Positions 1 through 64,000 of a stretch of DNA of 64,000 nt are shown one piece after another; positions within the stretch are counted from its first letter, which is position 1; each line of letters opens with the position of its first letter. A program made the position numbers and the translations under genes. Source of the DNA: Desulfosudis oleivorans Hxd3 (GTDB lineage: Bacteria > Desulfobacterota > Desulfobacteria > Desulfobacterales > Desulfosudaceae); NCBI RefSeq assembly GCF_000018405.1, contig NC_009943.1, positions 1,863,001 through 1,927,000 of the forward strand. The letters run 5' to 3'. Below the pieces are notes generated by a model that saw nothing but the letters and a program-made list of their open reading frames with translations, did not search any database and had not been told where the DNA came from.

Positions 1-807
1 CGCCTCCACGCCCACCATCTCCACGGTGTCGGAAAGAAACGGATAAAAAATTCCCAGGGCGTTGCTGCCGCCGCCCACGCAGGCCACCAGCAGGTCCGGC
101 AGCCGGCCCGTGACCTCCAGTATCTGTCGCCGGGTTTCATCGCCGATGATTCTCTGAAAGTCGCGGACCATCACCGGGTAGGGATGGGGCCCGGCCACGG
201 ACCCGATCACGTAAAAGGTGTCCCGCACCCGGGCCACCCAGTGGCGCAGGGCCTCGTTCATGGCGTCCTTCAACGTGCCGGAACCCGAGTCCACCGGTGT
301 CACCGTGGCGCCCAGCAGCTTCATCCGCATCACGTTCGGGGCCTGGCGCTGGATATCCTCAACCCCCATAAAGACTTCACAGGTCATGTCCAGCAGGGCC
401 GCGGCCGTGGCCGTGGCAACGCCGTGCTGGCCGGCCCCGGTCTCGGCGATCACCCGGTTTTTACCCATCCACTTGGCAAGCAACGCCTGGCCGATGGTGT
501 TGTTGATCTTGTGAGCCCCGGTATGGGCCAGGTCCTCCCGCTTCAGATAGATGGCGGCCCCGCCCAGGTGGGCCGTCAGCCGTTTAGCGAAAAACAGGGG
601 CGTGGGTCGGCCCACGTAATCGGCCAGCAGGCCCCCCAGCTCTTTTTGAAACGCCGGGTCAATCATGATCTGGCGCCGCTTTTCGTCCAGTTCCAGGACC
701 GCCGGCATCAGGGTCTCGGCAAGGTACATGCCGCCGTACTGCTCAAAATGACCGGTCGTGTCCGGGCGGGCAGTCGCCGGCGTCTGGTGTGAAACATGGG
801 AACGCAT
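1..807 (-). CDS. trpB: Tryptophan synthase beta chain (partial, 3' end off window)
   Basis: This is the PLP-dependent beta subunit, which condenses indole with serine in the last step of tryptophan synthesis. The visible 269 codons start [10 protein letters not shown] and carry the family signature around the PLP lysine, [20 protein letters not shown]. They continue through the [10 protein letters not shown] and [13 protein letters not shown] blocks to [15 protein letters not shown], the phosphate-binding glycine loop. The C-terminal third lies beyond base 1. The start ATG at 807 shares its A with the trpF stop (TGATG), so translation is probably coupled. It is the sixth structural gene of the trp operon; trpA would be expected just off the left edge. 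Confidence 0.96.
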
Positions 808-1472
808 CAGAATATCCTCCTTAAGGGTCTTTCCGGGCTTGTGCCGGAAACGGTCTGTTGTATGTTGTTTATAAATAAAGCGATTTTGTTCATGTCCTTG
901 ATGCCGGGCGCGGCCTCCACGCCGGAGCTGACATCCACGGCATCGGGCAGGGCCGCCGAAACTGCCGCGGCAATGTTTTCCAGTGACAGCCCGCCGGCCA
1001 ACACCAGGGGCGCGTGCCGGGCCACCGGTTTCGCATCGGCCCAATTCCAGGTTTTGGCGTTGCCGCCGGGAAGTGTGCCGGAGCCGCATTCAGCCAGCAG
1101 GGCCGAGGCCGTATGATAAAGCGGGCCGGTGTCCAACCCCGGGGTTTTTGATCCGAACAGGGCCTTGATCACGATCAGCCCCTGTCGGCGGAGCCGGGTC
1201 ACAAGCTCCGGCGGCTCGCTCCCGTGAAGCTGCACGCCGTTCAGGCCGCAAAAACCCACTTTTCCCATGATGGTTTCATAGGATGCGTTGACAAACACGC
1301 CAACGGTCTGGATTTTTCCGGCCACGGCCGCGCAGATTTCCCTGGCCTGCTCGTCACTGAGGTCACGCGGACTTTTTTCAAAAAACACGCAGCCGATGGC
1401 GTCGACACCCAGGTCCGCGCACTGTTCAGCCTGCGCCGGCGTGGTAATGCCGCAGATTTTAATTTGGGGCAT
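807..1472 (-). CDS. trpF: Phosphoribosylanthranilate isomerase
   Basis: TrpF performs the Amadori rearrangement of phosphoribosylanthranilate to CdRP. The protein opens with [11 protein letters not shown], the usual TrpF N-terminus with its catalytic Cys in KICG. It carries GVFVNAS and GVQLHGSE in the barrel and ends with [10 protein letters not shown] and [15 protein letters not shown], the phosphate-binding and catalytic-Asp region. Length is about 221 residues, normal for the family. A second in-frame ATG six codons upstream (1490) is possible; neither has a strong ribosome-binding site, and I chose the one that fits the family. It is separated from trpC by 118 bases that hold an inverted hexamer repeat, and overlaps trpB by one base. 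Confidence 0.95.
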
Positions 1473-1510
1473 GTTGAATTTTGTTTCCATTTCATTCTAT
1501 GCCTAATCCT

Positions 1511-1584
1511 AATCATACTCGTGCTCGTAATCGTTCTTTCCTGTCTTTTCGATCACGAGTGAGAGCACGAGCAAGAGTATGATT
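1511..1584. repeat. Inverted CTCGTG-type hexamer repeat inside the trp operon
   Basis: The left arm contains ATCATA-CTCGTG-CTCGTA-ATCGTT hexamers and the right arm contains the reverse complement (CACGAG, GAGCACGAGC, GAGTATGATT). AATCATACTC at 1511-1520 and GAGTATGATT at 1575-1584 are a perfect 10-bp inverted pair, extended with few mismatches by CTCGT/ACGAG. It can fold into a long hairpin in the trpC-trpF spacer, 7 bases after the trpC stop. It could be an RNA-stability element or a partial internal terminator; no T-run follows it. Similar elements lie near 11249 and 54696. Confidence 0.7.
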
Positions 1585-1590
1585 TTTCGT

Positions 1591-2382
1591 TTATGTTGTT
1601 AAAAGCTGTTTCAGAAAGCTCACCGTATCTTCCGCCCGGACAAGGCTTTCGCCGATCAGAAAGTTATATATACCGGCCGCTTTTGTCCGCTCGATATCTT
1701 CCCGTGAACCAATGCCACTGGCCGCCACCGGCACCTGGTCCGGCCCGAAATTTGAAACCAGCCGGGTGGCCACGGCAATGTCGGTTTTAAAGGTTTTCAG
1801 GTCCCGGTTGTTGATGCCGATCAGTTTTGCGCCCGCGTTTGTGGCAGTCTCAAGGTCGTTTTCATCATGGATTTCCACCAACGTGTCCAGGCCCAGCGCC
1901 CTGCACAGGCCGATAAGATCGGACAGCATGGTTTGGGTCAGAATCCTTACGATCAGGAGCACGGCATCGGCCCCGGCTGCCGCTGACTCGTAAACCTGGT
2001 AGTCGCTGAGAATAAACTCTTTTCTTAACACCGGCAGGGAACAGGCCTTGCGGGCCTGCTTCAGGTCGGAAAGGGAACCTTTGAAGTAGGGCGCGTCGGT
2101 GAGCACCGAAATCGCCGCGGCCCCGCCGGCCTCGTATTTTGCGGCACAGTCGGCAGGATCCAGATCGGCCTGAATGATTCCCCTGGAAGGCGAGGCCCGC
2201 TTGATCTCCGCGATGATGCCAGTCCCGCCCTGCGCATGGACCTGTCGCAGGTTTTCGGCAAAGGGCCTTTTTGAATCCCGGTCCCCGGCCATGGCCTTTA
2301 ATTCAGCTTCCGGTACGCGAAGCCGGGCCGCAGTGACCGCTTCGGTTTTTGTCTGTACGATCTGTGTCAGAATGTCGGCCAT
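1591..2382 (-). CDS. trpC: Indole-3-glycerol phosphate synthase
   Basis: TrpC closes the indole ring by decarboxylating CdRP to indole-glycerol phosphate. Signature blocks are IIAEIKRASPSRG (catalytic Lys and substrate phosphate site), ISVLTDAPYFKGS, LPVLRKEFI with the second catalytic Lys, DAVLLIVRILT, LVEIHDENDLE, LIGINNRDLKTF and VAASGIGSREDI. From the chosen ATG at 2382 the protein is 263 residues, the usual length. An upstream ATG at 2412 would overlap trpD by 26 bases and lacks support. The stop of trpD lies 4 bases before this start, so coupling is likely. It is monofunctional, unlike the enteric TrpC-TrpF fusion. Confidence 0.96.
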   Translation of the reverse strand: MADILTQIVQTKTEAVTAARLRVPEAELKAMAGDRDSKRPFAENLRQVHAQGGTGIIAEIKRASPSRGIIQADLDPADCAAKYEAGGAAAISVLTDAPYFKGSLSDLKQARKACSLPVLRKEFILSDYQVYESAAAGADAVLLIVRILTQTMLSDLIGLCRALGLDTLVEIHDENDLETATNAGAKLIGINNRDLKTFKTDIAVATRLVSNFGPDQVPVAASGIGSREDIERTKAAGIYNFLIGESLVRAEDTVSFLKQLLTT

Positions 2383-2386
2383 CACA

Positions 2387-3406
2387 TTATCCGTTGGATT
2401 TGGTAAATTCAATCAGTTGTTCCAGCTTCTCGTGGGCCTTGCCGCTGTCAATAATCTGGCCGGCAAGGGCCACGCCCGCTTTCAGGTCTTCGGCTTTGCC
2501 AGCGGCCACCAGGGCGGCCCCGGCATTGACCACCACCACGTTTCGCCGGGGGCCTTTTTCTTTTCCCGAAAGAATGTGCCGGGTGATTTGCGCGTTTTCA
2601 GAAGGCGTGCCTCCGGCCATATCTTCGGGTCTGGCCCGGTCCTCAAAAAAGTGTTCCGGGGAAATATCGTAGGTCTGCACCCGGCCATCGTTCAACTCAG
2701 AGACTCGGGTGGACGCGCACACCGAAATTTCGTCCAGGCCGTCGTGGCCGTGAACCACAAAAGCCCGCCTGGCGCCCAGCAGGTTGAGGGCGTCGGCAAA
2801 CATCTCGGTAAGCTGGGGCGCAAACACGCCCAGTACCTGGCAGTTAGCCGCCGCCGGGTTGGTCAGGGGGCCCAGCATGTTGAAGATGGTGCGCACCCCC
2901 AGCTCTTTTCTGGGCACGATGGCATATTTCATGGCGCCGTGAAACAGGGGGGCAAACAGGAAACCGATACCGATTTCATTAACCGCTTCCTCGGCCACTT
3001 CCGGCTGAGTATCCAGTTTTACCCCAAGGGCCTCCAGCACGTCGGCGCTGCCGCACTTGCTGGATACCGACCGGTTGCCGTGCTTGGCCACGCAGATCCC
3101 GGCCCCGGCTACCACAAAGGCCGATGTAGTGGAGATATTAAACGTGTGGGCCCCGTCCCCGCCGGTGCCGCAGGTGTCCACCACAACAGGCGAGGCCGCC
3201 TGAATACGGGTGGCTTTCCGGCGCATGGCCTCGGCGGCGCCGGCCAGTTCCTCAAAAGTCTCCCCCTTGGTGGCCAGGGCCGCCATAAAGGCCCCGATCT
3301 GGGCATCGGTAAGGTTGCCGGAAAAGATATCGGAGAAAATCCTGTCCATCTCCTCCCGTGAAAGGTCTTTTCTATTAATGATTTTTGAAAGTGTCTGTGA
3401 AAACAT
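2387..3406 (-). CDS. trpD: Anthranilate phosphoribosyltransferase
   Basis: TrpD transfers phosphoribose from PRPP to anthranilate. The 339-residue protein shows the N-terminal helical part (INRKDLSREEMDRIF), the PRPP loop DTCGTGGDGAHTFNIST, the VAKHGNRSVSSKCGSADVLEALG block that binds anthranilate and Mg-PRPP, and FNMLGPLTNPA. The start at 3406 is set by a GGAGG 7 bases upstream and by family length; the open frame runs 57 codons further upstream but into trpG. It begins 23 bases after the trpG stop. It is a stand-alone transferase, not fused to the glutamine amidotransferase. Confidence 0.96.
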   Translation of the reverse strand: MFSQTLSKIINRKDLSREEMDRIFSDIFSGNLTDAQIGAFMAALATKGETFEELAGAAEAMRRKATRIQAASPVVVDTCGTGGDGAHTFNISTTSAFVVAGAGICVAKHGNRSVSSKCGSADVLEALGVKLDTQPEVAEEAVNEIGIGFLFAPLFHGAMKYAIVPRKELGVRTIFNMLGPLTNPAAANCQVLGVFAPQLTEMFADALNLLGARRAFVVHGHDGLDEISVCASTRVSELNDGRVQTYDISPEHFFEDRARPEDMAGGTPSENAQITRHILSGKEKGPRRNVVVVNAGAALVAAGKAEDLKAGVALAGQIIDSGKAHEKLEQLIEFTKSNG

Positions 3407-3429
3407 CGGCGCCTCCGTTTCTATTGTTG

Positions 3430-3993
3430 TTACATCGTAAGAAAGTTCTTTAATATCCGTTTGCCTTTTGGGGTCATGATTGATTCCGGATGGAACTGGA
3501 TGCCCACGGTGGGGTGTTGCCTGTGGCGCATACCCATGATCTCCCCGTCTTCGTCCTCGGCGCAGATTTCCAGACAATCCGGCAGGGTCTTTTTTTCCAC
3601 GGCCAGGGAGTGATACCGCATGGCGGTAAAAGGGGAGGGGATGCCTTCAAAAATCGAGACCGGGCCGGTGGTCACGGCCGAGGTTTTGCCGTGCATGAGC
3701 CGCCGGGCAGCCACAATGGTACCGCCAAAGGCCTGGCCGATGGCCTGGTGGCCCAGGCAGACACCCAGGATGGGGGCGCGGCCTGAAGCGTGGCGAATCA
3801 GGTCAAGGGAGATACCGGCACTGTCCGGCCGGCCCGGCCCGGGGGAGATCACGATGTGGGAAGGAGCCATGCGGTCTACCTCGGCCACGGTGATCTCGTC
3901 GTTTCTGGCCACGAGCACTTCGGCACTGAGCATGCGAAGGTACTGGACCAGGTTGTAGGTAAAGGAGTCATAGTTGTCGATCATCAGAATCAT
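3430..3993 (-). CDS. trpG: Anthranilate synthase component II (glutamine amidotransferase)
   Basis: This class-I glutamine amidotransferase supplies ammonia to TrpE. Visible motifs are MIDNYDSFTYNLVQYL at the N-terminus, ISPGPGRPDSAGIS (oxyanion strand), ILGVCLGHQAIGQAFGG with the nucleophilic Cys, and GIQFHPESIMT with the catalytic His and Glu. The protein is 187 residues from the ATG at 3993, which has GAGG 8 bases upstream; an ATG four codons earlier is weaker. Like other TrpG proteins it could also serve p-aminobenzoate synthesis (PabA role), but its place between trpE and trpD argues mainly for tryptophan synthesis. Confidence 0.95.
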   Translation of the reverse strand: MILMIDNYDSFTYNLVQYLRMLSAEVLVARNDEITVAEVDRMAPSHIVISPGPGRPDSAGISLDLIRHASGRAPILGVCLGHQAIGQAFGGTIVAARRLMHGKTSAVTTGPVSIFEGIPSPFTAMRYHSLAVEKKTLPDCLEICAEDEDGEIMGMRHRQHPTVGIQFHPESIMTPKGKRILKNFLTM

Positions 3994-4040
3994 AATCCGC
4001 CTCATTTAAAACGGCGACAGCGCCTGTTGTTTAAATCCAA

Positions 4041-4070
4041 ATCGGTATCGGTATCGGTATCGAAATCGAA
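4041..4070. repeat. ATCGGT hexamer array between trpE and trpG
   Basis: Five contiguous hexamers are present: ATCGGT three times and then ATCGAA twice. The array lies 28 bases after the trpE stop codon and upstream of trpG. It belongs to the same degenerate [A/C]TCGNN hexamer family seen next to cinA, the 7400 and 22419 genes, glnS and fusA. It does not code and has no arm in inverse orientation here. Confidence 0.75.
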
Positions 4071-4097
4071 CCCCATATTCTTCTGGATATTTATGAT

Positions 4098-5585
4098 TTA
4101 ATGGGTGTGTTGTCTGCCGGCCAGTTCCAGGGCTTTCTGAATGGCCCTGGCCTTGTTCACGGTTTCAACGCGCTCCTTTTCCGGGTCCGAGTCGGCCACG
4201 ATGCCGGCTCCGGCCCGCACCGTGAGACAATCGTCTTCAATGCAGGCCGTGCGGATGGTGATGGCCAGATCCATGTTGCCGCTGAAGGAGATATATCCCA
4301 CGGCTCCGCCATACGGTCCCCGGGGACCCTTTTCAAGCTCATCGATGATCTGCATGGCCCGGATTTTGGGCGCGCCGGAAAGGGTGCCGGCCGGAAAGGT
4401 GGCGGCCAGCAGGTCCCACGCGTCAAGGTCCCGTTCAAGGTCGCAGCGTACGTTTGAGACCAGGTGCATCACATGAGAGTAGCGCTCCACCACCATCAGG
4501 TCGGTGACCTGTACCGTGCCGGTGACCGCCACCCGGCCCAGGTCGTTTCTGCCCAGGTCCACCAGCATCAGGTGCTCGGCCCTTTCTTTTTCGTCCTTCA
4601 GCATTTCATCGGCCAGTGCCCGGTCCTCCTGTTCGGTCCTTCCCCGGGGCCGGGTGCCGGCAATGGGCCGCACCGTAGCGATGCGGTTTTCAAGCCGCAC
4701 CATGGTTTCCGGCGATGACCCCACCAGGGCCGTTTCCCCGATGTGCAGAAAGAAAAGGTATGGCGACGGGTTGATGTACCGCTGGGCCCGGTAAAGGGTC
4801 CAGAGATCCGGGGCCGGGCAGCAGGAAAAGGGCTGGGACAGCACCGCCTGAATGATTTCACCCTGGCGGATATAGTCCTTGGTGACCCCGACCATTGTTC
4901 TGTAATCCTCATCTGTTCTTTCAGGGGCCAGCACACAGGGGGCTGCGGCTGAGTTGCCGGCCTCCACGGGCAGGGGCGCCTGCACCACGGCAAGCAGTTT
5001 TTCAACCCGCTTTTCCGCCGCCTCGTAAGCCGCGTCAATGCTTTTTGCTGATCGGGTAAAGGCAATGGCCAGGGCTACCAGCGTGTGGCGGATGTTGTCA
5101 AAGATGATCAGCTCGTCCGGAATCATGAAAGCGGCAATGGGCCGGTCTTCGGGGAGCCGGTTGGGAATCTTTTCAAAAAATGAGACCATTTCGTAGGTAA
5201 AATACCCCACCAGCCCGCCCCAGAACCGGGGCAGGCCAGGCATCTCGGCCGGCGTGTAGTCGGCCATGATGTTTCGCAGGATTTGCAGGGGCAAGCCGTT
5301 GTGTCGAATCCGCTGCACCGTGCCGTTGTCCAAAATCTCCACGTGGTCCCGGAACAGTTTTACATGGGCCTTTGCCGATGCCCCCAGAAAGCTGTACCGG
5401 CCCCACCGCTCGCCGCCTTCCGCGCTTTCAAACAGGAAAATCGGCCCTTTTCCGGTGTAGAGCTTTTTCAAGATAGAGACCGGAGTCTCGGTATCCGCCA
5501 GAATCTCGGCGCACACGGGAATGGTGTTGGCGGTCTGCGCCATCTCACGAAATGCCGTTTTGTCCGGAAACTGTTGAAGGATCAT
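4098..5585 (-). CDS. trpE: Anthranilate synthase component I
   Basis: TrpE converts chorismate plus ammonia to anthranilate. The 495-residue protein has the N-terminal feedback domain (FLFESAEGGERWGRYSFLG; the LLES-type Trp-binding segment reads LFESAE) and the chorismate-binding domain. The latter shows IAGTRPRGRTEQED, ERAEHLMLVDLGRNDLGRV, FPAGTLSGAPKIRAM and GPYGGAVGYISF. The start ATG at 5585 has AAGGA 6 bases upstream. It is the first structural gene of the operon, downstream of the trpL leader and two terminators, and its Trp-binding segment suggests it is also feedback-inhibited. Confidence 0.97.
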   Translation of the reverse strand: MILQQFPDKTAFREMAQTANTIPVCAEILADTETPVSILKKLYTGKGPIFLFESAEGGERWGRYSFLGASAKAHVKLFRDHVEILDNGTVQRIRHNGLPLQILRNIMADYTPAEMPGLPRFWGGLVGYFTYEMVSFFEKIPNRLPEDRPIAAFMIPDELIIFDNIRHTLVALAIAFTRSAKSIDAAYEAAEKRVEKLLAVVQAPLPVEAGNSAAAPCVLAPERTDEDYRTMVGVTKDYIRQGEIIQAVLSQPFSCCPAPDLWTLYRAQRYINPSPYLFFLHIGETALVGSSPETMVRLENRIATVRPIAGTRPRGRTEQEDRALADEMLKDEKERAEHLMLVDLGRNDLGRVAVTGTVQVTDLMVVERYSHVMHLVSNVRCDLERDLDAWDLLAATFPAGTLSGAPKIRAMQIIDELEKGPRGPYGGAVGYISFSGNMDLAITIRTACIEDDCLTVRAGAGIVADSDPEKERVETVNKARAIQKALELAGRQHTH

Positions 5586-5616
5586 CGTTGTTGTCCTTGT
5601 CTGTTGTTCGAATAAT

Positions 5617-5651
5617 AAAAAAAGGCCGCATGCTCTTTTGAGCCTGCGGCC
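5617..5651 (-). terminator. Second (proximal) terminator of the trp leader
   Basis: Read on the minus strand, GGCCGCA at 5651-5645 pairs with TGCGGCC at 5630-5624, and GCTC (5643-5640) with GAGC (5635-5632) around an AAAA loop. The stem is followed by seven T and is a strong intrinsic terminator 32 bases before the trpE start. Its 5' arm CCGCAGGC (5649-5642) is exactly complementary to GCCTGCGG (5683-5676), the 3' arm of the upstream terminator. The two terminators are therefore potentially linked through a mutually exclusive pairing. Confidence 0.8.
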
Positions 5652-5668
5652 TTTTTTATTTTAAAAAC

Positions 5669-5704
5669 AAAAAAACCGCAGGCGTTCTTTTTGGTCGCCT
5701 ACGG
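5669..5704 (-). terminator. Trp attenuator terminator (regions 3:4)
   Basis: CCGTAGGCG at 5704-5696 pairs with CGCCTGCGG at 5684-5676 over nine positions (one G-U), with an A-rich loop, followed by seven T. Region 2, CGCCCACGG at 5746-5738, overlaps the end of the leader peptide and is complementary to region 3 with one mismatch, giving the antiterminator. GTGGG inside the Trp codons (5767-5763) pairs with CCCAC (5744-5740) as the 1:2 hairpin. This is the classical attenuation arrangement, read directly from the sequence. Confidence 0.85.
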
Positions 5705-5730
5705 TTTGGTTTACGCTATGTCTGACAGTA

Positions 5731-5823
5731 TCAAGCGCCGTGGGCGGACCGAACGGACCAGACCCACCACCACCAGTTACCCTGGTTTGCCTTGACGAAA
5801 GTTGACACTGTCTTGGATTCCAT
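5731..5823 (-). CDS. trpL: trp operon leader peptide
   Basis: This short frame of 30 codons on the minus strand is too small for usual gene finders. It reads MESKTVSTFVKANQGN, then WWWWVW, then SVRSAHGA and a stop. Four consecutive TGG codons lie at 5775-5764 and a fifth at 5760-5758. Ribosome stalling at these codons when charged tRNA-Trp is scarce would uncover region 2 and allow the 2:3 antiterminator. It lies about 35 bases downstream of the predicted transcription start and ends 27 bases before the first attenuator stem. The ribosome-binding site is weak (GAAAG). Confidence 0.88.
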   Translation of the reverse strand: MESKTVSTFVKANQGNWWWWVWSVRSAHGA

Positions 5824-5863
5824 CTGCTTTTACTTTCACAAAAGTCTGTTTGATACGCCGTCT

Positions 5864-5891
5864 ATTATGGTATGTATAAGCCGCTTGTCAA
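5864..5891 (-). promoter_or_regulatory. Predicted sigma-70 promoter of the trp operon
   Basis: On the minus strand TTGACA (5891-5886) is followed after 16 bases by CATAAT (5869-5864), a near-consensus pair. Transcription would begin near 5857 and run through trpL. No obvious TrpR operator palindrome was recognised over it, so attenuation may be the main control. It abuts the end of a 138-bp palindromic repeat at 5912-6049. Confidence 0.72.
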
Positions 5892-5911
5892 GCGAAAAAA
5901 CATTGACGGCT

Positions 5912-6049
5912 TCGTAAAAAGTCCAATTTCTGCGTTGCGCTGCATCCCTCGTCACTGCGGCGTACGACAAGTACGCCTCATTCCTCGGGCTTTGCGACGC
6001 CTTGAACTTGAACTTTTTACTTTGCCGTTTTGTTTCGGACTTTTTACGA
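5912..6049. repeat. 138-bp palindromic (MITE-like) repeat
   Basis: Perfect 13-bp terminal inverted repeats, TCGTAAAAAGTCC at 5912-5924 and GGACTTTTTACGA at 6037-6049, enclose a GC-richer centre. The centre folds on itself: GGCGTAC (5959-5965), GACAA loop, GTACGCC (5971-5977), extended imperfectly by CCTCGTCA/TTCCTCGG. There is no coding frame for a transposase. The structure is that of a non-autonomous inserted element or large intergenic palindrome. It sits between the divergent trp promoter and cinA, so cinA transcription must start inside or after it, or read through it. Confidence 0.75.
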
Positions 6050-6078
6050 TATTATTAATATTCGAAAGGCGGAAATCG

Positions 6079-7320
6079 ATGATTGCCGAAATCCTGGCCA
6101 CAGGGAACGAGGTGCTGTCCGGCACCATTGCCGACACAAATGCCGCGCATATCGCGCAGATCCTGGAAGCGGCCGGCATTGAGGTACGGCGTCACACCTG
6201 CGTGGGCGATGACCTTGACCATATCGCGGCGGCGGTGACGGAAATTTGCGCACGGGCCGATGTGCTGCTGGTCACCGGCGGGCTGGGTCCCACCGGTGAC
6301 GATTTGACCACCGCGGCTGTGGCCCGTGCTGCCAAAAAAAAGCTGGTACTCGACCCCGATGCCGAACATTCCATGAAAACCTATTTTGTGCAGCGCAAGC
6401 GTTCCATGCAGCCGTCGGACGCCAAGCAGGCCATGCTGCCGGAAGGGGCACAGTGTATCGTCAACGACATCGGCACGGCCCCGGGGTTCATGCTTGCCAT
6501 GGGCCACTGTCATGTGTTTGTGATGCCCGGCGTGCCCCACGAGATGAAGCAGATGCTTGAAACCGGGGTGATGCCCCGCATCGAGACATTGCAGGGCGGC
6601 GGCCGGCTTTATGCCGCGTCCCGAACCCTGACCGTGTTTGGCCTGCCCGAGTCCACTGTGGGGGAACGCATGGCCGGTTTTGGCGCCGCTCTTCCCGGCA
6701 TGCGTTATGGTATTCGGGTCAGGTTTCCGGAAATTTTTATCAAGGTTTCCACCCGGCAGCCGGACTCGCGAACCGCCCAGGACCTGGCCGGACAGGCCTG
6801 TCAGTGGGTGAAAAAACAGGTGGGGGAGAGCGTTTTTTCCGATGCGGGCCTTGCTCTGGAAGCCGAGGTGGGCCGGCTGCTGGTTTCCGCCAAGGCCACC
6901 GTGGCAGTGGCCGAGAGCTGTACCGGCGGCCTGATCGCAGACCTTCTGACCGGTGTCCCCGGCAGCTCGGACTATTTTCTTTTTTCCGGCGTCACCTATG
7001 CCAACCAGGCCAAGGTCGATGTGCTGGGCGTATCACCGCAAACCATTGAAACCCATGGCGCGGTTTCAGAAGAAACGGTAAAGGAGATGGCCGACGGGGT
7101 CCGGCGGGTTGCCGGCGCCACCTTCGGCCTTGCCACCAGCGGCATTGCCGGGCCCTCAGGCGGCACCAAAGAAAAGCCCGTGGGCACGGTGTGCATCGGC
7201 CTGGCAGGGCCTGACGGGGTGCAGACCTCCCATGTCTGCCTGTCGTTTCAGAACCGGAGCATGAACAAGCGGCTGTTTGCTTTTCTGGCGCTGGAGACCC
7301 TGCGCAGAAAGTTACTGTAA
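6079..7320 (+). CDS. cinA: CinA family protein (competence/damage-inducible, NMN deamidase domain)
   Basis: This is a 413-residue two-domain protein. The N-terminal MoCF-like domain begins MIAEILATGNEVLSGTI and carries VTGGLGPTGDDLT and MPGVPHEMKQM, the COG1058 nucleotide-pyrophosphatase-type fold. The C-terminal PncC domain shows VAVAESCTGGLIADLLT, GVTYANQAK, HGAVSEETV and GIAGPSGGTKEKPVGTV, typical of nicotinamide mononucleotide deamidase in pyridine-nucleotide salvage. The start at 6079 is preceded by AGGCGG; the open frame extends upstream only because it reads through the palindromic repeat. It is probably transcribed alone; a hexamer repeat follows its stop. Confidence 0.93.
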   Translation: MIAEILATGNEVLSGTIADTNAAHIAQILEAAGIEVRRHTCVGDDLDHIAAAVTEICARADVLLVTGGLGPTGDDLTTAAVARAAKKKLVLDPDAEHSMKTYFVQRKRSMQPSDAKQAMLPEGAQCIVNDIGTAPGFMLAMGHCHVFVMPGVPHEMKQMLETGVMPRIETLQGGGRLYAASRTLTVFGLPESTVGERMAGFGAALPGMRYGIRVRFPEIFIKVSTRQPDSRTAQDLAGQACQWVKKQVGESVFSDAGLALEAEVGRLLVSAKATVAVAESCTGGLIADLLTGVPGSSDYFLFSGVTYANQAKVDVLGVSPQTIETHGAVSEETVKEMADGVRRVAGATFGLATSGIAGPSGGTKEKPVGTVCIGLAGPDGVQTSHVCLSFQNRSMNKRLFAFLALETLRRKLL

Positions 7321-7333
7321 CGTTATTATCCAA

Positions 7334-7394
7334 ATCGGAATCGGTACCGAAATCAAACTCGCAAAAAAATGATCCCGATCCCGATAGCGATTGA
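7334..7394. repeat. Inverted ATCGGN hexamer array after cinA
   Basis: The forward arm ATCGGA-ATCGGT-ACCGAA-ATCAAA-CTCGCA (7334-7363) is followed, after an A-rich 7-base spacer, by GATCCC-GATCCC-GATAGC-GATTGA (7371-7394), the complementary orientation. The array begins 14 bases after the cinA stop and ends 5 bases before the next start codon, so it replaces a normal ribosome-binding region for that gene. Confidence 0.7.
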
Positions 7395-7399
7395 TACGA

Positions 7400-8578
7400 A
7401 TGAATCACCCATACACCATCATTGATACCGCTGTTGTGCGGGTGGGCAGTCTGATCGACGGCACGGGTAGACCTGCGCGAAAAGATCTGTTTGTGCGGGT
7501 GGAAAAGGGAATGGTTCAGGCCATAACGGATACGGTGCCGTCCGGACCGCATGATCTGATCGACCTGTCCGGCTGCACCGTGCTGCCCTGCCTGATCGAC
7601 AGCCATGTTCACCTTTTTCTGTCCGGCAGCCTGGATTCGGAAGAACACCGTCGGCAGATGGCCGCCGGATTTGAGGATGCGTGCCGGACCATAGCGGAAA
7701 ATATCGATTGCCAGCAGTCCTGCGGCGTGCTGACCGTGCGCGACGGCGGTGATGGCCGGGCCCATGTGTCGCGTTTTTTGCGGGATAGAGTTGAAAAGGG
7801 GCACAGCCTTTTTCTTGCGCAGACCCCTAGCAGGGGATGGTTCAAGGCGGGCCGTTACGGAAAACTGGTGGGCGGCGAGCCCCTGCCGGAAAGCGCTTTT
7901 CTGGAAGCCATCACCGGGCAGATGGCCGCCGGTGCTGATCATGTCAAGCTGGTCAACTCGGGATTAAACAGCCTGACCCGATTCGGTGTGCAGACGACGC
8001 CGCAGTTTACACCGGACGAGCTTGCCGCCATTGTGGCATTGGCCCACGGGGCCGGGCGGCCGGTGATGGTCCATGCCAATGGCGAAATTCCTGTTCGTCA
8101 GGCCGTGGAGGCCGGAGTAGATTCCATTGAGCACGGGTATTTCATGGGGACCGATAACCTGTTACGAATGGCCGAACGGCAGACCTTCTGGGTGCCCACC
8201 CTGGCGCCCATGCATGCTTTTGCCCAGACCACCGTTGATTTCAGCGGCGTGGCGGCCCGCACGCTTGAGCACCAGATGGGGCAGCTTGCCTTTGCCCGCC
8301 GGGTCGGGGTAAAGGTGGCCCTGGGCACGGATGCCGGCAGCCCCGGCGTTTATCACGGCACGGGTGTGATTCGCGAGCTTGAACTTTTTATGGCCGCTGG
8401 CTACACCATGGAAGAGGCCGTTGGCTGTGCCGCGGTTTGCAATGCCGACCTGCTCGGCCTGGCCGACCGTGGAAGAATCGCACCGGACATGCCGGCGCTG
8501 TGGGCCGTTGTGTCGGGAGATGCAGGTAGGCTTCCCGCCAGTCTGGCCCAGGCGGTTGTGTATGCGGGGAAGGGTTGA
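7400..8578 (+). CDS. Amidohydrolase, imidazolonepropionase-like
   Basis: This is a metal-dependent amidohydrolase of 392 residues. Visible features are SLIDGTGRPARKDLFV at the N-terminal beta-sandwich, LIDSHVHLF with the HxH metal pair, DHVKLVNSG with a candidate bridging lysine, VMVHANGE and SIEHGYFMG with two metal His, and ALGTDAGSPG with the catalytic Asp. These match the COG1228 imidazolonepropionase-like/prolidase-like branch; the substrate cannot be read from sequence. An ATG at 7400 is preferred over an in-frame TTG at 7391. No strong ribosome-binding site is visible because a hexamer array abuts the start, so translation may depend on read-through from cinA. Confidence 0.85.
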   Translation: MNHPYTIIDTAVVRVGSLIDGTGRPARKDLFVRVEKGMVQAITDTVPSGPHDLIDLSGCTVLPCLIDSHVHLFLSGSLDSEEHRRQMAAGFEDACRTIAENIDCQQSCGVLTVRDGGDGRAHVSRFLRDRVEKGHSLFLAQTPSRGWFKAGRYGKLVGGEPLPESAFLEAITGQMAAGADHVKLVNSGLNSLTRFGVQTTPQFTPDELAAIVALAHGAGRPVMVHANGEIPVRQAVEAGVDSIEHGYFMGTDNLLRMAERQTFWVPTLAPMHAFAQTTVDFSGVAARTLEHQMGQLAFARRVGVKVALGTDAGSPGVYHGTGVIRELELFMAAGYTMEEAVGCAAVCNADLLGLADRGRIAPDMPALWAVVSGDAGRLPASLAQAVVYAGKG

Positions 8579-8680
8579 CGGACAGGGATTTGTGCTTATT
8601 TTAATCAGGTAATGACAGCGCCGGGCAGAGCAGGCGCAACAGTGAAACCGGCGGGGAACGGCTTAATTTTCCTGCCATCC

Positions 8681-8746
8681 GGATTGGCATCGGTATCAGC
8701 GTCGGAAAAAATCGATTTCGATAGCGATCCCGATTTCGATTTGGAT
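8681..8746. repeat. Inverted hexamer array downstream of the amidohydrolase
   Basis: The left part holds GCATCGGTATCAGCGTCGG. The right part (8711-8746) holds ATCGAT-TTCGAT-AGCGAT-CCCGAT-TTCGAT, the inverse orientation, so the two can pair. It occupies the second half of the 212-base gap between 8578 and 8791, which otherwise shows nothing recognisable. Confidence 0.65.
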
Positions 8747-8790
8747 AAAATACGAACTTCGGCGGGCCGGAGTCATAACAGGGAGGACCC

Positions 8791-9018
8791 ATGGGATCTT
8801 TTAAATACTACATTCCGGGACTGCTGCTGCTGGGCGGTTCCTTTCTGATCATCGCCTTCCCCCAGATTCTGGTGGCCATTGTGGCGGCCATGGTGTTTAT
8901 GGCCGGTATCACGGCCCTGGGCCTTGGCAACATGATGAAAAACTACGAACAGGAGCTGAAAAACCGGGGTGAAGGCGGTTTTGCGGAGATGTTCTTCCGG
9001 CGGCGGGGCCGCTGGTAG
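8791..9018 (+). CDS. Small membrane protein of unknown function
   Basis: This is a 75-residue protein with a strong ribosome-binding site (AGGGAGG) 6 bases before the ATG. It has two hydrophobic segments, residues about 7-22 (YYIPGLLLLGGSFLII) and 26-46 (ILVAIVAAMVFMAGITALGLG), then a charged tail with FFRRRGRW at the end. It looks like an inner-membrane protein with a cytoplasmic basic C-terminus. It is convergent with the glycerate kinase gene, the two stops being 8 bases apart. I do not recognise a family. Confidence 0.75.
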   Translation: MGSFKYYIPGLLLLGGSFLIIAFPQILVAIVAAMVFMAGITALGLGNMMKNYEQELKNRGEGGFAEMFFRRRGRW

Positions 9019-9026
9019 TGAAGCGG

Positions 9027-10385
9027 TCACCCGGTTTTCGGCCGGGAAACCAGCACCACGCGCAGGTCCATCACATTGGTATTGGTGGGCCCGGTAATCA
9101 GAAGGCTGTTCAGCTTTTTAAAAAATGTAAAAGAATCGTTATCCGCCAGGTAGTGGGCCGGCGTCAGTCCGGCCTGTGCCGCCCTTGAGGCGGTGCGGTT
9201 GCTGACCACGGCGCCGGCGGCATCGGTGGGCCCGTCCGTTCCGTCCGTGCCGCCGCTTAATACTACGATATGTTTGTGTTCCGCGATATCATCTGTTAAT
9301 GCCAGGCAGAATTCCTGGTTTCTTCCTCCCTTTCCCGCCCCCCTTATTGTTACCGTGGTTTCCCCGCCGGACAGCAGGCAGGCCGGCGGACAAACAGGGT
9401 TACCCGTCTTTAATATCTCTTTGGCCATGGTGCCGTGCATGCGGGCCACATCCCGGGTTTTTCCTTCCATCTTGGATGAAAGAATCAGCGTCTGGTACCC
9501 CAGACGGCGTGCCTTGTCCGCGGCGGCCGCCAGGGCCGCGGTGTTGTCCGCGCAGATATGGGTAACCACCTTTTCAAACACCGGGTCCCCGGGTTTGGGT
9601 GTCTCTGTTTTCAGGCCGGCAGCGCCTTTCTGAATATGGTGGATTACCGATGCCGGCAGGCGGTTTTTCAGTTGATAGGTGTCGATAATCCGCAGACAGT
9701 CGGCAAAGGTGGTGGGATCGGCCACGGTGGGGCCTGAGGCAATGGTGGAAAGATCGTCTCCCACCACGTCGGAGATCACCAGACAGAGGAGTGTGGCCGG
9801 AAACACGGCCCTGGCCAGCAGCCCCCCTTTGATCGCTGAAAGGTGTTTGCGCAGGGTATTGATTTCTGTGATGGTGGCGCCGCAGGCCAGCAGTTCATGC
9901 ATGGCGGCCTGTTTGTCGGCAAGCGTGATGCCGGGGGCGGGCAGGGGAAGCAGGGCCGACCCGCCGCCGGAGAGCAGGCAGATCACCAGGTCTTTTTTTG
10001 ACGCGCTTTGTGCCAGGGCCAGAATGCGTTGCGCGTTTTTCAGGCCCCCGGCATCGGGAATCGGGTGGCCGCCTTCCCCCAGTTCTGTTTTTTGCAGCAG
10101 ATGGGTATGACCATATTTTACGCTGAGAAGGCCGCCGGTCAACCGGTCCCCCATCAGGGTCTCAACAGCGGCGGCCATGGGGGCCGCCGCCTTGCCCGCG
10201 CCGATGACGGAAATGTGATCAAAGGCACCGGGATCAAAAGTGCGATCCGCTACTTTCAGCTTGCCCTTTTCAAGGTGGCAGCAGGCCGCCACCGCCGCTT
10301 TCGGCTCAACCGCGGCAAGGCCGGCAAAAAAGATTTCCTCTGCATGGGCTTTCATTTTATCGAGGATGGTGTCGGCGGGGGACAT
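9027..10385 (-). CDS. Glycerate 2-kinase (GckA/TtuD, MOFRL family)
   Basis: The 452-residue protein has the DUF4147 N-terminal domain (ISVIGAGKAAAPMAAAVE, GHPIPDAGGLKNA, CLLSGGGSALLPLPAPGI, INTLRKHLSAIKGG) and the C-terminal MOFRL domain (CLLSGGETTVTIRG, GKGGRNQEFCLAL, LSGGTDGTDGPTDAAGA). This family phosphorylates glycerate to 2-phosphoglycerate, feeding serine-cycle, glyoxylate or sugar-acid carbon into lower glycolysis. Older annotation calls members hydroxypyruvate reductase. It is monocistronic here, convergent with the small membrane gene and divergent from yqgE. Confidence 0.9.
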   Translation of the reverse strand: MSPADTILDKMKAHAEEIFFAGLAAVEPKAAVAACCHLEKGKLKVADRTFDPGAFDHISVIGAGKAAAPMAAAVETLMGDRLTGGLLSVKYGHTHLLQKTELGEGGHPIPDAGGLKNAQRILALAQSASKKDLVICLLSGGGSALLPLPAPGITLADKQAAMHELLACGATITEINTLRKHLSAIKGGLLARAVFPATLLCLVISDVVGDDLSTIASGPTVADPTTFADCLRIIDTYQLKNRLPASVIHHIQKGAAGLKTETPKPGDPVFEKVVTHICADNTAALAAAADKARRLGYQTLILSSKMEGKTRDVARMHGTMAKEILKTGNPVCPPACLLSGGETTVTIRGAGKGGRNQEFCLALTDDIAEHKHIVVLSGGTDGTDGPTDAAGAVVSNRTASRAAQAGLTPAHYLADNDSFTFFKKLNSLLITGPTNTNVMDLRVVLVSRPKTG

Positions 10386-10482
10386 GGGCGTTTTCCGGGT
10401 ACGGTTTTCGGTGTGGACGGCTTTTTTGTTTTTTCATTGTACGTTTGTCCGCGGGGCCGGGTCAAGCCCATGCTTTGTTTTC

Positions 10483-10511
10483 TTGACAAGGAGACGGACT
10501 TGATTTTAACT
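10483..10511 (+). promoter_or_regulatory. Weak candidate promoter upstream of yqgE
   Basis: TTGACA (10483-10488) is a perfect -35 box; 17 bases later lies TTAACT, a poor -10. It is the best candidate in the divergent glycerate-kinase/yqgE gap and would give a leader of about 130 bases. Confidence 0.35.
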
Positions 10512-10593
10512 TGAAGAACAATCAAACAGGGCCGGAATACGTCCGTCCTTTTTCCAAGGAGTGTCCATCCATTAATCATGAGGACACGATAAA

Positions 10594-10639
10594 GGTTTCC
10601 AATCCAGAAATGAGAAAAGGCCATTTGTGGATGGAAACC
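10594..10639. repeat. Inverted repeat just before the yqgE ribosome-binding site
   Basis: GGTTTCCAATCC (10594-10605) and GGATGGAAACC (10629-10639) are complementary with one bulged A. The 3' arm ends 1 base before the AAGGAG ribosome-binding site of yqgE. A smaller hairpin, GTGTCC/GGACAC, precedes it at 10561-10586. It could be an RNA leader structure or a protein-binding palindrome. Confidence 0.5.
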
Positions 10640-10650
10640 AAGGAGAGACC

Positions 10651-11205
10651 ATGGAGCTTAGAGGGGAGTTTCTTATCGCCATGCCCATGCTGACCGACCC
10701 CAATTTCCGGCAGACCGTGGTGTGCATCTGCGAACATTCGGCGGACGGCGCTCTGGGCCTGATTGTAAATCGGATATATCCGGCCCTGACTGCCAAGGAT
10801 ATTTTTGAAGAACTGAAGATGAAATATGTCCCGGAAACCGGGCCGCTTCCCGTATACAACGGCGGGCCTGTGCACACCGGCGACCTGTTTGTGCTTCACG
10901 AACCGCCCTTTGGCTGGGAGGGATGCCGGCCCATAAGACCCGACCTGGCCCTGACCAACACCAAAGACCTTCTGGCGGCCATTGCCGAGGGGCAGGGACC
11001 CCGGCGGTTTTTGATCCTGCTGGGCTATGCCGGCTGGGGGCCGGACCAGCTGGAGGCCGAGGTCCTGGAAAATTCCTGGCTCACGGTGCCGGTAGACCAG
11101 CGTGTAATTTTTGACACGCCGGTTGCGCGGCGGTGGGCTGACGCCATGAAGCTGATGAACATTCCCGATCCCGCCTTTCTGTCCGGTATATCGGGCAGTG
11201 CGTAG
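10651..11205 (+). CDS. YqgE/AlgH family protein
   Basis: This is a 184-residue protein of the UPF0301 family. It opens MELRGEFLIAMPMLTDPNFRQTV, then shows CEHSADGALGLIVNRI, VYNGGPVHTGDLFVLHE, FLILLGYAGWGPDQLEAE and ENSWLTVP, all typical blocks. The start at 10651 follows AAGGAG by 6 bases and gives normal family length. The molecular role is not established; in pseudomonads AlgH has been linked to alginate regulation, which should not be transferred here. It is probably a single-gene unit; an inverted hexamer repeat follows. Confidence 0.9.
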   Translation: MELRGEFLIAMPMLTDPNFRQTVVCICEHSADGALGLIVNRIYPALTAKDIFEELKMKYVPETGPLPVYNGGPVHTGDLFVLHEPPFGWEGCRPIRPDLALTNTKDLLAAIAEGQGPRRFLILLGYAGWGPDQLEAEVLENSWLTVPVDQRVIFDTPVARRWADAMKLMNIPDPAFLSGISGSA

Positions 11206-11248
11206 CCCGCTGTATTCATTTTTTCGATTCATCTCACTTCAAATCTTA

Positions 11249-11327
11249 CTCGTGCTCTTGCTCGTAATCGTGATCGGAATAAAAGGGGAAACACAAATAC
11301 GCATTCGATCACGAGCAAGAGTGCGAT
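11249..11327. repeat. Inverted CTCGTG-type hexamer repeat after yqgE
   Basis: The left arm is CTCGTG-CTCTTG-CTCGTA-ATCGTG-ATCGGA (11249-11278). The right arm is TTCGAT-CACGAG-CAAGAG-TGCGAT (11304-11327), reverse orientation. CTCTTGCTCGT (11255-11265) and ACGAGCAAGAG (11311-11321) form a perfect 11-bp stem. It lies in the 335-base yqgE-GTPase gap, whose remainder holds a candidate promoter. Confidence 0.7.
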
Positions 11328-11417
11328 GAAAGTAGAAAAAAAGATATACAACCATTTTCTCCCTGCTCACCGGATTTTTCCTGTTTCGATTTCAGGCTGT
11401 TTTTGGCGGTTAATATC

Positions 11418-11446
11418 TTGAAATGCAACAGGTGTCGGTGTATGGT
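11418..11446 (+). promoter_or_regulatory. Candidate promoter of the dynamin-like GTPase gene
   Basis: TTGAAA (11418-11423), a 17-base spacer and TATGGT (11441-11446) form a good sigma-70-type pair about 95 bases before the GTPase start codon. Confidence 0.55.
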
Positions 11447-11540
11447 AGACGCTTGTTTGTGAAGGCCCTGCCCCGAACATTCCATGCAGATCCGGGCTGA
11501 GGTGACGACTTCTGAACTTAAACCGTCGGAATGAAAGACA

Positions 11541-13814
11541 ATGAAAACTTACACGGTCCTGAAGGAACGACTCAAGAGCCTGAATACGGCCCTGTTGGAC
11601 ACCATGGCCGAAGCCCAGGCCATGCCCGGTGTGGCGCCGGACGCGTTCGAGCGGTGGCAGGCCACCTGCCGGACCGTGCTGCGGCAACTGGATGATGATG
11701 TGGTTCGGGTGGCGGTGGTGGGACCCATCAAGTCGGGCAAGAGTACGGTGGTCAACTCGATTTTCAGGGGAGATTACCTGAAGCGGGGCGCCGGTGTTGT
11801 GACCTCCATGGTCACAAAGGTACGCAGCGGCGAACGGCTCTGCGCCCGGCTGGTTTTCAAGTCCTGGGAGGGGATCAATTCCGATATTGAACGGGCCGTT
11901 GTGATGCTGCCCACTATCCACATTCCTTCCAACGGCGATGGCCTGGATATCCGTGACAAAGCCACCCGTCAGGCCCTTGCCGGCGCACTGGACAACCTGC
12001 CCCGTGAGTACCTGATTGCCAAGGACAGCCGGAACATGAACAGTGTGCTTCTGGCCAATTATCTTGCAGGCTATGACGAGGTGGCCGCCACTATCGGCGA
12101 CGACACCCGGACGAAGGTGTTTGAGCAGGACCAGTTTGCACGGCACCGGGATTTTGCAGCCGATGACCGGCTGTCGGTTTACCTGGAAGACATTCAGCTG
12201 GACATCGATTCCGTGGAGATGGATCCCACCATTGAAATCGCGGACTGCCAGGGCAGCGACTCGCCCAACCCGTTGCACCTGGCCCGGATTCAGGACTACC
12301 TGCTGTTGACCAACCTTACGGTGTACGTGGTGAGCAGCCGTACAGGCCTGCGTCAGGCCGACATCAATTTTCTTTCCATGATCGACCGCATGGGCATATC
12401 CGATCACCTGGTTTTTGTGGTCAACTGTGACCTGGACGAGCATGAAACCTTAAAAAGCCTGACCGATCTTGTTCAGCGGATTCGAAACGAAATTTCCCTG
12501 ATCAAGTCCGACCCGGAAGTACACGTTTTTTCAGGGCTGCTCAATCTGTTCCGGTCCCAGAGCGCTGACCAGCTGAGCGAAAAAGACGCCCGGCGTCTGT
12601 CCATCTGGCAGATGGAGGATTCTCTGGTACGGTTTTCCGATGAGGGAACCGGCTCCTTTGAGGCATCGCTCTACCACAAGCTGAACCGGCAGCGCTATGC
12701 CTTGCTGCTGAAAAACCATGTGCAGCGGCTTTCCCTGGTTGCCTCGGGCCTTTCCCAATGGGCCTCGGCCAACCTCAGTCTGCTTAAGGAGGACGAGCAG
12801 AGCGCGGCTTCCATTTTTGAGGGCACCCGGCGGCACAAGGAGAAGCTGGACCGGGCCGGCATTCTTCTAAAAAGCACACTGGACGGATCGGCCCGCAAGC
12901 TGAAAAAAGACCTTAAATCCGATATCGACCGTTTCTTTGACCCAAAGGCCGGCGAGGTCATGCCCGAGTTGATCTCCTTTATCCGGAACTATCAGGTAGA
13001 CCTGGGCAAATATGAACAGACCCTGGCCACGGCCGGGTTTTCCAATGTACTTTACATGGCGTTCCAGGAGTTCAAGCAGACCCTGGATGTTTTCATGGCA
13101 GAGAGCATCAACCCCAAGGTCCTGGGGTTTGTTCGAAAGCAGGAACAGAAGATCGCCGACTATTTTGAGTCCATTGCCGAATCCTTTGACAGCATGGCAA
13201 GAGATGCCATTGCCGAATACAAAAAGGCCATGAAGGACCTTGGCATTCCCACCCAGGCCGGGGACCAGGGGGCCATCAAAACCCGGGACATCACCCTGGT
13301 CAAGGCCCAGAGCGGGCTTCAACTGCCCCCTGCCGTGTTTGCCATGAACTACACGGGCAAGATCCGCACCGAGGCGGTGATGCGGCTGGGGGTGTATTCC
13401 GCGGGAAAGTTTTTCAAGAAGCTTTTGAAAAAGCCGGTCAAAACTGAAAAAGAGGGCGAATTGCGGGCCCTGAAGGACGGCATGGGCCGAATTTTGCGTG
13501 AAACTGAAAAGGGGATTGTTTTCCATTTTAAAAGCTACCGGGAGAACATCAAATTTCAGTATGTGTTGAAGCTGGCAGAGGCCGTGTCCGACAGTTTTTA
13601 CAACGCGGTTCTGGACCGGTTCCGGGCCTACAGCGCGGACATCTCCAGTATTCGGGACGCGGTGGTGGAAAAGCGGGTAGACAAGGAACAGATGGCCCAG
13701 GCATTGGCATCCCTGGCCGAAACAGTTTTAGATAAGGGACAAAAGATTGTCGAACTGTCCGGAGATCTGGCCTCTGCCGCCGACGTTCAGGACATGCCTT
13801 CCCGGCAGGAATAG
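11541..13814 (+). CDS. Dynamin-like GTPase
   Basis: This large 757-residue GTPase has a dynamin/Era-like G domain near the N-terminus. G1 is GPIKSGKSTVVNS at residues 61-73, a G2 threonine lies in AGVVTSMVT, G3 is DCQGS near residue 234 and G4 is NCDLDE near 294. The remainder, about residues 340-740, is helical and charged, with little resemblance to catalytic domains. This matches bacterial dynamin-like proteins, which act on membranes in fission, fusion or damage repair. No transmembrane segment is apparent, so membrane contact would be peripheral. It is followed 69 bases later by a ParA ATPase, probably in the same transcript. I cannot assign a specific subfamily. Confidence 0.85.
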   Translation: MKTYTVLKERLKSLNTALLDTMAEAQAMPGVAPDAFERWQATCRTVLRQLDDDVVRVAVVGPIKSGKSTVVNSIFRGDYLKRGAGVVTSMVTKVRSGERLCARLVFKSWEGINSDIERAVVMLPTIHIPSNGDGLDIRDKATRQALAGALDNLPREYLIAKDSRNMNSVLLANYLAGYDEVAATIGDDTRTKVFEQDQFARHRDFAADDRLSVYLEDIQLDIDSVEMDPTIEIADCQGSDSPNPLHLARIQDYLLLTNLTVYVVSSRTGLRQADINFLSMIDRMGISDHLVFVVNCDLDEHETLKSLTDLVQRIRNEISLIKSDPEVHVFSGLLNLFRSQSADQLSEKDARRLSIWQMEDSLVRFSDEGTGSFEASLYHKLNRQRYALLLKNHVQRLSLVASGLSQWASANLSLLKEDEQSAASIFEGTRRHKEKLDRAGILLKSTLDGSARKLKKDLKSDIDRFFDPKAGEVMPELISFIRNYQVDLGKYEQTLATAGFSNVLYMAFQEFKQTLDVFMAESINPKVLGFVRKQEQKIADYFESIAESFDSMARDAIAEYKKAMKDLGIPTQAGDQGAIKTRDITLVKAQSGLQLPPAVFAMNYTGKIRTEAVMRLGVYSAGKFFKKLLKKPVKTEKEGELRALKDGMGRILRETEKGIVFHFKSYRENIKFQYVLKLAEAVSDSFYNAVLDRFRAYSADISSIRDAVVEKRVDKEQMAQALASLAETVLDKGQKIVELSGDLASAADVQDMPSRQE

Positions 13815-13883
13815 ACCGTCTGACATCCCTGGAATCAATAAGTTGTCGTATGCCGGATCGACCGTTTTATGGAGGAGCAGAAA

Positions 13884-14657
13884 ATGAGCAGAGTGATTGC
13901 GATTGCCAATGAAAAGGGAGGGGTGGGTAAAACCGCCATGGCCATCAATCTGGGGGCGGCCCTGTCACAGGAGAACAAGCGGGTGCTCGTCGTGGACATG
14001 GATCCCCAGCACAACGCCACCATCGGCCTGGGCGTGCAGGTGGATGACGAGACCCTTTCGGTTTACGATCTGATCGTGGAAACCGAGGATGTGTCGGCTG
14101 GCGACACCATTGTTCAGACCCAGTGGGAAAACCTCGACCTGCTGCCGTCCCATCCGGACCTGGCCGGCGCCGAGGTGGAGATCATCGACACCCCGGGCCG
14201 GGAGCGCAAACTGGCTCAGGCCCTGGCCGGTGTGGAAGACGCGTACGATTTTGTTCTTGTGGATACGCCGCCCAGCCTCTCCCTGCTCACGGTCAACGTG
14301 TTTGCCTATGTGCGGGAGGTGATCATTCCCTGCCAGATGCATCCCTATTCCTACGCGGCTTTAGAGAGCCTGTTCGACACCCTGGATATCATTCGTGAAG
14401 GGATCAACAGCGATCTTTCCGTGACCGCCATTGTGCCGACCTTTTATGACAAACGGACCGGTTTGAGTGAGATGATTCGGGAAAAGCTGTTAAAGGACGG
14501 CCGGTACAGCGACTTTGTCTCCCAGGCGGTGATCCGAACCAACACCGCCGTTGCCTACAGCACCGAGGCGGGCAAACCAGTGGTTTTTGCCAGCCGCCGC
14601 AGCTACGGCGCATGGGATTACACCCGTCTGGCCGAGGAGCTGCTGGCGGGGCAATAG
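13884..14657 (+). CDS. ParA/MinD-type ATPase (orphan)
   Basis: This is a deviant Walker-A ATPase of 257 residues. The N-terminus reads IAIANEKGGVGKTAMAINLG, with the signature lysine in KGGVGKT, followed by VLVVDMDPQHNATIGLG (A') and FVLVDTPPSLSLLTVN (Walker B/switch II). Such proteins position DNA, chemosensory arrays or protein cargo. No ParB gene or clear parS array lies beside it, so it is probably not the chromosome-partition ParA. Start choice: GGAGGAG lies 6 bases before the ATG at 13884, while the ATG at 13869 precedes that site. Its neighbour is the dynamin-like GTPase upstream, and the pairing is suggestive of a spatial-organisation role (inference). Confidence 0.88.
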   Translation: MSRVIAIANEKGGVGKTAMAINLGAALSQENKRVLVVDMDPQHNATIGLGVQVDDETLSVYDLIVETEDVSAGDTIVQTQWENLDLLPSHPDLAGAEVEIIDTPGRERKLAQALAGVEDAYDFVLVDTPPSLSLLTVNVFAYVREVIIPCQMHPYSYAALESLFDTLDIIREGINSDLSVTAIVPTFYDKRTGLSEMIREKLLKDGRYSDFVSQAVIRTNTAVAYSTEAGKPVVFASRRSYGAWDYTRLAEELLAGQ

Positions 14658-14679
14658 AGGGGAAATCTTTTCTGGGTGG

Positions 14680-14854
14680 CACGGGCGAAGGCCGCAGGCC
14701 TTGCCCGTGGGTTGTGTCTGCGTCGTCCGTTTCCAGCACGGGCAAGCTTCGCTTCCCCCGGGGCGCCCGGCGCCCCTTGCAATGACGTTTTAAAGCACAT
14801 GGTTTTTGAAATAGAGCTGGAAAGTTTTAACCGTATATTCCATGGCATATACGG
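14680..14854. repeat. Intergenic hairpin repeats and a 24-bp palindrome after parA
   Basis: The gap 14658-14970 has no gene. CACGGGC-g-AAGGCC at 14680-14693 pairs with GGCCTT-GCCCGTG at 14697-14709 around a GCA loop. A second CACGGGCAAG lies at 14737-14746, and the stretch ends in CCTTGCAATGACG (near 14775), resembling the ends of common dispersed intergenic repeats. Further on, CCGTATAT (14831-14838) and ATATACGG (14847-14854) form a perfect inverted pair around TCCATGGC, which could be a regulator site. Confidence 0.55.
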
Positions 14855-14873
14855 GTTGATGCCAGTGAAAACA

Positions 14874-14904
14874 AAACCGCCCCCAGCAGGACCGGGGGCG
14901 GTTT
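14874..14904 (-). terminator. Intrinsic terminator, probably of the kinase-FKBP unit
   Basis: AAACCGCCCCC (14874-14884) and GGGGGCGGTTT (14894-14904) form an 11-bp perfect stem with a 9-base loop. Read on the minus strand it is followed by TGTTTTC. It lies 67 bases after the FKBP stop codon and can also stop plus-strand transcripts from parA. Confidence 0.75.
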
Positions 14905-14970
14905 GTATCTTAATAAGAGTGGAATGACAGGCGTGCCGTCATCCGTGGGATTCTTTGCCGGCGGACTTTC

Positions 14971-15723
14971 TTACATCTCCGGACCGGGTGTTTCGGCGGG
15001 CGTTTTTTCCGGCGTCACGATCTCCAGCAGTTCCACATCGAACACCAGAACGGCATTGGGGCCGATGCGGTCGCCCGCGCCCCTGGGGCCGTAGGCAAGG
15101 TCAGCGGGTACAAAAAGTTTGTAGGTGCTGCCCACCGGCATCAGTTGCAGGGCCTCGGTCCAGCCCTTGATCACACCGGTAACCGCCAGGGTGACAGGCT
15201 CTTCCCGCTCGTAGGAGCTGTCAAACTCGGTGCCGTCGATGGTGGTGCCCCGGTAGTGTACCTTGACCCGGTCTTCGTTCGTGGGCACCGGGCCATCCCC
15301 CTTTTTGACAACCATGTATTGAAGGCCGCTTTCCGTGGTCACCACATCGGGCTTTGCCTTGTTGGCCTCAAGAAAGGCCTGTCCTTCTTCAAGGTTTTTC
15401 TGGCCCAGGGCCTCCCGCTCCGCCATCTGCTTTTCCCGTAACTTTTTGGAGAAATCAGCCAGCAGGGATCGGGCGTCCGCTTCTTCAATAAGCAGGGTGT
15501 TGCCGTCGACCTTGTCTTTCAGGCCGGCTGCCACCATGTCGATGTTGACCTCGTCTTTAATCTTGACCAGGGCCTGGGCCATGTTCACGCCGATGGCGTA
15601 GCTGGCCTTGTCCTTGTCGGTTTCAAGGGCCGGTGGTGCGGCCTGGGTATCGGCGCTCTTCTGGCAGGCTGTCAGGCCGGCAATCATGGCGATGGTGACA
15701 AAAAAGGTAATCATTTTTTTCAT
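14971..15723 (-). CDS. FKBP-type peptidyl-prolyl isomerase lipoprotein
   Basis: This 250-residue protein has a lipoprotein signal, MKKMITFFVTIAMIAGLTAC with Cys-20. A Mip/FkpA-type N-terminal helical dimerisation region follows (ASYAIGVNMAQALVKIKDEVN). The C-terminal FKBP domain shows VKVHYRGTTIDGTEFDSS, VIKGWTEALQLMPVGSTYK, LAYGPRGAGDRIGPNAVLVF and DVELLEI. It would fold proteins in the periplasm or at the outer membrane. The start at 15723 has AAAGGA 8 bases upstream; an upstream extension to 15804 has no support. It follows the kinase gene by 105 bases on the same strand. Confidence 0.92.
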   Translation of the reverse strand: MKKMITFFVTIAMIAGLTACQKSADTQAAPPALETDKDKASYAIGVNMAQALVKIKDEVNIDMVAAGLKDKVDGNTLLIEEADARSLLADFSKKLREKQMAEREALGQKNLEEGQAFLEANKAKPDVVTTESGLQYMVVKKGDGPVPTNEDRVKVHYRGTTIDGTEFDSSYEREEPVTLAVTGVIKGWTEALQLMPVGSTYKLFVPADLAYGPRGAGDRIGPNAVLVFDVELLEIVTPEKTPAETPGPEM

Positions 15724-15828
15724 GGGGAGGTCCTTTCGTGTGTCGGGTAAAAGTTGTTGAGTATTATGCCTGCCGGTACAGGCAATAACCAAAAATATTA
15801 ACACCGGCTATGGCATTAGGCAATGGTT

Positions 15829-17637
15829 TTATGGGTCTGTTTTATGGGTCTGGCCGGAAGATGAGTGCGCGTTCAGCTCTTCGGCCATGCGGCGGTACTT
15901 TCCGGCTGCCTCCTGTTTTCCCTGGGCCTCCAGCACTTCGGCCAGGGCCAGGTAGGCGGTGGTGTCTTTGGCGGCAAATTTCAGGTAGCGGCCAAAGGCC
16001 GATACCGCGCCATCAAGATCGTTCTGCATTCTGCAGGCCCGGCCAAGGTCGTATAAAGCGCTAACGCCGCTGCCGTCGGCGGCCAGGGCCGCCTTCAGGT
16101 GGACCGCTGCCTGAACGGGATTTTTTGCCGCCAGACAGATATTTCCCATGGCATGGTGGGCGGCGGCAAAGCCGGGTTTCAGGCGGAGTGCCGCGGCAAA
16201 GCAGGATTCGGCTGCCGCGGTTTCCTGTATCGCCAGATGGGCGGTTCCCAGATTGTAGTGCAGTTCCGGCTGGTCCGGCGCGAGTGCGAGCGCTTTTTGA
16301 AAAAGGGTGATGGCCTCCGCTGTTTTGCCGAGCACCTGTTTGGTATGGGCCAGCCCGTTATAGGCCGCCAGTGAGGTGGGGTGGGCGGCGAGTGCCCGGG
16401 CAAAGTATGGTTCCGCTGCCTCCGGTTGTTTTTGCCGGTTGTACTGACGGCCAAGATCCAGAAGGATCGACAGATTATCAGGATTCAGCGCAAGGGCCTT
16501 CTGAAAAGCGGCCACGGCGTTTTCATTCTGACCGGTGCGGGACAGGGCCCTGCCCAGATCCTTGTGAAGTTCGGCCTGTTGATTATTGACGGCTATGGCG
16601 GCCTGAAGGTGGCGAATGGCCGCCTGAAACCGGCCCTGCCGGTAAAGGATGCCCCCCAACCGGTGGTGGCATTGAAAATCCGCCGGGTTGCGCGTAAGCA
16701 TATCGCGGTAAACGGCAATGGCCCGATCCGGCCTGCCTGCACGAAGAAATTTCTCAGCATCGGCACGGGTCAGGGTCCCGGCATCCATGACCGGGGGCTC
16801 AGGAGGGCGGGCCTGCATGCGAGACGCGATGGGTGCAAGAGCGGCGATAAAGTGTTCCAGGCCGGAAAACCGGTGGTCCGGATTCTTGGCTATTGCCTTT
16901 AACACAATGGCCTCCAGGGCCGGTGGAATCTCCGGGTTATACAGGCGTGGTGGCGGCGGTTGTGCCTGAACATGCATAATCGCGGTTGCCGTGGGTGTGA
17001 TGCCGTAAAAAGGCTTTTCTTCCGTAAGCAGCTCAAAAAGGACAACCCCCAGGGAATAGAGGTCGGTTCTGCCATCCAGTGCACGGCCCAGGGCGTGTTC
17101 CGGCGCCATATAAACAGCGGTGCCGCCGATGCGCCGGTGGGGCGGTGGCGGCGGCGCGTTTTTCTCAATCACCAGGGCCATGCCGAAGTCGCACAGCTTG
17201 GGCATGGGCGGGGTGCGCCGGCCATCGATCAGGATGTTTTCCGGTTTGACGTCAAGGTGCAGGATGTTGTGCTGATGAAGATAGGCAAGTGCCCGGGCAA
17301 CGGCCATGACGACACTGAGAACACGCCCCATATCCGGCCTTTCCCTCCGTTCCATAATCAGGCTGTGGCCTTCCACAAATTCGGCAACCAGGTAAGGCTG
17401 ATGGTCGTGTTCACCGTGATCGTACAGAGATATGATGCCGGGATGGGAGAGCCGTGAAAGCAGGCCGGCCTCTTTTCTGAGGGTCAGGGCGGCACTTTCC
17501 TCTTTTGCGTTGTCGGCCAGGGCCAGCTTCAGGATTGCCACGCGGTTGTGCCGCTGATCAAACACCTTGTAGAGGCGTGACAGTTTGGTTTCGCACAGCA
17601 GGTTCAGCACACGATAAGGGCCGATTCTGGCAACCAT
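15829..17637 (-). CDS. Serine/threonine protein kinase with TPR repeats
   Basis: This 602-residue eukaryotic-like (Hanks-type) kinase opens with a kinase domain at about residues 5-270. VAILK carries the ATP lysine (K37), HLDVKPENIL the catalytic loop (D129), LCDFGMAL the DFG motif (D150) and YMAPEHALG the APE motif. The usual HRD arginine is Leu (HLD), so activation-loop control may be relaxed. Residues about 285-590 are tandem TPRs (for example NPADFQCHHRLGGILYRQGR, NPDNLSILLDLGRQYNRQ), likely a substrate-binding or scaffold domain. No transmembrane segment is evident, so it should be cytosolic. No phosphatase gene lies beside it. Confidence 0.92.
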   Translation of the reverse strand: MVARIGPYRVLNLLCETKLSRLYKVFDQRHNRVAILKLALADNAKEESAALTLRKEAGLLSRLSHPGIISLYDHGEHDHQPYLVAEFVEGHSLIMERRERPDMGRVLSVVMAVARALAYLHQHNILHLDVKPENILIDGRRTPPMPKLCDFGMALVIEKNAPPPPPHRRIGGTAVYMAPEHALGRALDGRTDLYSLGVVLFELLTEEKPFYGITPTATAIMHVQAQPPPPRLYNPEIPPALEAIVLKAIAKNPDHRFSGLEHFIAALAPIASRMQARPPEPPVMDAGTLTRADAEKFLRAGRPDRAIAVYRDMLTRNPADFQCHHRLGGILYRQGRFQAAIRHLQAAIAVNNQQAELHKDLGRALSRTGQNENAVAAFQKALALNPDNLSILLDLGRQYNRQKQPEAAEPYFARALAAHPTSLAAYNGLAHTKQVLGKTAEAITLFQKALALAPDQPELHYNLGTAHLAIQETAAAESCFAAALRLKPGFAAAHHAMGNICLAAKNPVQAAVHLKAALAADGSGVSALYDLGRACRMQNDLDGAVSAFGRYLKFAAKDTTAYLALAEVLEAQGKQEAAGKYRRMAEELNAHSSSGQTHKTDP

Positions 17638-17792
17638 TCTGTTCCCTTTTAAAAAGCGTTGTCTGCCCTGAAAGGTTCACCCGTCCGGGGCTGTTGGAAA
17701 AAATTCGCAAAAGATTGAGGTTGATGGTACCAATGGCAGGTTCAGGGGTAAAGGGATTTGTGCGGCGAAAAGAGAAAAGGTAGAATGGCGTC

Positions 17793-18596
17793 ATGTCACT
17801 TCCCGATTTGAAAAGAAAAAAGCTGCTGGCGCGACTGTACCGCCGGTATAACAGGCGGTCCTACGTATCGCCCGATCCACTTGAGTGTCTTTACCGTTTT
17901 GACGAGGTAAAGGACCGTGAGTTGGCGGCCCTGATAGCCGCCTGCCTGGCCTATGGCCGGGTGGCCCAGATCGTGAAAAGTGTTTCCGCCGTTCTGAATG
18001 TCATGGGGCCGTCACCTCACGACTTTATTTGCTCTGGCACACCGGCCCGGTTTGAAAAAGAGTTTGCCGGGTTTCGACACCGGTTTGCCGATGAGGTCCA
18101 CCTGGGGGCCCTGCTGGCGGGAATGCGGCAGGTGCTTCTGGCATACGGATCGTTAAATGCCTGTTTTGTTGAGGGCCTTCGAAAGAAAGACCCCACCGTG
18201 ATTCCGGCCCTTTCTGCTTTTGTCGACCGTCTCAACGCCGACGCCGGGGGCATCGGCCATCTGCTGGCCGACCCCCGGAAGGGCAGCGCCTGCAAGCGGC
18301 TGAACCTGTTTCTGCGATGGATGGTGAGAAAAGACAGTGTCGATCCGGGTGGCTGGGCCGGCATTCCCCGTGCAAAGCTGGTGGTGCCCCTGGACACCCA
18401 CATGCACGCCATCGGCCTTGCCCTGGGCCTGACCCGGCGGCAACAGGCCGATTGTGTCACGGCGGTCGAAATGACACAGGGATTTGCCTGCTTTTCCCCC
18501 CGTGATCCGGTGAAGTATGATTTTGCCCTGACACGCTTCGGCATTCGACAGGAGATGAAGGTTGACGACCTGATCCGTATGGCGGACTGCGCGTAA
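17793..18596 (+). CDS. TIGR02757 / DUF2400 family protein
   Basis: This 267-residue protein matches the conserved DUF2400 pattern: LLARLYRRYNRRSYVSPDPL, ALIAACLAYGRVAQIVKS, CKRLNLFLRWMVRKD, VVPLDTHMHAIGLALGL and CFSPRDPVKYDFALTRFGI. The family is widespread but of unknown function; the conserved DTHMH and DPVKYDF blocks suggest a catalytic or metal site (inference). It is divergent from the kinase gene. The start has AAAAGG about 13 bases upstream, which is rather far. Confidence 0.85.
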   Translation: MSLPDLKRKKLLARLYRRYNRRSYVSPDPLECLYRFDEVKDRELAALIAACLAYGRVAQIVKSVSAVLNVMGPSPHDFICSGTPARFEKEFAGFRHRFADEVHLGALLAGMRQVLLAYGSLNACFVEGLRKKDPTVIPALSAFVDRLNADAGGIGHLLADPRKGSACKRLNLFLRWMVRKDSVDPGGWAGIPRAKLVVPLDTHMHAIGLALGLTRRQQADCVTAVEMTQGFACFSPRDPVKYDFALTRFGIRQEMKVDDLIRMADCA

Positions 18597-18722
18597 GCAG
18601 GCGGAACAGGTCAAGGATCGGTCTGCCTTGGCACCGCCTGGATGTGAATGTTCTTTCAGCCGGTTTGCCGTGTTTCCAAATTGTTTGCATGGGCCGGCGC
18701 GTTCATGTAGAATTCAGGGCCT

Positions 18723-19598
18723 ATGAAGACCTATTACGACTGTATTCCCTGCTTTATGAAACAGGCCCTTGGCGCGACCCGGCTGGTGACCGGGAATCCA
18801 AAACTCCACGAAGCGGTGCTTCGGGAAATGGCCAAAAAGATCAGCACGATGGACTTGAACCAGTCACCGCCCCTCATGGGTCGGGAGATTCACCGGACCG
18901 TTCGTTCCCTGACCGGCATAGATGACCCCTACCGGGAGGTCAAGGATTTTTACAACCGGTTTGCCATGGACATGTATGACGACCTGAAAAAAAAGGTCGC
19001 GGCTTCGACCCCGCCCCTGGAAACCGCCGTGAAACTGGCCATTGCCGGCAACATCATCGATTTTGGCGTCAGCAGCGACCTGGATGTGGAACTGGTGCGT
19101 CAAACCATTGACAACGCCTTATCCGAACCGGTTTTCGGGGACATAAACGTTTTTGCCGAAGCCGTGGCAAAAGCCGAAACCATTCTTTACCTGGGTGATA
19201 ATGCCGGGGAGATCCTGTTTGACCGGATTCTCATTGAGACCCTGCCCACCGGAAAGGTGGTGTTCGTGACAAGGGGCGGCCCGGTGATCAACGACGTCAC
19301 TTTCGCGGACGCAGAAACCGTGGGGTTGACATCGTTGGTACAGGTCATGGACAATGGCGCGGATGTGCCGGGGACCGCCCTCTCCGAATGCTCCGACGCA
19401 TTTGTTCAGGCGTTTGAGAAGGCAGACATGATCATTGCCAAGGGCCAGGGCAACTACGAAACGCTTTCCGAGACGGATCAGGCGGAAAAAATATTTTTTC
19501 TCTTCAAGGTCAAGTGCCCGGTGGTGGCCCGTGATATCGGTCGTGAAATGGGCCGGGCCGTGGCCGTCTCCATAAACAGCGAAAAGGTCGGATATTGA
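18723..19598 (+). CDS. DUF89 / ARMT1-like family protein
   Basis: This 291-residue protein of the DUF89 family contains damage-control phosphatase-like enzymes. N-terminal CIPCFMKQAL carries the two Cys typical of the prokaryotic subgroup. LYLGDNAGEILFDRILIE has the metal-binding Asp-Asn motif, and FVTRGGPVINDVTFADAE and IIAKGQGNYETLSE follow. In the family, metal-dependent removal of phosphate from damaged sugar phosphates or metabolites is known; the substrate here is unknown. It overlaps or abuts the TrmO-like gene that follows (start 2 bases after this stop), so the two are coupled. Confidence 0.87.
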   Translation: MKTYYDCIPCFMKQALGATRLVTGNPKLHEAVLREMAKKISTMDLNQSPPLMGREIHRTVRSLTGIDDPYREVKDFYNRFAMDMYDDLKKKVAASTPPLETAVKLAIAGNIIDFGVSSDLDVELVRQTIDNALSEPVFGDINVFAEAVAKAETILYLGDNAGEILFDRILIETLPTGKVVFVTRGGPVINDVTFADAETVGLTSLVQVMDNGADVPGTALSECSDAFVQAFEKADMIIAKGQGNYETLSETDQAEKIFFLFKVKCPVVARDIGREMGRAVAVSINSEKVGY

Positions 19599-19600
19599 AA

Positions 19601-20038
19601 ATGAACGAGACCATGACCATTACCATGCAGCCGATCGGTGTCGTGAACACCGACGCCACAGAGATTCCCAGACACTGGAGCGTGTCCGATGTGCAGGGCC
19701 GGCTGGAGATCGACCCGCAATATGCCGCCGGACTCTCCGATATTCAGCCCGGTTCTAAAATTGTGGTACTGTTTTGCTTTCACAAGAGCCCGGCCTTTGA
19801 TCCGGTCCGCCATCTGCGCCAGACCCCGCCCCACAGAGAAGGTCCCCTGGGCGTGTTTTCCATCTGCTCGCCGAGGCGGCCCAACCCCATCGGCCTTTCC
19901 GTGCTTGATGTGCTTGAGATTCAGGGCACGGTTATTCATGTCAGGGGGCTTGACATGCTGGATGGCACACCGATTCTGGATATCAAGCCCTATATTGAAG
20001 GCCGGCAGGACTGCCCCAGCTATACAGGCGACGGGTAG
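19601..20038 (+). CDS. TrmO-like tRNA (N6-threonylcarbamoyladenosine37-N6)-methyltransferase
   Basis: This small beta-barrel SAM-dependent methyltransferase of the TsaA/TrmO (UPF0066) family has 145 residues. Motifs are QPIGVVNTDATEIPR, IVVLFCFHKSPAFD, TPPHREGPLGVFSICSPRRPNPIGLSVL split across the SAM pocket, and LDMLDGTPILDIKPYI. Characterised TrmO methylates t6A37 in tRNA-Thr, but many short archaeal and bacterial homologues are untested, so the exact substrate is inferred. ATG at 19601 is chosen; ATG at 19613 is also possible. It is transcribed with the DUF89 gene. Confidence 0.85.
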   Translation: MNETMTITMQPIGVVNTDATEIPRHWSVSDVQGRLEIDPQYAAGLSDIQPGSKIVVLFCFHKSPAFDPVRHLRQTPPHREGPLGVFSICSPRRPNPIGLSVLDVLEIQGTVIHVRGLDMLDGTPILDIKPYIEGRQDCPSYTGDG

Positions 20039-20078
20039 ACCTCTTTTTATGGAATGAAGCCAATCAAGAAGTGACGAT

Positions 20079-22382
20079 ATGAAAAACTCAAGACGATTCA
20101 TCTGTATTGTCGGCGTGGCCCTTCTGCTGGCGGTCATGGGCTGCCAGACGGAGGACACCTCCCCCGGCGCCCTGGTGCAAAAGGGAAACAACCTCTTTTT
20201 CAAAGGGGACTACCGGCAGGCGGAACAGGCCTACCGGCAGGCCATTGATACCGAGCCCTCCCTTGTTTCTGCCTGGATGGGGCTTGCCGAGACCCGTCTC
20301 AAACTGGGCGATGTAAAAGAGGCCACCGATGCCTATGCCCGGCTGCTTGAGATCGATCCCGGTCATGTCCCTGCCCGGCTGAACATGGCCCGGTTTGATC
20401 TTCTCTCCAACCGGCTGGAAGCCGCGGAACAGGGAGTGCAGCAGGTGCTGTCCGTGGAACCGGCCAACATTGACGCCCTTTTTCTGTTTGCCGAAATTTG
20501 TGAGAAAGAGGGCCGCTTCAAACAGGCCGAACAGCTTTATGGCCGGGTACTTTCCGTTCAGAGAGACAATACCGCCGCCCTGTTGCGGCTTGGCGCCATT
20601 TTCGCGAAGACCGGTGATACGGTTCAGGCCAGGGCGCATCTGGAACAGGCGGTGGCCGTGGACCCGTCCGCCATAGACCCCCGCCTGGTGCTGTTTAATT
20701 TTCATATGAGCCGAAAGGATTATTCGGCTGCTGAAAAGGCGCTGGCCGAGGCGGTGGCGGCCCATCCGGAGAACCCGGATTTGCATATCCTGCTGGGTAA
20801 TTTTTATTTTTCCCGAAAACAGCCGGACCAGGCGGAACAGGCTTTTTTAAAGGCTGTTGAGACAGGCGGGGATCACCTGCCGGCTCGTTTGGCCGCCGCC
20901 AATTTTTACCGGGCTGTGGGCAGGCCGGACAAGGCCCTGGAGATGTACCGGTCAGCCCTGGCGGTCAACCCTCGCAGCCTTCGTGCCCGGCATGCACTGG
21001 CAGGGTTTTACCTGGAGAATAATCTCCTGGATGCGGCTGCAAAGGAAGTGGAAACCATTTTGCAGGCAAACGACACATACCTCCCGGCCCGCCTGCTCAA
21101 AATCCGGTTGCTGATTGTCCGACAGGAGTATGACCGGGCCATCTCCCTTTGTGATGCCTATCTGACGGAAAACCCGACCTCCAGCGACCTTTATTATGCC
21201 AAAGGCCTGGCCTTCTGGCACAAGGAGGACCTGGTTTCCGCTGAAAAGGCCGTTTCTCGTGCGATTGCCCTTTCACCGGGCAATATCAGCGCCCGGCTTC
21301 GGCTGGCCGATATCTATCTGAAAATGGGTGAAACGGAAAAGGCCCAGGCAGTTAACCGGGAATTGCTGGCTTTTCTGCAGGAGCACCTGAACCTGGAGGT
21401 CGTGCCCGCCGGCGCGGTCGATCCTGAAAGGACCCGGCCCCGGGGGCTGGACTCTTTTGGGTCTCTGCTGGACATCGCCGACGCGCATCCCTTTGGTGAT
21501 GCTGAACGCCTGAGCGGCCTGATGGAAAGATATGAACAGACCATTGAAGGATTTGAGGCGGCATTGCGAAAAAATCCCCTTCAGGCCGGGCTGTTTGAAA
21601 ATATCGTGTTTCTTAAGGGTGTGAAAGGAGAGTACGACAAGGCCATCGATCGATGCAACCAGCGGGTGGCCTCGCTTGAGCAGATGGCCGATATCGCTCC
21701 GGAACAGCGGCAGTCCCTTATGGCGGCTGTCTATGCCCTTAAGGGGGACCTGTATCTGGCCAAGGGTGATCGGGAAAAGGCAAAAACCGCCTTTCAGCAG
21801 GCTGTTTCCATGGACCCCGATACCCTGAAATCCTATTTTGCTTTGGCCAGGCTTCATATTCTGGAAAAGGACCTGGACGGCGCCATCTCGCAGTATCGTA
21901 CCATCCTGAACAGGCATCCTCAGCAGGCCGGGCCTCATATGCTGCTGGGCGTACTTTACAAAATGAAGGAGGCACCGGAACAGGCGGAATATCATTACCG
22001 GGCCGCCCTGGACGAAGACCCTGAACTGGCCCAGGCCGCCAACAACCTGGCCTACCTGCTTTCGGAAAATCCGGACCGGCTGGACGAAGCCCTGGATTTC
22101 GCCCTGCGCGCCCGGTCCCAGGCCCCGGAGGATCCCTACATCATGGATACGTTGGGCTGGATTTACTACCGGATGGAGCGGTATGACAAGGCCCTTGAGC
22201 ATTTACAGGCGGCGGCCGATCGCATTCCCGACAATGTCACGGTGAACTATCACCTTGGCATGACCTACTACCGGCAAGGCCAGTTTGAGCAGGCCCGTAT
22301 TTTTCTTGACAGAGCATTGAGTCTCAACGGGAAGTTTTATGGAGCAGATGAGGCCCGAACCCTTCTGGATGAGCTGATGTAA
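20079..22382 (+). CDS. Large TPR-repeat lipoprotein
   Basis: This 767-residue protein has a lipoprotein signal (FICIVGVALLLAVMGC, lipobox VMGC). Tandem tetratricopeptide repeats then run nearly end to end: GNNLFFKGDYRQAEQAYRQA, MARFDLLSNRLEAAEQ, GLAFWHKEDLVSAEKAVSRA, YYRMERYDKALEHLQAAA. A non-TPR insert sits near residues 430-480 (VVPAGAVDPERTRPRGLDSF). It is likely a periplasmic or outer-membrane scaffold in secretion or surface-polymer assembly, as for PrsT-like TPR lipoproteins, but no exopolysaccharide genes are adjacent. The next gene encodes a membrane coiled-coil protein and may form a pair with it. Confidence 0.85.
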   Translation: MKNSRRFICIVGVALLLAVMGCQTEDTSPGALVQKGNNLFFKGDYRQAEQAYRQAIDTEPSLVSAWMGLAETRLKLGDVKEATDAYARLLEIDPGHVPARLNMARFDLLSNRLEAAEQGVQQVLSVEPANIDALFLFAEICEKEGRFKQAEQLYGRVLSVQRDNTAALLRLGAIFAKTGDTVQARAHLEQAVAVDPSAIDPRLVLFNFHMSRKDYSAAEKALAEAVAAHPENPDLHILLGNFYFSRKQPDQAEQAFLKAVETGGDHLPARLAAANFYRAVGRPDKALEMYRSALAVNPRSLRARHALAGFYLENNLLDAAAKEVETILQANDTYLPARLLKIRLLIVRQEYDRAISLCDAYLTENPTSSDLYYAKGLAFWHKEDLVSAEKAVSRAIALSPGNISARLRLADIYLKMGETEKAQAVNRELLAFLQEHLNLEVVPAGAVDPERTRPRGLDSFGSLLDIADAHPFGDAERLSGLMERYEQTIEGFEAALRKNPLQAGLFENIVFLKGVKGEYDKAIDRCNQRVASLEQMADIAPEQRQSLMAAVYALKGDLYLAKGDREKAKTAFQQAVSMDPDTLKSYFALARLHILEKDLDGAISQYRTILNRHPQQAGPHMLLGVLYKMKEAPEQAEYHYRAALDEDPELAQAANNLAYLLSENPDRLDEALDFALRARSQAPEDPYIMDTLGWIYYRMERYDKALEHLQAAADRIPDNVTVNYHLGMTYYRQGQFEQARIFLDRALSLNGKFYGADEARTLLDELM

Positions 22383-22418
22383 ACCGATTGCAGACGGTTT
22401 TTTCTTATTGACAGGCCA

Positions 22419-23564
22419 ATGAAATATTTTCCCATAAAAACACTGATCATCTTTCTGGTACTGATGCCGGCGGTTTATATCTCGGGCGTTTTTCTGCTGG
22501 AACATCATGTCCAGAAGCAATATGCATCGGACATTGAGAACCTTTATATCGGTGACACACAGCCGTTGCTGGAAGGCCGCATACGGCTGAAAGACGCGGT
22601 TGCCGCCAACATAGACACCTACCTGCGCGGCCGGCAACTCAATCCATTGGGCATAAAGGCCGATGTCCTGGTCCTGGCCGGCAACCAGATCATGATCTAT
22701 CCCGCGTTTCCCGACTCCGACGCGGAGGCTTTAAATCCCCTGTCCCAGGAGCAGGTTGCTTCGAATAATTTTCGCCTGATGAATGAAGGGCTGTCGGTGC
22801 GCGTGGATGTTTCCCTGGCCAGGGGGTCTTTTCTGGACGTGGGCATCATCGGCGGCTACCTGATGGTCGCCGGGTTCGTATTTCTTTATTTTTATCGGGC
22901 CGGCCTGCGCCGGGCAAGGGCGGATGAGGCCAGCCGCCAGGAGGAGATTCACCGCCTCAGAGAGGCCGAGAACCAGCACTACAGCCGGATCATGCTGTTA
23001 AGCGAGGAGAGAAAACGGCTGGCCGGTGAGATTGAACAGACCCGGAAAAACCTTTCTGAGTACCGGGCCACGGCCAGCCGGACCGAGGACCAGCTGCTCG
23101 ATGAGATGATCGCCCTGGAGGAAAAGGTCAACATGAGCATGGCCCTTTCCGAGGAGCTGCGGCGTGAGAACGAAGCCCTGCGACAGGTCGCTGAAGCGCG
23201 CGATACGGAAAAACAGAAAACCGGGAAAAAGAGCGCGGCTTACGGAACGGTTGATAAACGGTTCAAGACCCTGTATAAGCAGACCCTTATGCATAAGCGG
23301 GCCCTGGACAGCTTCATGGGGCTGACTGACGACATGAAGATCAAGGCCGAAGAGGTGATCAAGCAGCTGGACAGCGACCCCTCAGGCGCGGATGTGAAAA
23401 GAAAAGTGGACTTACGAAAGAGCCGGGAAAAGATATTTGAAGTGGGGTTTGCCTACAACGGCAGGCTCTATTTCCGCAATATGGACGACGGACGCGCGGA
23501 GGTGCTGATCATCGGCACCAAGAACTCCCAGGTCAAGGACATGTCGTTTCTGGATACGTTGTAG
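22419..23564 (+). CDS. Two-TM coiled-coil membrane protein, unknown function
   Basis: This 381-residue protein is not a family I recognise. A transmembrane helix at about residues 7-27 is followed by a periplasmic domain of about 110 residues containing NLYIGDTQPLLEG and VLVLAGNQIMIYP. A second helix (141-160, GIIGGYLMVAGFVFLYFY) leads to a long cytoplasmic coiled coil (about 165-265, rich in Glu/Arg/Leu) and a small C-terminal globular part ending AEVLIIGTKNSQVKDMSF. The topology resembles a sensor with an extracytoplasmic domain, but there is no HAMP, kinase or cyclase output domain. It follows the TPR lipoprotein by 36 bases and is likely cotranscribed. Confidence 0.75.
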   Translation: MKYFPIKTLIIFLVLMPAVYISGVFLLEHHVQKQYASDIENLYIGDTQPLLEGRIRLKDAVAANIDTYLRGRQLNPLGIKADVLVLAGNQIMIYPAFPDSDAEALNPLSQEQVASNNFRLMNEGLSVRVDVSLARGSFLDVGIIGGYLMVAGFVFLYFYRAGLRRARADEASRQEEIHRLREAENQHYSRIMLLSEERKRLAGEIEQTRKNLSEYRATASRTEDQLLDEMIALEEKVNMSMALSEELRRENEALRQVAEARDTEKQKTGKKSAAYGTVDKRFKTLYKQTLMHKRALDSFMGLTDDMKIKAEEVIKQLDSDPSGADVKRKVDLRKSREKIFEVGFAYNGRLYFRNMDDGRAEVLIIGTKNSQVKDMSFLDTL

Positions 23565-23616
23565 GCCGTTTTATGTGGCCTCCAAATTTTCAGAGCTGTC
23601 AGAACTGCTTATCCAA

Positions 23617-23652
23617 ATCGGGATCGGGATCGGGATCGGGATCGCAATCGGG
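23617..23652. repeat. ATCGGG hexamer array
   Basis: Four perfect ATCGGG copies, then ATCGCA and ATCGGG, lie 52 bases after the stop of the coiled-coil gene. This is the cleanest head-to-tail array in the window, with no inverted arm. Confidence 0.8.
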
Positions 23653-23734
23653 AAGCCGTTTTGTTCCTGCTCCGGTTCCGAGGTGGTAAAAGCTGCCGGA
23701 AAAGTAATTTTTGAGCCCTTAGAATGAGGTATGA

Positions 23735-24874
23735 ATGATATCCAAACGCGCCCGGCAGATCACCCCGTTTCTGGTGATGGATGTCCTGGAAAAAGCCGAC
23801 GAGATGGAGCGGCAGGGCATCGATGTGGTTCACCTGGAGGTGGGAGAGCCTGATTTCGACATTCCGTTGTGCGTGAAAACAGCGGTGGAAAAGGCCCTTG
23901 CCGACGGCCGCACCTACTACACCCACAGCCTGGGCGACATTCGGCTGCGGCAGGCGATCTGCGATCACTACAAAAACCGGTACGGCGTTACCGTGACCCC
24001 TTCCCGGGTGATTGTCACCTCCGGCACCTCGCCGGCCATGATGATGGCGTTTGCCGCCCTGCTGGATCCCGGCGACGAGGTGATTATTTCTGACCCCCAT
24101 TATGCCTGTTATCCCAACTTTATCACCTTTGCCGGGGGCCAACCCGTAACGGTTCCTGTTTACGAGGCCGACGGGTTCCAGTACTCGCCGGAAGCCATTG
24201 CAGCGGCCATGACCGAACGAACCAAGGCCATTTTCATCAACTCCCCTTCAAATCCTACCGGCACGCTGCTCTCCAGGGAGCGAATGGCGGCTATCGCCCG
24301 GTTTGAACCCTACATTATTTCTGATGAGGTCTACCACGGCCTGGTGTACGAGGGCAGGGAACACTCCATTTTGGAATTTACCGACAACGCCTTTGTACTT
24401 AACGGTTTTTCCAAGCTCTACGCCATGACCGGTCTTCGGCTGGGTTACCTGATCGTACCCGAGCCCTTTGTGCGCACGGTCCAGATTCTTCACCAGAACT
24501 TTATGATATCGGCCAACTCGGTGGTGCAGTTCGCCGGCATCGCGGCCCTGGAGCAGGCTGGCGACGACGTGGCCCGCATGAAGGCGATTTACAACGAAAG
24601 GCGTCTTTACATGATCCGCCGGCTGCGGGAGCTTGGGTTTACCATTCCGGTAGAACCCACCGGCGCTTTTTACCTGTTTGTCAATGCCGGGCACCTTTCT
24701 TCCGACTCTTACAGCCTTGCCTTTGACATTCTGGAAAAGGCCCGTGTGGGCGTGGCGCCGGGTATTGATTTCGGGAAAAACGGTGAAGGGTTTCTGCGGT
24801 TTTCCTACGCCAACTCTCTGGAAAACATCGCCGAAGGTCTGAACCGGCTGGAGCCGTATCTTGAACGGCGTTGA
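23735..24874 (+). CDS. Class I/II PLP-dependent aminotransferase
   Basis: This is a fold-type I aminotransferase of 379 residues. Motifs are VHLEVGEPDFDIP (N-terminal substrate loop), TSGTSPAMMMAF (cofactor phosphate), FINSPSNPTG with the PLP-facing Asn, YIISDEVYHGLVY with the pyridine-N Asp and Tyr, and LNGFSKLYAMTGLRLGY with the Schiff-base lysine. The C-terminus has a substrate-carboxylate Arg in EGFLRFSYANS. It resembles AspC/alanine-type transaminases; specificity is not clear. GAGG precedes the ATG. Its last 14 bases overlap the start of the RNA methyltransferase gene. Confidence 0.9.
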   Translation: MISKRARQITPFLVMDVLEKADEMERQGIDVVHLEVGEPDFDIPLCVKTAVEKALADGRTYYTHSLGDIRLRQAICDHYKNRYGVTVTPSRVIVTSGTSPAMMMAFAALLDPGDEVIISDPHYACYPNFITFAGGQPVTVPVYEADGFQYSPEAIAAAMTERTKAIFINSPSNPTGTLLSRERMAAIARFEPYIISDEVYHGLVYEGREHSILEFTDNAFVLNGFSKLYAMTGLRLGYLIVPEPFVRTVQILHQNFMISANSVVQFAGIAALEQAGDDVARMKAIYNERRLYMIRRLRELGFTIPVEPTGAFYLFVNAGHLSSDSYSLAFDILEKARVGVAPGIDFGKNGEGFLRFSYANSLENIAEGLNRLEPYLERR

Positions 24875-26276
24875 TCAACCGGTGTCGCCGGTGCGAAAAG
24901 GCCAGGCCGTGGACCTGGAGATCGAAACCCTTGCCTTTGGAGGGCGGGGGCTGGCCCGTGTCGACGGGCTGGCCGTGTTCGTGGACCATACCCTGCCCGG
25001 GGACCGGGTGTCGGCCCGCATCACCCGCAAAAAGTCCAATTTTGCCGAAGCCCGGCTTCTGGAGGTCCTTTCCCCCTCGCCGTTCCGTGTCCTGCCCCAA
25101 TGCCCTTACTGCGGTCACTGCGGCGGCTGCCGTCTTCAGATTCTCGACTATGACAAACAGCTTGACTGCAAGCACGAACAGGTGGCCGACGCTCTGCGCC
25201 ACATCGGCCTGGTGGAAAACGTGCCGGTGCATCCGGTGATGCCCGCTGACCCGGTGTGGGGCTATCGCAACAAGATGGAGTTCTCCTTTGCCGACCGCCG
25301 CTGGCTACTGCCCGAAGAGATGGAGATGGAGAATATCGATACCTCCTTTGCCCTGGGCCTTCATGTGCCGGGTACGTTTCACAAGGTGATCGATGTCGAC
25401 GCCTGCCTGCTGCTGCCCGAACCGGGCAACGCGATTCTTGGTGACGTGCGGGCCTATGCCAGGGCCTCCGGTGTTCCGGCATACGGCCTGAAAAGCCACC
25501 AGGGATTCTGGCGGTTTTTAATGCTGCGCCACTCCGTGGCCCATGACAACTGGATGGTCAATATCGTCACCGCCGCCGAAGACCGGCGCCTGTTGCAGCC
25601 CCTGGCCGACCTGCTGGCAGACCGATATCCCGAAGTGGTCTCCGTGGTCAACAACATCACCGCCAGAAAGGCCGGGGTGGCCCAGGGCGAATATGAGATT
25701 CTGCTCCACGGCGCCCCTTTTATTTCAGACCGGCTGGGCCGATTCTCCTTTGATATATCGGCCAACTCTTTTTTTCAGACCAACACGCGGGGGGCCGAGC
25801 GGCTCTACACCGTGGCCAGGGAATATGCCGGGCTGACCGGGAGCCAAACCGTGGTGGACCTTTACTGCGGCACCGGCACCATTGCCATCTGGCTGTCGGG
25901 TGCGGCAAAAGAGGTGATCGGCCTTGAAATCAACGACAGCTGCCTGGCCGATGCCGTAAATAACTGCCGGACCAACAATGTCTCCAATGTCCGGTTTGTG
26001 GCCGGAGACGTGAAGGAGACCCTTCCCCGGCTGGACTGCCGGGCCGATGTGCTGGTCATTGATCCGCCCCGGGCCGGCATGCACAAGGACGTTGTGGAGC
26101 AGGTCCTGGCCATGGCGCCGCCGCGCATTGTTTATGTGTCGTGTAACCCCGCCACCCTGGCCAGGGACGTGGCCATGCTCAGTGAAGCCTATACCGTGGC
26201 CGAGGTCCAGCCGGTGGACATGTTTCCCCACACTCCCCATATCGAGTGCGTGGCCCGGCTGGACAAGAAAGCATAA
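24861..26276 (+). CDS. RlmD/TrmA-type 23S rRNA (or tRNA) uracil-C5 methyltransferase
   Basis: This 471-residue class-I RNA m5U methyltransferase begins with an N-terminal TRAM domain (LEIETLAFGGRGLARVDGLAVF). A 4Fe-4S cysteine motif follows, CPYCGHCGGC at residues 81-90 (C-x5-C-x2-C with C84 extra), with a fourth Cys in DVDACLLL. The SAM site is VVDLYCGTGTIAIWL. The catalytic region is VLVIDPPRAGMHKDVVEQV, with the nucleophilic Cys in VYVSCNPATLARD. The start is a TTG at 24861, inside the aminotransferase gene, with GGAG 7 bases upstream; GTG at 24882 is an alternative. Which uridine it methylates cannot be told from sequence. Confidence 0.88.
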   Translation: MNGVDQPVSPVRKGQAVDLEIETLAFGGRGLARVDGLAVFVDHTLPGDRVSARITRKKSNFAEARLLEVLSPSPFRVLPQCPYCGHCGGCRLQILDYDKQLDCKHEQVADALRHIGLVENVPVHPVMPADPVWGYRNKMEFSFADRRWLLPEEMEMENIDTSFALGLHVPGTFHKVIDVDACLLLPEPGNAILGDVRAYARASGVPAYGLKSHQGFWRFLMLRHSVAHDNWMVNIVTAAEDRRLLQPLADLLADRYPEVVSVVNNITARKAGVAQGEYEILLHGAPFISDRLGRFSFDISANSFFQTNTRGAERLYTVAREYAGLTGSQTVVDLYCGTGTIAIWLSGAAKEVIGLEINDSCLADAVNNCRTNNVSNVRFVAGDVKETLPRLDCRADVLVIDPPRAGMHKDVVEQVLAMAPPRIVYVSCNPATLARDVAMLSEAYTVAEVQPVDMFPHTPHIECVARLDKKA

Positions 26277-26324
26277 GATTGCATGGCTATCGGCCGGACG
26301 TGTGTAGCGGGAGCCTGGTAGGAG

Positions 26325-26783
26325 TCACTGAGCCTTTGGCCGTGGATCAAGAAGCTTGAAACCAAGGTCCGGCTCCATCAGGCGTCGGCCGGGCGTGTCC
26401 AGCAGTTCGATGAGAACGATCTCCATCACCTGCCATGTAACCACCCCGCTACGAATACACCCCGTGGTGGTTTTATCTTCCCTGCCGCAGGCCATGTGCA
26501 TGTGCAGCATGGGGGCGCCTGTCTCATCCGGGAACAGGGTGCCCACCCCCGCGATTTCGCAAACATTGTCAAGAATTCGCTCCATGGGTGTCACCGGCCT
26601 GGCACCCCCGTCTTCCGGTCCCACCACCAGGGTGCTGCCTGTATCGGCGCCGCCAACGGCGATAAGGGCCGCGGCCGTTATTTCCCTGTCTGATGCAAAG
26701 TTTTCAACCACCTGGTGAACGGTTTCGCCGTGTTCCAGCCGCAGCACAAAAATTCGTCCCTGCCGGGCCTCTGAATATTTCAT
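26325..26783 (-). CDS. PCC-domain (DUF296) protein
   Basis: This 152-residue single-domain protein belongs to the plants-and-prokaryotes conserved domain family. It shows GRIFVLRLEHGETVHQ, ITAAALIAVGGADTGS, IAGVGTLFPDETGAPMLHMHMACG and TTTGCIRSGVVTWQVMEIVL. The HMHM segment followed by GR is the conserved candidate metal site; the domain forms trimers. In plants it accompanies AT-hooks, but bacterial function is unknown. ATG at 26783 has AAGGAA upstream. It has its own promoter and is convergent with the RNA methyltransferase gene. Confidence 0.85.
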   Translation of the reverse strand: MKYSEARQGRIFVLRLEHGETVHQVVENFASDREITAAALIAVGGADTGSTLVVGPEDGGARPVTPMERILDNVCEIAGVGTLFPDETGAPMLHMHMACGREDKTTTGCIRSGVVTWQVMEIVLIELLDTPGRRLMEPDLGFKLLDPRPKAQ

Positions 26784-26851
26784 GGCCTGTTTTCCTTTCG
26801 ATTTTGTCATATGGCGCCGCAACCCTGTTTTGCCGGCGCGCGTGAAGATGG

Positions 26852-26880
26852 ATTATATATCCGGCGGGGGTGAATCACAA
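26852..26880 (-). promoter_or_regulatory. Promoter of the PCC-domain gene
   Basis: On the minus strand TTGTGA (26880-26875), 17 bases and a perfect TATAAT (26857-26852). The implied leader is about 65 bases. Confidence 0.7.
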
Positions 26881-26988
26881 GATATCGCGGACCGTCGCCA
26901 CGGCCAGCCGGTGTCAGCCAGGCCGATCCTAATAGGTTGGTATTGTGGGACTATAGGGCGATAACGGATGCGTGGACCTTAATTTTGC

Positions 26989-27017
26989 TTTACACGCAAT
27001 CAGGCCTCTGCTACCAT
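26989..27017 (+). promoter_or_regulatory. Candidate promoter of the PilZ operon
   Basis: TTTACA (26989-26994), 17 bases and TACCAT (27012-27017) match sigma-70 boxes at 4 to 5 of 6 positions each. Transcription would start near 27024, leaving a leader of about 228 bases before the first gene at 27252. Confidence 0.55.
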
Positions 27018-27139
27018 CTTTACACAATTGTTTAAAAAAAACAGGGGTGGTGGGGCGGTCAGCATGACTGTCTGCCGGTATTCTTTCACGGGTTCTCAGA
27101 ATATTCAAAATCTGTAATCACCCCCTTGTTTCCGGATGC

Positions 27140-27219
27140 AACAGCGCAAGCTGTTTCCAGACGGCTGCTATTCGGGCGTTGTGCCCGGCAGCGCCGTTTC
27201 CCCCGACTTGCAGACGGCG
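27140..27219 (+). promoter_or_regulatory. Structured RNA leader with alternative pairings
   Basis: Within the long untranslated leader, AACAGC-GCAA-GCTGTT (27140-27155) is a tetraloop hairpin. GCTGC (27164-27168) pairs with GCAGC (27188-27192) around CGGGC-GTTGT-GCCCG (27173-27187). GCCGT (27193-27197) can pair either with ACGGC at 27161-27165 or with ACGGC at 27214-27218, the latter 20 bases before the GGAGGAAG ribosome-binding site. This is the geometry of a switch or attenuator, but it matches no riboswitch consensus I know. Confidence 0.4.
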
Positions 27220-27251
27220 GGGCAACATCGGCAGGAAGCAGGAGGAAGAAG

Positions 27252-27626
27252 ATGAAAAAGACAATGATCATGTTTTTGGCAATGACCGTTCTGGCAGTGC
27301 TCCTGGTGCTGCCGGCAGGGGCAAGAATGACCATAACCAACGGAAACGGGCTGAACGGCAGGAACCACCTGGCCACCGACCTCTCCCTTTCTGAGCTTGA
27401 ACAGGTTGTGGGCCGGGGGTTTATTTCACGGCTCACACCCGAGGAGATCAGCGATATCAACGCCCGGGGCCTGCTTCCTTCCCCTGAGGCGATCCGCGCC
27501 ATAACCCGGGACCTTCTGGACACCACCATCAAGGGCATTCGCATCGTCATTGACAAGTCCAAGTTCACCAACCGGGAGCTTGCCGATGTGCTGGCCGGGT
27601 GGGAGCGGGAGCTGGCCGGAATGTAG
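27252..27626 (+). CDS. Small exported protein of unknown function
   Basis: This 124-residue protein has a Sec signal peptide (MKKTMIMFLAMTVLAVLLVLPAGA, cleavage likely after AGA). The mature part is helical and charged: LSLSELEQVVGRGFISRLTPEEI, SPEAIRAITRDLLDTTIKGI and FTNRELADVLAGWERELAG. GGAGGAAG lies 3 bases before the start, and the frame upstream of it is the untranslated leader. It precedes a PilZ-domain gene by 57 bases and probably shares its transcript. I do not recognise a family. Confidence 0.75.
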   Translation: MKKTMIMFLAMTVLAVLLVLPAGARMTITNGNGLNGRNHLATDLSLSELEQVVGRGFISRLTPEEISDINARGLLPSPEAIRAITRDLLDTTIKGIRIVIDKSKFTNRELADVLAGWERELAGM

Positions 27627-27683
27627 ACGATTTGAGTGCTAGTGCTGCAAACAGAAGAAAGACCAGCTTGAGAGAAGGGTGCT

Positions 27684-28409
27684 ATGGCGGAAGGTGAACT
27701 GCTGACAGGCCAGGAAGCGAGGGAGATTCTCAGGGACCTGAGGAAGAACAGCACCATTCTCCAGATGCACCTGAAAGGCACCCATTTCAAGAAATTGACC
27801 GTTGTTACGGCTATTCAGCCAAAACCCGGCCGGCCCCTTCTTTATGTGGATCACCCGCCCGGGTTTGCCAAGGCGGCAGAAGGCGTCGATAACTGGGAAA
27901 TCGCTTTTACCTTCACCGGCGCCCACGGCATTCCATACAGTTTTACCACATTTGGCGGCTTTTTCAGGGAAGAAGACAACACGATTGCGGTGGAGGCACC
28001 GGAGGCGGTTGAACGCAAACAGCGGCGCAAGCACCTGCGGGTCAAGCCGCCGGTGGGGACCGTAACAACCGCTATTATTGACGGCGAGGGATATGATATC
28101 CAGATTGTGAATATCAGCCTGGGCGGGGCACTGGTGATGTTCTCCAGCCCCGCCATAAAAGAAGACGTGGTCAAGCGGGGCCAGGAAGTAAAGGATATCA
28201 CCATCGACCTGTTTCCCGGTAAAGCGGGCAAGGAACCGGTCAAGGTGGACCGGGCCGTGATTCGGCGAGTGATCACCGAGCATGTGACCAGCAAACAGCA
28301 TTACGGCCTGATGTTTATCGACATGGCACAGAACGAGACCCTGCGGTTGAAGGATTACATCTATGTCAACCAGCGGCTGATGCTGCGCAAGGCACTTATT
28401 CCCTCCTGA
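27684..28409 (+). CDS. PilZ-domain protein
   Basis: This 241-residue protein ends in a PilZ c-di-GMP-binding domain. RKQRRKHLRV near residues 111-120 provides the RxxxR motif and NISLGGALV the (D/N)xSxxG motif, so ligand binding looks intact. The N-terminal 105 residues (LRKNSTILQMHLKGTHFKKL, FTGAHGIPYSFTTFGGFF) resemble a YcgR-N/PilZN-like beta domain used for partner contact. The output is unknown; motility and surface functions are common for the family. A strong terminator follows. Confidence 0.88.
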   Translation: MAEGELLTGQEAREILRDLRKNSTILQMHLKGTHFKKLTVVTAIQPKPGRPLLYVDHPPGFAKAAEGVDNWEIAFTFTGAHGIPYSFTTFGGFFREEDNTIAVEAPEAVERKQRRKHLRVKPPVGTVTTAIIDGEGYDIQIVNISLGGALVMFSSPAIKEDVVKRGQEVKDITIDLFPGKAGKEPVKVDRAVIRRVITEHVTSKQHYGLMFIDMAQNETLRLKDYIYVNQRLMLRKALIPS

Positions 28410-28466
28410 CCTGTTGATTTGCTGGAATATGCGCACAGGCTGTGAATACGCCTGTAAAGGTGGTGG

Positions 28467-28490
28467 CCGTCCTGATGGGACGGTTTTTTT
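28467..28490 (+). terminator. Intrinsic terminator after the PilZ gene
   Basis: CCGTCC (28467-28472) and GGACGG (28478-28483) with a TGATG loop are followed by seven T. It separates the PilZ unit from the hydrolase gene at 28532. Confidence 0.82.
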
Positions 28491-28531
28491 GTGCCTGTGG
28501 AAGGACTGAAAAACGCATATGGGAGTCTAAA

Positions 28532-29368
28532 ATGGCCGTATTTGAAAGCAACAACGCTTCGATTTATTATGAAGATACCGGCGCCGGTGCCCCGGTGATC
28601 GCGGTACACGGGCTGATTGAAAACACGGCTTACTGGAGCCTTCCCGGTGTTACGGCCCGGCTGGCCGGACATTACCGGGTGATTGCCATGGACATGCGGG
28701 GCCACGGGCGCACCGTCACCACGGGGGATAATCCCGGCTATGACGCTGACACCGTGGCCGGGGACATCGAGGCACTGGCCGATTACCTCGGCCTGGACCG
28801 GTTTTATCTTTTGACCCACTCCACCGGTGGTTTTGCCGGGGCCCGGTGGGCCATGGAACACAGCGACCGTCTGGCCGGTCTGGTGCTCACCGACACCACG
28901 TCAGCCACCTGTCCTTTTCCCGGCACCCCGGAAGAACGCGTGATCTTTTTTGAAAAGTTTGCCGCAAGCTTTGAGCGCCAGACCTGGGAAGAGGTGATCG
29001 CGTACGCAAAGAGAAAGCCTTTCCCCTTTTTCCGGGGCATTGCCGAACACCCGGACAACGGAGCCATGTGGGACATGGCCCTGGAGATTATTCGGCGGGG
29101 GGACAGGAATCGGATTGCCGCGTTTGTGCGCTCTTTTTACCAGGACCCGGACATGAAGGTGGAGGGGTTGCGGCAAATTCGCTGCCCGGTTCTTGTTCTG
29201 GTGGGCGAAAAGGACGACCTCTTTATCGAACCCGGCCGCGTCATGGCCGAAGCCATACCGACCTGCCGGCACGTGGTGCTGGAAGGGGTGGGCCACATGA
29301 CCGCCATCGAGGCCCCGGACCGTCTGGCCCGTGAACTGCTGGACTTTCTGGCCGCCTGTCCCGGCTAA
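28532..29368 (+). CDS. Alpha/beta-fold hydrolase
   Basis: This 278-residue protein has the alpha/beta-hydrolase pattern: VIAVHGLIENTAYW (oxyanion HG), AMDMRGHGRT, LLTHSTGGFAGARW with the nucleophile Ser in HSTGG, LVLVGEKDDLF with the acid Asp, and GVGHMTAIEAPD with the catalytic His. It resembles the lipase/esterase, haloperoxidase-like and MhpC-like group; substrate unknown. The start at 28532 follows GGGAG. It is isolated by a terminator upstream and lies 66 bases before the nitroreductase. Confidence 0.85.
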   Translation: MAVFESNNASIYYEDTGAGAPVIAVHGLIENTAYWSLPGVTARLAGHYRVIAMDMRGHGRTVTTGDNPGYDADTVAGDIEALADYLGLDRFYLLTHSTGGFAGARWAMEHSDRLAGLVLTDTTSATCPFPGTPEERVIFFEKFAASFERQTWEEVIAYAKRKPFPFFRGIAEHPDNGAMWDMALEIIRRGDRNRIAAFVRSFYQDPDMKVEGLRQIRCPVLVLVGEKDDLFIEPGRVMAEAIPTCRHVVLEGVGHMTAIEAPDRLARELLDFLAACPG

Positions 29369-29434
29369 CCCGGATCAGAATCAAAATTAAAAAGCAGCCG
29401 TTTCCGGCGGCATCCCTATATCATGGAGAATCGC

Positions 29435-30298
29435 ATGAGAATTGAACGATTAACGGACCGGTGCAATAACTGCATGCTGTGTGTTGAAGAGTGCATTGCC
29501 GGTGTGTGGCGCGAGGTCAACGGCGTGCCCGAGCCGGTGTTTCCCCTGGCGTGCAACCTGTGCAGCCACTGTGTGGCGGTTTGTCCCCGGCAGGCCATTG
29601 TTCACTCCCGCCTGGACCAGGGCCAGGTGGACAGGGTGCGACGAAAGCTTTTGGACGCGGAAACCTACAGGGAGATCACGGTCACTCGGCGCAGCATCCG
29701 GCGCTACAAGGATTTGCCGGTGCCCCGCCAGGCCATCGAGAAGGTGCTTGATCTGGCCCGGTTCTCCCCCACGGCCAGCAACTCTCAGCACCTGAGCTAT
29801 ATCGTGATCACCGATCGCGCGATCATTCAAAAGGCCGCGGACCGTGTGTTTGCCATGGGTGTCAAAGCCTACCGATGGGCCACCTCCCGGCCCGGGAAAA
29901 TGGTTCTCGGACTGTTGAAAAAGAACAAAAAAATAGCTTCGCTGCAGCGCTATATGGCTGCCATGGATTATTACATCGAACAGTCCGCCGCGGGCCGGGA
30001 CTATATTCTTCACAACGCGCCGGTGCTTATCCTTGTGTGCGCGCCCAGGGGGGCAGATTTTGCCGTGGACAACTGCAACATCGCGGGTACCAATATCATC
30101 AACTATGCCCACACGCTTGGCCTTGGCACCTGCTATATCGGTTTTCTCACCCTGCTGCTGCGGCGCGGTAAAAAGCTTCGTGCCCTGCTGCGGGTTCCCG
30201 AGAACCGGCAGGTGGGGGTCAGTCTGGTCATGGGATACCCGGCCTATCGCCATTCGTTTGCGCCGGCTCGAAAAAACCCTTGCGTAACATGGGTTTAG
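29435..30298 (+). CDS. Ferredoxin-nitroreductase fusion protein
   Basis: This 287-residue protein has two 4Fe-4S motifs at the N-terminus, CNNCMLCVEEC (from residue 10) and CNLCSHCVAVCP. An FMN-dependent nitroreductase domain follows (ITVTRRSIRRYKDLPVP, ARFSPTASNSQHLSYIV, NCNIAGTNIINYAHTLGLGTCYIG, GVSLVMGYPAY). The FMN-binding RRSIR and the C-terminal GYP motif are intact. Fused forms are common in anaerobes, where reduced ferredoxin probably serves as donor; the physiological substrate is not known. Start: GGAG lies 7 bases before ATG 29435, which itself is 12 bases after an alternative ATG. Confidence 0.9.
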   Translation: MRIERLTDRCNNCMLCVEECIAGVWREVNGVPEPVFPLACNLCSHCVAVCPRQAIVHSRLDQGQVDRVRRKLLDAETYREITVTRRSIRRYKDLPVPRQAIEKVLDLARFSPTASNSQHLSYIVITDRAIIQKAADRVFAMGVKAYRWATSRPGKMVLGLLKKNKKIASLQRYMAAMDYYIEQSAAGRDYILHNAPVLILVCAPRGADFAVDNCNIAGTNIINYAHTLGLGTCYIGFLTLLLRRGKKLRALLRVPENRQVGVSLVMGYPAYRHSFAPARKNPCVTWV

Positions 30299-30388
30299 TG
30301 ATATATTGGGCAGCGTGCCGCAAACCTTCTGGAAAAGGGGCAGGCAAATCATCAACAGGCAGGACAACCGGAATTCGCGGAGGTTTTT

Positions 30389-30889
30389 ATGCGTATGATC
30401 AGCAGAAAACAGTGGGTGGTGTTAACAATGGCGACAGCTCTGTGTGTGGCCCTTGGCGGCTGTGCCGGACTTAAGAAGGACAAGAATGCGTCATCCGATA
30501 CGGCCATGACCGCACCGGCCAAGGAACAGCGGTATGAACCCGTAAAACCCACCTCGATTTATCATGACTTTCAGGATGTGCTTTTTCCTGTCGAATTGAA
30601 GCTGGACCGGAAACATTCCTCGGTTTATGTGACCGACGGCTTTAAAACCGGCATGCTGACCCTGTCCGGCAGCGTGGACGCCCGGTCCACGGTCACCTGG
30701 TTTGAGAACAACATGGTCAAGGACAACTGGCACCTGGTGGGGTCCTTAAAGGCCCAGCGAACCCTGCTGCTGTTTGTGAAACAGAACCGCTACTGCGTTA
30801 TCAGTGTCACCGACGGTATGATGAAAACCCATGTGGAAGTATGGGTGGCGCCCACGCTTGAAGACAAGGGCGCCGGCCGGTTGCAGTAA
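30389..30889 (+). CDS. Lipoprotein of unknown function
   Basis: This 166-residue protein has a lipoprotein signal (VVLTMATALCVALGGC, lipobox LGGC). The mature part has conserved-looking strands FPVELKLDRKHSSVYVTDGF, GMLTLSGSVDARSTVTWFEN and NWHLVGSLKAQRTLLLF. The VTWFENNMVKDNWHLV arrangement resembles small DUF-type lipoproteins with one helix packed on a sheet. It is followed 22 bases later by coaBC, likely in the same transcript but functionally unrelated. Confidence 0.75.
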   Translation: MRMISRKQWVVLTMATALCVALGGCAGLKKDKNASSDTAMTAPAKEQRYEPVKPTSIYHDFQDVLFPVELKLDRKHSSVYVTDGFKTGMLTLSGSVDARSTVTWFENNMVKDNWHLVGSLKAQRTLLLFVKQNRYCVISVTDGMMKTHVEVWVAPTLEDKGAGRLQ

Positions 30890-30911
30890 CCATCGACAGC
30901 GGGAACACGGT

Positions 30912-32114
30912 ATGGAAATAAACGGCAAACAGATCGTGCTGGGAGTGTGCGGCGGCATCGCGGCTTACAAAAGCGTGGAACTGCTGCGCCTGCTGGTCAA
31001 GCAGGGGGCCCGGGTCCGGGTGATCATGACCGAAAATGTCCGCTATTTTGTGGGGCCGCTTACCTTTGAGGCCCTTTCCGGCGAACCGGTCTGCACCAGC
31101 CTGTTTGACGACAGGGAGGACGGCTCCATTCGTCACATCGAGTGGGCCCGGCAGGCCGACGCCGTGATCGTTGCCCCGGCCACGGCCAACATTCTCGGTA
31201 AATTGGCCGGCGGCATCGCCGACGACGCGCTGTCCACCTTCATGCTGGCCGTAACATCCCCCCGCATGCTCTGCCCCTCCATGAACTCGGCCATGTACGA
31301 AAACCGGGCTGTTCAGCGGAACCTGGACACACTTGAGCAGGACGGGTACGTGATTGTGGAGCCCGGCACCGGCGAGCTGGCCTGCGGTACTTCGGGCGTG
31401 GGCCGCATGCCCGAGCCGGCGATTCTTTTTGACCGACTGTGCGCCATGCTCTCGCCAAAGGATTTGACCGGCAGAAAGGTGCTGGTTACCGCCGGACCTA
31501 CCTGTGAAGCCATCGACCCGGTGCGGTTTATCAGCAACCGCTCTTCCGGCAAAATGGGCTATGCCCTGGCAGCGGCGGCCGAGTACCGGGGCGCCGAGGT
31601 GGTTCTGGTTTCCGGGCCCACGAATCTTGCGCCGCCGGTCAACGTTGAGACCGTGGCCGTGGAAAGCGCGGACCAGATGGCCCAGGCCGTGTTTTCCCGC
31701 ATGGCGGATACCGACATCATCGTGAAGGTCGCGGCCGTGGGCGACTACCGGGTGGAGACGCCTGCCGACCGCAAGATCAAAAAAAGCGGGCAGGCCGGGT
31801 TGCCCCTGGCCCTGGTGGAGAATATCGATATTCTAAAAGAGGTCGGAGCCCGTAAAAAAGCGGGCCAGGTGGTGGTGGGGTTTGCCGCGGAAACCCACGA
31901 TCTGGCGGCCAATGCCAGGGCCAAGCTGGCCGCCAAAAAGGTGGACCTGCTGGTGGCCAACCCCGTGGCCGGTGATGAAACCGCCTTTGGCGCCGACACC
32001 AACCAGGCGACCCTTTTCTACAAAGACGGAACCGAAGAACAGCTCCCCCGCATGGACAAGGCCAAGCTGGCCCACGCTATCTTAGACCGTGTGGCAAAGC
32101 TGGCGGTAAAATAA
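30912..32114 (+). CDS. coaBC: Bifunctional phosphopantothenoylcysteine decarboxylase / phosphopantothenate-cysteine ligase
   Basis: CoaBC makes 4'-phosphopantetheine for coenzyme A. The N-terminal flavin-dependent CoaC domain shows VLGVCGGIAAYKSVELL, RHIEWARQADAVIVAPATAN, SMNSAMYEN and ELACGTSGVGRMPEP. The C-terminal CoaB domain shows VLVTAGPTCEAIDPVRFISN, SSGKMGYALA, KVAAVGDYRV and VGFAAETHD. Its 400 residues are the usual length. The start at 30912 lies 22 bases after the lipoprotein stop; the open frame upstream overlaps that gene and is not used. Confidence 0.95.
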   Translation: MEINGKQIVLGVCGGIAAYKSVELLRLLVKQGARVRVIMTENVRYFVGPLTFEALSGEPVCTSLFDDREDGSIRHIEWARQADAVIVAPATANILGKLAGGIADDALSTFMLAVTSPRMLCPSMNSAMYENRAVQRNLDTLEQDGYVIVEPGTGELACGTSGVGRMPEPAILFDRLCAMLSPKDLTGRKVLVTAGPTCEAIDPVRFISNRSSGKMGYALAAAAEYRGAEVVLVSGPTNLAPPVNVETVAVESADQMAQAVFSRMADTDIIVKVAAVGDYRVETPADRKIKKSGQAGLPLALVENIDILKEVGARKKAGQVVVGFAAETHDLAANARAKLAAKKVDLLVANPVAGDETAFGADTNQATLFYKDGTEEQLPRMDKAKLAHAILDRVAKLAVK

Positions 32115-32127
32115 TTCTGAATATCCT

Positions 32128-32196
32128 ATCTGACTGAAAAATGTAGCGGCGGCCGGGCGATTTTTTGATATCAACCGCCCCGGTGTCAGATTTTTT
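32128..32196 (+). terminator. Possible terminator after coaBC
   Basis: ATCTGAC (32128-32134) and GTCAGAT (32185-32191) form an outer stem around an imperfect GC-rich inner hairpin (CCGGGCG/CCGCCCCGG), followed by six T. It overlaps the last codons of the convergent MlaD-like gene. Confidence 0.45.
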
Positions 32197-32878
32197 CAAT
32201 CCGTGTGATCTCATCCTCCAGGGGTTTTACCTCCTCCTGGCGGTCCTGTTTTTCAAGCCCTTTTTTCAGCCGGTCCACCTCTTCTTTTAATTTCGGCAAA
32301 ATTTCCTGCTGGATGTGGTTGCGCGTCTCTTCGCCGGCCCTGGCCGCTTCATCGGCCAGCCGTTCCAGTTCTTTGCCAAGCTCTTTAATTCTTTCGTTTT
32401 CGGGAAGTTTTTTTAACTCTTTCAGGACGTCCTCCAAATGACGGGACATCTGCGAAAAATTTTCATTCATGGCGGACACCAGCCTGTCTAAAAGCGCCCG
32501 TGAGCGAGGAACCCCCTCCACCACGGCCCCGCCCGGCAGCACCGCGCCGCCGGGGCGTTCCAGGATCATGTCCACAGCCATGCGGCTGTTGTCTTCGGGG
32601 TCGCGAACAATGGAAAAACTGGCATACTCGGTCACCCGGTCCCCGAACTGTTTATCGATCCGCAGGGAGACCAGGAAACGCCCGTTGTCCTGGTAATCAA
32701 CATCGGTCACGTTGCCGATGGCCGTGCCTTCAGACAGAACCCTGTCGCCGTCTTTCAATCCATGGACCTGGTCAAACCGGACGGACACGGCCTTGCCGCT
32801 CCAGAACCATCCCGTGCACAGGGTCATGACCGCCAGCATCGTGGCCGTCCATATGGATATGGCATGCGATCGTTTCAT
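32186..32878 (-). CDS. MlaD/MCE-like membrane-anchored protein
   Basis: This 230-residue protein has an N-terminal signal anchor (ISIWTATMLAVMTLCTGWF). An MCE/MlaD-type strand set follows (VSVRFDQVHGLKDGDRVLSE, GTAIGNVTDVDYQDNGRFLV, VDMILERPGGAVLPGGAVVEG). A long charged coiled coil from about residue 130 to the end carries KELKKLPENERIKELGKEL. MCE proteins form hexameric lipid conduits between membranes. This one lacks adjacent ABC permease or ATPase genes (mlaE, mlaF), so it may be a stand-alone variant. It is convergent with coaBC. Confidence 0.8.
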   Translation of the reverse strand: MKRSHAISIWTATMLAVMTLCTGWFWSGKAVSVRFDQVHGLKDGDRVLSEGTAIGNVTDVDYQDNGRFLVSLRIDKQFGDRVTEYASFSIVRDPEDNSRMAVDMILERPGGAVLPGGAVVEGVPRSRALLDRLVSAMNENFSQMSRHLEDVLKELKKLPENERIKELGKELERLADEAARAGEETRNHIQQEILPKLKEEVDRLKKGLEKQDRQEEVKPLEDEITRIEKI

Positions 32879-33210
32879 AACTGCTCTCCTTTATGTTTTA
32901 AAAGGGACCTGCATCAGCCCCGGTATTATTATGTATCGCTTCCCACTATGCCACACCATACCGCGGAACTCAAAATCCACGTCAGAACCAATATCGGGAA
33001 GCCGTGGGAAAGCCCTGCCTTATGCCGTCACCCTCGGGCTTGACCCAGGGGTCCAGAATAAAAATGATTCAATACCAAATCAATAAGGAACAAAATCAAT
33101 TTTACACCGGATTACCCGGTTCCGCCGTCGCCAAGGCTATGGCGGGACACGCAAGACGGGTAATGACGGAACAGGAAGGAGTGGCACGGGCCAGAGCCGC
33201 CAGGCAGACC

Positions 33211-33279
33211 GTTTGTAGTGACGCCGTCAGGCGTTTGACGGCCGGCCATAAACAATGCCCTTACGGGCACACTACAAAC
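33211..33279. repeat. Cloverleaf-like palindromic repeat
   Basis: GTTTGTAGTG (33211-33220) and CACTACAAAC (33270-33279) are a perfect 10-bp outer stem. Inside are ACGCC-GTCA-GGCGT (33221-33234), the self-complementary GGCCGGCC (33239-33246) and TGCCC-TTAC-GGGCA (33256-33269), so the whole folds as a multi-arm junction. It is non-coding. The surrounding gap 32879-33333 also has a CCTCGGGCTTGACCCAGGGG hairpin near 33027 and a GTTCCGCC/GGCGGGAC hairpin at 33119-33151, both of intergenic-repeat type; I see no gene in it. Confidence 0.65.
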
Positions 33280-33333
33280 AGGGCTTTTCGTTTTTTACAG
33301 GATTACCGTGTGTGGTTCTTAGTGGCCGGTTTC

Positions 33334-33375
33334 GATCCCGATACCGATAGCGATCCCGATACTGATTTTGATTGA
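33334..33375. repeat. GATCCC hexamer array downstream of glnS
   Basis: Seven contiguous hexamers, GATCCC-GATACC-GATAGC-GATCCC-GATACT-GATTTT-GATTGA, equal to the ATCGGG family on the minus strand. The array ends 16 bases before the glnS stop codon, so in the glnS transcript it lies just 3' of the gene. Confidence 0.75.
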
Positions 33376-33390
33376 AAAAGGAGGTGAAGG

Positions 33391-35079
33391 CTATCCCTTT
33401 TGTTCCTGCTTCTGGATTCTGGCCCAGGTGTCCCGAAGCGTGACGGTGCGGTTGAACACCGGGCGGTCGGGCGTGGCATCTTTTGCGTCCGCGCAGAAAT
33501 AGCCCAGGCGCTCAAACTGGAAGGCCCGGCAGGGCGCGGCCTGCGTCAGGGCCGGTTCCAGAAAGCAGGGGAAAAGGGGTTGCAGGCTGTCGGGATTTAA
33601 AAATTCGGTAAAGTCCCTGCCTTCGTCATCAGACGGGTTTTCTTTTAGAAATAGCCGGTCGTAGAGGCGCACCTCGGCGGCCACGGCATGACGGGCCGAC
33701 ACCCAGTGAAGGGTGGCCTTGACCTTGCGGCCGTCCGGCGCGTCCCCGCCCCGGGTGGCCGGATCATAGGTGCAGCGCAGCTCAACGATGTTGCCGGAGG
33801 CGTCCTTGATCACGCTTTCACATTTTATAAAGTAGGCGTAGCGCAGCCGCACCTCCCGGCCCGGCGCCAGGCGGAAAAACTTCTTGGGCGGCTCTTCCAT
33901 AAAATCGTCGGCCTCAATGTAGAGTTCCCGGGAAAACGGCACCATGCGGGTGCCGGCGTCCGGGTCTTCCGGGTTATTGACGGCGGTCATCTCCTCGCCC
34001 TCTCCTTCCGGGTAGTTCTCGATAACCACTTTCAGGGGGTGAATCACGGCCATGCGGCGAGGGGCCGTTTTGTTGAGCTGTTCCCGAACGGCATACTCTA
34101 ACAGGGCCACGTCCACCAGGCTCTCTTTTTTGGCAATGCCGATCAGGTCGCAAAAATTCCGCAGGGCCCCGGGCGGCACTCCTCTGCGCCGGATGCCGGC
34201 AATGGTGGGCATGCGCGGGTCGTCCCAGCCGGAAACAAAGCCTTCGGACACCAGGCGGGAGAGTTTGCGCTTGCTCAACACCGTGTAGGTGAGGTTGAGC
34301 CGTGCAAATTCGGTCTGTTTGGGCCGGGGCGGATCGGTGAGCTGTTCCACGAACCAGTCGTACAGGGGCCGGTTGTTGGCAAACTCCAGAGTGCACAGGG
34401 AATGGGTGACCCCTTCGATGGCATCAGACAGGGGATGGGCAAAATCATACATGGGATAGATGCACCATTTGTCACCGGTGCGGTGGTGGGACTCGTGGCG
34501 GATGCGGTAGATGGCCGGGTCCCGCAGGCAGAGGGTGGGCGAGGCCATGTCGATCTTGGCCCGCAGGATGTAAGTGCCGTCGGCAAACTCACCGGCCCGC
34601 ATGCGCCGGAAAAGGTCCAGGTTCTCTTCGGCGGGCCGGTTTCTATCCGGGCTTGGGGTGCCCGGCTCGGTCAAGGTGCCCCGGGTGCGGCGGATATCGT
34701 CGGCGGAAAGGCCGCACACATAGGCCTTGCCGTCTTTAATCAACTGTTCGGCAAAGGCGTAGAGCCGCTCAAAATAGTCGGAGGCAAAATAGACCCGGTC
34801 TCCGGGATCAAACCCCAGCCATTTCACATCTTCCCGTATGGAGTCCACGTACTCCACGTTCTCCTTGCCGGGATTGGTATCGTCGAACCGCAGGTTGCAG
34901 ACGCTGTTTGCATATGCTTCGGCAATGCCGAAATTGAGGCAGATGGACTTGGCATGGCCGACATGCAGATACCCGTTGGGTTCCGGCGGAAAACGGGTGA
35001 CCAGACCGTCGGGATATTTGCCGGCGGCCAGGTCCTCGTCAATGATCCGTCGAATGAAATCCGTATTTTTTTCGCTCAT
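33391..35079 (-). CDS. glnS: Glutaminyl-tRNA synthetase
   Basis: This class-Ib aminoacyl-tRNA synthetase has 562 residues. [20 protein letters not shown] carries the HIGH motif as HVGH (residues 39-42), [19 protein letters not shown] the amino-acid pocket, and [11 protein letters not shown] the KMSKS-type loop. The C-terminal anticodon-binding beta-barrels are present ([34 protein letters not shown]). The pattern separates it from GltX, which starts with a different HIGH context. Direct Gln-tRNA charging is therefore available. GGGAG precedes the start and an AT-rich promoter lies at 35111-35139. Confidence 0.95.
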
Positions 35080-35110
35080 GGCGCTGCTCCCGGGATTCTT
35101 GTTTCTGGCT

Positions 35111-35139
35111 TATATATAGGATTTTAACCGGTAACACAA
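35111..35139 (-). promoter_or_regulatory. Candidate glnS promoter
   Basis: On the minus strand TTGTGT (35139-35134), 17 bases and TATATA (35116-35111), about 30 bases before the glnS start codon. Confidence 0.5.
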
Positions 35140-35164
35140 CATTATCGAAACCAACCCTTTTGAT

Positions 35165-35421
35165 CTTCGTGTTCTTCCAATCTTCGTGGTCTTCGTGTTG
35201 AAGCACACTACCGGTTCAGCCGGCCTGCCGTTTTCAAACACGAAGGGTACGAAGAAAACGAAGCTCACGAAGGTAGTGTACCAAGCTTTCGTGAGAAACG
35301 ATCAGCATTAAAGACACAACGGAAAGCCCCAAAGGACTTCTTCGCGTTCTTCCCAATCTTCGTGATCTTCGTGTGAGATACCCTGTCGGTTCAGTCGGCT
35401 TTTCATTTTTAAACACAAAGG
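35165..35421. repeat. CTTCGTGNT nonamer repeats in an 82-bp diverged duplication
   Basis: Degenerate 9-mers (CTTCGTGTT, CTTCGTGGT, CTTCGTGAT) run at 35165-35198 and again at 35340-35373, with inverse copies (CACGAAG, ACGAAG) at 35239-35272 between them. Each block is followed by a similar GGTTCAGCCGGC or GGTTCAGTCGGC stretch and AAACACGAAGG/AAACACAAAGG, so the unit of about 82 bases is directly duplicated (35165-35246 and 35340-35421). The region lies between the glnS start and the larE stop and has no gene. Confidence 0.65.
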
Positions 35422-35448
35422 CCATCCATGAAAAAGGTAACTAGCGGG

Positions 35449-36246
35449 TCATACATCCATGCTGCCGGAGCGGTAGCCGGCAAGATCAAGAGAGACATGG
35501 GAAAAGCCGATTTGTTTGAGCTGCTCCGTCACGGGCTTCCGCATGACCGCGGTGGCCAGGGATGCAACGGCTTCCGGCGCCACCTCAATGCGGGCTGTGC
35601 CGCCGTGGTACCGGACCCGGCAGGGGGCATACCCGGCGGTAATCAGCACATCTTCGGCCTGCTCAATCATGGCAAGAATTTCGGGCGTGATACGCGTGCC
35701 ATAAGGTATGCGGGTCGCAAGGCAGGTGCCGGCCGGTTTGTTCCATGTGAACAGGTTCATCTGGCGGGAGGCCTCCCGTATTTCAGCCTTGGAAAAACCG
35801 GCCATGGCAAGGGGGGATATCACGCCGGCCTCGGCGCCGGCAGCCAGGCCGGGCCGGTGCTCGTTCAGGTCATCAGTGCTCACCCCGTCGGCCAGATGGA
35901 GGATGTCCATATTTTCAGCGGCTTTTCGAAGCTCGGCCCAGATTATTTTTTTGCACGCATAACAGCGGTCCGGCGGGTTTTGGACGAATGATTCGGCGGT
36001 CATGCGGCCGGTTTCCAACAGAATGTGTCGAATGCCGATCGTTTCGGCCATGCGGACCGCCGCTGCCCGTTCCCGGGCCGCGTGCATCGGCCCCACGGAG
36101 GTCAGGGCCACGGCCCTGTCCTGTAACACATGGTTTGCCATGGCCAGTAGAAAGGCGCTGTCCGCGCCGCCGGAAAAAGCCACGCCCAGGGGTGCGTGAT
36201 CCTTGAGAAGGGCCGCCAGTTGCTGTTTTTTTTCTTCAATTGTCAC
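35449..36246 (-). CDS. larE: ATP-dependent sacrificial sulfur transferase LarE
   Basis: LarE donates sulfur from its own cysteine to make the nickel-pincer nucleotide cofactor used by lactate racemase-type enzymes. The 265-residue protein has the PP-loop LGVAFSGGADSAFLLAMA. It also has DRCYACKKIIW and the conserved NKPAGTCLATRIPYG block, whose Cys corresponds to the sacrificial residue of the Lactobacillus protein (established for the family). LarB, LarC and LarA are not in the window, so the nickel-pincer client is unknown. A homologous NAD synthase role is less likely. Confidence 0.9.
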   Translation of the reverse strand: MTIEEKKQQLAALLKDHAPLGVAFSGGADSAFLLAMANHVLQDRAVALTSVGPMHAARERAAAVRMAETIGIRHILLETGRMTAESFVQNPPDRCYACKKIIWAELRKAAENMDILHLADGVSTDDLNEHRPGLAAGAEAGVISPLAMAGFSKAEIREASRQMNLFTWNKPAGTCLATRIPYGTRITPEILAMIEQAEDVLITAGYAPCRVRYHGGTARIEVAPEAVASLATAVMRKPVTEQLKQIGFSHVSLDLAGYRSGSMDV

Positions 36247-36461
36247 GGTGTGATTGCCCTGTCAATTTTGTCTTTGATGGCTCATGGTTATCAGTAAAAA
36301 GGGTTTACAAGACCAGGGGCTTTTTATACACTGGCCTATGCTTTATCGCGTTGTCTTGCTCCGGCAAAGCGGTTCGTATGTTTTCAGATACGGTTTAGAA
36401 AGTCGATAACAGACGGCTATCATATATGATGTGAACCATATTTTCAAAGGAGTGAGTCGGT

Positions 36462-37304
36462 ATGGGGAAAAAGAGCCTGTTTACACCCACAACGGACCCC
36501 GAGGCGAAAGAAGGTGCTGCTGCTGCGCCGAAGAAAAAGCGGGCAGCCAAAAAGCAGCCTGCAAAAAAACAGCCGGCAAAAAAGGCATCAACAAAAAAGC
36601 AGAAGGCCCCGGTTTCCCAGGCGGCTGGGGTTCTACCGGAAAACGATGTTGTTGAAACAACAACCTCAGAAGCCGTTGCACCGCCGCCACCGGCCGGAGA
36701 CGGACGGCCCCAGCCGGCCGCTGTTTTTGAAAAAACCGCCGGCTGTTCAGCGCCGGTGCAGCCGCCGGCCATGGAAAACGGAGACGACGCCATGACGCGG
36801 CTGCTCTGGGGGGCGTCGGCATTCCTGGTCCTGGCCGTGCTGATTCTGCTGGTGGCCAGCTCCATGAACGCCGGTCGTTATTATGTGACGGAATCCAGAG
36901 GGGCTGTTGAAATATGGAAGGGCGATTTTACGCCGGGGGGCAAAGAGCGCATCATGGTGCTTCACGATGCCGCCTGGGACGTAAAGAAAAAACGGACCTA
37001 CAGCAAGGCCGATGTATTTGCCTTTGCATCGCGGTTTTACACGGCCAAGGCCGGTGATCTGCTGGAGGCCGAAGGCATGCGGGACTATTCCCGCATTCTT
37101 TCCTATGTGGACAGGGCAATTGAGCTGAACGCCGACATGGGCCGAAAGGATCAGGTCGAGGTACTTGAGATTGTAAAAAAATACGTGCAGGAAGCAGCCA
37201 TCCTTGATTCCGGCGAGCCTGCCACCCGGAGTGTGGTGACAAAAAGACTCAACGACGCCAGCCATGCGCTGGCCGGGCTTCTGTTCGAGGAATATCAGCA
37301 GTAG
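36462..37304 (+). CDS. Membrane protein with Lys/Ala-rich cytoplasmic tail
   Basis: This 280-residue protein has an N-terminal region of about 30 residues with KKKRAAKKQPAKKQPAKKAS, AlgP/histone-H1-like repeats that could bind DNA or acidic partners. A Pro/Ala-rich linker, one transmembrane helix near residues 113-132 (WGASAFLVLAVLILLVASSM) and an extracytoplasmic domain of about 150 residues follow. The last includes SRGAVEIWKGDFTPGGKERI and TYSKADVFAFASRFY. AAAGGAG precedes the ATG. A 12-bp palindrome, ATCATATATGAT, sits at 36419-36430 upstream. I do not recognise the outer domain. Confidence 0.75.
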   Translation: MGKKSLFTPTTDPEAKEGAAAAPKKKRAAKKQPAKKQPAKKASTKKQKAPVSQAAGVLPENDVVETTTSEAVAPPPPAGDGRPQPAAVFEKTAGCSAPVQPPAMENGDDAMTRLLWGASAFLVLAVLILLVASSMNAGRYYVTESRGAVEIWKGDFTPGGKERIMVLHDAAWDVKKKRTYSKADVFAFASRFYTAKAGDLLEAEGMRDYSRILSYVDRAIELNADMGRKDQVEVLEIVKKYVQEAAILDSGEPATRSVVTKRLNDASHALAGLLFEEYQQ

Positions 37305-37323
37305 CAAGCCGATGTGGCTCTGA

Positions 37324-37575
37324 TGGCAGGTGCTGTGCCTCTTCAATCTGCTCGATTATGCCTTCGGCATCACGGCGGCCCTTTTTCACTGTTTTATCGC
37401 GTTCTGAATCGTTGTGCGGCCCGGCACCCTGATGTATGTCTATACCGGTTCTGTCGACCACCAGCCGCCTTTTCCGATCCAGTGGGGACTTTACGGGGTG
37501 GGGCTGGTTGTCACCGTGGCAGTCACACTTTTTATCACCGCCATGGCCCGCCGGACACTGAACGCAAAAGAGGGT
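37324..37575 (+). pseudogene. Decayed C-terminal remnant of a TVP38/TMEM64 (DedA-like) membrane protein
   Basis: One reading frame between two unrelated genes gives CLFNLLDYAFGIT, then ALFHCFIAF, a TGA at 37405-37407, then IVVRPGTLMYVYTGS and LYGVGLVVTVAVTLFITAMA. These are the FNLLNYAFGLT and PGT-YVY-G blocks and last helix of the TVP38/TMEM64 family, in correct order and frame. The TGA falls where family members have a Trp (FIASWIG-type), so a single nonsense change is enough. The N-terminal two thirds and the natural stop are gone. TVP38 genes are often adjacent or fused to MerA-like reductases, which is what follows. Confidence 0.7.
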
Positions 37576-37646
37576 GTCTGTCCCGGAGTCCTCTGTTTAC
37601 CCGTAGGCCAGGCCCACAGCCCCGGCAACGGCAAAAAGGAGGCATC

Positions 37647-39179
37647 ATGTCTCACAATGGTTATCTGGACCGCGAATCGCTGGATGCCCACGACAAGCGG
37701 TGGCTCTCCAGGGTGCGGCCGGAGGGGTGGACAAACCCGAATCCGGCCCTCATGTATAATCTGGTGGTCATTGGCGCGGGCACTGCCGGCCTGGTGACCG
37801 CCGCGGGCGCCGCCGGGCTGGGGGCCAGGGTGGCCCTGGTTGAGCAGAACCTGATGGGCGGCGATTGCCTGAATACCGGATGCGTACCCTCCAAGAGCCT
37901 GATCCGGTCGGCCCGGCTGGCCCATGAGATGCGACATGTGGCCGGCCTGGGGTTGTCCGGGGGCGCCAACGTGTCCCAGGCCGATTTTGCCACGGTAATG
38001 GAACGGCTGCGCAGAATTCGCGCCAATATCAGCGTAAACGACGCGGCAACCCGGTTTCGGGACGATCTTGGGGTGGACCTGTTTTTCGGGCAGGGCGTGT
38101 TTGCCGGGCATAATGCCGTTTCCGTCAGCGGTGATATTCTGCGGTTTAAAAAAGCGGTTATCGCCACCGGCGCCGGACCCTTTGTGCCGCCACTCCCCGG
38201 CCTTGCCCGGTCCGGCTATCTGACCAGTGATACCGTTTTTTCACTGACCCGGCGCCCCATGCACCTGGTGGTTATCGGCGGCGGCCCCATCGGCTGCGAA
38301 CTGGCCCAGGCGTTTGCGCGGCTGGGAACATACGTGACCCTGGTCGAGGGCGGTGGTACGCTTCTCCCCAATGAAGACAAGGACACCGCCCGGCTGATAC
38401 AGGATAAATTTACTCAGGAAGGCATGACTATTTTTCTAAATGCCATGGTGACCCGGGTGGACGACCGCATGGGGGAGAAGGTGGTGACCCTCAACGTCGG
38501 CAGCGTGGAACAGAAGGTGACGGCGGACGCGGTTCTGGTGGCGGTGGGCCGGGCCCCCAATGTGGAGGGCATGGGCCTTTCCACCGCCGGAGTGGACTAT
38601 ACGCCCCATGGGATTATCGTCAACGAGCGGTTGCAGACCACCAACCCCTGCGTCTATGCCGCCGGCGACTGCTGCATGACTTACAAGTTTACCCATGTGG
38701 CCGATGCCACGGCCCGTATCGTAATCGGCAACGCGCTGTTCGGGGGCAGGGCCAGGGCCACCGATCTGAACGTGCCGTGGTGTACCTATACCGATCCGGA
38801 AGTCGCCCACATCGGCCTGTATGAAAGGGATGCCCAGCGGCAGGGTATTCGGGTGGATACCCTGTCCGTTCCCATGAGCGAGGTGGACCGTGCCGTGACC
38901 GAGGGCCACACCGACGGGTTTGTGCGGATTCACCTGAAAAAAGGCACGGACCGGATTCTGGGCGCCACCATCGTGGGCAGCCGGGCCGGAGAGATGATCG
39001 GACAGGTGGCGGTGGCCATGGCCGGCAACGTGGGATTGAAAAAAATCGCCGGCACCATTTTCCCCTATCCCACCTATGGCGAGGCGGTTCGCAAGGCGGC
39101 GGATGCGTATAACCGCGGGCGGCTGACGCCGTTTGTCAAGCGACTCCTGAACGCGTGGATGAAGTGGCGGCTGAAGTAA
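37647..39179 (+). CDS. MerA-like FAD-dependent pyridine nucleotide-disulfide oxidoreductase
   Basis: This 510-residue flavoprotein of the mercuric reductase/dihydrolipoamide dehydrogenase group has YNLVVIGAGTAGLVTAAGAA (FAD), GGDCLNTGCVPSKSL with redox Cys-74 and Cys-79, LVVIGGGPIGCELAQAF (NAD(P)H) and VYAAGDC. The C-terminal dimerisation domain has FPYPTYGEAVRKAADAY. It lacks the N-terminal heavy-metal domain and the C-terminal vicinal Cys pair of true mercuric reductases, so mercury reduction is unlikely. AAAAGGAGG precedes ATG 37647; the longer upstream frame crosses the pseudogene and is rejected. Confidence 0.9.
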   Translation: MSHNGYLDRESLDAHDKRWLSRVRPEGWTNPNPALMYNLVVIGAGTAGLVTAAGAAGLGARVALVEQNLMGGDCLNTGCVPSKSLIRSARLAHEMRHVAGLGLSGGANVSQADFATVMERLRRIRANISVNDAATRFRDDLGVDLFFGQGVFAGHNAVSVSGDILRFKKAVIATGAGPFVPPLPGLARSGYLTSDTVFSLTRRPMHLVVIGGGPIGCELAQAFARLGTYVTLVEGGGTLLPNEDKDTARLIQDKFTQEGMTIFLNAMVTRVDDRMGEKVVTLNVGSVEQKVTADAVLVAVGRAPNVEGMGLSTAGVDYTPHGIIVNERLQTTNPCVYAAGDCCMTYKFTHVADATARIVIGNALFGGRARATDLNVPWCTYTDPEVAHIGLYERDAQRQGIRVDTLSVPMSEVDRAVTEGHTDGFVRIHLKKGTDRILGATIVGSRAGEMIGQVAVAMAGNVGLKKIAGTIFPYPTYGEAVRKAADAYNRGRLTPFVKRLLNAWMKWRLK

Positions 39180-39257
39180 GGCCGATCCCGGTCCTGGTGG
39201 TCGACCGGTTTTGACAAAACGGCCATCGCATCTCAGCTATCCAGTGGATTGAACGTA

Positions 39258-39779
39258 TTATGGATCAACCGGCTTCAGGGTGCTGTGATAAAGCCGGGTT
39301 AATTCGATGTATGCCTGAATTCCCATATCAAGCATTTTCCGGTGATGATCCGTGGCCTCCTTTTTAAATTCAGCCGGATTCCCGGCATAGATTTTACCGG
39401 AAGCAATCTTTTGTCCTTTTTTCACCAGGCTTTGCTCGGCGACAATGGCCCCCTCGCCGATTTCCGCGCCTTCACAAATCATGGATTTCATGCCGATCAG
39501 GGAACCGTCCCTGATGATCGCGTCATGGATCATGGCCATGTGGCCGATAATGACACGATTCCCGATTTCAGTGCGCGTGGCCGTGTGAATGACGGCGTTA
39601 TCCTCAACCAAAGATTCATTGCCGATAATGATGGGTCCAAAATCTCCCCGAATGACCGCGCCGAACCCGATGAAACAGTCTCGTCCAATCGTCACGTTCC
39701 CTATGACTTGGGCGGAAGGCGCGATCCATGTGCCGGCGCCGATGGATGGTTTTATCTTATTGAGTTCGTATAAGGGCAT
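39258..39779 (-). CDS. PaaY-like / gamma-carbonic anhydrase family hexapeptide protein
   Basis: This left-handed beta-helix protein of 173 residues has hexapeptide repeats such as PSAQVIGNVTIGRDCFIGFG and SLVEDNAVIHTATRTEIGNR. The three-His zinc pattern is represented by VIHT, VIIGHMAMIHDA. PaaY from phenylacetate operons, in the same family, is a CoA thioesterase; others are carbonic anhydrases. Here it is directly downstream of the MerR-TetR regulator of a CoA-ester operon, its ATG 5 bases after that stop, which favours a CoA-related role (inference). The ribosome-binding site overlaps the regulator stop (AAAGGTGA). Confidence 0.82.
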   Translation of the reverse strand: MPLYELNKIKPSIGAGTWIAPSAQVIGNVTIGRDCFIGFGAVIRGDFGPIIIGNESLVEDNAVIHTATRTEIGNRVIIGHMAMIHDAIIRDGSLIGMKSMICEGAEIGEGAIVAEQSLVKKGQKIASGKIYAGNPAEFKKEATDHHRKMLDMGIQAYIELTRLYHSTLKPVDP

Positions 39780-39784
39780 GGGTT

Positions 39785-40651
39785 TCACCTTTTGCGTTTT
39801 TTACCGGTTGGTAACAGCCGCTCCATGGTCAGGTCGGTAATAAAATCCATGATATTTTCCAGGTTGTACTTGTTGTCCAGGGAAAGCCGCAGGGACATGA
39901 TTTCAATCAGTCCCGTCAACCCGTAGGCCGCCAGATCCGGATCAATTTCGCGGATGATTCCGTCCTTGATGGCGGTTTCGATCTCCCGGATCACGGGCTG
40001 GGTCAAGCCATGATAGATTTTTTTGATTTTCTCCGCCGGCCACTGCTCTTCGCTGGCCAGCTCGGCCCTCAGCTGGTTTAAAATTTCACTGTATTTGGTG
40101 TAGTTTTCATAAAAAACCCGCCCCCTGATCTTCAGGCGTTTGATGAAATCAGTCTCCTCCTTGATGGCAACCGAAGCTTCACCGACAATATTACGGAAGA
40201 CGCTGTCAACCACTTCGATAAACAACTCCCGCTTGTTTTGATAATAAAGGTAAAAAGTGCCGGTGGAAATTTTCAGAGAACCGGTGATGTCGGCGATTTT
40301 GGTTTGATGGTATCCCTTCTGGCTGAATATCCGTATGGCTTCTTTGATAATCTCCTGGCGCTTGTGTTCTTTTTCCTTTGTGGTGGTGACGGTTTTTCGC
40401 GCGTCAAATGGTTCAGGCGCCCCCGCCGACATCATGCCGGCGGAATTCAGATGCTCCTTAAGCAGCGCGATGGGAACCCGTGTCCCTTGTTTTAAGCGGC
40501 TGATCTCTTTCAATCGCTGTACATGGCTGTCATCATAATAGGCCATGGTGCGCCCGGTTTTACGGGGTGGATGCAACAGCCCCTGCCGCAGATAAAAATG
40601 AATGGAGGTGCGGGGCACGCCCGATTTTTCTTCCAGATCCTTGATCCGCAT
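39785..40651 (-). CDS. MerR-TetR fusion transcriptional regulator
   Basis: This 288-residue protein has two DNA-binding domains. Residues 1-70 are a MerR-type winged helix (MRIKDLEEKSGVPRTSIHFY, LRQGLLHPPRKTGRTMAYYD, RLKEISRLKQG). Residues about 95-145 are a TetR helix-turn-helix (RQEIIKEAIRIFSQKGYHQT, IADITGSLKISTGTFYLYY), followed by a TetR-type ligand domain to the end. It is divergent from the ten-gene catabolic operon and probably represses it and itself, with an acyl-CoA or related effector bound by the TetR domain (inference). Repeated CTATAGACT motifs occupy the shared promoter region. Confidence 0.87.
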   Translation of the reverse strand: MRIKDLEEKSGVPRTSIHFYLRQGLLHPPRKTGRTMAYYDDSHVQRLKEISRLKQGTRVPIALLKEHLNSAGMMSAGAPEPFDARKTVTTTKEKEHKRQEIIKEAIRIFSQKGYHQTKIADITGSLKISTGTFYLYYQNKRELFIEVVDSVFRNIVGEASVAIKEETDFIKRLKIRGRVFYENYTKYSEILNQLRAELASEEQWPAEKIKKIYHGLTQPVIREIETAIKDGIIREIDPDLAAYGLTGLIEIMSLRLSLDNKYNLENIMDFITDLTMERLLPTGKKRKR

Positions 40652-40674
40652 AACGTATCCCCCTGATGCCTTAA

Positions 40675-40698
40675 CTATAGACTGAAACTCTATAGACT
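40675..40698. promoter_or_regulatory. Paired candidate operators upstream of the MerR-TetR gene
   Basis: CTATAGACT at 40675-40683 and 40690-40698 are exact direct copies spaced 15 bases start to start, 24 bases before the regulator start codon. The same nonamer recurs at the operon side, so these are candidate autoregulatory sites. The rest of the gap to 40824 is AT-rich (TATAATAAATTG near 40765) with no gene. Confidence 0.6.
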
Positions 40699-40824
40699 CA
40701 GAACTTTTTCACCCTCTAAAAATCGCTGTCGATGACTGAAGCCGGTTTCTGTCATTATTTAAATATAATAAATTGTATATATTACAACGATTCACCCTGT
40801 TTTGTTCTGTCCAACTATTGAGTA

Positions 40825-40881
40825 TTGACACTTGGTTTTCTATAGACTAACTAAAAACGTAACGTTCATTTTCTGTAGATT
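40825..40881 (+). promoter_or_regulatory. Candidate operon promoter with overlapping operators
   Basis: TTGACA (40825-40830) is a perfect -35 box; no good -10 lies at 17 bases, which is usual for activator- or MerR-controlled promoters. CTATAGACT (40840-40848) lies just downstream of it and a degenerate copy, CTGTAGATT, at 40873-40881. Occupation of the third site would overlap RNA polymerase. The first start codon is at 40942 with AGGAGG. Confidence 0.55.
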
Positions 40882-40941
40882 TAGCAGGCAGAAAAAGACA
40901 TGTCAAGTTTCAAATGATCATTTTATTAGCAGGAGGTGTAA

Positions 40942-42123
40942 ATGGGAAATTCAAACGTTGCGATCATCGGCATCGGTGAAGTCCCCACCCGGATCATGCC
41001 GGAACGGACCCGATGGGACATTCTTTACGACATCTGCATGGAGGCGATCAAAGACTCCGGTCTGGATAAAAATGACATTGAGGCGGTCATCAATGTCGCG
41101 CCCCAGGCCCAACCCAAGCTGGCGGCCGAGCTTTCCTTCGGCAAGCTGCCGGAGGAACTGGGGCTGAAAGGCTGCAAGGACACGTGTGTTTGCAACGCCG
41201 GCGGTGCCAGCACCAGCAACTGTATCCGGCTGGCGGAACAGTATATCGCTTCAGGGATAGCCAAAGCCGTGCTGATCCCGCACGTGACCGTCCACTCCAC
41301 CATCCCCCTGGAAGAGCAGATCAATTTTTTTGCCAAGGCCGGGGTCGACATGCAGTGGGAGTATCCTTTCGGCACCACCTACAACATTCTCATGGGTATG
41401 ATGGCCAACCGTTACATGCATGAAACCGGCGCCAAACCCGAGCACATGGCGTCTGTCGTGACTGCGCTTCGCAGCTGGGCCACCAGAGACCCCAATTCAT
41501 TTTTTTATCAGAAAAAGGTGCCGACGCCGGAAATGGTCATGGAATCATCGCTGTTGAACACACCCCTTCATAAAAGAGAGAGCAACATCCTTGGAGACGG
41601 CGGCAGTGCCATGGTGCTTGTTTCCGCGGATGACGCCGGCAAGATGAACAAACCCGTGGCTTACAAGCTGGGGGAATCGGTCCGGTATTTCAGCGGCACG
41701 CCGGTGTTGCGGGACTTTTATAAAGTAGCGGAAGGATTCTCGGTGACCGCCACGGAAGCCATGGCCGAAGCCGGGGTAACCAAAGACGATATCAGCCTCT
41801 GGAACATCTACATGGCCTATCCCATGAACCATCCCATCATGGCCGAAGCCCTGGGCGTTGCTCCCATCGGAGAAGGCGCAAAATATTTCGCGGAAGGCCG
41901 GATGTCCTTCGGCGGGGATATCCCATGGTCGACCATCGGCGATGCCCCTGGCCGGGGGCATACCGGCTCCGGCGTCAGCACGGCCATGTACGTGGAAACC
42001 GCCCGCCAGCTCATGGGCAAGGCCGGTGAGAGACAGGTAAAGAACTGTCGTTACGTGTATCAGAACACGGCCGGCGGGTCGGGATTTAACAACATCGCAA
42101 CCGTTTGGGGGAAGGAGGCATAA
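40942..42123 (+). CDS. Thiolase family protein (SCP-x / lipid-transfer type)
   Basis: This 393-residue thiolase of the SCP2/BbsB-like branch has its candidate nucleophile Cys-84 in CVCNAGGASTSN. NILGDGGSAMVLVS, AYPMNHP and a PGRGHTGSG segment with His complete the pocket. Thiolases of this branch act with a DUF35 OB-fold protein, which is the next gene, and can cleave bulky or branched 3-oxoacyl-CoA. It is the first gene of the operon, with an AGGAGG ribosome-binding site 6 bases before the ATG; its TAA ends one base before the next ATG. Substrate cannot be stated. Confidence 0.88.
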   Translation: MGNSNVAIIGIGEVPTRIMPERTRWDILYDICMEAIKDSGLDKNDIEAVINVAPQAQPKLAAELSFGKLPEELGLKGCKDTCVCNAGGASTSNCIRLAEQYIASGIAKAVLIPHVTVHSTIPLEEQINFFAKAGVDMQWEYPFGTTYNILMGMMANRYMHETGAKPEHMASVVTALRSWATRDPNSFFYQKKVPTPEMVMESSLLNTPLHKRESNILGDGGSAMVLVSADDAGKMNKPVAYKLGESVRYFSGTPVLRDFYKVAEGFSVTATEAMAEAGVTKDDISLWNIYMAYPMNHPIMAEALGVAPIGEGAKYFAEGRMSFGGDIPWSTIGDAPGRGHTGSGVSTAMYVETARQLMGKAGERQVKNCRYVYQNTAGGSGFNNIATVWGKEA

Positions 42124-42555
42124 ATGGATATTCAGAACATCCAGTTTGATATGACACGGCCGTTACCGGAAACACAACCCTGGTCAAAACCTTTCTGGGA
42201 AGGCGCAAAACAGGGCAAGCTTCTGATTCAGCACTGCAAGGACTGCAATGCCAATATCTTTTACCCGCGCAAGGTCTGCCCGGAATGCTGGTCGAAAAAC
42301 ATGGACTGGATTACGGCCAGCGGCAAAGCCAAAGTCTATATGTTCTCCACGGCCTACGACATGGTGGAGCCGAAGTTCATGGCGGACCTGCCCTACACGG
42401 TGGCTTATGTGAATCTGGAAGAAGGCATCCGCATGATGACGCGGATCGTGGAATGCGATCCGGCGGACATCCACATTGATATGGAAGTGGAAGTGGTTTT
42501 CCACAAATTAAACGACGATTTCTATCTTCCGTACTTTAAGCCCGTAAAAAAATAG
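42124..42555 (+). CDS. DUF35 OB-fold/zinc-ribbon protein, thiolase partner
   Basis: This 143-residue protein has a rubredoxin-like zinc ribbon, HCKDCNANIFYPRKVCPECW (two CxxC pairs). An OB-fold follows (GKAKVYMFSTAYDMVEPKF, YTVAYVNLEEGIRMMTRIVE). Such proteins form complexes with SCP2-type thiolases, as BbsA with BbsB in benzylsuccinate degradation or the archaeal acyl-CoA-channelling complex (established for relatives). The start codon directly follows the thiolase stop, fitting a complex made in equal amounts. Confidence 0.9.
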   Translation: MDIQNIQFDMTRPLPETQPWSKPFWEGAKQGKLLIQHCKDCNANIFYPRKVCPECWSKNMDWITASGKAKVYMFSTAYDMVEPKFMADLPYTVAYVNLEEGIRMMTRIVECDPADIHIDMEVEVVFHKLNDDFYLPYFKPVKK

Positions 42556-42564
42556 GGAGGCCCC

Positions 42565-43332
42565 ATGGCGGATTATAAAACCATTGTATACCGGATTGAC
42601 GGCCCGGTCTGCTGCATCACCATGAACCGGCCGGAAAAGCGTAACGCCATTAACCGGGAGATGGCCGAAGATCTGACCCGGGCCTTCATCGAAGTCCGGA
42701 AAGAAAACAGCGTCGGAGTGGTGGTCCTGGCCGGAGAAGGCAAATCCTTCTGTACCGGCGGTGATTTGGAGATATTTCCATCTCTTGCCACCCATGACAA
42801 CTGTCTCAACTGGCTGGCGCACGAAGGCATGGACCTGCAGCGGGCCATGGCCAACTGCAACAAAGTGATTGTCGGCAGACTGCACGGACACTGCCTGGCC
42901 GGGGGTCTGGAGCTGGCCCTGTGCTGCGACCTGCTCTATGCCTGTGAATCCACCAGATTCGGAACCACCGAAATCGATATGGGAATCCTGCCGGGATGGG
43001 GCGGCACCGTGCGGCTTCCCCGCAGCATGCCCATCTTCCGCGCCCGGGAAGTCATCTACAGCGGCCGCAAGGATTACACCGCCCGGGACATGTACGACAT
43101 GGGCCTCTTGACCCGGGTTTTTGCCGACGATGAATTTGAGACTGAATTCGGCAAAATCATCGACAACTTAAGCCTGAAAAAACCCATTGCTCTGCGAATG
43201 GCCAAGGAGATCATGGACAAGGCAACGGACGGCACCAGCCTGGAAGCGGCCCTGGCCGTGGAAAGAAACGGCATTACCTGGCTGGTATACGCCCCGGATA
43301 TTCAGTCTTTATTAAACCCGCCCAAAGCATAA
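42565..43332 (+). CDS. Enoyl-CoA hydratase/isomerase family protein
   Basis: This 255-residue crotonase-fold protein has MNRPEKRNAINREMAE, GEGKSFCTGGDLEIF (oxyanion strand), RLHGHCLAGGLELALCCDLL and FGTTEIDMGILPGWGGTVRL. Both acid residues of classical hydratases appear present, Glu in GGLELA and Glu in TTEIDMG, so water addition to a 2-enoyl-CoA is plausible. GGGAGG precedes the ATG. It lies in the middle of the CoA-ester operon. Confidence 0.9.
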   Translation: MADYKTIVYRIDGPVCCITMNRPEKRNAINREMAEDLTRAFIEVRKENSVGVVVLAGEGKSFCTGGDLEIFPSLATHDNCLNWLAHEGMDLQRAMANCNKVIVGRLHGHCLAGGLELALCCDLLYACESTRFGTTEIDMGILPGWGGTVRLPRSMPIFRAREVIYSGRKDYTARDMYDMGLLTRVFADDEFETEFGKIIDNLSLKKPIALRMAKEIMDKATDGTSLEAALAVERNGITWLVYAPDIQSLLNPPKA

Positions 43333-43345
43333 AGGAGAGATTTAG

Positions 43346-44509
43346 ATGGATTTTGGATTCACCCGGGAGCAGGAAATGCTCAAAAAAGAGACCCAGCGCT
43401 TCTGCAAAAAAGAGCTCTCTTTGGATTACGTGCAATGGATGGATGAAAATGTTGATTTCCCGCCGGATGAGCTGTGGCAGAAGTTTAACGACCTGGGCGC
43501 CTTTCGAATGAATGTTCCGACGGAATATGGCGGTGACAGTGTCAGCATGGTGGACGGCATGCTTCTTTATGAAGAAATATGCAAAGCCTCCACTTCAGTG
43601 GCCCTGGCCATCGGCACCACCATCGGCTTCGGCACCCGGTTTATTGCCGAACTCGGCTCCACATCACAGAAGGAAGAATTGCTGCCGAAGATATGCGAGG
43701 GCAAGCTGAGATTCTGCATGGCCCTGACCGAACCCGGCGGCGGCACGGACATCCTCGGCGCCGTCCAGACCTGCGCCGAGGAAAAAGAAGACCGCTGGGT
43801 GTTAAACGGCGAAAAGGTCTTTATCACCGGCGCTCATGTGGCCGACTATTTCATCACCATCTGCCGCACGGACCCGGACAACAAGCCCAGCAAATCACTG
43901 AGCACTTTCCTGGTGCCGGCAAACGCCAAGGGGATTTCCATCACCCGCATCCCGAAAATCAGCTGCCACCATTGCGATTCAGTGGGTATTTCATTTAACA
44001 ACGTGGAAATCCCCAAAGAGAACATCCTGGGCACTCGCGGCAATGGATGGTTTGAAATGCTGACCGTACTCAACCCCGAACGCATCGGCGTGGCCATGAT
44101 GGGGGTGGGGTTGATCGCGGCCGCTTACGAATACGCCTTTGACTATGCCCGGAAACGGCAGGCCTTTGGCGGCCCCATCAGCCGGTTCCAGAGCCTGCAG
44201 CATTACCTGGCGGACATGTACATCAACCTGGAGAATTCCCGGAACATCACTTATAAGTCGGCCTGGCTGTGTGATAACGGTCAGCCCTATCACATGGAGG
44301 CCACCATGGCCAAAGTCATCGCCGCCGACGGCGCTCTGCACGCCACCATCAAGGGCGCGGAAATCCTGGGCGGTTACGGCATCTGCAATGAATATCCCAT
44401 GCAGCGTTTTCTTCGGGACGCGTTCCAGCTCCAGTTTTCACCCATCTCCAATGAAATGAGCCGCAACATGATCATGCAGTTTCAGGGGTTCCCGAAATCG
44501 TGGCCATAA
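43346..44509 (+). CDS. Acyl-CoA dehydrogenase
   Basis: This 387-residue flavoenzyme introduces a 2,3 double bond into acyl-CoA. Typical blocks are FRMNVPTEYGGDSVSMVDG, CMALTEPGGGTDI, FITGAHVADYFI, ARKRQAFGGPISRFQSLQHY and LGGYGICNEYPMQRFLRDA. At the usual catalytic-Glu site (YEG of medium-chain enzymes) this protein has Ser-365 (QFSPISNEMSR). It does have Glu-245 in LNPERIG, aligned with the catalytic Glu of isovaleryl- and long-chain-type enzymes. That geometry tolerates branched chains. AAAGGAGAG precedes the ATG. An electron-transfer flavoprotein is assumed as acceptor and is encoded elsewhere. Confidence 0.92.
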   Translation: MDFGFTREQEMLKKETQRFCKKELSLDYVQWMDENVDFPPDELWQKFNDLGAFRMNVPTEYGGDSVSMVDGMLLYEEICKASTSVALAIGTTIGFGTRFIAELGSTSQKEELLPKICEGKLRFCMALTEPGGGTDILGAVQTCAEEKEDRWVLNGEKVFITGAHVADYFITICRTDPDNKPSKSLSTFLVPANAKGISITRIPKISCHHCDSVGISFNNVEIPKENILGTRGNGWFEMLTVLNPERIGVAMMGVGLIAAAYEYAFDYARKRQAFGGPISRFQSLQHYLADMYINLENSRNITYKSAWLCDNGQPYHMEATMAKVIAADGALHATIKGAEILGGYGICNEYPMQRFLRDAFQLQFSPISNEMSRNMIMQFQGFPKSWP

Positions 44510-44525
44510 AAAAGAAGGAGCAAGA

Positions 44526-46106
44526 ATGTACACCTTAGGCGACATCTCAACCAACGGCGCGGTTCATTTTCCGGACTGGGAGGCGATCGTTTTTGAAGAA
44601 ACCCGCATGACCTATCGGCAACTCAATACCCGGGTCAACCGCCTGGCCAATGCCCTGACGGCGCTGGGGTGCAAAAAAGGGGATCACCTGGCGGTCCTGG
44701 CGGAAAACTGCAGCCAGTACGTGGAAATCTATTTTGCCGCAGCCAAGATCGGGGCCTGTGTCTGCCCGCAGAACCATCGTCTGGCCGATGAAGAGCTGAC
44801 CTACGTCATCAACCATGGTGAATCAACCCTGTTTCTGGTGGGGCATGGATTTGAAGATCGGGCCTGTTCCATCCAGAGTGGTTTGACGAATATCAGGTAC
44901 TGGATATCCATAGAAAACTTTATTGACGGGTACCTTTCCTACGAAGAACTGATAAAGACACACCCGGACACGGAACCGGTGCCAGAGTCGCCGGTCGATG
45001 AACAGGACCTGGCCATTCTCATGTACACCGGCGGCACCACCGGTCTTCCCAAGGGGGTCATGCTGACCCACCGGAACCTGATGACCACCACCGCCAATGC
45101 CGTACTCACGGCGGCCACTGCGCTGGCCAACCTGGGGCCGGGCCGGCGGTTTTCCACCTGCATGGTGCTACCCATGTTTCATGTTTCCCTGTGGCCGGTA
45201 CTGTTGACACTTTCAATTGGCGGTAAGGCTGTCATCAACCGCAAGATGGATCTGGGCGAAATCCTGCGGCTGATTCAGGATGAAGAGTGCGCCCATATCA
45301 ATCTGGTGCCGACCATTTACGGCTGGCTGGTCGATTATCCGGACGCCGATAAATACGATATTTCCAGCCTGATTTACATGACCTATGCCGGCAGCCCCTT
45401 TCCCACGGAAGTTTTGAAAAAGTGCATTCGGCGGTTTGGCAATATTTTTTCTCAAGGATATGGGGCCACCGAAACCGCCGGCGGCGCGGCAACGATGTTA
45501 AGTTATCAGGATCACGAGATCGAGGGCTCCCGGTCACGTTTACTGGCCAGCGCCGGTAAAACCGCCCCCTGTTCCCGAATCAAGATCGCCGACGACGAGG
45601 GCCGTGCCCTGCCGTACGGGCAAAGCGGCGAAATATGCGTCACCGGCAAACACATCATGGCCGGCTACTGGAAGGATCCGGTGAAAACCGCCGAGGCCCT
45701 GCGAGACGGATGGTACCATACCGGCGACATGGGCTACATGGATGAAGATGGGTATGTGTTTTTGACCGACCGCAAAGCGGACATGATCATTTCCGGGGGA
45801 GAAAACGTCTATCCCAAGGAGACCGAGGATGTCCTTTACCAGCATGAAGCCGTGGCGGAATGCTCTGTGGTCTCGGCTCCGGATCCCCGCTGGGGTGAAA
45901 TCGTCAAGGCGGTGGTGGTCCTGCAACCAGGTAAAACAGCGACTGAAGAAGAGTTGATTGCTTTCTGCAAAGAGCGGCTGGCCGGGTATAAATGCCCCAA
46001 GTCGATTGTCTTCTGGGACAATCTGCCTACATCCATCATCGGGAAAGTTTTAAAGAAGGAGATCAAGGCAACTTTCTGGCAGGGGCAAGACAGGAAAATC
46101 GGATAA
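44526..46106 (+). CDS. AMP-forming acyl-CoA synthetase / ligase
   Basis: This 526-residue ANL-family adenylating enzyme shows MYTGGTTGLPKGVMLTHRN (P-loop), GYGATETAGGAA (motif for AMP), YHTGDMGYMDEDGYVFLTDR and a C-terminal hinge with KADMIISGGENVYPKE. The catalytic Lys is in IIGKVLKKEI. It probably activates the entry substrate of the operon to its CoA thioester. The acid cannot be read from the pocket. AAGGAG precedes the start. Confidence 0.9.
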   Translation: MYTLGDISTNGAVHFPDWEAIVFEETRMTYRQLNTRVNRLANALTALGCKKGDHLAVLAENCSQYVEIYFAAAKIGACVCPQNHRLADEELTYVINHGESTLFLVGHGFEDRACSIQSGLTNIRYWISIENFIDGYLSYEELIKTHPDTEPVPESPVDEQDLAILMYTGGTTGLPKGVMLTHRNLMTTTANAVLTAATALANLGPGRRFSTCMVLPMFHVSLWPVLLTLSIGGKAVINRKMDLGEILRLIQDEECAHINLVPTIYGWLVDYPDADKYDISSLIYMTYAGSPFPTEVLKKCIRRFGNIFSQGYGATETAGGAATMLSYQDHEIEGSRSRLLASAGKTAPCSRIKIADDEGRALPYGQSGEICVTGKHIMAGYWKDPVKTAEALRDGWYHTGDMGYMDEDGYVFLTDRKADMIISGGENVYPKETEDVLYQHEAVAECSVVSAPDPRWGEIVKAVVVLQPGKTATEEELIAFCKERLAGYKCPKSIVFWDNLPTSIIGKVLKKEIKATFWQGQDRKIG

Positions 46107-46219
46107 CAAGGATTAAAGTCCCTCTCCTGAATGGTCAGGGAAGGGATCGAGCGTCAGTGCTCTCCAAGTCGCCGGAGGATATCGGCGGGGCAAACAATAT
46201 CATGAAAAGGAGAACTGAA

Positions 46220-47578
46220 ATGTCGGAAAAAAAAGAATTCAAGCACATCTTATCATCGATCAAGATCGGCCCGATTGAATTGAAGAACCGGATCGTCATG
46301 GCCCCGATGAACGAGGCGTTGTGCCAGGCAAACGGTGAAGTCGGTGAGCCGTATATCGCATATTTTGGGGCTCGGGCAAAAGGCGGCACCGGTTTGATCA
46401 CCACTGGCGCGATCATGGGCACGAAACTGGCGGGAGAGTTTCCGGCCGGCAGGAATCCACATCTCTATCATCAGGGGCACATGCATGGAATGAACGATCT
46501 TACCGACAGGGTTCACTATTTCGGATCGAGGATTGCGGCTCAGATGACCATTGGGTTTGGCAGGCAAGGTCATTCCTATGATCATCATAAGCTGGCCCCG
46601 GCCGCGACAGCCGGTCTGCCCTATGAGATTGCCGCTGAAAAAACGCCCAACCATCTCTCGGACCTTTATGCCGTCATTGAATATTCAAGATACTATATGA
46701 CGGGGCAAATGACGCGGGAGATGTCCATCGAAGAGATTCGCAGCGAACAGAAGGAATTCGCCAACAGCTGCCAGCTGGCGGTCATCTGCGGGTTCGATGC
46801 CATAGAGATTCACGCGCCGCACGGGTATCTCGAACATCAGTTCTTATCGCTTCTTTCCAACAAACGCTCAGACATGTACGGCGGAGAATGGCGCAATCGC
46901 AAACGTTTTCTCATGGAGGTGGCCGAACAGATCCGCTATGCCTGCCCGGGTATTGCCGTTGGTTGCCGGATCAGCGCGGAAGAGCATATGCAGGGCGGCC
47001 TGACCGAGGAAGAGATGATCGATGTGGCCAAGGACTTGGAAGCGATAGGCCTGGACTATATCAGTCTGTCCGACGGCGCCGGCTACGAGGAGTCCGGACA
47101 CCTCATTACGGACATGGACCGTTCCAGGCACATTCCCGAGCATGGCGAGGCGTTCAAGAAGGCGCTCAAGATTCCGGTCATGGTGTCCTCTCAGCACGAT
47201 CCGGTCAAGATAGAAAAGAATATCGCCGAAGGCAAGTATGACCTTCAGGCCATGGGAAGGCAGATGTACTGTGACCCGGAATACGTGAACAAGCTTGCAG
47301 CCGAAAAAGCAAAAGAGATCGTTCGGTGCACACGATGCAATACATGCCTCATGCGTTTTCTTACCGCACTCACTCCCGCATGTCCGCAAAACCCGAATCT
47401 GGGAAGGGAATATGCCCTGGATGAATACAAGATCGGTCCGTGGCAGAAACATGAGTCAATTATACCCGAGGGTGCATTGAGAGCGCCTATGCCGTCACTT
47501 GATCGTCCGTGGTGGAAGAATGAATTGAGTTATATTGAAAAGAGCTGGCGGCCTTTGCAGGGACGCACGAAACGGTAA
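46220..47578 (+). CDS. Short old-yellow-enzyme-like NADH:flavin oxidoreductase with Fe-S cysteines
   Basis: This 452-residue protein is a TIM-barrel flavin reductase: ELKNRIVMAPMNEALCQANG, FDAIEIHAPHGYLEHQFLS, NKRSDMYGGEWRNRKRFL, VGCRISAEEHMQGGLTEEE and DLQAMGRQMYCDPEYVNKL. A cysteine cluster CTRCNTC with a further Cys 12 residues on (RFLTALTPAC) resembles the 4Fe-4S site of 2,4-dienoyl-CoA reductase. The C-terminal FAD/NAD(P)H domain of that enzyme is missing, so electrons must come from another protein. Start at 46220 follows AAAAGGAG. It may reduce an unsaturated CoA ester. Confidence 0.85.
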   Translation: MSEKKEFKHILSSIKIGPIELKNRIVMAPMNEALCQANGEVGEPYIAYFGARAKGGTGLITTGAIMGTKLAGEFPAGRNPHLYHQGHMHGMNDLTDRVHYFGSRIAAQMTIGFGRQGHSYDHHKLAPAATAGLPYEIAAEKTPNHLSDLYAVIEYSRYYMTGQMTREMSIEEIRSEQKEFANSCQLAVICGFDAIEIHAPHGYLEHQFLSLLSNKRSDMYGGEWRNRKRFLMEVAEQIRYACPGIAVGCRISAEEHMQGGLTEEEMIDVAKDLEAIGLDYISLSDGAGYEESGHLITDMDRSRHIPEHGEAFKKALKIPVMVSSQHDPVKIEKNIAEGKYDLQAMGRQMYCDPEYVNKLAAEKAKEIVRCTRCNTCLMRFLTALTPACPQNPNLGREYALDEYKIGPWQKHESIIPEGALRAPMPSLDRPWWKNELSYIEKSWRPLQGRTKR

Positions 47579-47679
47579 GGCACTGGACCGAATATGATTT
47601 CGATGGACATAATTTTTGTGGCCGTCAAAAAAAGATGGTGGCCCGGAGTTTAATTGAATAGAGCAGAAAGGAGAGGACC

Positions 47680-48678
47680 ATGCCGGAATTCAGAGACGAT
47701 TATTTCAAGATTGACCCCGAGCCCCATTTAATCGGCGATATGACGCACATCAACCATTTCCCCGGCGTCCAGATGTGGTGGCGGGCCATTGATAATATCG
47801 CCCGGCCCATGGTGACGGGCATGCCGCCGGAAGCCTTTGAGGGTCTGGAAGAGTGGGAGATGATGAAAACGGCCGACCCGCAGAAGCTTCTGGCCGCCAT
47901 GGATAAATACGGCGTGGATATCGCCTGTCTTCTGCCGGAATCGATGATGGACACGACCGGCTATACCAGCCGCTGGGTGTCCAACGGTGAAATGGCAAAA
48001 GTGGTGGAATCCAACCCGGATCGTTTCATGTATCAACCCAATATCAGCCCCATCAAGCACAAGGGCGTAGAAAACACCATCTGGGAAATGGAATACTGGG
48101 TCAAGGAAAAAGGCGCCCGCATCTTCAAGTTCTATCCGCCGGAAGACACCTATATCAATGATCCGGAATTGTGGCCGTTCTACAAGAAGGCCGAAGAGCT
48201 GGGTATCGTGCTGGATATCCATACCGGATTCTGCTGGGTACCTCCGGGAAAGTCAAAGTACTCCCTGCCCATACAACTGGACGATGTAGCCCGGGATTTT
48301 CCCGGCCTTAAAATCGTGGCCTTTCACATGGGCTACCCTTACTGCGACGATTTAAACATGGTGGCCATGGGCCACCCCAACGTTTATGTCTGCCTGTCCC
48401 TGCTGGTCCCCTGGGCCATCTGCGCCCCCAGGAAGTTTGCGACCATCATCGGTGAAGCCCTTCGCTGGGTCGGACCGGACAAAATCATCTGGGGAACCGA
48501 TTATGCCGGATTCGCCTTTCAGATGGCCCAGGCGGTCCGGGGCATGAGGACCTTTCAGATACCCGAAGACATGCAGCAGGGGTATGGGTATCCGGCGATA
48601 ACTGACGATGACCGCCGGAAGATATTCGGCGGCAACCTGGCCGGGCTGCTGGGGATCGACACCCGGCGGCGCGTTTAG
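47680..48678 (+). CDS. COG2159-type amidohydrolase / decarboxylase-like protein
   Basis: This 332-residue amidohydrolase-2 family protein has a candidate N-terminal metal motif PEPHL with E14-x-H16, the ExH form known from carboxyvanillate decarboxylase-type enzymes rather than HxH. Later ligand candidates are VLDIHTGFCW, VAFHMGYPY and IWGTDYAGF with the catalytic Asp. The family includes non-oxidative decarboxylases, hydrolases and hydratases. In this operon it could hydrolyse or decarboxylate a ring or beta-keto intermediate (inference). AGAAAGGAGAGG precedes the ATG. The spacer 47579-47679 shows nothing special. Confidence 0.8.
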   Translation: MPEFRDDYFKIDPEPHLIGDMTHINHFPGVQMWWRAIDNIARPMVTGMPPEAFEGLEEWEMMKTADPQKLLAAMDKYGVDIACLLPESMMDTTGYTSRWVSNGEMAKVVESNPDRFMYQPNISPIKHKGVENTIWEMEYWVKEKGARIFKFYPPEDTYINDPELWPFYKKAEELGIVLDIHTGFCWVPPGKSKYSLPIQLDDVARDFPGLKIVAFHMGYPYCDDLNMVAMGHPNVYVCLSLLVPWAICAPRKFATIIGEALRWVGPDKIIWGTDYAGFAFQMAQAVRGMRTFQIPEDMQQGYGYPAITDDDRRKIFGGNLAGLLGIDTRRRV

Positions 48679-48690
48679 AAGGAAAACAAG

Positions 48691-49518
48691 ATGACGTTAT
48701 CGGGTAAAACAGCGTTGGTGACAGGGGCCTCAAGAGGTCTGGGCGGGGCCATTGCGTTGGCCCTGGGTGCGGCCGGCGCCAATGTCGCGGTCACGGATCT
48801 GCTGGTGGAATCGGAGCTCCCCGACAAAGAACAACTGGGCCGATACAGTGTTCTGGCCGCCCATTTTGCCGGAAGTGAAAACGTCCGGACGGTTTCAACC
48901 GCCGCGGAAATAAAAACGATGGGTCGTAAAAGTCTGGCCATGAAAATGGATGTGACAAACCCGGATCAGGTTCAAATGGTCGTGGCGGAGATTGCCGCTG
49001 AGCTGGGAGAGGTGGATATCCTGGTGAATAATGCCGGGGTCATGGACAACATGGCCGCCCTGGAACACCAGAATCTGACGATGTTTGAACGGGACCTGAA
49101 GGTCAATCTGACCGGCGCGTTCAACTGTATTCAGGCGGTCTGGCCGTATATGAAGAAAAGCGGGTGGGGCCGGATTATCAATATTTCCTCTTTTGTCGCC
49201 GTAAGCGGCGCTTTTGCCCAGCCGGGTTATGGCGCTTCCAAGGCCGGTATGATCGGTCTGACCCGATCCCTGGCCCTGGAAGGGGCCGGGCATGGCATAA
49301 CCGTCAACGCGGTTCTTCCCGGTTTTATCGAAACAGAAGCCGTTCAGTTGCATGATCCCAAAATGCTCGACCGGATCAGGGCGCGGACCCCCATGAAGCG
49401 CCTGGGCAAACCAAAAGAAATCTCGCCCCTGGTCGTTTTTCTGGCCGGTGAAGACGCCGGTTTCATCACCGGCGCCGCCATACCGGTCACCGGCGGTGCG
49501 GATATGTTTGTGTTCTAA
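48691..49518 (+). CDS. Short-chain dehydrogenase/reductase
   Basis: This 275-residue Rossmann enzyme shows ALVTGASRGLGGAIAL (cofactor), DILVNNAGVMDNMA and NISSFVAVSGAFAQPGYGASKAG with catalytic Ser, Tyr and Lys. The loop after beta-2 is long (SELPDKEQLGRYSVLAAHFAG). The C-terminal GFITGAAIPVTGG matches FabG-like 3-hydroxyacyl dehydrogenases. In the operon it could oxidise the 3-hydroxyacyl-CoA made by the hydratase. AGAAGGAAAAC precedes the ATG. Confidence 0.9.
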   Translation: MTLSGKTALVTGASRGLGGAIALALGAAGANVAVTDLLVESELPDKEQLGRYSVLAAHFAGSENVRTVSTAAEIKTMGRKSLAMKMDVTNPDQVQMVVAEIAAELGEVDILVNNAGVMDNMAALEHQNLTMFERDLKVNLTGAFNCIQAVWPYMKKSGWGRIINISSFVAVSGAFAQPGYGASKAGMIGLTRSLALEGAGHGITVNAVLPGFIETEAVQLHDPKMLDRIRARTPMKRLGKPKEISPLVVFLAGEDAGFITGAAIPVTGGADMFVF

Positions 49519-49541
49519 CCCGGATCATTAAGGAAAGAATA

Positions 49542-50234
49542 ATGAATTGTCGTCAGGGTGTTTTCATCGTCGTCTTGATCATCATGGGTCTGCTTTCTTC
49601 CGTGGCATGGTCTCAAGAGTGGGAGAAGATCGGTGAATCGGATGGTATCATCGGATACACCCTAACAGATAGCGAAAGCAAACATCAGGCGGTGATGGGG
49701 GTAGGAATGGTGGATGCGCCCGTGGCGGTTGTCGAGGCGGTCCTCCGTGATGTACCTGCTTTAACCGAGTTCATCCTGAGTTGCAAGGAATCCGCTTTTG
49801 TCACTGCCCCGGAATTTGAGAACACAGCCGACAGCTTCCATACCTATATGGTCAACAACGTGCCGTTTCCGGCAAAAGACCGCGATGCGGTTAATCTGAC
49901 CGAGTATACCATCGACCAGACAACCGGCACGGTCTATGTTGATATCAATGGGGTCAAAAGCGATTATAAGCTAAGCAAAGACATGGTCAGACTGCCTGCG
50001 ATCAAAGTCGGTTATATTCTGACGCCCCGCGGCCCTGATCAGACTGAAGTGATCTATACGACCGCAGGAGATCCGGGCGGGGCCATTCCCGGCTTCATCT
50101 CCGACATGTTTACCAAGAACCTGGGTATCAAGACCATTGAAGGCCTGCGTAAAATGGTACGCAAAGATAAATACAGGGACTGCCGGACCGTCATTACCAC
50201 AACACCCCGGGAATCCTTGCCAAAAGAACAGTGA
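49542..50234 (+). CDS. Exported START-domain lipid-binding protein
   Basis: This 230-residue protein has a Sec signal peptide (GVFIVVLIIMGLLSSVAWS). A START/polyketide-cyclase-like domain follows (GESDGIIGYTLTDSE, VEAVLRDVPALTEFILSCKE, NNVPFPAKDRDAVNLTEYT, GYILTPRGPDQTEVIYTTAG). START domains bind hydrophobic ligands in a deep cavity. Export to the periplasm suggests that the operon handles a hydrophobic or membrane-derived compound, perhaps delivering it to the cell (inference). TAAGGAAAG precedes the ATG. Confidence 0.82.
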   Translation: MNCRQGVFIVVLIIMGLLSSVAWSQEWEKIGESDGIIGYTLTDSESKHQAVMGVGMVDAPVAVVEAVLRDVPALTEFILSCKESAFVTAPEFENTADSFHTYMVNNVPFPAKDRDAVNLTEYTIDQTTGTVYVDINGVKSDYKLSKDMVRLPAIKVGYILTPRGPDQTEVIYTTAGDPGGAIPGFISDMFTKNLGIKTIEGLRKMVRKDKYRDCRTVITTTPRESLPKEQ

Positions 50235-50256
50235 CATCCGAAGTAAAGGTGACATT

Positions 50257-52260
50257 TTGAAAACTGGAAACGAACCCCTATCGCACCAAACAGATGACGA
50301 GGCCGTGGCCAGGATACTCTGGTATTCGTCCGAAGACCGGATCAAACAATCCAATATGTTTAAGTTCATCGGATTTGTTAACAGGAGGTTCAGTCTCGCT
50401 ATTCAGGAATATGACGAACTGTATCACTGGTCGGTCCGGAATATTTCCGATTTTTGGGCCGCTTTTTGGGATTTTGCCCAAATCCGATGCTCATCGCCTT
50501 TTGATTGTGTGGTGGATGACGTGGGGAAAATGCCCGGTGCCCGATGGTTTGAGGGGGCCAGGCTCAATTTCGCGGAAAACCTTTTGCGGTACCGGGATGA
50601 TCATTCGGCGCTGATTTTCAAAGCAGAGGGACGGCCCTCCATCCGCATGACCTACAGACAGTTGTATGATGAAGTCGCCGGACTGGTGATATCGTTAAAG
50701 GCTCTTGGGCTTAAACCGGGAGATCGGGTGGCCGGATTCATGCCCAACATGCCCCAGACCATAATTGCCATGCTGGCGGCCACCAGCCTGGGCGCCACCT
50801 GGTCATCCTGTTCACCGGACTTCGGCATTAAGGGCGTTATGGATCGTTTCGGCCAGATCGCGCCGAAGGTTTTGTTTACGGCTGACGGTTATTTTTTCAA
50901 AGGCAAACCCGTGGATTGCCTGGAACGGGTTGCAGATATCGTTCCACAGGTCCCTTCGCTCGAGAAAGTTGTGGTGGTTCCCTATGTGAATTCGAAGCCT
51001 GACATTTCCGGCATTCCCAAGGCCGTGCGGTTTGATGAGTTTAAAACCGCCAGCACCGACACGGAAGTAGAGTTTATTCAGCTTCCCGCTGACCATCCTC
51101 TGTATATCATGTATTCATCAGGCACCACCGGGCTTCCCAAATGTATGGTCCATGGCGCGGCCGGCGTATTGATCAACCACTTGAAGGAGTTGATGCTGCA
51201 TACGGATGTAAAGCGCGAGGATGTGATTTTTTACTACACCACTTGCGGATGGATGATGTGGAACTGGTTGACAAGTGCGCTGGCCGTGGGCGCGACCCTG
51301 GTGCTTTACGACGGCAATCCCTTTTATCCGGATGAAGGCGCGCTGTGGCAGATGGCCCAGGAGGAAAAAATTACGGTGTTTGGAACCAGCGCCGGTTATA
51401 TCACGGCACTGCGAAACACGGGCCTGATCCCTAAAGAAAAATATGATCTGGCGGCCCTTCGGACTCTGCTTTCCACCGGATCGCCGTTATCCGAAGAGGG
51501 ATTCGCCTTTGTGTACGATGCCGTCAAGGCGAATATCCAGTTGGCTTCGATTGCCGGCGGCACGGACCTGAACGGCTGTTTCGCCCTGGGCAATCCCATG
51601 GGGCCGGTATACATGGGGAAATTGCAATGCCGGGGGCTGGGCATGAAGGTGGAAGCATTTGATGAAGACGGCCGGCCGGTTATCGGCCGGCAGGGCGAGC
51701 TGGTATGCACCGCGCCGTTTCCGTCCATGCCGGTCTGCTTCTGGGATGATCCGGAAGGGGCAAAATACCACGGCGCCTATTTTGATACCTATCCCGGCGT
51801 CTGGCGTCATGGCGATTATATCGAAATCAACGCGCACGGCGGCGTGAAAATTTACGGCCGTTCCGATGCCACTTTAAACCCAGGGGGCGTTCGCATCGGG
51901 ACCGCTGAAATTTACCGCCAGGTTGAGCAGATGGAAGAGATCGCCGACAGTGTTGTGATCGGACAGGACTGGAAAAATGACGTTCGGGTGATTCTGTTTG
52001 TCCGGATGGCCCCGGGATTTGAGCTGACGGAATCGTTGAAGCAGAAAATTCGGCAAACCATCCGGGTCAATGCCTCCCCGCGTCATGTGCCGGCCAAAAT
52101 CATCGCCGTCCCGGAAATTCCGTATACCTTGAACATGAAAAAAGTCGAACTGGCGGTTAAAAATATGGTTCAAAACAAGCCGGTCTTGAACAAAGACGCC
52201 CTTAAGAATCCGGAAGCCCTGGATTGTTATACCGGTATCGCGGAACTTCGGACGGATTGA
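50257..52260 (+). CDS. Acetoacetyl-CoA synthetase-like ligase
   Basis: This 667-residue ANL enzyme of the acetoacetate-CoA ligase branch shows ARLNFAENLLRYRDD, YIMYSSGTTGLPKCMVHGAA, YYTTCGWMMWNWLTSAL, GRSDATLNPGGVRIGTAEIY and TLNMKKVELAVKN with the C-terminal lysine. It would make acetoacetyl-CoA from acetoacetate, or activate a similar 3-oxo acid. The start is a TTG at 50257, with AAAGGTGA upstream; no ATG of proper length exists nearby. It closes the operon. Confidence 0.88.
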   Translation: MKTGNEPLSHQTDDEAVARILWYSSEDRIKQSNMFKFIGFVNRRFSLAIQEYDELYHWSVRNISDFWAAFWDFAQIRCSSPFDCVVDDVGKMPGARWFEGARLNFAENLLRYRDDHSALIFKAEGRPSIRMTYRQLYDEVAGLVISLKALGLKPGDRVAGFMPNMPQTIIAMLAATSLGATWSSCSPDFGIKGVMDRFGQIAPKVLFTADGYFFKGKPVDCLERVADIVPQVPSLEKVVVVPYVNSKPDISGIPKAVRFDEFKTASTDTEVEFIQLPADHPLYIMYSSGTTGLPKCMVHGAAGVLINHLKELMLHTDVKREDVIFYYTTCGWMMWNWLTSALAVGATLVLYDGNPFYPDEGALWQMAQEEKITVFGTSAGYITALRNTGLIPKEKYDLAALRTLLSTGSPLSEEGFAFVYDAVKANIQLASIAGGTDLNGCFALGNPMGPVYMGKLQCRGLGMKVEAFDEDGRPVIGRQGELVCTAPFPSMPVCFWDDPEGAKYHGAYFDTYPGVWRHGDYIEINAHGGVKIYGRSDATLNPGGVRIGTAEIYRQVEQMEEIADSVVIGQDWKNDVRVILFVRMAPGFELTESLKQKIRQTIRVNASPRHVPAKIIAVPEIPYTLNMKKVELAVKNMVQNKPVLNKDALKNPEALDCYTGIAELRTD

Positions 52261-52565
52261 CCCGTTCAAGCGTCCAGAGGCGCCGTCTCTGCCAGCGTCT
52301 CCCTGACGCCATTGCCCGGGTTTTTCTTTAAATGCCCTGATGATCGTGATGATGATCCGGCCTGTTTTAATTCCTTTGCCCTTGCCCTTCTTTTTGTTAT
52401 CCTGCCTCTGTAGTTCTCCTTTTGGTTGTGGGGTTGGGTCTTTTTCTACCGTCCCGTTACCGGATCGAGTGCTGCTTCTTTATTTAAAAATGCGCGAAAA
52501 ATATTGTACGTTATCTTGATGGGTTTCTACGATGTTGATGTTGAATCGGTGCCAGGGGGATACTG
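52261..52565. other. Intergenic region without recognised gene
   Basis: These 305 bases separate the catabolic operon from the DUF3047 gene. GGCGCCGTCTC near 52275 and GACGCC near 52302 are weakly complementary but no T-run follows. TTGTAC at 52505 with TACGAT 18 bases later is a poor promoter candidate for the next gene. I see no coding frame or RNA gene. Confidence 0.5.
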
Positions 52566-53312
52566 ATGCGTATTGTGACACAAAAGAGTGCCGGCAGTCT
52601 GATGCTGCTTTACCTGATTTTTGGTGTTGCCTGGGTATGTAACGCCGAGGAACCGGTGGCAGACCTCCGGGTGTGGATGACCGAAACCTTTGACAGCCTG
52701 GACCAGTGGGAGCCCCTGGCTTTTCCCAAAATCAAACGACATACTGTCTATTCTATTGCACAGGAGAACGGCGACAATGTGCTCAAGGCGGAAACGGACA
52801 ATGCCGCCTCCGGTCTTGTTTATACAAAAACATTTAATGTCTATGAGTGTCCGGTGGTCCGCTGGCGCTGGAAAATTCGCAATGTCTATGAAAAGGGCGA
52901 CGCCCGGGAAAAGAAAGGGGATGATTATCCCATACGGGTTTACGTGATCTTCAAGTATGATCCGGCAAGAGCTGATTTTCTGACAAAGGCCACCTATCGT
53001 ATTGCAAAGGCCATCTACGGTGAATATCCGCCCCACAGCTCGCTTAACTATATCTGGGCCAACCGGCACCAGGAGACGTTGATGTTGCCCAACCCCTATA
53101 CCGACCGGGCCATGATGGTGATCCTGCGGACGGGGGATGCCGGGGCCGGAACCTGGGTGACCGAATCAGTGGATGTGCTGGCCGACTACCGGAAGGCCTT
53201 TTTGCAGGATCCGCCGGCTGAGGCGTCCCTGGCCGTGATGAGCGATTCCGATGACACCGGGGAAAAGGCCACGGCCTTTATCGATCATATCGAGGTGCTC
53301 TGTCAAAGGTGA
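52566..53312 (+). CDS. DUF3047 family exported protein
   Basis: This 248-residue protein has a signal peptide (SLMLLYLIFGVAWVCNA). The DUF3047 pattern follows: WMTETFDSLDQWEPLAFPKI, VLKAETDNAASGLVY, CPVVRWRWKIRNVYEKGDAR, DDYPIRVYVIF and LNYIWANRHQE. The fold is likely a beta-sandwich in the periplasm; function is unknown. A GGGGGA ribosome-binding site precedes the ATG. The fused glycosyltransferase-like gene starts 5 bases after its stop. Confidence 0.85.
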   Translation: MRIVTQKSAGSLMLLYLIFGVAWVCNAEEPVADLRVWMTETFDSLDQWEPLAFPKIKRHTVYSIAQENGDNVLKAETDNAASGLVYTKTFNVYECPVVRWRWKIRNVYEKGDAREKKGDDYPIRVYVIFKYDPARADFLTKATYRIAKAIYGEYPPHSSLNYIWANRHQETLMLPNPYTDRAMMVILRTGDAGAGTWVTESVDVLADYRKAFLQDPPAEASLAVMSDSDDTGEKATAFIDHIEVLCQR

Positions 53313-53316
53313 TGCC

Positions 53317-54642
53317 ATGTCGTCGAAAACCATGATTGTGCTGTTTACCCGCTACCCCCTTCCCGGATTCAGCAAAACCCGTCTGATTCCGGCCCTGGGA
53401 GAAGCCGGCGCGGCCCGCCTGCAGCAGCGCATGACCGAGTTTACGGCCTGGCAGCTTCGCACCTATGCCGCGGCCCATAACGCGGACCTGCGTGTGGCCT
53501 TCACCGGGTGCGGCGCGCAGACCATGGCGGACTGGCTGGGCCACGACCTGGCATACATGGAACAGCAGGGGCAGCATATCGGCCTTCGCATGGCAAATGT
53601 GATGAAGGTGGTGTTTGACGCCGGTTACCGCCGGTGCATTGTTGCCGGCGCCGACTGCCCGGCAGTCTCCTCCGACCTGTTGAAGGAGGCTGACCAGGCA
53701 TTGTCAGCGGGCGGTTGCGTGATCGGTCCGGTGGAGGACGGCGGTTACTGGCTGATCGGTATGACCCGGCAGGTGTTTGAAAAAAAGGGCGGCGCCGGGC
53801 TGTTTGAGGGAATTTTCTGGAGTACGGAGGAGGTGCTGGCCCAGACCGTGGCCAAGGCCCGGAGCCACCAGTTGCCGGTTTCGTTCCTGCCCATGGCCGT
53901 TGACGTGGATCGTTCGGCGGACATGGCCGCCTGGCAGGCGGCGGCCCAGGACGCCCCGCTGTTTGCGTCCGGGGCACGCATCTCAGTGATTATTCCCGCG
54001 CTCAACGAAGCCGGGGGTATTGAACAGGCCATTTGTTCCGCTCAGCAGGGCGATGGGATTGAAGTGATTGTCGCGGACGGCGGCAGCACCGACGCCACGC
54101 CGGCCGTGGCCCGGTCCTGCGGCGCATCGGTTCTGTATGCTCCCCGGAGCAAGGCCCTTCAGATGAATGCCGGGGCCGGGGCCGCTTCAGGGGATATCCT
54201 GCTGTTCCTGCATGCCGACACCCGCCTGCCCATGGGGTATGACACCCATGTACGCCGGGCCATGGAGTCTCCTGAAACCGTCGCGGGGGCCTTTATGCTG
54301 CGCATCGAGGCCCCGGGCCGTGCCTTTCGGCGAATCGAAAAACTGGTGGCCTTGCGGTCCCGTGTTTTTTCGCTGCCCTACGGGGACCAGGCCATTTTCG
54401 TGCGACGGCCGGTGTTTGCGTCCCTGGGCCGGTATGCGGAGATGCCCATCATGGAAGATTTTGAGTTCATGCGCCGCCTGAAGCGCAACCACCATTCACT
54501 TTGCCTGCTGCCGGTCCCGGTCCACACCGACGCCCGAAGATGGGAACGGCTGGGACTTTTGCGCACGACCCTTCGAAACCAGCGGATTCTGTTGGGATAT
54601 CTGATGGGGGTGTCGCCGGAAACCCTGCGTCAGTGGTATTGA
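53317..54642 (+). CDS. Fused TIGR04282 (DUF2064)-TIGR04283 glycosyltransferase-like protein
   Basis: In this 441-residue protein, residues 1-205 match the TIGR04282/DUF2064 nucleotidyltransferase-like family: MIVLFTRYPLPGFSKTRLIP, GADCPAVSSDLL, GPVEDGGYWLIGM, IFWSTEEVLAQT. Residues 215-441 match the TIGR04283 GT2 family (RISVIIPALNEAGGIEQAI, VIVADGGSTDATP, LFLHADTRLP, YGDQAIFVRRPVFASLGRYA). The families are usually two adjacent genes and are named after a proposed arsenosugar role that is not proven generally. The GT2 DxD is HAD rather than DxD in LHAD. Start ATG 53317 follows AAAGGTGA. Confidence 0.88.
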   Translation: MSSKTMIVLFTRYPLPGFSKTRLIPALGEAGAARLQQRMTEFTAWQLRTYAAAHNADLRVAFTGCGAQTMADWLGHDLAYMEQQGQHIGLRMANVMKVVFDAGYRRCIVAGADCPAVSSDLLKEADQALSAGGCVIGPVEDGGYWLIGMTRQVFEKKGGAGLFEGIFWSTEEVLAQTVAKARSHQLPVSFLPMAVDVDRSADMAAWQAAAQDAPLFASGARISVIIPALNEAGGIEQAICSAQQGDGIEVIVADGGSTDATPAVARSCGASVLYAPRSKALQMNAGAGAASGDILLFLHADTRLPMGYDTHVRRAMESPETVAGAFMLRIEAPGRAFRRIEKLVALRSRVFSLPYGDQAIFVRRPVFASLGRYAEMPIMEDFEFMRRLKRNHHSLCLLPVPVHTDARRWERLGLLRTTLRNQRILLGYLMGVSPETLRQWY

Positions 54643-54695
54643 CCCGGATCATTACTGCTCAATCATAAACGTAAAAGGTATACCTGTTGTGTCTT

Positions 54696-54763
54696 ATCGT
54701 GCTCGTGCTCGTAATCGTACTCGTAATCGTCTTTTTGTTTCGATCAAAGAGCACGAGCAAGGG
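54696..54763. repeat. Inverted CTCGTG-type hexamer repeat
   Basis: Six hexamers run at 54696-54731 (ATCGTG-CTCGTG-CTCGTA-ATCGTA-CTCGTA-ATCGTC), with inverse copies at 54741-54763. TGCTCGTGCTC (54700-54710) and GAGCACGAGCA (54749-54759) form a perfect 11-bp stem. It starts 54 bases after the stop of the fused glycosyltransferase gene. Confidence 0.75.
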
Positions 54764-54886
54764 AAAGAGACAGCAGGGACGGTGCCACCCGCCGCTTGCG
54801 GTAGGCGGCGGCCGGTTTGACAACCCGTCCGGGTCGGGTTAGATTGCGAGAAACTTGAGACTGTTTTTATCATGACGAGGAGTTCA

Positions 54887-55459
54887 ATGACATATTATCG
54901 ACTGATAGTGGTGCTGTCTCTGCTGCTGGCGCTTGCCTCCTGCTCCACCCGGCAGGTGAGGGAAGATTTTGCCGGCTCCACCGAGCAGCGGCTCACTTCC
55001 CACAGCATCAACCAGATAATGGAAAAACTGCCGGAAGAAGATTTTGTGTTTCTTGCGGACCAGCCGGTTTTTTTAGAGTGCTTTTTCTTAAAAGAGATCG
55101 AACCGCTTGCTTATGCCAGGCGTCGTCTGGAGATGACCCTGCTGGAAAAATACCGTTGCCGCCTGATGAGCGATCCAGCCGAGGCAAAGTTCGTGCTGAC
55201 GGTTTTTTTTACCTCCATCGGCACCGATTTTGATAAGACGGGCATCAGCACGCCGGATCTTGTGCTTCCCGGTATGGGCGGCCCCATGAGCATCGACATC
55301 CTTGCGCTGGAGATGTATCACGGGATAACCGAGTTCTATTATTATATTCGTGATGCGGATAACCGGGTTGTCGTCAGGGGGGAAATGCTGAAAAAGGTGG
55401 TTCGCAACGATACACTGCTGTTGCCCCTCATCACGATCCCCATCAATACGATGCGATAG
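54887..55459 (+). CDS. Lipoprotein of unknown function
   Basis: This 190-residue lipoprotein has the signal LIVVLSLLLALASC. The mature domain has ILALEMYHGITEFYYYIRD and DNRVVVRGEMLKKVVRND, strands and helices suggestive of a small alpha/beta fold. AGGAG lies 5 bases before ATG 54887; an ATG 15 bases earlier precedes that site and is rejected. No family recognised. It lies alone between a repeat and a small membrane protein. Confidence 0.75.
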   Translation: MTYYRLIVVLSLLLALASCSTRQVREDFAGSTEQRLTSHSINQIMEKLPEEDFVFLADQPVFLECFFLKEIEPLAYARRRLEMTLLEKYRCRLMSDPAEAKFVLTVFFTSIGTDFDKTGISTPDLVLPGMGGPMSIDILALEMYHGITEFYYYIRDADNRVVVRGEMLKKVVRNDTLLLPLITIPINTMR

Positions 55460-55596
55460 CAAAACACACTGAACGGTTCTTCCGTTTCGTCGGTACAGGA
55501 TGAAAAACCTTGTCTTTTAAGGCATTTTGTAGTAAAGACAAGAAGCGTGAAAATAGTGAAGGTCTCAACCCGGCATCAAAACATCAGGAGACGAAT

Positions 55597-55857
55597 GTGA
55601 AGATATCGATCATTGGATTTCTTTTCTGGATTGCAGCAGGTGTGCTGTTTGGATTTAAGATGATCGCCGTTCTGATGGAGCGGCATATGGAAATCTTTAC
55701 CATCACCCAGATCGTGGGTAACAACGACTGGGTGGAGCAGATCCCCTGGCCCGTTGTTCAGGAGTGGGCACTGCGCCTGTCCGAGACCTCGCTGATTTTT
55801 ATTCTGCTGGCTGTGGGCGCGGTTTTTGTCGTGATCGGCATGTTTAAAAAAGGGTGA
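55597..55857 (+). CDS. Small two-helix membrane protein
   Basis: This 86-residue protein starts at GTG 55597, which has AGGAG 7 bases upstream; a TTG-initiated longer frame from 55510 adds a charged, non-conserved tail. Hydrophobic helices lie near residues 4-22 (ISIIGFLFWIAAGVLFGFK) and 62-82 (LIFILLAVGAVFVVIGMF), with NDWVEQIPWP between them. Function unknown. A GC-rich hairpin, GCTCCGGC/GCCGGAGC, follows at about 55878-55912. Confidence 0.65.
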   Translation: MKISIIGFLFWIAAGVLFGFKMIAVLMERHMEIFTITQIVGNNDWVEQIPWPVVQEWALRLSETSLIFILLAVGAVFVVIGMFKKG

Positions 55858-55915
55858 TCAAAAAACGCCGTCCTTCGCTCCGGCCGGCCCGGTTCGAGGC
55901 CTTCCGCCGGAGCAG

Positions 55916-56602
55916 TTATTCTTCTGGTGGCGTGGGGGGCGCTTCACCGGTGGATTTGTCAATATCCACGATTTTTCTTCCCTCAATGTAATCCCTGGTC
56001 TCATAGCGCGTGATGCGCATCAGCTTGCGGGTGATATCAGCCATCCGGTCCACCTGGGTTCTGATGTGGGTCATGCTTTCGTAGAGCGGGTCGGCTTTAT
56101 CCATCTCCAGCATGGCCAGATAGATATCGCTCATGATGGCCTGAAGCGGCTGGTTCAACTCGTGGCATACCGCGCCGGCCATCTCCAGGACCCCCTGGAT
56201 TTTTCCTCTTCTGCCAAGGGCCTCCTGCAGGGCCAGGATTCGCCTGCCGGACTGGATCCGCATCTTCAGCTCATCGGCATGAAACGGCTTTACCACGTAA
56301 TCATCGGCCCCGGCCTCCAGCCCGGCGATCAGGTCCGACCGTTCGGACCTGGCAGTCAACAGGATGATGTAGCTGGCTTCAACACCTGACGTGGCGGCCC
56401 GGATTTCCCTGCACAGTTCAATGCCGTCCATGCGGGGCATCATCCAGTCCAGCAGGACCATGCCGGGCGGGTCTTTTGAAAAGAGAATTTCCCAGGCCTG
56501 CCCGCCGTCCCGGGCCAGGGAGACTTCGTATCCCCATTTTACCAGAAGGGTTTCCAGCATTTTGCGCGTGGCATCGTTATCTTCGGCAATCAGCACCCTC
56601 AT
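55916..56602 (-). CDS. Response regulator with HisKA dimerisation domain, no ATPase
   Basis: This 228-residue protein has an N-terminal receiver (MRVLIAEDNDATRKML, phospho-Asp D52 in LLDWMMPRMDG, Lys-105 in VVKPF). A histidine-kinase dimerisation helix pair follows (residues 135-200), with the candidate H147 in AGAVCHELNQPLQAIMSD. The HATPase domain, N- and G-boxes are absent and the protein ends with a Pro/Glu-rich tail. It could be a phosphotransfer adaptor or an antagonist that pairs with a separate kinase. ATG 56602 follows AAGGAG; the extended upstream frame lacks support. Confidence 0.87.
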   Translation of the reverse strand: MRVLIAEDNDATRKMLETLLVKWGYEVSLARDGGQAWEILFSKDPPGMVLLDWMMPRMDGIELCREIRAATSGVEASYIILLTARSERSDLIAGLEAGADDYVVKPFHADELKMRIQSGRRILALQEALGRRGKIQGVLEMAGAVCHELNQPLQAIMSDIYLAMLEMDKADPLYESMTHIRTQVDRMADITRKLMRITRYETRDYIEGRKIVDIDKSTGEAPPTPPEE

Positions 56603-56774
56603 GGGCGGGGCTCCTTGATCGTCTGCAAAAGGGTGTGCGGTTTTTTTCAAGTCGGCAATATAGCATACCTCCCGGCGCGTGTCACATGCCTGCTGCCGCC
56701 AAATCGGATCATCCGCTTGACATCGGGCACGGCATGGACTAAATGTGTCTGACAACACAAAAGGCGGGCAGCGT

Positions 56775-57341
56775 ATGGTCAACAAGCGAATAGTGGTTTC
56801 AGTTGGCCTGGTGATGGTCATCCTTGGCATTGCCGCGTATGGTGTGTTGCGCTCCAGGCCGGAACCGGGAACGGCGCCGGTTGAAACGGCGGAAAAGGCC
56901 GGCCCCGCGGCCGGCGTGAACACCGAGGTGTACCTCTATTTTGCCGCCAGGGATTGTGCGAGCCTTTCCGCGGAAAGACGTGTCGTGGCTCTCGCGGCGG
57001 ATCCCGTTCAGTCGGCCCGGGCTATCATTGGTGCCCTGGCACGGGGACCCCGCCAGGCCGATCTCGTGGCAACGGTGCCGGCGGAGATTGCCTGCCGCGC
57101 CCTGTACGTGACAGCGGATGGCACGGCGTATGTGGATTTTTCCTCCGCCATCCGGGAGTATCAGCCGGGCGGCTCCCAGGCCGAACTGCTGACGGTTTAC
57201 GCCATTGTCAACTCCCTGGCCGTTAATGTGGACGGTATCGACAGGGTCAAGTTTCTTATAGAGGGCCGGGAGGCGGATACCCTGGCAGGTCATGTGGACC
57301 TGCGGTTTGCCTTTGCCCCGGACATGCGAATGGTAAGATGA
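56775..57341 (+). CDS. GerMN-domain protein
   Basis: This 188-residue protein has an N-terminal membrane anchor ([20 protein letters not shown]). A GerMN domain follows: [53 protein letters not shown] and [15 protein letters not shown]. GerM is a spore protein in Bacillus, but the domain is widespread outside spore formers with unknown role. ATG 56775 has AAAGGCGGGC upstream. Its stop overlaps the EF-G start by four bases (ATGA), so the two are translated together. Confidence 0.85.
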
Positions 57342-59380
57342 ACACACAGAAGACAAAAATCGAAAACCTGCGCAACATCGGCATCATTGCCCATATCGAC
57401 GCCGGCAAGACCACGGTGACCGAGCGCATTCTTTATTATACCGGCCGCTCTTACAAGATGGGCGAGGTCCATGACGGCCAGGCCGTGATGGACTGGATGG
57501 TTGACGAGCAGGAGCGGGGCATCACCATCACTTCGGCGGTGACCACCTGCCAGTGGAAAAACACGGAGATCCAGCTTATCGATACGCCGGGCCACGTGGA
57601 TTTCACCATTGAGGTGGAACGGTCCCTGCGGGTGCTGGACGGCGCCGTGGGCGTGTTCTGCGCCGTGGGCGGAGTGGAGCCCCAGTCGGAAAAGGTGTGG
57701 CGCCAGGCCGACAAGTACCGGGTACCCAAGATCGCCTTTGTCAACAAGATGGATCGTATCGGCGCCGATTTTTTCGGCACCGTGGACATGATCCGGGAAA
57801 AGCTCAAGGCCCGGCCCGTGCTGCTTCAGATTCCCGTCGGCAGAGAGGAGACCTTTACCGGCGTCATTGACCTGGTGGAGATGAAACAGATCGTATGGGA
57901 CGACGAGACCCTGGGGGCCCGCTTTGAGATCACCGATATCGAGGATGCCTACCGGGAGGATGCCGAGCTCTACCGGGACCGGCTGATGGAATCCCTCGCC
58001 GACGTGGACGACACCATCATGGAGGCCTACCTCGCCGAAACACCGGTGGAAACCGCTGATATCGTGAAGGCAATCCGCGGCGCCGTGAACCGCCTGGCCC
58101 TGGTGCCGGTGCTGTGCGGCAGCGCGTTGAAGAACAAGGGGGTCCAGCCCCTGCTGGACGCGGTTGCCCTTTACCTGCCCAGCCCCAAAGATGTGCCGCC
58201 CATCGAAGGCATCCACCCGGATACCGGCGACGTGATCCGGTGCGAACCCAAAGCCTCCGGCCCACTGGCGGCCCTGATTTTCAAGGTCTCCATCATCGAG
58301 GGCCGCAAGCTCTCTTTTGCCCGTGTTTACAGCGGCAGGCTGATGGCCGGAGAAGAGGTGTACAACCCCCTGCGCAAGCAGAAGGAAAAGATCTCCCGCA
58401 TTCTGAAGATGCACGCCAACAAGCGGGAGCGCGTCGAAGAAGTCGGGCCTGGCGCCATTGTTGGCGTGGTGGGGCTCAAGGACGCCTCCACCGGTGAAAC
58501 CCTCTGCCGGGCCAGCGCGCCCGTGGCCCTGGAAAGGATGGAGTTCGAGGAGCCGGTGATTTCCATTGCCGTGGAACCCAAGACCCATGCCGACCAGGAA
58601 AAGATGACCGAGGTGCTGTCCAAGTTCTCCGCTGAAGACCCCACCCTTCGCGTGCGCATCGACGAGGATACCGGCCAGACCATTCTTTCGGGTATGGGCG
58701 AGCTGCACCTGGAGATCATTGTCAGCCGCATGACGCGGGAGTTCAACACACGGGTCAACGTGGGCCGTCCCCAGGTGGTCTACCGGGAGACCATCGGCAA
58801 AGAGAGCGCCGGCACCGTGGTGTTCGACCGAGAGATCGCCGGCCAGCGCCATTTCGCGGAAGTCTCCCTTGTTTTAAGGCCGCTGAAAAGAGGGTCGGGC
58901 AATGTGTTTAAAAACAGCCTGGCCCCGGAGGCCATTCCGCCCCAGTTTCTGCCGGACATTGAAAGGGGTGTCACGGAGTCTTTTGAGAGCGGGTCCTTCA
59001 TGGGTTACCCGGTCATCGACGTGGAAGCCGAGGTAACGGGCGCATCCTTTAAAGAGGGGATGAGCACCAGCCTGGGATTCGGCGTGTGCGCCTCCATGGC
59101 CTGCAAGGAGGCCTTTTCAAAGGGCGGGCCGTTTCTCCTGGAGCCCATTATGAATGTGGACGTGTTTGTGCCGGACGACTATATCGGTGACGTCATCGGT
59201 GATCTTAACGCCCGCGGCGGCAAGATTGAGGCCATGGCGGTCAAGGCCGGCATGCAGGAGATCAAGGCCACGGCCCCGCTGTCGCGCATGTTCGGTTACT
59301 CCACGGCCCTGCGCTCGGCCACCCAGGGCAAGGGCACCTTCTCCATGCAGTTTTCCCATTTCGACAGCCCCGGCAAGTAA
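57338..59380 (+). CDS. fusA: Translation elongation factor G
   Basis: EF-G catalyses ribosome translocation and, with RRF, recycling. The 680-residue protein has all G motifs ([50 protein letters not shown]) and domains II-V ([57 protein letters not shown]). Switch I reads [15 protein letters not shown]. It is not beside rpsL, rpsG or tufA, and is slightly shorter than the str-operon form, so it may be a second, class-II EF-G; a str-operon copy would be elsewhere. Confidence 0.92.
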
Positions 59381-59397
59381 GCCGTTCTCATACAAAC

Positions 59398-59457
59398 ATC
59401 GAAATCGGTATCGGGATCGGTATCGGAATCGGTATCGAAATCGGGATCGAAATCGTC
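59398..59457. repeat. ATCGGN hexamer array after fusA
   Basis: Nine contiguous hexamers, beginning ATCGAA-ATCGGT-ATCGGG and ending ATCGAA, plus ATCGTC, run from 18 bases after the fusA stop. The first four positions, ATCG, are invariant and the last two vary. No inverse arm is present. Confidence 0.8.
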
Positions 59458-59535
59458 CGGTGTCCGCCCGAAGCCGCCGGCTTTGTCCCTGACGCGGAAT
59501 CGGCAAAACCCATACTCGCCATAAAGAAAGGTCCC

Positions 59536-60459
59536 ATGATGCTGAGTCCAAATGCCAGGCTTTTCAATTTTTATCTTAAATATTGTATCAAGCCGATACA
59601 GGTGTTTCTGCCCACAGACCGTCCCTTTGTGATGCTTGGGATACGAAAAGTGGTGAATACCGGTCGACGGCTGATCAACCGGGTGCCGGCTTTTGTTTCC
59701 ATTCAGCAGGTGGATGCCGGGGGTGTGCCGGGAGAGTGGGTAACGGCCGGAAGTGCCGTTGATTCAAAAAGGATCATTTTTTATCTGCATGGCGGCGGCT
59801 ATTTTTTCTGTTCCCCCAAAACCCACCGGGCCATTACCTGGCGCCTTTCCAGGGAGACAAAGGCCAGGGTGCTGAGCCTGGATTACCGAATGGTCCCGGA
59901 ATATACGGTGGATGAGTGCCGCACGGACGCGGTAAGCGCTTACTGCTGGCTGCTTGATCAGGGCCATGACCCGGCCGATATCGTTATCGGCGGCGATTCC
60001 GCCGGCGGCGGGCTGACCCTGCTGACCCTGCAGGCGCTCAAGCAAAAGGAGGTGCCGCTGCCCCGGGCCGCCTTCTGCCTCTCCCCGTTCGCGGATATGA
60101 GCCGCACCAGCCCCACCTTTATCACCAACGCGAAAAAGAGCCATCTGTTTCACAAAAACGCGCTCAGAAAAGTGGAAGCCTATCTCTCCACGGGCCGGGA
60201 CCCTTACGATCCCGCCATATCCCCGGCCTTTGGCGATTTTTCCGGCCTGCCGCCGCTTTTTATTCAGGCGGCCGACACGGAACTGCTGCTGCACGACTCC
60301 CTGCTGGTGGCAAAAAACGCTTTAAAGGCAGGTGTTCCGGTCGATCTGAACATCTGGCACAACCTGCCGCACGTGTTTTCCGTGTTTGCCGATATTCTGC
60401 CGGAGGGCAAAAGGGGGATAAAGCAGATCGCCGGGTTCGTAAACCGCCATCTTTCTTAA
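59536..60459 (+). CDS. HSL-family alpha/beta hydrolase (esterase/lipase)
   Basis: This 307-residue protein of the hormone-sensitive-lipase group shows FYLHGGGYFFCSP with the HGGG oxyanion motif, LDYRMVPEYTVDECRTDA, VIGGDSAGGGLTLLTL with the nucleophile Ser, FIQAADTELLLHDS with the acid Asp, and LPHVFSVFADI with the catalytic His. It probably hydrolyses short to medium acyl esters in the cytoplasm. AAAGGTCCC precedes the ATG. It is convergent with the beta-helix lipoprotein gene, stops 13 bases apart. Confidence 0.9.
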   Translation: MMLSPNARLFNFYLKYCIKPIQVFLPTDRPFVMLGIRKVVNTGRRLINRVPAFVSIQQVDAGGVPGEWVTAGSAVDSKRIIFYLHGGGYFFCSPKTHRAITWRLSRETKARVLSLDYRMVPEYTVDECRTDAVSAYCWLLDQGHDPADIVIGGDSAGGGLTLLTLQALKQKEVPLPRAAFCLSPFADMSRTSPTFITNAKKSHLFHKNALRKVEAYLSTGRDPYDPAISPAFGDFSGLPPLFIQAADTELLLHDSLLVAKNALKAGVPVDLNIWHNLPHVFSVFADILPEGKRGIKQIAGFVNRHLS

Positions 60460-60472
60460 TCCGGACCGGCCT

Positions 60473-62581
60473 TCACAAGGCGGCTTCAATGGCGCCGATG
60501 TCACCAAAGTCGTTGACGGGCCGGGGCCGCTGGTTCTGGTCCGTGCCGGTCAGCCAGTAGAATTCGCTGCTGTAAGTGGCAATATAAAAAGAGATGCCGG
60601 GGTTTTCACTCAAATTGCCTGACGCGGGAAACAGGGCCAGCCACTGGTCGTCACCGATAAGTTCATCACCCAGAGACGGCACCGCATCTTTCAGGGCATC
60701 GTCAAAGGCGTGCCAGAAGAGAATCAGCGGAAAATTTTCAGGTTCTTTCACCCAGGTGTCGCCGGGCCCGAAAAAGGCAATGTCGGCCACGGTGTCAATG
60801 GGGTTGCCCGAGGGGTCTTCATAGTCCTCTCCGGCAAGGTAATCATTAAAATCGCTGATAAAGGCGGCGGCAAAACCGGAGCCGGAGCCAACAATGTTTT
60901 TTTCCACCCGGTCAAGAAATATCTCCAGAAAGTTATCTTCGCCGGAACGGGTCTCGTACTGGGCAAATACTTCAGGCACCAGGTAGGCGCTCCCGGGAAT
61001 CCGGTCAACCGCGCTTCCGGCCGGCTGGTAAAAAAGCACCACGGCGTTTCCCAGGTTGTGTCCCTCGGAATCAATAAACGGGGAAAACGCCATTCCGGTC
61101 CCTGTATCAACCACGTCATCCATGTGCACCCCACCGATGTCACCCGCCTTGGGATAGTGCTTCCGGCAGAGGGAGCGCCAGCCCAATTCCCCCACGGGCA
61201 CCAGCATCTGTGAAAAATCGATAACCCCGATGCGGTTGTATCCCCGGCTCTCAAAGTAGAGCAGCGATCCCGTGAAAATATCCTGGTCCCAGGTGCCCCC
61301 GCCGCTGTTGTCCGTAACGGTATTGCCGGCAATAATGCTGTGGCCGATGGTCATGCGCTCCGCGGCGTGGGCCAGGCCGATGGTGGCGGCAACGCCGCCG
61401 GCAAGGCTGCATTTGCCCAGAAGGTCCTCCCGCCAGTAACCGGATACGTGGTTGTCCACAATGGTGCAAGACTGAAGCTCCATGTTGCCGTTGGACATGT
61501 AGATGCCGCCCCCGCGCCAGTATCCGTAAGGGGAAAACTCGCCATCCACCACGTTCCATGCCACCGTGCAGTTCACCAGCTTCAGGGTTTTGGAATTGCC
61601 GATGCCCCCGCCATCGGAATAGACGCCGGCTCCGTAGGCGGTTTTTGCGGTCAGGCGGTTTCCCGTAACCGCGCAGCGCTCCAGCAGGGACTGCCGCAGC
61701 GGGTGCGCCGCGCCGCCCACGGCAAAGACACCGCCGCCCGATGTGCCCGACCCCAGGCAGACGTTGCCGGAGACCACGCAGTCCGTCAGTTCCACCACAT
61801 CGGCGTAGATGCCGCCGCCAAAGGCGCCCTGGTCCCGTTCCGGGTAAGTGTCCGCCGACTTGTCACAGAGATTGCCGTAAATCGTGCAATTTGAAAGCCG
61901 GGCCAGCCCCCACACGGCAACACCGCCGCCACGGGCCAGGGTTGCCGTCTGCGAAGAGCTGTTGCCGGGATCAATGTCAAGCGAAGCCACGCTCCTGCCG
62001 CCGGTAACCGTCACGTTGGTCATGGTCAGGTCCCCGTAGACGGCAAGGACACGGGCCTCAATACCATCCCCGCAGCGGATGGTAATGCCCGCCGGCAGGG
62101 CGGACGCGTCGATAACAACGTCCCTGGCGGCATATAACGCGGAGGGCCCGTAATCGCGTTCCACATAGCCTTTGAGCACGCTGACGGGAATGCCCGTGTC
62201 CGGGTCGGTCTCCATCTCCATCCACTCTCCCACCAGCACCGTATGAGCCTGGCCGACCACGGAGAGTTCGATGGTGCCGCCGTTCAGCGACGGGTCAAAG
62301 ACGATCTTCTGCCCGGATTGTGCCATGGCCAGGGCGGACCGAAGGGTCACGGTCTCCGCTTCCGCCATTTCCGCATCGGCCAGGGTGTTGACAACAATGT
62401 CGGGAAGGGCCGGCTCGACCGGCTCGGAAGGCTCGGAAGGGGAGGGGACCGCTTTTTCAGGCGGTACATATCCGCCGCCGCTGTCGCAGCCTGTTCCCAT
62501 AACCACCATCAGGCCGGTCAGAACAACAATTGCCAGGCAGCCATGGCAAACCGTATGGAAAAAATTCTTTTTTTGTTTCAT
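60473..62581 (-). CDS. Beta-helix, choice-of-anchor-Q-type lipoprotein
   Basis: This 702-residue exported protein has a lipoprotein signal (AIVVLTGLMVVMGTGC), then a Ser/Pro/Glu linker. The right-handed beta-helix region has repeating strands such as LTMTNVTVTGGRSV, ARLSNCTIYGNLCD, VELTDCVVSGNVCL and MELQSCTIVDNHVSG, and IVVNTLADAEMAEAE at the front. The last 200 residues form a different domain (GDIGGVHMDDVVDTG, NDFGDIGAIEAAL). It resembles cell-surface adhesin- or pectate-lyase-like proteins. ATG 62581 follows GAGGAG. Function unknown. Confidence 0.82.
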   Translation of the reverse strand: MKQKKNFFHTVCHGCLAIVVLTGLMVVMGTGCDSGGGYVPPEKAVPSPSEPSEPVEPALPDIVVNTLADAEMAEAETVTLRSALAMAQSGQKIVFDPSLNGGTIELSVVGQAHTVLVGEWMEMETDPDTGIPVSVLKGYVERDYGPSALYAARDVVIDASALPAGITIRCGDGIEARVLAVYGDLTMTNVTVTGGRSVASLDIDPGNSSSQTATLARGGGVAVWGLARLSNCTIYGNLCDKSADTYPERDQGAFGGGIYADVVELTDCVVSGNVCLGSGTSGGGVFAVGGAAHPLRQSLLERCAVTGNRLTAKTAYGAGVYSDGGGIGNSKTLKLVNCTVAWNVVDGEFSPYGYWRGGGIYMSNGNMELQSCTIVDNHVSGYWREDLLGKCSLAGGVAATIGLAHAAERMTIGHSIIAGNTVTDNSGGGTWDQDIFTGSLLYFESRGYNRIGVIDFSQMLVPVGELGWRSLCRKHYPKAGDIGGVHMDDVVDTGTGMAFSPFIDSEGHNLGNAVVLFYQPAGSAVDRIPGSAYLVPEVFAQYETRSGEDNFLEIFLDRVEKNIVGSGSGFAAAFISDFNDYLAGEDYEDPSGNPIDTVADIAFFGPGDTWVKEPENFPLILFWHAFDDALKDAVPSLGDELIGDDQWLALFPASGNLSENPGISFYIATYSSEFYWLTGTDQNQRPRPVNDFGDIGAIEAAL

Positions 62582-62840
62582 GCAGCTCCTCGTTTTTTTT
62601 GCAGACCGGAAACCGGTAACTGGAAACACAGATCATCAATAACAATGCTTGTATCATATATCAACAGGTCGCTGTTTCACAGTTAACAATATTGGATCTT
62701 CTCCGATTTGGTGGTTGCGCAGGGTTCAGGGATTCAAGGGGTCGAGGGTCCAATGGCTTGTTTTTGAAAGACTTATAAAGGCCCTACATCTGTTTTTGTC
62801 GCTGTTTTATTATTATCCCAAGAGGTTTTGTCTTTTTCTG
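62582..62840. other. Intergenic region upstream of the MarR promoter
   Basis: No gene or RNA is recognisable in this gap, which continues to 62902 with the promoter described below. GGGTTCAGGGATTCAAGGGG and GTCGAGGGTCC around 62720-62750 form short degenerate repeats of the GGGTTCA type. The first 120 bases, upstream of the beta-helix gene, are AT-rich. Confidence 0.4.
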
Positions 62841-62883
62841 TTGACAGAGGGCAGGCAGGAGCCTTATGGTTTGCATACTAACC
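62841..62883 (+). promoter_or_regulatory. marR promoter with overlapping candidate MarR operator
   Basis: TTGACA (62841-62846), 18 bases and TATGGT (62865-62870) form a near-consensus promoter. TTTGCATACTAACC (62870-62883) overlaps its start site and matches 12 of 14 bases of the palindromic site at 63339-63352. The arrangement implies autorepression by the MarR protein encoded 20 bases downstream. Confidence 0.6.
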
Positions 62884-62902
62884 ATATTTAAGGATTTTCC
62901 GA

Positions 62903-63325
62903 ATGACGACAGATACCGCCCAGGCCCCGGAGTGTATGATTTTTCTGCTTTCCAAGGCCTATCAGAAAGGCCACGGCCTGGTGAAAAAACGGCTTTTGCC
63001 CTTCGGCCTCACCAACATGCAGTACGTGATCCTGGAAACCCTCTGGATGCAGGACGGCCTGACCGCCGTGGAGTTGAGTATGATCCTGGCCATTGACAAG
63101 GCCACACTTTCCGGGGTTCTGGAGCGGATGGCCGAAGGCGGATGGATAGAGAAACAAAATGATGACAGGGACCGTCGCGCGATCCGGGTGTTTCTCACCG
63201 CCAGGGCGAACCGTATGAAAGAATCCCTTCAAAAAGAGCGGCAGGCGGCAAACGATGAGCTGCTCTCCATGTTCACGATCGAAGAAAAGGTGCTGCTGCG
63301 CAGGCTGTTAAAAGACATGGCGTAG
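62903..63325 (+). CDS. MarR family transcriptional regulator
   Basis: This 140-residue winged-helix regulator shows LLPFGLTNMQYVILETLWMQ, LTAVELSMILAIDKATLSGV (recognition helix) and ERMAEGGWIEKQNDDRDRRAIRVFLT (wing), with flanking dimerisation helices. MarR proteins usually repress a neighbouring gene until a ligand binds. Its nearest candidate target is the molybdopterin oxidoreductase starting 60 bases later, with a matching palindrome between. Confidence 0.9.
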   Translation: MTTDTAQAPECMIFLLSKAYQKGHGLVKKRLLPFGLTNMQYVILETLWMQDGLTAVELSMILAIDKATLSGVLERMAEGGWIEKQNDDRDRRAIRVFLTARANRMKESLQKERQAANDELLSMFTIEEKVLLRRLLKDMA

Positions 63326-63338
63326 CCGTTTCTTTCTA

Positions 63339-63352
63339 TTTGTATACAAACC
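63339..63352. promoter_or_regulatory. Candidate MarR operator before the molybdopterin oxidoreductase
   Basis: TTTGTATACAAACC contains the perfect 12-bp palindrome TTTGTATACAAA. It lies between the marR stop and the oxidoreductase ribosome-binding site (GGAGG at 63374). Its near copy at 62870-62883 supports a common regulator. Confidence 0.6.
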
Positions 63353-63384
63353 AAACAGGTGATCTTCACCGCTGGAGGTTTCCA

Positions 63385-64000
63385 ATGGAACAGTGGCACA
63401 AAACAGGATGCGTGCTCTGCGCCCAGAACTGCGGGTTGCAGGTTTTGGTGGAAAACAACCGCATGGTCAAGGTAAAGCCGGATAAAGACAACCCCCGCAG
63501 CCGGGGCTATGCCTGCCGAAAAGGGCTGAACGTTATTTATCATCAATACCCCGCCGACCGGATCACCACCCCCCTGAAACGGGTCGGCGCGGAGTTTGTG
63601 CCGATCTCCTGGGACCAGGCAGCCACGGAGATCGCGGAAAAACTGCGCGCCACCGTTAATGCCCACGGGCCCAGAAGCGTGGCGTACATGGGGGCCAGCT
63701 CCCAGGGCGGCCACATGGAGGCGGCCTTTGGCCTGACGATACTGCGCGCCCTGGGCTCCCAGAATTTTTACTCTTCCGCGGGCCAGGAGTTTTCAGGCCA
63801 CTGGTGGGTGTTCGGTCGCATGCTGGGCCGGCAGTACAGTGTCACCGGCCCGGACGAGCACAACTGCGACATGCTGGTGGCCTGGGGCTGGAACGGTATG
63901 GAAAGCCACCAGGTGCCCCGTGCCCCCATCGTGTTAAAGGAGGTCGCCGACAACCCGGACAAGCTCCTGGTCGCCATCGACCCCCGCCGCAGCGAAACCG
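63385..64000 (+). CDS. Molybdopterin-dependent oxidoreductase (partial, 5' end only)
   Basis: The visible 205 codons show the N-terminal 4Fe-4S motif of the DMSO-reductase family, Cys-9, Cys-12, Cys-16 and Cys-44 (CVLCAQNC, then GYACRKGL). Typical blocks PLKRVGAEFVPISWDQAATE, GPRSVAYMGAS and LLVAIDPRRSET follow. The Mo/W ligand and substrate region lie beyond base 64000, so formate dehydrogenase, polysulfide or thiosulfate reductase or another member cannot be decided. There is no twin-arginine signal, so the protein is probably cytoplasmic. GGAGG precedes the ATG. Proximity and a shared operator suggest MarR control. Confidence 0.85.
   Translation, partial: MEQWHKTGCVLCAQNCGLQVLVENNRMVKVKPDKDNPRSRGYACRKGLNVIYHQYPADRITTPLKRVGAEFVPISWDQAATEIAEKLRATVNAHGPRSVAYMGASSQGGHMEAAFGLTILRALGSQNFYSSAGQEFSGHWWVFGRMLGRQYSVTGPDEHNCDMLVAWGWNGMESHQVPRAPIVLKEVADNPDKLLVAIDPRRSET

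Follow-up and report, generated by a model that had tools for sequence, protein, structure and literature searches.

A putative six-segment relay attenuator with two serial terminators upstream of trpE in Desulfosudis oleivorans, and leaders of the same layout in its phylum

We analyzed a 64,000-nucleotide stretch of the Desulfosudis oleivorans Hxd3 genome (referred to here as the window, whose numbering is used throughout) and identified, on the minus strand in front of trpE, a leader that is probably a ribosome-mediated relay attenuator. It consists of six segments that can pair either as 1:2-3:4-5:6 or as 2:3-4:5, the first series including two intrinsic terminators (T1 and T2) and the second two antiterminators. 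Sequence analysis establishes the segments and the two terminators in tandem and shows that the 4:5 pairing is conserved, covaries, and is energetically feasible; there are no transcript or read-through data. Such relay leaders are apparently an undescribed class of regulatory RNA in the aromatic amino acid operons of sulfate-reducing bacteria.

Table 1 Coordinates of the trp leader and its surroundings in the window
Feature	Positions	Strand	Basis
Putative sigma-70 promoter of the trp leader transcript	5864..5891	-	TTGACA, 16 nt, CATAAT; 11 of 12 consensus matches, consensus only
trpL leader peptide ORF, MESKTVSTFVKANQGNWWWWVWSVRSAHGA then stop	5731..5823	-	Sequence reading; Trp-rich leader ORFs in ~150 relatives
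Region 1, 5' arm of the 1:2 protector hairpin, over the last Trp codons	5754..5767	-	Fold, -14.8 kcal/mol
Region 2, GGTCCGCCCACGG, partner of 1 or 3	5738..5750	-	2:3 hairpin, -18.0 kcal/mol
Region 3, ACCGTAGGCGACC, partner of 2 or 4	5693..5705	-	Folds
Region 4, CGCCTGCGGT, T1 3' arm and 5' arm of the 4:5 hairpin	5675..5684	-	Folds; covariation
Terminator 1 (T1), 3:4 hairpin and U-tract	5669..5705	-	-16.7 to -18.5 kcal/mol
4:5 hairpin, proposed second antiterminator, 15 bp, 42 nt	5642..5683	-	-22.1 kcal/mol; covarying in relatives
Region 5, GGCCGCAGGCTC, partner of 4 or 6	5640..5651	-	Folds; covariation
Region 6, GAGCATGCGGCC, T2 3' arm	5624..5635	-	Fold
Terminator 2 (T2), 5:6 hairpin and U-tract	5617..5651	-	-20.5 kcal/mol; -26.6 kcal/mol when flanking A-U pairs are counted
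trpE, promoter-proximal gene of the controlled operon	4098..5585	-	Pfam Anth_synt_I_N and Chorismate_bind

A preliminary description of this DNA had placed here a trpL peptide containing WWWWVW, regions 1 to 4, and a second terminator behind the first, and every coordinate checked out on the minus strand (Table 1). The five Trp codons, which fall within six codons, occupy 5775-5764 and 5760-5758 (minus strand). T1 reads ACCGTAGGCGACC...CGCCTGCGGT followed by seven T's, and T2, located 32 nt upstream of trpE, reads GGCCGCAGGCTC AAAA GAGCATGCGGCC followed by seven T's. In D. oleivorans, the leader ORF sits inside an 11-bp stem (5812-5802 with 5734-5724). Downstream of trpE, the operon continues with trpG, trpD, trpC, and trpF to position 807 (Pfam). 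The locus thus has the elements that define an attenuator, i.e., a leader ORF rich in Trp codons, mutually exclusive 1:2, 2:3, and 3:4 pairings arranged such that a stall would free region 2, and an intrinsic terminator upstream of trpE, of which there are two. On its upstream side, the promoter is adjoined by a palindromic dispersed repeat (5883-6000, minus strand) that is present in approximately 40 copies of ~98 bp in the Desulfosudis genome (89 to 98% identity) and resembles a MITE or REP-like element; a similar-looking element lies near trpE in one relative (L022).

The same description had noted that the 3' arm of T1, GCCTGCGG (5683-5676), is the exact reverse complement of the 5' arm of T2, CCGCAGGC (5649-5642), and this was confirmed. 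The pairing extends past the 8-nt core by two U.G and five A-U pairs, formed between the U-tract of T1 and the A-tract preceding T2. The resulting hairpin was more stable than all of 200 shuffled sequences (z, -5.2). As a genomic control, we searched 464 kb of the same genome with a loose detector that also admits intragenic hairpins; of 70 other adjacent pairs of hairpins with U-tracts, only 1 formed a 4:5 duplex that reached -17.5 kcal/mol.

For comparison, trpE-anchored searches yielded approximately 150 distinct upstream regions in which a Trp-rich ORF is a candidate leader. Leaders were chosen by trpE and terminator shape only, and the 4:5 pairing played no part in their selection. Tandem terminators were present in approximately 120 of the 150 distinct trp leaders of the order Desulfobacterales, while the remainder mostly had one terminator; several of the regions without two terminators are not true leaders. 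Typical arms (alignment A1) are CCGTGGGCAG for region 3, GCCCACGGTC for region 4, GGCCGTGGAA for region 5, and TTTCACGGCC for region 6. The start of T2 follows the T1 stem after a median of 14 nt, and the two U-tracts are of equal quality (6.77 and 6.79 U in 8 for T1 and T2, respectively). Given that a Trp leader was not found at the five Geobacteraceae and Desulfuromonadaceae trpE loci examined and that a Fibrobacter leader (L052) has a single terminator, the layout is not universal. T2 has seemingly been lost entirely in two leaders (L249 and L255, family f36) from close kin of double-terminator species, which could serve as natural controls. In another leader upstream of trpE (L121), the 3' arm and U-tract of T2 are duplicated (CACGGCCTTTTTTCACGGCCTTTTTTT), and a third termination site is possible.

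Absence of covariation at 4:5 in related species had been named in advance as an outcome that would refute the chained pairing. Covariation was present, both in alignments and on a TrpE tree. In an alignment of 33 leaders (most families contributing one or two), the 12 pairs of 4:5 were formed in 95.9% of cells (0 of 500 shuffles), and seven of them had changed on both sides, amounting to 24 such cells; the terminator stems were paired in 93.0 and 93.4% of cells, and the control pairing 3:6 in 77.5%. We then turned to 98 leaders, aligned with a covariance model in which 3:4 and 5:6 were the only pairings. Here, 4:5 was paired in 98.8% of cells, compared with 96.4% for 3:4 and 97.0% for 5:6. 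Swapping whole arms among leaders lowered 4:5 to 95.5% (standard deviation, 0.39), with none of 1,000 swaps reaching the native value, while 3:6 did not differ between native (78.9%) and swapped (78.3%) arms (143 of 1,000).

On a tree of 47 TrpE proteins built with FastTree, 4:5 underwent 9 compensatory double changes and 4 breaks, and another 52 changes affected one side only and left the pairing intact; with permuted arms, breaks numbered 16.6 on average and 11 at minimum. The corresponding breaks of 3:6 were 28, versus 31.3 when permuted. Mean duplex energy in 120 leaders was -13.0 kcal/mol for 4:5 and -9.5 kcal/mol for 3:6, the former being the stronger in 101 leaders. When each family was represented by one leader, pairing was better with native than with swapped 4:5 partners (z, -5.1). 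The same comparison made within families was weak, and its outcome varied with how the arms were cut: variable arms gave 15 better and 6 worse (P = 0.006), and two sets of fixed windows gave 13 better and 10 worse (P = 0.09) and 12 better and 12 worse (P = 0.08). We conclude that the 4:5 pairing as such is well supported by these comparisons.

The stem motif itself has changed in some lineages. In Desulfobacteraceae with Desulfobacter/Desulfobacula-type loci (family f36), GGCTGC stands in place of CCGTGG, and region 4 (GCAGCCTTTT) matches region 5 (AAAAGGCTGC) perfectly (L045, L246, L247, and L252). The 4:5 pairing there consists of GCAGCC:GGCTGC and U:A pairs, and the stem of T2 itself carries a bulge. 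One leader (L024) has undergone a coordinated change to CCGCGATCC:GGATCGCGG, and three others (L004, L016, and L019) have TCACGG:CCGTGA at 4:5, with G.U pairs or a mismatch in their 3:4 stem.

We propose the following mechanism. With plentiful Trp-tRNA or an untranslated leader, 3:4 (i.e., T1) would form, and polymerases leaking through T1 would run into T2, region 5 being available to region 6. With a ribosome stalled on the Trp codons, 2:3 would pair and leave region 4 single-stranded; region 5, as it emerges, would be captured by region 4 ahead of the synthesis of region 6, so that T2 would be too late to fold. A single stall would be passed on in this manner through both terminators. Given that leaks multiply, the arrangement would probably keep basal expression low and still allow induction. 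We infer that the nascent RNA forms 4:5, that this pairing reduces termination at T2, and that the gain is a lower basal level; the response of expression to charged tRNA is likewise an inference.

Predicted folds are compatible with much of this sequence of events. For a ribosome at Trp 17, 20, or 22 with its footprint masked, 2:3 preceded the synthesis of region 4 (P, 0.79 to 1.0). Equilibrium would afterwards favor 3:4, which has to be outpaced in classical attenuators as well. The preliminary description had held that formation of 2:3 frees region 4 to pair with region 5, and with the leader held at the Trp codons and region 5 transcribed, the minimum-energy structure indeed combined 2:3 and 4:5 (P45 = 1.0). 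After region 6 was also out, and provided that region 2 kept hold of region 3, the balance between 4:5 and 5:6 was nearly even (P45, 0.36; P56, 0.64); 4:5, as the first to form, would therefore only have to last through the polymerase's crossing of the U-tract. For a ribosome at the stop codon or no ribosome, the end state was 3:4 with 5:6 (P near 1 once region 6 was out). However, while region 5 was out and region 6 was not, 4:5 could invade 3:4 (P45, 0.84 for a ribosome on the stop codon and 0.37 without a ribosome), and thus the stalled and unstalled states may not separate cleanly. At full equilibrium, 3:4 with 5:6 was more stable than 2:3 with 4:5, which implies that both antiterminators must work kinetically, like those of classical attenuators; no kinetic folding was performed. 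Over 120 leaders, the mean energies were -16.5 kcal/mol for 2:3 versus -18.7 kcal/mol for 3:4 (duplex versus hairpin) and -15.7 kcal/mol for 4:5 versus -19.6 kcal/mol for 5:6 (hairpin versus hairpin). In these models, the same design is found twice, i.e., a slightly weaker antiterminator, predicted to form earlier, is set against each terminator.

The arms of T1 and T2 are alike in most families (CCGTGGGC and GGCCGTGG), and swapped arms pair at 95.5% anyway, as they might if T2 were a plain fail-safe copy of T1 and 4:5 a functionless trace of duplication and of the shared CCGTGG stem motif. We consider this unlikely. Duplication alone predicts as much complementarity for 3:6 as for 4:5, whereas 3:6 was far weaker and did not covary; on this control, we rejected duplication by itself as a sufficient account. 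Furthermore, 4:5 is kept better than the stems that compete with it and tracks region 4 when the motif changes. By inference, a T2 of such strength, unregulated and immediately in front of trpE, would halt most transcription, and a functionless 4:5 would leave the operon blocked without relief.

Two other readings accept a role in T2 control for pairing with region 5. If any polymerase that passes T1 also passes T2, 4:5 would be a real antiterminator of T2 acting as a commitment step, and T2 would add little repression and would chiefly clear paused or misfolded complexes. The transient predominance of 4:5 over 3:4 without stalling, while region 5 is out and region 6 is not (P45 of 0.84 or 0.37, as given above), speaks for this reading, which we nevertheless regard as quite improbable: 3:4 with 5:6 reached P near 1 in the unstalled states after region 6 was out, and the full U-tract and strong stem of T2 are kept across the order, which suggests termination by T2. 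It is also conceivable, although we give this very little credence, that the partner of region 5 is region 2 instead of region 4, which would put T2 under the direct control of region 2, given that a CCACGG-like motif is present in region 2 of many leaders. The 2:5 duplexes were weaker (-9.9 kcal/mol, versus -13.0 kcal/mol for 4:5, which was stronger in 99 of 120 leaders), and region 2 is occupied by region 3 in the stalled state. The relay through 4:5 remains the reading that we prefer.

Leaders of this kind were also found in front of genes other than trpE. We built a covariance model (R1) of T1 and T2 and did not count some matches on the opposite strand that were the same palindromic hairpins read backwards. 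As judged by matches to this model (E ≤ 1e-5) in 53 of 118 genomes of the phylum, the layout is phylum-wide and not confined to trp. Sites across the phylum were located upstream of trpE, trpB-like genes, DAHP and ADH synthase genes, an aminotransferase gene, leuA, and ilvB. The genomes that supplied the trp leaders contained further strong copies upstream of non-trpE genes: 2-amino-3,7-dideoxyheptulosonate (ADH) synthase with Phe/Tyr/Trp leaders (e.g., L273, MNNFSGNYFGFYWYFYNTGLPEVR), two types of DAHP synthase with Trp or Phe/Tyr leaders, and trpD with Trp leaders. The same tandem terminators also occur behind Phe-rich leader peptides upstream of paaK, encoding phenylacetate-CoA ligase (L277, L329, L332, L352, and others), which suggests Phe-responsive control of this aryl-CoA ligase. 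Leader peptides at non-trpE sites mostly match the controlled gene; leuA and ilvB had no clear leader peptide. A match upstream of a chorismate mutase/prephenate dehydratase-like gene had a single terminator.

In 73 non-trpE leaders, 4:5 was paired in 92.9% of cells versus 88.6% after swapping (0 of 1,000 swaps). Because the model consensus helped to find its members, this set carries less independent weight than the trpE-anchored one. With somewhat less confidence than for the trp leader itself, we think it likely that these are relay attenuators distributed across the phylum, in which one stall would open two serial intrinsic terminators, in which peptides have been exchanged (Trp, Phe/Tyr, and probably branched-chain), and which have been selected for multiplied repression with induction kept.

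Several individual loci are of note in their own right. The Desulfosudis genome carries, near 2363021, an ADH synthase (aroA') leader (L289, 1501-1550, minus strand) with a Phe/Tyr/Trp peptide and an intact T1. Its T2 has lost the U-tract, while an 8-bp 4:5 match (CCCGCGG with CCCGCGGG) is retained; this leader is a natural case of T2 decay. Behind Ile/Leu/Val-rich candidate leaders with a single strong terminator (ACCGTTATCAG..CTGATAACGGT), we found three genes (L348, L356, and L357) that we take, from their N-termini, to be ilvD-like; one such copy is in the Desulfosudis genome near C1:2467286. Relay leaders also occur back to back in divergent orientation, between DAHP synthase and trpD genes (L278, 1501-1997) and between DAHP synthase and trpE genes (L285, 1376-1899).

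Textbook attenuation of the trp operon involves one terminator. The classical trp attenuator (Yanofsky type, RF00513) shares with the Desulfosudis leader the Trp-codon peptide, the 1:2, 2:3, and 3:4 alternatives, and ribosome stalling as the signal; the Desulfosudis leader adds a second terminator and 4:5. A conserved version with two terminators, linked by a pairing that is kept better than the terminator stems, would be an RNA-only route to a wider dynamic range of attenuation. It would also make it possible to ask directly whether one kinetic decision in folding is handed on to the next, and it would provide a modular design for synthetic switches.

No Rfam family reached its gathering cutoff in the window. 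RF00513 (Trp_leader) scored 14.0 bits at 5666-5778 (cutoff, 41), and RF04312 (trpB ncRNA motif) scored 34.7 bits on T1 and T2 (cutoff, 59), with none of 116 phylum genomes above the latter cutoff. The RF04312 consensus has no U-tract after its first hairpin, whereas T1 of the relay has one. We discounted the weak matches to RF04312, RF00506, and sRNA families as two-hairpin look-alikes. A published description of the chained two-terminator layout was not found in a search of open-access literature, outside which most subscription papers lie, and the novelty of the layout is provisional. By analogy, the ermK leader of Bacillus licheniformis is possibly the closest forerunner, with one drug-stalled ribosome reportedly releasing two leader terminators there; that leader serves a resistance gene of a Firmicute and depends on antibiotic-dependent stalling, in contrast to the amino acid relay leaders.

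Other leaders with two attenuators or terminators differ in how these are connected. The Salmonella mgtCBR leader contains two attenuators that respond to two independent signals through two ORFs, and its stems are not intrinsic terminators (PMC3641672); the relay leader has one peptide and two intrinsic terminators joined by pairing. We rejected separate sensors of the mgtCBR type for the relay leaders, in which there is a sole leader ORF and the median 14 nt from the T1 stem to T2 leaves no room for a second. In Desulfovibrio, from a related phylum, thiSGHFE is preceded by tandem THI elements with two serial terminators, each under its own riboswitch (PMC545781), and the chained pairing is absent there. 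The rimP leader of Gammaproteobacteria has a second tandem terminator and a possible antiterminator (PMC2965389), while a leader peptide chain is not described for it. The two attenuators of the mefA/msrD operon have been called a double lock that avoids basal expression (PMC10314930); they have separate leader peptides and different target genes, unlike the two terminators of the relay, which would answer to a single leader peptide in front of one operon.
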